A program made the translations under genes and the position numbers. A DNA stretch of 22,250 nt from a virus. Below the pieces are notes generated by a model. That model did no database searches. It saw nothing but the letters and a program-made list of their open reading frames with translations, and was not told the origin of the DNA. Of this stretch, positions 1-22,250 are shown piece after piece; position 1 is the stretch's first letter, and each line of letters starts with the position of its first letter. Location: the IMG/VR virus record IMGVR_UViG_3300033571_025035, positions 1 to 22,250 of that record; one strand, written 5' to 3'.

Positions 1-3000
1 GCCTTGATTGCGAATGGGACCTGTGTTGTAGTTGGCTGGATCAACTGCTCCAATAAAATCAATGTTTCTGCGGGCAGCGCCTAGGATTTTGCCCTGTAGA
101 GGGTCTATAAAATCAAAATATGTTTGTGTAGATGACAATAATTTGTCATACATGAACACAGTATTAATTAGATCAACATCGACCACTGGTTGTTGTTGTC
201 GTAACACTGCCCAGGCTGGATTGTTACCAGGATTGGTAAACACTGACACCAATCCGTAATTGTTGTTGGGTAACGGATTGTTGTCGATAGAGACGCCGTC
301 ATAACCGGGAGAACCTGCCAACAGTTGTCCGCTAGTGTAGTCAATGGCTATGGCAAATTTGTCAAAAGATCCTAATGCAGTGTTATAGACCTGTTGTCCA
401 AACACAAACTGCCCAGGATTGGTCACAGATCCGTTGGCACTGGGCAGGAAATCATAAGTGTAAGCCACACCACTGTTGAACACTGGATTAAAGAACGTAG
501 TGCTATGGTCATCAAATCTGGTGGCACCGTTGTCAAAAGTCATGGGTTCATAGACATTTCCATTGATTGCGCTGATAATTAAATTTTCTGCACCGGTATC
601 CACACTGATTTTAGACCCAAACAATGCATAGCTGCTAGGAGCTGGACTGGTTATAGTCTGTACATAAACAAATGTATTGAATCCAAGATCTGCAAATGCT
701 GAATTTACGATTCCTGGCAACACCGACAGTTGATTACCGGGTGTGGCAGCTGCAGAATTTTTTATGCTCACAGTCATACGTCCAGGTACCACAGTGATGG
801 TAGATCCTAGGCCAGGTGCTGTAACAAAATTCAGTGTAGAGAAATCATTGGTCCAACTAAAGCCGCTGACCTGTACCGCTCCGTTGATCAACACCTGAGT
901 ATTGGGACTTATTGTGTATTCTGACGCAGAATAAATGTTGCCTACATTGAAAACTGTTGTAGATCCATCGCCGATAAATTCTACATTGGGCAACAAGGAA
1001 GCCACAACATTGGGCACATTGGCTGTGTTAATGGCATCGACCAATCCTTCAATTGTATTGTTGGGGCTGACCGGAACTGCTACTTCAATGTTGTTGATAC
1101 GTATGGTATCACCGCTGGTCAATACTGGATTGGCTATGGTTGTAGTTGTGATTCCATAGACACGACTTTGATTTAGATTGCGTTCTACACTACCAGCATC
1201 TATCAGCACTGCGCTGTCTTGAGGTGATCCTATGTACAAACTACAATTTGTGTCGCAGATGTCTAGTGCCTGTCCAAACTGGTTGTTTGTCACAGGTGTG
1301 TTTGACACAACTTTTTGCACAGGCTGGAATTTGTTGGTTTCTATTTCCAGATTGTCTCCCACGGTCAGTGTGACCGAAGACAACAGAGTTATTTGATTGG
1401 TGTCATAATCAATGTCAACTTGACCATTGATAAATTGCGTTCTTGTTACAGCACCTTCAGTTACATTGCGCACCGTTAAGAACTCGCCATTCAATAACAC
1501 CGAAACTGGTGCTGTAGGAGTTCCAGGCATGTTATAGGTTGTGACCGAGGTATCTGTGATAAGTTGACGCTCAACACTGCGGTCCCACACATACACCGCA
1601 CCTGTGGCTGTGTTTGTCAGACTGGCGTTGGCTGCATCAGCACCAATGTATATCTGCCGACCGTCGGTGGAAGTGGCCAGATCAATACCAAATTGTGCAT
1701 TGGCTGGTAACAATTCGTTGCTTTCAATAATTCCGCAGGCTTGCCAATAATCACCAGCGTTGACTTCAATGGAATCGCCAAATGCCGGAGTAGTAACAAA
1801 CACCAGGTCTAAAAATGCCAAAGCACTGTCGTTGTTAAATTCATAATCAATGTAAGGTCTTTGTATCACTCCATTTACACGCACAGTAAATGCGTCGATG
1901 TTCGCAGCAGTGTACAGCCAAGGATCCAAGGGAAAATTTTCAGTGCTTCCGTCCCCGGTAAATGATATCCCGGTGCGGCGACGTATGGTCAAAATAAATC
2001 CAGGCGACGGTGGCGTGGCAAATAGGATGTCATTGCTGGATACTACATAATCCACGCCCTCGACCAAGGCAAATTCGCCAAGGTTCACAATCAACTGTGT
2101 TTCTTTGTATGCTGGATCTACCACAATGTTGTCGCTCCAGTTAAAGGCAGTGATCACTCCGTCGGTGCTATAAGACACTGATTGAAATTCTGTATCTACT
2201 CGAGCATAGGCATATACCTTGCCGCCACCGGTGTCACCAGGGGAGCCTATATACATCCAGCGTTCATCTTGGCTTATGACCACAGACGTACCAAACTTTG
2301 CCGAATCAAAGCTGATACCGGGTCTCTTGGTCAGCACTTGTGTGATAGAATAACCACTGGTAGCTGGATTTTTGTTCAGTGTAGCCACGTATCCAAAATT
2401 GCTGAGACTGCGCGGTGCTCCCACTGCACTCCAAGTATTTGCTCCATAACTGATGACATCCCCAAATCCCACGGTTGCTGTGGCAGTCAATGCCAGTTGC
2501 CCAGCCGATGTATAACCTGTGGAATTTTGATTGTAACCATAAAGGTACACTGTGCCGGCTCCGGCAAGATCGCCAGGAGCACCTACCAACACGCTGCGAA
2601 GATCTAAAGTTTGTGCCACGGCGCTGCCATACCCAATATTTTCAACCAACGGATCTAACTGTATTTGATCAAACAATGTAAATGGAATCTGTTTTTGTAA
2701 AACTTGCCAGTGTCCGGTACGATCATTGTCCACAAAGGCCAAAGATCCAGGGATCAACGAATTCACATACGGCAGATTGCCCACGTCGCTGGCCTGAGCC
2801 ACCCGCATGGTTTGCAAATTAAATACCAATCCTGTACCTGACAGCACAGTTTGATTGGTGTTGATAAAGGAAAAAGCTATGATAACACTGTTGATCGATG
2901 GAACCGCCAACACACGATACACTCCGTCCACTGATGAGTTGAAGTATCGGATTATGATTAAATCTCCAATCTTGAGACCATGCACTTGATTGAATCGGGC

Positions 3001-6000
3001 CACGCTGGTCGAGTTGAGATTATCAGTCAGTTCAACCATTTGTCCAGGCACACGTCCACATCTGTACACGTTCCAGTCATAACTGTTGCTCTTGGCTGCC
3101 CAAATTTTAGTGCCAATGCCAATCTGATCTAGGTTGGCCTCTATGCTAGAAGGATCATCAAGACTGAATACTGTGATATCTACATCATTCAAATTGACAT
3201 ACCCAGCTGTGGGCAACGCTGTGTCTTGATTGGTAGTAAACGTTGTGGGCAAAATGTCCGTGGATGTCAGTTTAAAACTTTCTCTCCACACATCGCCTAA
3301 CAAAATGGCCTGGTTGGCCTGACTGAATTCCTGCGGAAATATTACTTGCACTGTGGCCGGATCAGAGGTCAAATCTGCTTCATTGAGTCTGAGCTCAAAG
3401 AAACTGCGATTAGCGTTGGCTCCGTATGTACCAACTAATACGCCCCAGTTTTCATAGATGTTGTATTCACCAGTTTCTTTGCCCAGATCTGCATTGGTAA
3501 AAATTTCTGCAGCACGCAAGGTACCCTTGGTTGGTAAAAATTGTTTGTAAAGATTAACCTGGCTGACATCATCTAAATTCAAATCAACCATGTACTGCCG
3601 TAGTCGGAATCCGATCAGTCCGTAACTCAACAAATCGTTGTCGCGTTCAAGATTGGCCACTTGAGTGTTGTAGCTGTTGGCCAACTGATCAGCTTTGTTG
3701 GCAATGTTAGGTAACAGACCACCTTGTATCTTGGTGTAGTCGCTCTTGACCCAGTCGTTGTAGTTAAATTCGACCTTGGGTTGTACAATAGTTTGCGCTG
3801 ACCAATAGTTGTTTTTGTAAATGACTATTTCGCCTTTGGTGTATTTGCGATTTGGGCGCCATTCACGCACTGTGCTATTGTCATTGAGCACAAAACCCCG
3901 AGCATCCAAGGTTCCATCCCATTCGATAGTGGTCGACCCCGCGATTCGCACGCGGTTCTGTCTGGACCCAGTTGTGGGATCGTAAATCAAATCTGAAAAA
4001 ATACTGATGTTGTCCAGAATCGCAATGTTTTCGTAATTGGTAAATTGCATGTTCAAGAACGAAATGGTTTGATTGCCAGGCGATGTAATTTCAAATGCGT
4101 TGCCCTGGCGATTGATTATCAAATCTCTAGTAGGCAAGGTTTGACGATTTTGATCGAGCAAAAGATTTTCAGGACTGGTGCTGACAATAGTGTCGACCAC
4201 TGCGTTGGCTCTAACAGCTTTTAAAGTAGTAGCAGATGGGTTCAAATTAATCAAGGTGCCAGGGTCCCAACCTTGCTGGCTAAAATACAGGAATTCTGTG
4301 GCCATTTGATTCCAGTTCAATGTATAGCCATTTTCTCTATCATCAAATATCAAACCTTGAGTTTCTAAATACTTGCCGTAGCTGAGTATAAAATCTACCA
4401 CCATGGTAGTGTTGGTAAATGTATACCCATAGGGCACTTGTACCACGTTGTTGGTATATTGAGCTGGTACCCTGACTTCGGCGCCGCCGCCCGATACTGT
4501 TTGTAGTATACCGTTGCTAGAACTGACTAGAATTTCAAAATATGGTGTGGAATTGTTGTAACCCCATACGCTGTAGCCATCGGCAGTGCGTTCTACAATA
4601 AGACTGCTGTAGACAATCTTGGCAAAGGGTTGATTTTTGTAGATCAATAATTTATAACTGTCGTCGGGCAACAACAAGCTCGAGTTAGTGCTGTTGGGAC
4701 TGCTGCGTTCTACAAAAATTTTGAGATATTGTTTGTCGGTGAAACTGGCCATTCTGTAGCACAAACGCACATCTACGTTAGAGAGATCGTTGGTAAGATC
4801 AGTGGTGCTGTCACGACCTAGTTGTTGATTATAGTCCACAATCCAGTTAATATAGCTGGCACACGAATGACCATTGCCGTAGATTTGAAGTGTGCTGTCT
4901 ATCGGTTGGTTGGCCAACTTGGTTGTGGTTAATCGATATCGACCTCTGTACAAATACTGTCCCAGTTCGTCGTCGTATCTATACAAGTCTCTGTCAGCAA
5001 ACAGGCTGAAAAATTCTGCAGGTCTTGTCGATGCCAGTAGGCGCATGATAGCAAACGGATAACTACTGCTAGTCCACCAGGTATTTTCCACTGGGCTACC
5101 GTCACCTGGCAACCAGCTCTTGCGGAATGCTGTAGGATCATATTGTCCTACCACGCTGTCAATGGGTGCCAACAAGTTGCTGTCAATGATACCTGGTATA
5201 AAGTTTTCAGAACCATTAGGTATCACTGCTTGTAGTCCAGGTCTAGCAAACTGTGGGCGTATGTAAGGCGCCACAGGATCGGCCACTAGACCCAATTCTA
5301 AGTCTTGCCATAAAACCAGGTTGTCATTGGTGTATGGTGCTGGGCCGTAGCGATCTTCCCACCAAGATGGTTGTTCACTGAGACCCAACATTTCCCAGGG
5401 AGTAACATTGGGACTAGTAGTATCATAAAAATACTTGTAGATTCCGCGCCAGGCTCCTAACAAGGGTTCACCGTTGATTTTGTTGCCAGCTGTGCTGTAG
5501 TTGTAGGTAAACGGATTTTCAGGATTGTATGTTTGTGTGGTATAATCCAGCTTGTTCCAACCTACCCAGGTCAAAAAACTTTCATTGAGAATTTCGTTGA
5601 TTTCTGCCTGTGAGTAATCTGTGGTGCGGAAGAATCCCGGAACCACATCTTCTACTGTGAGTGGTATAGGATTTCCTTCTGTTTTGAGATTGTTGTAGAT
5701 TCTGCGCTCAAATTCCAGCAACACTTCATCTCTAATGTCATTGAAGGCCACAGTGATGCTGCCGTCGTGTCCTTGAATGACCACAGTAGGTTCTGTATAG
5801 TTTGGATCTAGAAATTGTCTAGGTTCATATTTAGGATACAATCCCAGTTTGGTAGGAGTGTTAGGGCAAAAGTTACCAACAGTGGTTGTGTATTCACGTA
5901 TGATAAGAACATCACCGACCGCCAATGGAGTAATCACAGTAAGCTGTGGAGAGTCAGGCGAAACTGTGTAGTCTTTGCCCAAAGTTAGCAGTGTAGTTAC

Positions 6001-9000
6001 TGTGCTTTGATTAGGAGCCGGTCGTTGCAGATATACCAACAGGCCATGATAATTGGCTGAGAAAAAATTATAAGTCTGCACAGTGTTAAACACCACTGGT
6101 GTGATTGGAGTGATCACCGTCGTGGTTTCAGTATAGACTGGCCCGGAAGGCAACATGTCACTCCAGTAAAACGGATTGATATCAGTGCGTCCTTGAGTGA
6201 TGTCGTAGATAGCCAAATCTAGTATTCTGGACACTGGAGTGTCCAAAGGATATTCGTTGCGAATTACTGTATCTAAAACAAGATTTTTATATTTGATATA
6301 CTCTCTACTGTTGTATTCCAGTGCTGCGAAAATATTGTACTCGCGATTTCGCATAAAATACCCGGCCAAGGTCAAAGGACTGCTTTGTTGTAGGATCTGT
6401 AGGCCATAAGGTATGATATTACCCAGGTCTCTGGTGTTATTGGCTCCAATAATAGGACCTTGTATGTTCAGCAAATTTTCACCAATGGTTTGATAATGAC
6501 TGCGAACTGTGCCCAAGGTAAATGTTTCGCTGTTGCTATTGAGCGGATTGTTTTCTAGATTTATAGGAATTTGATAAAATGCCTGGGCACTGATCTGATC
6601 GCTGATCACAGCCACTTCAATCACATCACCGGGTGCATAAATCTTGCTCAACGTAATTGTAGTTGTGTTTGCCGTGGTGGTATAAGTGTAGTTTTGAGGT
6701 TCTTCAAATGTACTGTTGACATATAATTGCACGGCCGGCACTGTGGAATTGGCATTAACTTTGACATCCAAAAGCAAAGGACTGCCATCGTAACTAAACT
6801 GGAACTGTTGACGTTGCAAGCTAGGGGCCACCGCAGGTTGCCAACCAATTTCTCTGATAAAGTTTACTCGATCATTGTATTGTCTAACAAAACCTTGACT
6901 GATATTTTCTACCAGACCCCGACCGTTGTCAACATATGCAAAGGTGTCAACATAAAGATTGTTATCAAACACAATGTCGCCCACATTGGCCAGGCTGAGA
7001 TAACGCACAGGGAACCCCAACACAGCGTCAGGACTAAGATTGCTGGTAGCATAACTGAATAGCTTGCTTCCTACAAAGTCGCTGCTGAGATATTTGGCCT
7101 GATTGCTAAAACTCACACCGTCTGAGTCGTATACGTTAAACAACGGTGGTTGATTGACTTTGATTTTGTCTTGAGCTGATAACCATTCTACTCCATCAAA
7201 CCAAAAACTTTTACCCTGTAATGTGTTTCCACTCAAGCATACCACAGTTTGATCCACTAAAACTTGAGCGTCTGCAGCAGGAACCAAATTGATCACTGGT
7301 TGAGCAATCAATGGAGGCACTGTGTCAGGCACAATAAATTGTACTTCGTAAATTTTGTTGCGCACCTGGGAGTCGGTATCGTTGGCAAAAATAACTCGAC
7401 TGCCTTCAACCAATGTATAACCATCAAAACTGTATCCTGTGGTTCCATTGATGTTGCTCAAGGCATCGGTTTGTTGAAAATCAATAACATTAACTGGTTG
7501 CTTGCCTTGTGTGCCAAAATCAAAAAGTCGAGTTCCAGCACGAAATTCTAAGATAGGTCTACGAGCACGCAATCTATTGTCCGGTGAGACTACGGTATTG
7601 TTGTACTCAGCCGAAGCAGTGATCACATCTATGTGGAACCAACGATTACTACGTGTCCAAGCGTTGAGGTCTTCACTGGCCCGATTAATGGTCAAGTAGT
7701 CGGGCACCAAGGGAGCATTCAGAGTAGCATCATAGTTTCCTACGTCATAAGGGGTGCTGTCATAGGGCACACTCGCACTTTCAGTATAGGTTTCAGGTGT
7801 CACGAAATTGGTCACAGGCAGAAGTTTGATAGCTGTGCCTACACCTTCCACATAGTATTCTTGATTTTGATAACTAGTTGGTTCTACTGTACCACGAAAC
7901 ACCACTTTTAGTCCGTTGGTAAACTCTACTCCGTTGGGACTAATATAATTTTTTTTGCCAATAATATCACTGATAAAAATTGTGTCGGCGTTGGCCGAAT
8001 CGATCAGTTGAATTTGTCCAAAAATCTCAGGATCTGTGCCGTCCTGGTAATACAACACATTTTTAATGGCAGTCAACAAAGGAATTTGTTGGAAAAATCC
8101 GCTGTCGTTTTTGTACCATTGTGTGCTGGCATATTGTGTGCCAAACAAAATTGAAAATTTTTCTAAATTGTTTACCGACAACACAGGCACCAATTGCATG
8201 TAAAATTGGTCGCCGCTGGTGTTTACGTATTGAATTTGCCACACACTGTAACGCTGACTTTGGCTGGTTATGTCGGTGGTCTGATCATATAGAGTGGTAT
8301 CGTAGCTACCAACTTGTCCATTGAAACTGTTGTCTCGTGGCAAGGGATCAAATTGTGTAGTTACTTGCCAGCCGCCGGCTTCGGCATCAAGTTCTTGATT
8401 TAAAAATACTACGGTTTTACCATTAAGACTAGTAATCCCATCAATGCCAGTGGGATTGGCTTGAAAAAATGGCTCCAAAAATTGATTGTTGATCTGGTTG
8501 AATTTTAAATTGGTAATCAGATCCACTGTGCCAGCAGGTTTGCCGGGAATAGTACCAATGGGTGACAAAGTATAGAAAAAATCCTGGGCAGTAGCCAAAG
8601 GCACATCAAAGGTCACGGTACCAAGATCCTCGCCATTGTTGATTACTCCCAGTACATCTCTGGAACTGATATTAGGAGTGGCAGGTATACGTCCATTGAC
8701 TCCAGGATCGGTCTGTATCCAGAATCCTGGTCCAGTTCCTGGAGTGCCATTTATCACTGTAAACACACCTTGCATGCTGAACTGTGTGGGATTTACATAA
8801 TATAAAGTATCGGGGGCATCTTGAGGCACAGTAAAAGTAATAGTACCAGTAGTGGCTCCATTGCGAGAAACCCCATTGTTATACTGATTGGTTGTGCCCA
8901 GTGTAGGTTGAGTCTTGATAAAAAATGGATACACTCCATCAAAGGACAAAGTAAATGTGTAGGTATTGCCGCGCACCAAAGTGATAGCAGGATTGTCTTG

Positions 9001-9639
9001 AAAGTCAATTACATAGGCATTGTTGGTCCTATTGGTTACACCATAATTAACATCTTCCTTGGCATTTTGTGCCACCTGAAAAGTGTAATTGCCCTCTCGA
9101 GCCAATCTAATAACAGGATTATTTCCGTTTACGCCACTGAAAGTATAAACTCCATTGTCTCGTGTAACTACAAAATTGTCTGTGAGTGGAACACCTGTAG
9201 AGGCTACATCCACTGCGTCAGGGCCAGCTGGCAACCAGTAGTATTGGCTGTAATTGACAAATTTGTCAAAATCTACAAACGGATCCCATGTGTAATATTC
9301 GCTGGTGTAGAGTCTATCAGCATTGTTGATTTGAGCGCCTTGCAAAGCCAACGCATCATTGATTCCAGGATAGGTAATAGCATCCTGGATATTGTTGGTA
9401 TCGGGTTCTAGACTGATAACCCCGGGTTCCAGCTGATAATTGTTGCGTTCAGCTGTGGGCTCAATTACATATCGATCTGCGGCATTGACTCCGGGTCCTA
9501 TCTTGCGACCAGCAAATCCTTGTGTCTTTTGAAACGCAGGTTCTTGCGTGAGCTGATCCAGGGTGGCGTTGAGAAACTGCCGATTGACTGGCGTTTGAAA
9601 TATTTCTGGCAGAAATTCAACAGTGCGAACTCGAGCCAT
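1..9639 (-). CDS. Giant virion structural protein, probable baseplate/tail-fibre component (3' end outside window)
   Basis: I read the minus frame from ATG at 9639 to base 1 and found no stop: at least 3213 codons, C-terminus missing. The start overlaps the gp6 stop (TAATG) and has GGAG 7 bases upstream. Visible modules: a conserved-looking N-terminus with NYSQYYWLP (about 130-140); two cupredoxin-like strand motifs (174-189 and 216-293) without metal ligands; a CBM5/12-like aromatic motif (1927-1963); about seven FG-GAP-like repeats (2335-3140) with inserted beta-rich modules. No signal peptide or membrane segment was noticed. Position just after gp6 is where T4 has gp7, but I see no similarity to T4 gp7. 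Very large structural proteins are known in marine T4-like phages. A role in the wedge periphery or fibre, possibly in binding host surface glycans, is inference. That it is one intact coding gene is very likely; exact function is uncertain. Confidence 0.85.
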   Translation of the reverse strand, partial: MARVRTVEFLPEIFQTPVNRQFLNATLDQLTQEPAFQKTQGFAGRKIGPGVNAADRYVIEPTAERNNYQLEPGVISLEPDTNNIQDAITYPGINDALALQGAQINNADRLYTSEYYTWDPFVDFDKFVNYSQYYWLPAGPDAVDVASTGVPLTDNFVVTRDNGVYTFSGVNGNNPVIRLAREGNYTFQVAQNAKEDVNYGVTNRTNNAYVIDFQDNPAITLVRGNTYTFTLSFDGVYPFFIKTQPTLGTTNQYNNGVSRNGATTGTITFTVPQDAPDTLYYVNPTQFSMQGVFTVINGTPGTGPGFWIQTDPGVNGRIPATPNISSRDVLGVINNGEDLGTVTFDVPLATAQDFFYTLSPIGTIPGKPAGTVDLITNLKFNQINNQFLEPFFQANPTGIDGITSLNGKTVVFLNQELDAEAGGWQVTTQFDPLPRDNSFNGQVGSYDTTLYDQTTDITSQSQRYSVWQIQYVNTSGDQFYMQLVPVLSVNNLEKFSILFGTQYASTQWYKNDSGFFQQIPLLTAIKNVLYYQDGTDPEIFGQIQLIDSANADTIFISDIIGKKNYISPNGVEFTNGLKVVFRGTVEPTSYQNQEYYVEGVGTAIKLLPVTNFVTPETYTESASVPYDSTPYDVGNYDATLNAPLVPDYLTINRASEDLNAWTRSNRWFHIDVITASAEYNNTVVSPDNRLRARRPILEFRAGTRLFDFGTQGKQPVNVIDFQQTDALSNINGTTGYSFDGYTLVEGSRVIFANDTDSQVRNKIYEVQFIVPDTVPPLIAQPVINLVPAADAQVLVDQTVVCLSGNTLQGKSFWFDGVEWLSAQDKIKVNQPPLFNVYDSDGVSFSNQAKYLSSDFVGSKLFSYATSNLSPDAVLGFPVRYLSLANVGDIVFDNNLYVDTFAYVDNGRGLVENISQGFVRQYNDRVNFIREIGWQPAVAPSLQRQQFQFSYDGSPLLLDVKVNANSTVPAVQLYVNSTFEEPQNYTYTTTANTTTITLSKIYAPGDVIEVAVISDQISAQAFYQIPINLENNPLNSNSETFTLGTVRSHYQTIGENLLNIQGPIIGANNTRDLGNIIPYGLQILQQSSPLTLAGYFMRNREYNIFAALEYNSREYIKYKNLVLDTVIRNEYPLDTPVSRILDLAIYDITQGRTDINPFYWSDMLPSGPVYTETTTVITPITPVVFNTVQTYNFFSANYHGLLVYLQRPAPNQSTVTTLLTLGKDYTVSPDSPQLTVITPLAVGDVLIIREYTTTVGNFCPNTPTKLGLYPKYEPRQFLDPNYTEPTVVIQGHDGSITVAFNDIRDEVLLEFERRIYNNLKTEGNPIPLTVEDVVPGFFRTTDYSQAEINEILNESFLTWVGWNKLDYTTQTYNPENPFTYNYSTAGNKINGEPLLGAWRGIYKYFYDTTSPNVTPWEMLGLSEQPSWWEDRYGPAPYTNDNLVLWQDLELGLVADPVAPYIRPQFARPGLQAVIPNGSENFIPGIIDSNLLAPIDSVVGQYDPTAFRKSWLPGDGSPVENTWWTSSSYPFAIMRLLASTRPAEFFSLFADRDLYRYDDELGQYLYRGRYRLTTTKLANQPIDSTLQIYGNGHSCASYINWIVDYNQQLGRDSTTDLTNDLSNVDVRLCYRMASFTDKQYLKIFVERSSPNSTNSSLLLPDDSYKLLIYKNQPFAKIVYSSLIVERTADGYSVWGYNNSTPYFEILVSSSNGILQTVSGGGAEVRVPAQYTNNVVQVPYGYTFTNTTMVVDFILSYGKYLETQGLIFDDRENGYTLNWNQMATEFLYFSQQGWDPGTLINLNPSATTLKAVRANAVVDTIVSTSPENLLLDQNRQTLPTRDLIINRQGNAFEITSPGNQTISFLNMQFTNYENIAILDNISIFSDLIYDPTTGSRQNRVRIAGSTTIEWDGTLDARGFVLNDNSTVREWRPNRKYTKGEIVIYKNNYWSAQTIVQPKVEFNYNDWVKSDYTKIQGGLLPNIANKADQLANSYNTQVANLERDNDLLSYGLIGFRLRQYMVDLNLDDVSQVNLYKQFLPTKGTLRAAEIFTNADLGKETGEYNIYENWGVLVGTYGANANRSFFELRLNEADLTSDPATVQVIFPQEFSQANQAILLGDVWRESFKLTSTDILPTTFTTNQDTALPTAGYVNLNDVDITVFSLDDPSSIEANLDQIGIGTKIWAAKSNSYDWNVYRCGRVPGQMVELTDNLNSTSVARFNQVHGLKIGDLIIIRYFNSSVDGVYRVLAVPSINSVIIAFSFINTNQTVLSGTGLVFNLQTMRVAQASDVGNLPYVNSLIPGSLAFVDNDRTGHWQVLQKQIPFTLFDQIQLDPLVENIGYGSAVAQTLDLRSVLVGAPGDLAGAGTVYLYGYNQNSTGYTSAGQLALTATATVGFGDVISYGANTWSAVGAPRSLSNFGYVATLNKNPATSGYSITQVLTKRPGISFDSAKFGTSVVISQDERWMYIGSPGDTGGGKVYAYARVDTEFQSVSYSTDGVITAFNWSDNIVVDPAYKETQLIVNLGEFALVEGVDYVVSSNDILFATPPSPGFILTIRRRTGISFTGDGSTENFPLDPWLYTAANIDAFTVRVNGVIQRPYIDYEFNNDSALAFLDLVFVTTPAFGDSIEVNAGDYWQACGIIESNELLPANAQFGIDLATSTDGRQIYIGADAANASLTNTATGAVYVWDRSVERQLITDTSVTTYNMPGTPTAPVSVLLNGEFLTVRNVTEGAVTRTQFINGQVDIDYDTNQITLLSSVTLTVGDNLEIETNKFQPVQKVVSNTPVTNNQFGQALDICDTNCSLYIGSPQDSAVLIDAGSVERNLNQSRVYGITTTTIANPVLTSGDTIRINNIEVAVPVSPNNTIEGLVDAINTANVPNVVASLLPNVEFIGDGSTTVFNVGNIYSASEYTISPNTQVLINGAVQVSGFSWTNDFSTLNFVTAPGLGSTITVVPGRMTVSIKNSAAATPGNQLSVLPGIVNSAFADLGFNTFVYVQTITSPAPSSYALFGSKISVDTGAENLIISAINGNVYEPMTFDNGATRFDDHSTTFFNPVFNSGVAYTYDFLPSANGSVTNPGQFVFGQQVYNTALGSFDKFAIAIDYTSGQLLAGSPGYDGVSIDNNPLPNNNYGLVSVFTNPGNNPAWAVLRQQQPVVDVDLINTVFMYDKLLSSTQTYFDFIDPLQGKILGAARRNIDFIGAVDPANYNTGPIRNQG
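238..2640 (-). repeat. FG-GAP-like (beta-propeller) repeats in the giant protein
   Basis: This stretch encodes a recurring pattern of the form FG-x-(S/A)-(V/I)-...-D-...-(Y/V)-x-G-(A/S)-P-...-G-x-V-Y. Examples are YIGSPGDTGGGKVYAY and VLVGAPGDLAGAGTVYLY. The aromatic anchors fall at residues 2337, 2392, 2449, 2650, 2788, 3007 and 3095. The first three are about 55-57 residues apart, as expected for propeller blades. Later spacings are larger because beta-rich segments are inserted. Repeats near 2392 and 3007 are weak matches. FG-GAP repeats are known from integrin alpha propellers and many bacterial surface proteins; a ligand- or surface-binding role here is inferred. Confidence 0.65.
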
Positions 9640-12600
9640 TAAATTACTCCACTGCCAGGGGCAGTTCTAATGTTGGTAGAAGTCAAGGCCGTGATAACCT
9701 CTACATCATTAACCGTGGCACCGTTGACAAAAATCTGATTGGGTGCGCTGCGTATTTCGTAAAGGTCACCAAAATACTTTTGTGGATTAAGTGGTACCAG
9801 GACCACACTGCTGACTATGTCTCCAATCTGCGAATGTATGTAGGCGGCCAATTCACTGAAATAGAATGTGTCACCAAAATCCCATTTGTCAAGACTAAAA
9901 TAAGCATCCATGTTGGCCACAACCAGATTCTTGATTTCGCTGACACTGGCCGTGCTCTGACTGTTTCTAATAACTTTGATTGTGGCACGGAGTTCTTCGC
10001 TGGCTTTTTGTCCAAACACAGGTTTAAATTCCACACTGTTGAGAATCATGTTGTCCGAAATCATTTTGTATTCTTGTAGGCCAGCATATTCAGTTGTGAG
10101 CTGATCAATGGTAGGTGGTGTAGGCTCCGGCACAGTATTGGTAACGTCTTTGAGCCAGTTTTGATAGGCTGTGTAATAACTCAATGTGACCACGTAAAGA
10201 TCAATGATATTGGTGGTTCCTGGATCCAACCTTGATGTCAACGGACTGTTGTGTCTGTACTGAAAATAAAGATCTTGACGACCGGTTCTGGCAATAAACT
10301 CTGTGTTAACAACTAGTTCTCTCACACCTTGAGCATTTAAGACCAAGGTGTAGAATGTAGGAGTAATGGTGTTGTTGGTAAGTTGACCGTAGGCATAAAA
10401 TACCTGTCCAGGAACGTATTCTTCTTTGACCAACTCAATATCATCTAAAGTAGCATATTCACTGTTCACTCGACCCGACTCTACCAACAGATATCGTTGT
10501 AGGTTGTCAAAATCCACGGTTTGTTGCAGGAACACCCAAGGTGAATTGGCTGTGGCTGGGCTAGGAACTGTTCCTATGATTTCGCTAAAGAAATCAGGAT
10601 TGTCAGGCACACCATCGCTGTCTGAATCTTCAAAGCCGACCAAGACCTGGAAGTCATCTACAAATCCATCACTTTCTACAGGCTGACCAATGATCTTTAA
10701 TCTGATGTCTCCCTCAAGAGGCAAGTTTGAATTGGGTCGACTATTGGTCTTGAGCACGTTGATAAAATCGCTGATCACTGTGCCTGTGCGACTGTCGTAG
10801 ATTTTTTGATTACCAAAAAAGAAAAATCTTGTTTGTAGCACACTGCCAAAATAGTAATTGAGATTTCTTGAAACCACTGTGTAGTTTTGTCCATCTGTGG
10901 TGGCTTGTATAAACCAACTGGCATCAAGATTTGTGCCAGAGGTGTTGCCAGCGTTGGTCTGACTCCAGGCAGCATTGATTGCCAGATTGGCAGCAGTAAT
11001 CAAATACCAAGTTCCGGCTGTGCCTGTAACTGTGCCGGTGTTGTCATAACCCAGACCAAAATTTTGATTTAGTATAATTTGATCTAAAATGCTCTGTTGT
11101 AAACTGGTTGAAAATTCTGTCACAAACAACGGAATTACCTGAGCGGCTATAGCGCCGGTGGGTACAAAATTATTCAACACTACTGGTCCTTGCCCATTTT
11201 CTAGGTTACCTAGACCCTGATTGGTTCCATCCACAAACACTGCTGTGGGACTGGCCCAGATCACCAGCTTTTCGTCAGCACGTGTGGGTACGCCTACTTG
11301 CAAACGATTATTGGCATCAAAATAGTAACCTGCAGGCGGAACAAATTTTACCAAGCTACCTACCACTATATATTTCATGTTGTTGTTGGTATAGATGCCA
11401 ATGGGCTCAGGATTACCTGAAATGTTTTTAAAGTAACCTGTGGTTTCATTGGCCAACACTGTGCTTTGATTCCAGGTCACTCCCAAGTTAAGCAATGATG
11501 GGCGAGCATAATTGGCATAGTAAAATTGTTGAGCTCCTGCTTGGACCAACAAAGGTGTAATACGATTGGTGATTATGTCTGTGATATCATTGTTTGTGAG
11601 CCAGGCAAACTGAAAAGCTGGCAAATCATTGAATTCATACAAGGCTCCGTCACTGCTAAAAGTGTTGGTGCTGGAATATTTGCCAGTGTTGTCTACCAAG
11701 TCTAGATAGCGACTGGTACCAATCGATGCACGATTCAAAGCCTTGCTTTTTAAAATACTGTTGTAGGCCGTGAATGGAAAATTGTTGTAGTCTTCGCCGT
11801 TGACCATGCGGTTTTGTGTGTAATAACGAGCCGGTGCACGTTGCTTGATTTCCTCGATAGTCTCTCGGGCTTGTGCGTTGCTCACAGGTTCGGTGATGCC
11901 ACAGGTAAATGTAATAGTTTCAATTTGTCCAGTGCGGCTCACGTAGTTGATAGGTATCTGCACACTCTGCATTTCTTCTGGATTGATAATGTACTGCAAG
12001 CCATTTGAAGCACGCACATAGGCACGGAACAGGCCCACCGGTATTGTAGCAAACACACCATCGCCAAAGTTGAGAGTGATTTGATCGTTGCTTCTTGAGG
12101 TCACACTGAATATGGTCCTTGTTCCTGGAGTTAACTGCTCAACGGCAGCCCCATACACACTTTCCACAAACTGCCATTCACGAGCCACATTGCCTAGATT
12201 ATCTAACTGATACAACCAACGGTCGGTGTTGTTGATACCTTCAATGTTGATATTGACCGCACGATTGTCCACACGTTCTGGCAAGTTGAAGTCTTGATTC
12301 TGTAGGACACCTTGTTTGAACAAGAAAAAATATCCTGTGTTGGCCGAAGCAAAACCCAGTTCATCGTTGCGAAACAACATGTTGAATCTGCCGTTGGGCA
12401 AGGGACTGGGTTCCACTATGACTTTGTTTCCGTCGGCGCCCACTGCTGTGGCATTGACTGCTTCAAACGGCATGTTGACGCCATCAATGGTGGCTGTGTA
12501 GGGCACCACTGGTAAAAATCCTGGCACCAAATTGATAGTGTACTCGTCGGTGCGTACACCTAAAATGTTGTTTCTTGCTCCGGGACGGCCCACACGTTGT

Positions 12601-13100
12601 GTGTCTACTAGGCTGGCATTGACAATAGCCGTGAACTGTTCTTGCCAGTCAAAATTGCTGGGGTCAGCCCAATTTACTGTGACATTGGCCAGGTTGATGC
12701 CGTTGTAGTCTATGACGTTTTCGGTGGTTTGAACTGAAAATACCTTGAGATAACCACTGGCACAGGTGTTGCGCTTGGGTGTATATGACACTAAATTTGC
12801 CAGCTTTACCACGCTGTCTCTGCGTTCTGCTGTGTCTAAATAATTCTCACGTGTGTTGAGGTCTGTGCGGAAGGCCAGCGCCTGACCCATGAATGCCATG
12901 ACATCCAGCAAGGCAATAAATTCTGAACTTTCAATGTAGTCATTGAATGTCTCTGGATAGTACAACCGCAAATAGTCCACAAAACTCTTGCGCAAGGTTT
13001 CAAAATCATAGCTTTGAAAGTCGCCTTCGCGGTAGGTTTGATAGATTCTTTTCCAATCCTCAACTCCAAATACAGCGGTTTGTCTAGTGGTTCTGGCCAT
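9639..13100 (-). CDS. 6: gp6-like baseplate wedge protein, extended (1153 aa)
   Basis: Structural protein of the baseplate wedge; in T4, gp6 dimers link the wedges into a ring around the hub. The N-terminus (about 1-120) has the helical wedge pattern with YPETFNDYIESSEF and an FRTDLNTRENYLDTA segment. Around residues 405-445 is ETIEEIKQRAPARYYTQNR followed by VNGEDY, typical of gp6/gpJ-family wedge proteins. The C-terminus (about 1040-1120) has the conserved-looking IGDIVSSVVLVP region. T4 gp6 is 660 aa, so roughly 500 residues are extra, mostly in the middle; these include an Asp-rich calcium-loop motif at 825-836. ATG at 13100 is preceded by AGGAAG at 13104-13109 and a late-promoter octamer. 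It lies 52 bases after gp25, matching the gp25-gp6 neighbourhood of related phages. Assignment is firm for the family; the inserted part is unassigned. Confidence 0.85.
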   Translation of the reverse strand: MARTTRQTAVFGVEDWKRIYQTYREGDFQSYDFETLRKSFVDYLRLYYPETFNDYIESSEFIALLDVMAFMGQALAFRTDLNTRENYLDTAERRDSVVKLANLVSYTPKRNTCASGYLKVFSVQTTENVIDYNGINLANVTVNWADPSNFDWQEQFTAIVNASLVDTQRVGRPGARNNILGVRTDEYTINLVPGFLPVVPYTATIDGVNMPFEAVNATAVGADGNKVIVEPSPLPNGRFNMLFRNDELGFASANTGYFFLFKQGVLQNQDFNLPERVDNRAVNINIEGINNTDRWLYQLDNLGNVAREWQFVESVYGAAVEQLTPGTRTIFSVTSRSNDQITLNFGDGVFATIPVGLFRAYVRASNGLQYIINPEEMQSVQIPINYVSRTGQIETITFTCGITEPVSNAQARETIEEIKQRAPARYYTQNRMVNGEDYNNFPFTAYNSILKSKALNRASIGTSRYLDLVDNTGKYSSTNTFSSDGALYEFNDLPAFQFAWLTNNDITDIITNRITPLLVQAGAQQFYYANYARPSLLNLGVTWNQSTVLANETTGYFKNISGNPEPIGIYTNNNMKYIVVGSLVKFVPPAGYYFDANNRLQVGVPTRADEKLVIWASPTAVFVDGTNQGLGNLENGQGPVVLNNFVPTGAIAAQVIPLFVTEFSTSLQQSILDQIILNQNFGLGYDNTGTVTGTAGTWYLITAANLAINAAWSQTNAGNTSGTNLDASWFIQATTDGQNYTVVSRNLNYYFGSVLQTRFFFFGNQKIYDSRTGTVISDFINVLKTNSRPNSNLPLEGDIRLKIIGQPVESDGFVDDFQVLVGFEDSDSDGVPDNPDFFSEIIGTVPSPATANSPWVFLQQTVDFDNLQRYLLVESGRVNSEYATLDDIELVKEEYVPGQVFYAYGQLTNNTITPTFYTLVLNAQGVRELVVNTEFIARTGRQDLYFQYRHNSPLTSRLDPGTTNIIDLYVVTLSYYTAYQNWLKDVTNTVPEPTPPTIDQLTTEYAGLQEYKMISDNMILNSVEFKPVFGQKASEELRATIKVIRNSQSTASVSEIKNLVVANMDAYFSLDKWDFGDTFYFSELAAYIHSQIGDIVSSVVLVPLNPQKYFGDLYEIRSAPNQIFVNGATVNDVEVITALTSTNIRTAPGSGVI

Positions 13101-13119
13101 GGTCTTCCTGTGTTTTTAT

Positions 13120-13127
13120 TATTTATG
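13120..13127 (-). promoter_or_regulatory. Candidate T4-type late promoter before gp6
   Basis: The minus strand reads CATAAATA, one base from the T4 late consensus TATAAATA, which is read by gp55-carrying RNA polymerase. It lies in the only sizeable gap inside the structural block, 19 bases before the gp6 ATG, nearly the same spacing as the octamer before the first gene of the block. The leader would be short but still holds AGGAAG. A gp55-like gene is in the same window. Short AT-rich motifs occur by chance, so confidence is moderate. Confidence 0.55.
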
Positions 13128-13152
13128 GATTTAATAAACTGAGTAGTTTAAG

Positions 13153-13527
13153 TTACACGAAGCTGGCCCGGCGCTGAGTCTGATCAAAGAATATACTGAG
13201 TCTCTCAGCACTGGTGCTGGGCACCACAGTGATTTCCAACTGTATCAACATGCCATTTTGTTGTGGAAACAGTTCAACACTACTGACAAACACTCGGGGA
13301 TCGCCGCCGGCCACACGCTGTATTTCTGCAGTGATTCCACGCTCGGTTTCCTGTGTTTGATTTTCAAACACATAGTCCCAGATCACAGTGCCATAACCAG
13401 GACGACCCACCAGTTGACCTTGACGGATATTAAAGGCGTTGAGCAGGTCGCGCTTGATCAGTTCAAAATCTACCAAGGTAAATTTTTTGTTTTGATCTAT
13501 GGTGTTGAATCCGATAAAAGTGGCCAT
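13153..13527 (-). CDS. 25: gp25-like baseplate wedge protein (124 aa)
   Basis: Small baseplate wedge component of the gp25/GPW family, which in contractile tails contacts the sheath and helps nucleate its assembly. Length (124 aa) is close to T4 gp25 (132 aa). The N-terminal half has the family pattern: a variable start, then DFELIKRDLLNAFNIRQGQ, then GRPGYGTVIWDYVFE (about residues 19-56). The C-terminal half has alternating beta strands ending in a hydrophilic tail. The ATG at 13527 is preceded by GGAG with 10 bases between; the gene starts 16 bases after the stop of the gene upstream. It lies immediately before gp6, which supports the wedge assignment. Nothing unusual is seen in it. Confidence 0.85.
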   Translation of the reverse strand: MATFIGFNTIDQNKKFTLVDFELIKRDLLNAFNIRQGQLVGRPGYGTVIWDYVFENQTQETERGITAEIQRVAGGDPRVFVSSVELFPQQNGMLIQLEITVVPSTSAERLSIFFDQTQRRASFV

Positions 13528-13543
13528 GCAGTATTTACTCCGG

Positions 13544-15226
13544 TTAAATTGTCACTGTTTGTCCAAATGTACCACTACCAGGACGTGACAGATTCCTCAA
13601 GAAATTTTGAGCCTGTTGTATGTCCAATCTAGGAGCCAACGAAGCTAGGCTGGGGTATTGAAACACTGGCAAGGGCACCTTGTCACTGCCCACTATTCGC
13701 GCAAAGGCCGCATCTACCGTGGCACGATTTACAGTGTTATTGAAACCAGCCGCGACCTGGGTGCCCGATACTAAATCTCCGCCACCGCCAAACAAATCTC
13801 CCACAGCACCTATGTTGGCAAAACTACCAAGGTTGCCAAAAGCGTTGGTCAATCCACCCAAGTTACCAACACCGCCAAGATTGGTTATGCCGCTGAGCGG
13901 ATTAGCAAAGTTTGTGGCAAAGCTGCCGGCCTTCCCAAATATGTCAAGATTGGCAGTGAGGTTGCTCAGGCTTCCTGGTACTAGATTGGTAAGATTTGAA
14001 GTAATACCATTAAGACTTCCAGTGAGTCCACCGGCCAAATTAGAGAACTGCCCAGTGATGTTATTAAAGCTGCCTCCCAGCCCGGCAGTAAGATTGCTTA
14101 ATCCTGAACTGGCTAGATTACTGATGCCGCCGGTATCGTTAAAGTTCAATCCTCCAGACTTGGCCCATAGCGCAGTGGCTTGGCTGCCAAACTTGCTGGC
14201 GTTGGTCACCAAGGCTCCTACACTGCCGGTGATCTGATTGTTCAAACCCTGTGATAAACCAGCAAGACTTACATTAGACAAGTTGCCAATGCCAGCAGTA
14301 AGACTACTGATAGCACCACTGCCGATTGTGTTGAGATTTATATTGGCTGTGCTGAGCAATCGATTCAGTACGGTTGACGAAGTCACGGCATTGCGTGCCA
14401 CTTCATTCAAACTGCCCAAGTTGGTTCCCAACAAACTCAATGCAGTCAGTGCCGATACCGACTGCAGGCCTGAATTAACAAACACTTGTCCGGTGCTGAT
14501 CTTGACACTGGGCTGAGAGGGTGCGGTTATGGTGCCGTTGGCCAAGAGCTGGTCATAGCTTTGTTGCATGATTTCTGTTTGGATTTGACTTTGTGCTATT
14601 GGGTCGCTCAGTAAATCTGACAAGGAATAAATGCCGCCTTGCCCGGTCCATACACTAGGACTGCTCATGACTGCCACAAAGTCTTCAGGATCAACAGCAA
14701 AAAATCTCAAGCTGGTTCCAGGTTTGACATATCCTGCCTGCTCCAGGGCATAGGCAGTAAATCCGTATCGACCTATGCCCTTGGTTTGAGAAATTTGATC
14801 ACTTTCTTGATCTACTAAATTGGCAATCTGAGCTAGAAGCTTTTGAACCTGATATGAAGTCAGCGGCCCTACGGTGCCTGGGCCCAGACCATCGCCCTGG
14901 GCCAGTACAATGTCGGATTCGTCAATGGGACTGGTCAACGGCACATTGGACAAATTGGGTATACCAGCTATCACAGGCAGGCCCTGTATGATGGCCAGTA
15001 CTGGAGCATTGTCTACACCGGCTGTGCCACGATCCAGGCGACTGAGTTCAAATTTAGTGATCTGTGTGTCTGCTCGGGTTAGAGTCTGTCCGCTTTCATA
15101 ACCCACAAAGGTCCCGGCCGCAACTTGTTCATAGAAAATTCTATCAGCCCGGGCCTGTGTAGCATCAGCAGGACCTCGCACTACAAATTCAGCACCGCTG
15201 GGAAGAGTATAGTTGAATATGCTCAT
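13544..15226 (-). CDS. Tail-associated protein with lysozyme-like domain and Gly/Asn/Leu-rich repeats (560 aa)
   Basis: The start is ATG at 15226, overlapping the spike stop as ATGA; an in-frame start 57 codons earlier would lie deep in the spike gene. Three regions are visible. Residues 1-115 are beta-rich, with LSRLDRGTAGVDN. Residues 118-232 resemble tail-associated lysozyme or transglycosylase-like domains: E141 in QESDQISQ, then KGIGRYGFTAYALEQAGY (149-166), WTGQGGIYSLSDLL (193-206), and a helix. In such domains a Glu shortly before a G-x-G-(K/R)-Y-x-F motif is catalytic, so E141 is the candidate. Residues 303-484 are low-complexity Gly/Asn/Leu/Ser. The C-terminus (500-560) is globular again. 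Position between spike and gp25 suggests a hub or spike-associated wall-degrading protein. The enzymatic call is inferred from motif resemblance. Confidence 0.6.
   Translation of the reverse strand: MSIFNYTLPSGAEFVVRGPADATQARADRIFYEQVAAGTFVGYESGQTLTRADTQITKFELSRLDRGTAGVDNAPVLAIIQGLPVIAGIPNLSNVPLTSPIDESDIVLAQGDGLGPGTVGPLTSYQVQKLLAQIANLVDQESDQISQTKGIGRYGFTAYALEQAGYVKPGTSLRFFAVDPEDFVAVMSSPSVWTGQGGIYSLSDLLSDPIAQSQIQTEIMQQSYDQLLANGTITAPSQPSVKISTGQVFVNSGLQSVSALTALSLLGTNLGSLNEVARNAVTSSTVLNRLLSTANINLNTIGSGAISSLTAGIGNLSNVSLAGLSQGLNNQITGSVGALVTNASKFGSQATALWAKSGGLNFNDTGGISNLASSGLSNLTAGLGGSFNNITGQFSNLAGGLTGSLNGITSNLTNLVPGSLSNLTANLDIFGKAGSFATNFANPLSGITNLGGVGNLGGLTNAFGNLGSFANIGAVGDLFGGGGDLVSGTQVAAGFNNTVNRATVDAAFARIVGSDKVPLPVFQYPSLASLAPRLDIQQAQNFLRNLSRPGSGTFGQTVTI
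13775..14320 (-). repeat. Low-complexity Gly/Asn/Leu/Ser repeats within the lysozyme-like gene
   Basis: Residues 303-484 consist largely of short units such as LSNLTAGLGG, FSNLAGGLTGSLNGITSNL and GGVGNLGGLTNAFGNLG. Hydrophobic Leu, Ile or Phe recur every 3 to 5 residues among Gly, Asn and Ser. The pattern is irregular, with no exact period. It could form an extended beta or amphipathic structure inside the tail tube or hub, but this is inference. Confidence 0.6.
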
Positions 15227-16746
15227 TTTTTGGTAATACTCCACTCGTCGGGCACATCCGGAGCATCTGGAGGTGGTGTACTTTGTCCTTCCTCCAAGGA
15301 CACACTCACAGGAACACCTTGATTGTGATAAGGATAAGGTTCGTGCGTGGGTGCGCGAGTCACAATGCTTTCTAGTCCAGTGGCATTCACTGTCCAACCT
15401 GTGCTGCTGTTGAATTCTGTTTCAGGCATGAGAGTTTTGGTAATTCCTCTGGGTGTGGTGATAGGCAGACCAGGAGCTCCGTTGAGACTGATAGGAAGCC
15501 CTTTGAGAGCCAGAGGTCCTGAAGCTTCCATGCTGGCCAGCTTGCCTTTGAGTGCCAGGGTTCCGTTGCTTTTGACTCCGATCTGCGAGCTGGCAAACAA
15601 GATCAGGTCTTTTTTGCAGGCCACATTCAAACTACCATCACTTTGTATGGCTGTGCCTCCAACACTTTTTATATTGATTTTTTTACCAGCAAACATGTTG
15701 ATGTCTTCGTCGGCATGCAGATTGATTGTGCCTTGTGTGCGCACATTCACACTGTTAGTGGCAAACACATCTACTGTGCCTTCCTGGCCTAATTCAATCC
15801 AGGTTTGTCCATTGGCATGAGTGATATAAAAACAATTGCCGTCATCGCTCATGGTTATTTGATGACCTTTGCTGGTTCTTATGCGAATTAAGTTGTCATC
15901 ACCAGTGAGGTTGCCATCGTCCATGACAAAGGTGTGACCGCCGCGTCGACCAATGACTTTGAGATCAGCCAGACTTTCACCGCTGAGTTCTTTGAGCGCA
16001 TCTCGATCCCCATTGATTCCACCGCCAAGTCCACCTTGATAGATGGCACGACCAGGAGTGCTCATACCATAACAGGCACTGGGACTTTCACGCTGGCTGC
16101 TGGAGCCTATGCTACCTCTAACAGGATCATTAATCAATCCTTGCTGAAATAAAGTGGCTGCTACGTAGCTGTGAACTGGCTTGGGTTGATCAAAGAATCT
16201 AGGGTTTTCGTTGGTGGCTGGATTGTCAGGACTGTTGTTGATTTCAGTGACCGGCAACAGTGGTGCTCCAGCAAAATATGTGGCTTGATTGTTGTTTTGC
16301 GTCTGTGCCAGGCTTCTAGGCACTGAACCGATGGCTGGGATCATGCGGTTAATACCTTGCTCGGGTATGCAACCCACATAGTATCCTTGATTGGGATCGC
16401 CTTCTACAAAGAAACACAATACATTGACGCCAATGTCAGGAGGTGTAAACCACATGCCATAGCTTTGTGGATTGCCATTGATGTAAGTTCCTGTGCCAGC
16501 ACTGCCACCGCGCGGTGTGGCTCCATAGAAAGGTGGACAGTAGCTGACCGTGCGCCACAAGCTAGGATCTTCTGGATTGGGTCCAGCAAACTGCTCTATG
16601 TAAACCTGCAGGCGTCCTTGACGTGTGGGATCAATGTTGTTGGTCACACGACCAATAAATGGACCAAATTCTGTGGGACTTCCACCACGATCAAATTTAT
16701 AACTACGGGGTTGTCCTCGACTGCGTTCAATATTTTCACCGGCCAT
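15223..16746 (-). CDS. 5: gp5-like baseplate spike protein: OB fold plus beta-helix, no lysozyme seen (507 aa)
   Basis: Central spike at the baseplate tip that pierces the outer membrane. Residues 27-130 match the gp5/gpV-type OB fold: FGPFIGRVTNNIDPTRQGRL, then YGMWFTPPDIGVNVLCFFVEG and GYYVGCIP. A linker (about 140-255) includes QRESPSACYGMSTPGRA. Residues 262-430 have the VgrG/gp5 beta-helix pattern of short alternating strands, for example TINLHADEDINMFAGKKI. The C-terminus has RAPTHEPYPYHNQGV and a Pro-rich end. T4 gp5 carries a lysozyme domain between the OB fold and the helix; here the roughly 125-residue linker shows no lysozyme-like Glu/Asp/Thr motif. The ATG at 16746 overlaps the previous stop (TAATG), and the stop overlaps the next start. 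Family call is firm. Confidence 0.85.
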   Translation of the reverse strand: MAGENIERSRGQPRSYKFDRGGSPTEFGPFIGRVTNNIDPTRQGRLQVYIEQFAGPNPEDPSLWRTVSYCPPFYGATPRGGSAGTGTYINGNPQSYGMWFTPPDIGVNVLCFFVEGDPNQGYYVGCIPEQGINRMIPAIGSVPRSLAQTQNNNQATYFAGAPLLPVTEINNSPDNPATNENPRFFDQPKPVHSYVAATLFQQGLINDPVRGSIGSSSQRESPSACYGMSTPGRAIYQGGLGGGINGDRDALKELSGESLADLKVIGRRGGHTFVMDDGNLTGDDNLIRIRTSKGHQITMSDDGNCFYITHANGQTWIELGQEGTVDVFATNSVNVRTQGTINLHADEDINMFAGKKINIKSVGGTAIQSDGSLNVACKKDLILFASSQIGVKSNGTLALKGKLASMEASGPLALKGLPISLNGAPGLPITTPRGITKTLMPETEFNSSTGWTVNATGLESIVTRAPTHEPYPYHNQGVPVSVSLEEGQSTPPPDAPDVPDEWSITKK

Positions 16747-18377
16747 TATGTCTCTCTGCTTCTAAGTTGTGCATCAGGGGTGTCTACTACTCCTGCCAAC
16801 ACATTGTTTTCATCAGGAGTGACTATGGGTACAATATCGCCATCGCTGGTGGGCGATTCTGGCGGTGGACTATTTAACAGTTGTGGAGCCGCATCATTTT
16901 GATTGTTTTGGTCTTGTGTTGCGATATCTGCCCTTTGTACTAATAATCCGTCTTGATCTACCCAACCATTGTTGATATCATCAGCAGAGGCGCTGGATCT
17001 GGTTCCGTTGGGAGTACCGGGATTGCCAGCAATTTGCCGACCAGCATCTGAAGCTTGTTTGTTCTTTTCATATTCAATCAACAAGCGGCCTTCGAGTTCT
17101 TGTTCAAAACGACCTTTGCTGAATATGTTTTTGCACCTGATCGCAGTGTAGGTAAAATTCTGCTGTGGCTGGTTGCGCGGTGTGCCATTGGGTCTAATTC
17201 CAGTCTGATTGGGATCTGCTAGGCCAGTGTTTAGATCATAATCTGCGGGTTGATTCCAACTTATATCAAACACCACTTCTTGGCTGTCGTAGTTGATGGT
17301 GCCATCATTGTTGAAAGGATCAAAATTGAAATTTCTTGCATTGACACCTTCGGCCACTTCGCCCTGTTGCATCCAGGCCGGGTCTCCTACAATGCGCAAG
17401 CGAACCTTGGCCTGATCTGTAGGGCTGTACAAAAAGCTGGCAGCATTGTCCACGGCTTCGTTGACATAGCCGTCGGCCCCTTTGGCATGATTTTCGCTGG
17501 TGGGCAAGAAAGTTCTGCGATACTGTTCGGTGTTTCTGAAATCTGTGCGAGCCTGTTGCACAGGCACATTGAGTCCGCTGATGATCAAGCGATACAGGTT
17601 GTTGTACTCTTGTTCAAAATTTATAATTTCAGTGTTGGCTCCAGTAAACCAATAGTTGTAGCTTTTGTGACTGCCACGATATCTACTGTTTTGAAACCAA
17701 TCGCTGGGCAACTCATTGATGGCATAGGGCGTTATAATGTATTTCATGCGATAGGCATGATCATGTCGTTTGGCGTCATAGGCCAGTTGCGTGGCTTCTA
17801 CACTGACCTTGTACCAGGCTATTACACCACCGGGAGGATTGGGATTGGGTTTGGTTTCTTGCGTTACAGGATCTACAATGTACAATTGTTGATCGGTCAA
17901 ATAACTACTTTGCCGCATGATTTGATCTATAAACTGAACTATTTGCATACCAGCCGAAACTTGTTGTACACTGGCCTTGTTGTTGACACTGTTGCTGGCA
18001 GGACTTTTTGCGGCCGCAGATGGTTTCTGCATGGGAACATTGCTTTTGTCCGTGGTGCCTTGTCGTTTGAGCGTGGCATCGCCTAGACTGGTTGGCGCAA
18101 ACACTATTTCATACTCGTCGGGCACATCATACTTGCGGTTGGGATCTTTAGGTTCAGACAAGCGACGTTGAAAAGTATTGAGTGCCTCAGCTAGGCCAGT
18201 AAACACATCTTTGGTCTTGCCCGGGGCAGCCGGTGCCTTGGCTGGGGCTGTTTGTGAACCACTGTTGTTTCCTCTTGCCGCACTGAGGGCATCCACAGTA
18301 CCCGACTGTCTGACATCATTGGCCGCGGCATTGGTCAAAAATGCGTCTAGTTCGGCGTCGCTTATTCTATTGACCAT
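16746..18377 (-). CDS. Baseplate hub-like structural protein, gp27-like candidate (543 aa)
   Basis: No enzymatic motif is seen. The N-terminal 100 residues are Ala/Ser/Pro-rich and probably flexible. From about residue 95 a beta-rich body follows, with YEIVFAPTSLGDATL, RMKYIITPYAINELPSDWF, RGSHKSYNYWFTGANTEI, INFEQEYNNLYRLIISGLN and RLRIVGDPAWMQQGE. The last motif resembles IGDP-type segments of phage hub proteins. It sits immediately before the gp5-like spike, where gp27-type hubs belong. Start choice: ATG at 18377 follows the previous stop by one base; an alternative GTG at 18386 lies nine bases upstream with AGGAG only three bases before it. The C-terminus is Asn/Gln/Pro-rich and hydrophilic. 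The hub role is inferred from position and motifs; it could be another tail-tube-fold protein. Confidence 0.6.
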   Translation of the reverse strand: MVNRISDAELDAFLTNAAANDVRQSGTVDALSAARGNNSGSQTAPAKAPAAPGKTKDVFTGLAEALNTFQRRLSEPKDPNRKYDVPDEYEIVFAPTSLGDATLKRQGTTDKSNVPMQKPSAAAKSPASNSVNNKASVQQVSAGMQIVQFIDQIMRQSSYLTDQQLYIVDPVTQETKPNPNPPGGVIAWYKVSVEATQLAYDAKRHDHAYRMKYIITPYAINELPSDWFQNSRYRGSHKSYNYWFTGANTEIINFEQEYNNLYRLIISGLNVPVQQARTDFRNTEQYRRTFLPTSENHAKGADGYVNEAVDNAASFLYSPTDQAKVRLRIVGDPAWMQQGEVAEGVNARNFNFDPFNNDGTINYDSQEVVFDISWNQPADYDLNTGLADPNQTGIRPNGTPRNQPQQNFTYTAIRCKNIFSKGRFEQELEGRLLIEYEKNKQASDAGRQIAGNPGTPNGTRSSASADDINNGWVDQDGLLVQRADIATQDQNNQNDAAPQLLNSPPPESPTSDGDIVPIVTPDENNVLAGVVDTPDAQLRSRET

Positions 18378-18378
18378 G

Positions 18379-19614
18379 TCAAGCACCTGCTCCTAAACTG
18401 TTGAATGTTCCACCACCGAGATCTTCATTGGCACTGCCAGTGATAGGCGCCGGTGTTGGTGCACTGGTATTGGGTGTTGGAGTATCTCTGCGTTCACCTG
18501 GGCTGGCTGGATACACTGTGCCCACCGGCTTGCCTTGCAGGATCTGTTCCACAGTTTGTCCTACCAGTTCAAATGCAAACGGAATACTGCCGCGATCTTG
18601 GCTCTTGTTGTAAAAATGCGGAATAGGTTTGCCCTCTACTGCGTACTCGACCACACTGGACTTGGGTATTCTAAATTTTATATTGGTGATCACAAATGGA
18701 TAAAATTTTTCCACGATGGCTCTGGGGTCCGTTAGATTAGTCTGACCATTGGTTCCTCTGCGTCCGGTTGTGACCAGTTCTCCGTTTTCATTGTAGCCAT
18801 AAAATCTCACAACCAAGCAATACTGTGCCATGGGATAGTTGGCATTTTTATCTACATTTTTTTCTTTGTACAGAGTTTTAACAGCCTTGCTTAGATTTTC
18901 AATCAAGGTAATGCCATTGGGTTCTGTGACCTTGAATCTTATATTGGTAGCAGTGTTGGCAGCTCCTGTGCCTTTGAGAGGTATGATACTTTCAATTTCA
19001 AGATCATCCATGTAGTAATCTAAGTCAAAGAACTTGTTGCGGCCAGCCACCAACGGTGTGGATCCGGTAGTACCAGCCGAAGCAGTAGGAGCGCCGCCAC
19101 TCTGCATCAGCAGTTGCCAGCTGGCACAGTTTTTCTTTTTACTGCGTACCATTTCGTTGTATTGATCTGGTGTCAACAAATACCAAGTAATAGCGTAGGT
19201 GTAGCTGGCATATTCATCTAACACATTGGGCTCTGGTCTGATTCGTTGATTAAAACTGGCATTGATTATTTGTGCGGTGCTGTTGGAATTGGGTCGAGTG
19301 TTGTCGTCTCTGTTGGCAGCTGCTCCAACCTGTGTTACCACATAAGGCTCTTCCAGTGCGGCCAGGTCCTCGGGCAATATGTTCAAGCCAGTGCTGGTCT
19401 GCACAAATGGCAAAGCGTTGCCGTCACCTTGAGGTGGTGTGGCCTGTGTTTGCGTCTGTGTGCGTACAGAATCGTTGGTGCCACTTTCTATGTTCTCAGG
19501 GTTGATTCTACCGCTTGGAGCCAGCACACTTGCCGGAGGAACAGGATTTGATGCTCCAGTTCCTTCTTCAATAATGACCTGTCCAGAACTAGCTGTTGGT
19601 AGTATTTCAGCCAT
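18379..19614 (-). CDS. Baseplate/hub structural protein (411 aa)
   Basis: I do not recognise a named family with certainty. The N-terminus (1-110) is low-complexity and Thr/Gln/Pro-rich, and holds TGLNILPED (75-83), a motif shared with the gene at 19915-21159. The body (about 120-365) has EYASYTYAITWYLLTPDQY, FDLDYYMDDLEIESI, a helix ENLSKAVKTLYKEKN, YCLVVRFYGYNENGEL, FVITNIKFRIPKSSVVEYAV and a region with VGQTVEQILQG. The strand-helix-strand pattern with VEYAVEGKP resembles tail-tube-fold hub domains. The tail (365-411) is Pro/Thr/Gly-rich. One base separates it from the upstream stop, and its stop lies one base before the next ATG. Together with the next gene it may form the gp27-equivalent hub. 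Confidence is high for a coding structural gene and low for the exact role. Confidence 0.55.
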   Translation of the reverse strand: MAEILPTASSGQVIIEEGTGASNPVPPASVLAPSGRINPENIESGTNDSVRTQTQTQATPPQGDGNALPFVQTSTGLNILPEDLAALEEPYVVTQVGAAANRDDNTRPNSNSTAQIINASFNQRIRPEPNVLDEYASYTYAITWYLLTPDQYNEMVRSKKKNCASWQLLMQSGGAPTASAGTTGSTPLVAGRNKFFDLDYYMDDLEIESIIPLKGTGAANTATNIRFKVTEPNGITLIENLSKAVKTLYKEKNVDKNANYPMAQYCLVVRFYGYNENGELVTTGRRGTNGQTNLTDPRAIVEKFYPFVITNIKFRIPKSSVVEYAVEGKPIPHFYNKSQDRGSIPFAFELVGQTVEQILQGKPVGTVYPASPGERRDTPTPNTSAPTPAPITGSANEDLGGGTFNSLGAGA

Positions 19615-19615
19615 G

Positions 19616-19915
19616 TTAGAATCCCAGTACGTTGCGTAAGGTTGTGATCTTGGGCAGGTATATCAAGGTATCGGTTTTAAAATCTAGAGGAGGTTTGGTC
19701 AAAGTGTTGGGATTGCGTTGATAAAACACCCACCACAGGTTGCTGTTGTCATACAAGTCAAAGGCCAACAAATCGGGTCTGTATTGATAGGTAGTGTTGA
19801 TCTTGAACAGTTGGTCATCATTCTCTTTGGGTATGGGTCGGTTAACCATGACATCCAAAAAGAATTGACTGTAGCCGGTTAGATAGTAAGGACTTACAGA
19901 ATCATAGGTGGCCAT
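19616..19915 (-). CDS. Small gp53/LysM-like baseplate protein (99 aa)
   Basis: A short protein with a compact core. YRPDLLAFDLYDNSNLWWVF (residues about 46-65) is followed by RNPN and then by IYLPK near residues 85-89. This is the pattern of LysM-like or tail-protein-X modules: degrade or arrive by a small helix, an aromatic WW core, an Asn-Pro turn, and a closing (L/I)-(Y)-(I/L)-P strand. T4 gp53 has a comparable N-terminal segment but is about twice as long, so this would be a minimal version. It has an excellent ribosome site, AAGGAGG with 9 bases to ATG, and overlaps the previous stop by one base (TAATG). The location at the head of the hub genes suits a wedge or hub connector. The gp53 name is a best guess; LysM-domain baseplate protein is equally fair. 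Confidence 0.6.
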   Translation of the reverse strand: MATYDSVSPYYLTGYSQFFLDVMVNRPIPKENDDQLFKINTTYQYRPDLLAFDLYDNSNLWWVFYQRNPNTLTKPPLDFKTDTLIYLPKITTLRNVLGF

Positions 19916-21159
19916 TACCAGAATCCTCCTTTGATTAGATTGCCATTGGCAAATTCTTTGAGGCTGAATTGTTTGCTGACTTGATTGCGACTCTGTATGG
20001 GATTCAAAGTGATTGAAATTTCCATTTTAGTAGGCACATAGGTTGGCCGGTTCTGCCCCAGGCTTGGTGGCGCTGGGGTATTGGGTATGGCCCCTTTGGT
20101 CAACAAAGCGTTTGCTAAACGATTAAGGCCGCCAAATAGGCTGCCAGTGCTCACAGTCTGTCTATCACGCTGATTGACCTGATTGAGTCCTAGTTGGTTT
20201 GGACTACCGGCTCGAATATAATCTACCTCAGCAGGCAAGGTGTAATTGAATTGACTGACCACACAAGGATGTTCGTTGAACTGATATTCTCCAAGTCCTG
20301 TGAGATAAGTCAGTGGCGGTGGTGCTCCACGCTCTGAATCCTGACCGTAAAACATTTTGGTCACGCTTCTAAAAAATTGTATCACTGCCAAGAGATAATT
20401 GGCCTCGGCAGTGCTTTGTGCAGTAAACATCGCCGTCAGCTGAATGGGCTCTACGTAGCTATTTTGATAAAAATAGCCGCGAAAATTTGAGTGGGTCAAA
20501 TCATAACTGTTGTAGGTGGCTTTGTAGGCCGTGGTTATGGTTGGAGTATATGGAAATATCACACCGTCGGTGACCTGCAAAGGTTGTAGTATGCCAGGGT
20601 TAGGAGCATTGTACAGGTATTTGGACTGTGGCGCCAAACGCAATCGGACCCGCCAGTCACCGTTGTTGATCTGTCGTCGTTGTTGTGCTATGGTCTGCTG
20701 TTGGCGAGCGCGATCCCTAGCAGCTGCTTCGGATGTAGCCTGTTCTACTTGGGCAGTGGTCAACACACGTGATCCTTCAGGAGTAAACTCTGTGATATAG
20801 CCGGCGGTTTCCTCCACTGGCACATCTTCTGGTAAAACATTAAGTCCTGTGACTGGATCAGTAACAAAACCAAATTCGTCTGGCCCACCAAGATTGGCAC
20901 CATCGTTGAGTCTGATCAAACCCTCGGCGGGTGCTACAGCTTCAGGATCTGCTTCGGCTCCTGCAGGTTCTGTGACAAGACCGCCCTGTGCTGCAATGAA
21001 TTGAGCATCTGCTTGAGCTATGGCTGTGGCACTGGCATTGTTGGCCGTCGCAAACTGTTGAGCAGATTGTTGATCTATAAAATTGGCCAGCGGAGTCTGG
21101 TTGTCTGCGTCGACAACTGTCCAAGTTTCACCTATTTTTGATACCACCAGATTGGCCAT
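19915..21159 (-). CDS. Virion structural protein, probable tail-tube/baseplate junction component (414 aa)
   Basis: First gene of the minus-strand structural block. The N-terminus (1-165) is Ala/Gln/Glu-rich, with predicted helical QQSAQQFATANN and AQADAQFIAAQ segments, DPVTGLNVLPEDV (101-113), and a charged Arg/Gln helix (about 143-163). The body (170-330) is beta-rich and looks strongly conserved: WRVRLRLAPQSKYLYNAPNP, FPYTPTITTAYKATYNSYDL, FRGYFYQNSYVEPIQLTAMF, a long helix (YLLAVIQFFRSVTKMFYGQD), and EHPCVVSQFNYTLPAEVDYI. A beta body with one central helix fits tail-tube-fold proteins such as T4 gp48 and gp54. The C-terminus repeats strands (MEISITLNPIQSRNQVSKQF). ATG at 21159 is preceded by GAGG ten bases away and a late octamer. 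The role is inferred; no direct match to a named T4 protein was made. Confidence 0.6.
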   Translation of the reverse strand: MANLVVSKIGETWTVVDADNQTPLANFIDQQSAQQFATANNASATAIAQADAQFIAAQGGLVTEPAGAEADPEAVAPAEGLIRLNDGANLGGPDEFGFVTDPVTGLNVLPEDVPVEETAGYITEFTPEGSRVLTTAQVEQATSEAAARDRARQQQTIAQQRRQINNGDWRVRLRLAPQSKYLYNAPNPGILQPLQVTDGVIFPYTPTITTAYKATYNSYDLTHSNFRGYFYQNSYVEPIQLTAMFTAQSTAEANYLLAVIQFFRSVTKMFYGQDSERGAPPPLTYLTGLGEYQFNEHPCVVSQFNYTLPAEVDYIRAGSPNQLGLNQVNQRDRQTVSTGSLFGGLNRLANALLTKGAIPNTPAPPSLGQNRPTYVPTKMEISITLNPIQSRNQVSKQFSLKEFANGNLIKGGFW

Positions 21160-21179
21160 GTGCGTTGATCCTCTTTGTG

Positions 21180-21187
21180 TATTTATT
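21180..21187 (-). promoter_or_regulatory. Candidate T4-type late promoter for the structural block
   Basis: The minus strand reads AATAAATA followed by C, one base from TATAAATA. It is 20 bases before the ATG of the first structural gene, almost the same spacing as the octamer before gp6. No good minus-strand sigma-70 pair was noticed here. This fits late transcription by gp55-programmed polymerase. Confidence 0.6.
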
Positions 21188-21220
21188 GCAAAAATAAACC
21201 ACCCAGATAATGATTTCTGG

Positions 21221-21248
21221 TTGACAACCTGGCTTTTTGTGCTACAAT
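21221..21248 (+). promoter_or_regulatory. Sigma-70-type promoter for the gp55-like gene
   Basis: TTGACA (21221-21226) is a perfect -35 box and TACAAT (21243-21248) differs from TATAAT by one base, with a 16-base spacer. Transcription would begin near 21255, giving a leader of about 18 bases that contains the ribosome site. This implies expression by host polymerase, early or middle in infection, before late promoters are active. Confidence 0.8.
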
Positions 21249-21253
21249 AAATA
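21246..21253 (+). promoter_or_regulatory. Possible late promoter overlapping the sigma-70 -10 box
   Basis: AATAAATA occurs here on the plus strand, the same octamer as the minus-strand late promoter at 21180-21187, overlapping the end of the -10 box. If used, the start would fall near 21260, just before the Shine-Dalgarno sequence. It may be coincidence in AT-rich DNA. Confidence 0.25.
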
Positions 21254-21260
21254 TATTATT

Positions 21261-21265
21261 AGGAG
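21261..21265 (+). promoter_or_regulatory. Ribosome-binding site fixing the GTG start of the gp55-like gene
   Basis: AGGAG with 7 bases to GTG at 21273. The only upstream in-frame start, TTG at 21237, lies inside the promoter and before the predicted transcription start, so GTG 21273 is the supported start. Confidence 0.75.
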
Positions 21266-21272
21266 ATCAGGA

Positions 21273-22175
21273 GTGACATCAACACCCACCAGAACACCAG
21301 CCAAAATCAATTATCTCAACAACAGAGATATCTTAAAAGAAATACACCTAAGTAAAAATACCTACTGTAGCTACCGTGATCCTGTAAACGATCATCAGTA
21401 TGATATCATCCTGCCCACCGTGGAAAAAATCAATCAACGCACCATTGCCGAAGCACGGCGAAATCGTGCAGATCGTATCAAGCGAGAAACTGGCACTGCG
21501 ACTGATCCAAAAAAGATCGCCAACACTGATCTGGTGTTTAGAATCACCTGCTGGGAACACATACCCATGGCACCAAAAAAAGTGCCCAAAACACAGGCCA
21601 AGAAAAAGAAAATTGAAGACATTTTTGAATTAGAATTGTTAGAGGAGGACGATCCCTTAGCAGAACTGCTGGAGGAGCCTGTGTTGGATGAAAAACACGT
21701 GCGATTAAACTTTCCACCATTCTATCATTATCGTATAGACGCAGACAAAAAACCTTACCTGGTAGGCAAAAGTCACTGGCGAGGCGATCTCGAACACGGC
21801 GAGTTTTCAAAAGATCACGGAAACATGACCCGCAAGTTGGCCACTATGTTCATCAAATTGTGTGAGCGTTATGCTACCCGATCAAACTGGCGTGGTTATA
21901 CCTACAATGAAGAAATGCGCGGTCAGGCCTTATTACAGCTCAGCCAGATTGGTCTACAATTTGACGAATCGAAAAGTCAAAATCCTTTTGCCTACTATAC
22001 TGCAGCCATTACCAATAGCTTTACTAGAATCTTGAATTTAGAAAAGAAAAATCAAAACATTCGCGACGATGTGTTGGAAATGAACGGACTTAATCCGTCC
22101 TGGACTCGTCAGAATGCCGGCAAGAAGAATCCTGACTTCGCACCCAGCGAGGTCGTAATTATTTCTGAAGAGTAG
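21273..22175 (+). CDS. 55: gp55-like late-transcription sigma factor (300 aa)
   Basis: Sigma-70-family factor that directs host RNA polymerase to TATAAATA-type late promoters. The N-terminus has KINYLNNRDILKEI (11-24), like the T4 gp55 start. The core (185-262) is the sigma region 2 equivalent: helix KLATMFIKLCERYATRSNWR, RGYTYNEEMRGQALLQLSQI (207-226), FDESKSQNPFAYYTAAITNS (230-249), and then LEKKNQNIRDD. T4 gp55 is about 185 aa; this one is longer because of a charged stretch between residues 40 and 180, including a Lys-rich run (102-113) followed by an acidic run (115-136). The T4 C-terminal clamp-binding motif (SLDFL type) is not evident; the end is VVIISEE. The gene is divergent from the structural block it probably activates and is followed 12 bases later by a gp47-like start. 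Confidence 0.88.
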   Translation: MTSTPTRTPAKINYLNNRDILKEIHLSKNTYCSYRDPVNDHQYDIILPTVEKINQRTIAEARRNRADRIKRETGTATDPKKIANTDLVFRITCWEHIPMAPKKVPKTQAKKKKIEDIFELELLEEDDPLAELLEEPVLDEKHVRLNFPPFYHYRIDADKKPYLVGKSHWRGDLEHGEFSKDHGNMTRKLATMFIKLCERYATRSNWRGYTYNEEMRGQALLQLSQIGLQFDESKSQNPFAYYTAAITNSFTRILNLEKKNQNIRDDVLEMNGLNPSWTRQNAGKKNPDFAPSEVVIISEE

Positions 22176-22187
22176 TATACTAGATCA

Positions 22188-22250
22188 ATGAGTCTATTTA
22201 AAAAAGTAGCAGTCTGCACGGACATACACTTTGGCCTAAAGTCAAACAGC
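22188..22250 (+). CDS. 47: gp47-like recombination nuclease subunit (5' end only)
   Basis: Twenty-one codons are visible from ATG at 22188 to the window end. TDIHFG (residues 11-16) is the first metal-binding D-x-H motif of SbcD/Mre11-type calcineurin-like phosphoesterases, after a short beta strand (KKVAVC), as in gp47 proteins of marine T4-like phages. T4 gp47 pairs with gp46 in DNA end processing and recombination. In T4, gene 47 lies close to gene 55, which supports the call. The gene follows the gp55-like stop by 12 bases with no clear Shine-Dalgarno of its own, so it is probably co-transcribed from the 21221 promoter. Only the very start is seen. Confidence 0.7.
   Translation, partial: MSLFKKVAVCTDIHFGLKSNS

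Follow-up and report, generated by a model that had tools for sequence, protein, structure and literature searches.

An integrin-type FG-GAP propeller predicted within a giant baseplate-region protein of an uncultured jumbo phage group

Here, we describe a predicted seven-bladed FG-GAP propeller inserted in a giant protein of the probable baseplate periphery, whose gene immediately follows that of gp6, in a phage group outside culture. Throughout, the window denotes the whole stretch of DNA analysed, which is the entire 22,250-base virus record IMGVR_UViG_3300033571_025035. The propeller would most likely be shown at the baseplate rim, with one copy per wedge, where it would most likely serve to bind some structure on the host surface. 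We consider this combined reading, an inserted and decorated propeller at the baseplate rim serving as host-surface binding platform, as the best explanation of the available data, with a probability of roughly 0.5. It draws on the repeats and their count of seven, the predicted fold, the insertion relative to cultured phages, the faster divergence and the operon context.

The giant protein is encoded in a minus-strand frame which starts at 9639 and leaves the record at base 1, yielding 3213 amino acids in the window. Since the window is the complete record, the C-terminus of the protein lies beyond the record end, and residue 3213, which the preliminary description had used as the last residue of the region to be modelled, marks the end of the record and not that of the protein. 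Intact relatives in IMG/VR measure 4370-5190 amino acids. The following genes were assigned in this part of the window:

1-9639, minus strand: giant baseplate-region virion protein (PHROG phrog_10938, 5.6e-235)
9639-13100, minus strand: gp6-like baseplate wedge protein, directly upstream of the giant gene (phrog_10646, 8.2e-281; phrog_219, 1.1e-25)
13153-13527, minus strand: gp25-like baseplate wedge protein (phrog_43, 8.5e-11)
15223-16746, minus strand: gp5-like hub protein (hub/lysozyme PHROGs matched in part only)

According to the same PHROG comparison, a gp53-like wedge protein is also encoded upstream of the giant gene on the same strand, and the plus strand encodes a gp55-like late sigma factor. 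These matches identify the surroundings as the baseplate operon of a contractile-tailed phage related in type to T4, which agrees with the initial designation of the giant protein as a phage tail protein. Among the PHROG matches of the gp5-like hub protein, no lysozyme domain was noticed. Contigs from the window's own clade reach up to 317-347 kb, and a search of GTDB contigs for relatives that might hint at the host found none. Another IMG/VR contig (3300032322_002827; locus L153, 7229-11866) encodes the first 1546 residues, with a best segment at 100% identity, and probably overlaps the present record, stemming from the same phage or from a very close one.

Using a blade profile trained on relatives alone and then run on the window protein, we found seven FG-GAP-like repeats between residues 2326 and 3137 (window 229-2664, minus strand):

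2530-2664, minus strand: blade 1 repeat, residues 2326-2370 (35.0 bits)
2374-2490, minus strand: blade 2 repeat, residues 2384-2422 (23.7 bits)
2200-2310, minus strand: blade 3 repeat, residues 2444-2480 (43.5 bits)
1576-1713, minus strand: blade 4 repeat, residues 2643-2688 (32.8 bits)
1153-1308, minus strand: blade 5 repeat, residues 2778-2829 (44.3 bits)
451-663, minus strand: blade 6 repeat, residues 2993-3063, with a 33-residue B-C loop at 3025-3057 (23.9 bits)
229-369, minus strand: blade 7 repeat, residues 3091-3137 (17.9 bits)

These scores (17.9-44.3 bits) compare with a best score of 10.0 bits among 300 whole-protein shuffles. When each blade class in turn was left out of the profile, blades 1, 3, 4 and 5 of the window copy were still recovered at 14-25 bits and blades 2, 6 and 7 scored weakly (3.7, 1.4 and 6.7, respectively); across the relatives, blade 6 was recovered in most members, with blades 2 and 7 remaining weak. 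The five clear and two weak copies proposed in the preliminary description are therefore close to what was obtained, namely four clear and three weak copies if judged singly and seven clear copies as a family. No eighth copy was detected with the blade profile, neither in the 3213 residues nor in the intact relatives. Every member of the first relative set which spans the region carries exactly seven blades, and among the loci with both flanks, counted at the chosen threshold and including some from overlapping contigs, seven blades were found in 159 of 170, six in nine and five in two, with none showing eight.

A Pfam scan of the window copy returned no FG-GAP match, even at E<=10, whereas PF14312 (FG-GAP_2) matched 16 of the 17 members of the aligned family, which comprises the window region and 16 relatives (best E 3.8e-18). 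Up to four FG-GAP_2 stretches were matched per protein in this alignment, and scores among the eight members listed were 35-66 bits, with a curated cut-off of 23 bits. The expectation that FG-GAP profiles would recognize the region was hence borne out for the family and not for the window copy itself. Within the A-B turn of blade 5, the two cysteines of a CDTNC motif (residues 2795 and 2799, window about 1243-1257, minus strand) are invariant in the 17-member alignment and could possibly form a disulfide or a metal site.

We next turn to the predicted fold of this region, which covers the following interval:

193-2688, minus strand: seven-bladed integrin-type propeller with inserts, residues 2318-3149 (AlphaFold2 model, VIA-align)

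The AlphaFold2 model of residues 2296-3185, obtained with 17 sequences (pLDDT 80.7, pTM 0.83), is a closed ring of seven blades carrying inserts on loops, with four strands per blade (strand order taken from predicted secondary structure, not from coordinates). In VIA-align comparisons, the alpha propellers of leukocyte integrins (alphaM, alphaL, alphaX) filled the first eight rows at Z 24.4-25.2, superposing with an rmsd of 2.7-2.9 Å over 353-361 residues between model residues 23 and about 851; integrins ranked high in Foldseek as well. Because other propellers, including WD40 proteins, also score high (Z 23.5-24.2, below the integrin rows), the Z-score alone indicates a seven-bladed ring, and it is the FG-GAP repeats that point to the integrin type. 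Based on this model, residues about 2318-3149 almost certainly form an integrin-type propeller with inserts. That the region might instead be an elongated string of beta-sandwiches, in which FG and GAP motifs occur by coincidence, could be suggested by the beta-rich modules that do occur in the flanks and inserts; this alternative is, however, extremely improbable in view of a closed-propeller model of good confidence, integrin matches at Z 24-25, FG-GAP_2 profile matches and repeats that are not reproduced by shuffles. The top PDB row in Foldseek, cyanophage A4 9k09_U, was not accepted as a propeller, having a TM-score of 0.10 and an rmsd of 32 Å; residues 741-822 of this chain match an adaptor-like module, which recurs along the giant protein as listed here together with the inserts:

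1762-2163, minus strand: C-D insert of blade 3 with two module copies, residues 2493-2552 and 2562-2626 (profile, model)
1354-1560, minus strand: C-D insert of blade 4, residues 2694-2762, module suspected but weak (model)
673-1170, minus strand: C-D insert of blade 5, residues 2824-2989, with one module copy at residues 2890-2950 (window 790-972)
5899-6096, minus strand: module copy before the propeller, residues 1182-1247 (profile; structural match to adaptor domains)
6613-6747, minus strand: module copy before the propeller, residues 965-1009 (profile)

Four loops are enlarged, namely those joining strands C and D in blades 3, 4 and 5 and the one joining strands B and C in blade 6. The preliminary description had anticipated a closed propeller decorated by large inserts between its later blades, and the predicted model conforms to this picture, with inserts on loops of blades 3-6. 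An iterated profile search seeded on residues 2557-2629 recovered a ~65-residue module five times in the window protein (twice ahead of the propeller, twice in the blade 3 insert and once in the blade 5 insert), with further copies near the C-terminus in intact relatives. The blade 4 insert gave weak module matches in relatives only (7.7-12.6 bits), and the blade 5 C-D insert is missing in some relatives. Judged by profile similarity, this module accounts for at least three inserted domains, and the decoration of the propeller appears to be built from the giant protein's own repeated module. The domain containing the copy at residues 1182-1247 matched CBA120 tailspike 4, Klebsiella phage fibre adaptors and the N-terminal part of T7 gp17 at Z 5.6-8.0, values that are also reached by common arrangements, with top rows being mostly phage tail proteins; moreover, PF03906 (T7 tail fibre N-terminal) was matched at 5.5e-5 in the insert of one relative. 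As modelled, the module resembles the T7-fibre N-terminal adaptor. Further upstream, residues 195-297 (window about 8749-9057, minus strand) form a domain matching phrog_677 (2.8e-13); residues 201-300 are missing from three relatives (L008, L013 and L021), which makes this phrog_677-type domain another removable module.

The propeller is framed by two conserved parts of the giant protein:

2770-9639, minus strand: N-terminal scaffold, residues 1-2290, parts of which are common to six cultured jumbo phages
10-216, minus strand: conserved post-propeller segment, residues 3142-3210, present in all six cultured jumbo phages tested

Long stretches of the giant scaffold are matched in the jumbo phages PA5oct, RaK2, SCTP-2, Atu_ph07, Phosso, Vibrio 2.275.O and others, and the six named phages share the gene order in which a long wedge gene is followed by the giant gene. 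In these six phages, the scaffold was recognized to about profile position 2050-2177, in addition to the segment 3142-3210, and none of them carries propeller blades between both flanks. In RaK2 and Vibrio 2.275.O, the flanks lie about 110-130 residues apart, and in PA5oct and SCTP-2 this distance is 300-400 residues; in Atu_ph07 and Phosso, they are separated by about 1,500 residues of unlike sequence. No FG-GAP_2 match was obtained anywhere in RaK2, PA5oct, SCTP-2 and Vibrio 2.275.O, and those of Atu_ph07 and Phosso are located in separate genes. Similarly, tblastn against 50,697 records revealed no cultured phage with the propeller in the giant protein, and the sole match of the window's 880 C-terminal residues was the post-propeller segment. 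At the level of these sequence comparisons, the propeller is an insertion relative to cultured phages, at a site that is filled differently or left short in other jumbo phages. Of the 42 FG-GAP_2 matches in Phosso, most fall in two neighbouring genes whose products measure about 3160 and 3690 amino acids, both annotated as hypothetical (locus L233, 1839-22479; record 48338-68978).

The position of the giant gene directly after the gp6-like gene is that of gp7 in T4, which is a six-copy peripheral wedge protein (PMC3004832). No sequence homology to T4 gp7 was found using hhalign (p 0.69; both alignments shallow), and the model of scaffold residues 1001-2160 (pLDDT 62.6) gave small-domain PDB matches, with gp7 not among the matches listed. 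Likewise, the scaffold profile gave nothing significant against PDB sequences (best E 0.13). The equivalence to T4 gp7 is positional only and, as homology went undetected by profile and among the listed structure matches, the proposed location rests on gene order. The PA5oct homologue is recorded as detected by ESI-MS/MS; from gene order, this mass-spectrometry record and the location of T4 gp7, we infer that the giant protein is situated at the baseplate periphery.

With regard to sequence divergence, mean pairwise identity is 0.45 for the propeller vs 0.58 for the 410 residues before and 0.61 for the 300 residues after it, and the propeller identity is lower than that of both flanks in 99.9% of 7140 pairs. 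The D-A loops are the most variable loop class, and their extra variability is suggestive but not significant overall. The A-B loops are 2-5 residues long and constant in length, with no calcium-binding motif in any of 125 sequences. Host-structure binding appears the most likely role of the propeller, ahead of a docking function, although we would place it at about even odds. Against it, the variability of loops on the face usually used for ligands does not significantly exceed that of the short loops on the opposite face (p=0.086); moreover, the propeller diverges steadily and is never lost among sampled clade members, unlike many receptor-binding tips. The faster divergence alone is also compatible with relaxed constraint.

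Alternatively, the propeller could be structural, docking tail fibres or linking neighbouring wedge proteins without any host contact, a plausible reading although we do not favour it. The inserted modules are similar to the adaptor domains through which fibres attach to tails, as illustrated by the above matches of a scaffold module copy to T7 gp17, CBA120 tailspike 4 and the Klebsiella adaptors and by PF03906 in a relative's insert; in addition, no clade member that has both flanks is without the propeller, as would be expected of an assembly part. However, it diverges faster than the surrounding scaffold and cultured relatives assemble without it, and modules also occur far from the propeller, so that they do not mark it as the dock. 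A third view, in which the propeller is an accessory surface decoration mediating, for example, weak reversible glycan or particle binding and is not a host-range determinant, seems unlikely. It would nevertheless fit the accessory adhesive domains that are common in phages, the clade-wide presence, which suits a general rather than a host-specific role, and a suspected CBM5/12 chitin-binding-like domain at residues 1922-1970 of the giant protein (window about 3730-3876, minus strand). The Pfam match of this domain (E 0.011) falls short of the cut-off; in structure, it matches a baseplate chain of phage Milano as well as chitinase domains at Z 4-7.

Returning to host-surface binding as the preferred reading, we tentatively propose that this uncultured jumbo clade may have built an integrin-like receptor-binding device into its baseplate wedge, decorated with duplicated adaptor-like modules, by which the host would be recognised instead of, or besides, separate fibres. 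In animals, integrin-type propellers are adhesive platforms. FG-GAP propellers are already present in viral protein collections, and some devices by which phages recognize their hosts are known to contain propellers; what appears new is an integrin-type propeller spliced into a giant baseplate-region protein, and the papers searched contained nothing relevant on propellers of the FG-GAP or integrin-like type in the baseplates of phages. As an in-frame part of a core protein of the baseplate region, in an environmental jumbo group that is widespread and whose cultured relatives lack it at this site, the propeller is a concrete candidate for the element that recognizes the host in phages outside culture, and its distribution amounts to a natural experiment in the gain or loss of entire baseplate domains.

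Compared with known systems, T4 gp7 occupies the same place after gene 6, but has 1032 amino acids and shows no detectable similarity at the profile level. The giant proteins of RaK2, PA5oct, SCTP-2, Vibrio 2.275.O, Atu_ph07 and Phosso share flanks and position, with a site devoid of blades. Atu_ph07 (AUZ95081.1, 'hemagglutinin') and Phosso (XYS97288.1/XYS97289.1) encode FG-GAP_2 proteins of 392-394 amino acids as stand-alone genes outside the baseplate protein, although their giant scaffold is a homologue. The receptor-binding protein of Staphylococcus phage phi11 reportedly contains a beta-propeller in a host-recognition device; it is a separate siphophage protein, likened here by description only. 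The best predicted-structure match, BFVD A0A6J5L8L4_3 from an uncultured Caudovirales phage (unannotated; E 1.5e-30, 18% identity over 905 columns), probably represents one part of another giant protein related to this one. The integrin alpha propellers (alphaM 9t3y, alphaL 5e6s, alphaV 1jv2) likewise form a closed ring of seven FG-GAP blades (Z 23.5-25.2), and the model aligns with them from residue 23 to about 851, its N-terminal strand falling at integrin residue 1. Identity is about 16%, and no significant sequence relationship to integrins was found with the profile against PDB chains (alphaIIb at E 0.24). Integrin alpha carries calcium-binding A-B loops of the DxDxDGxxD type in its last blades, which the phage propeller lacks, whereas the latter carries the loop inserts described above (C-D in blades 3-5, B-C in blade 6). 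Finally, the integrin is a cell-surface receptor, while the phage propeller is embedded in a baseplate protein.
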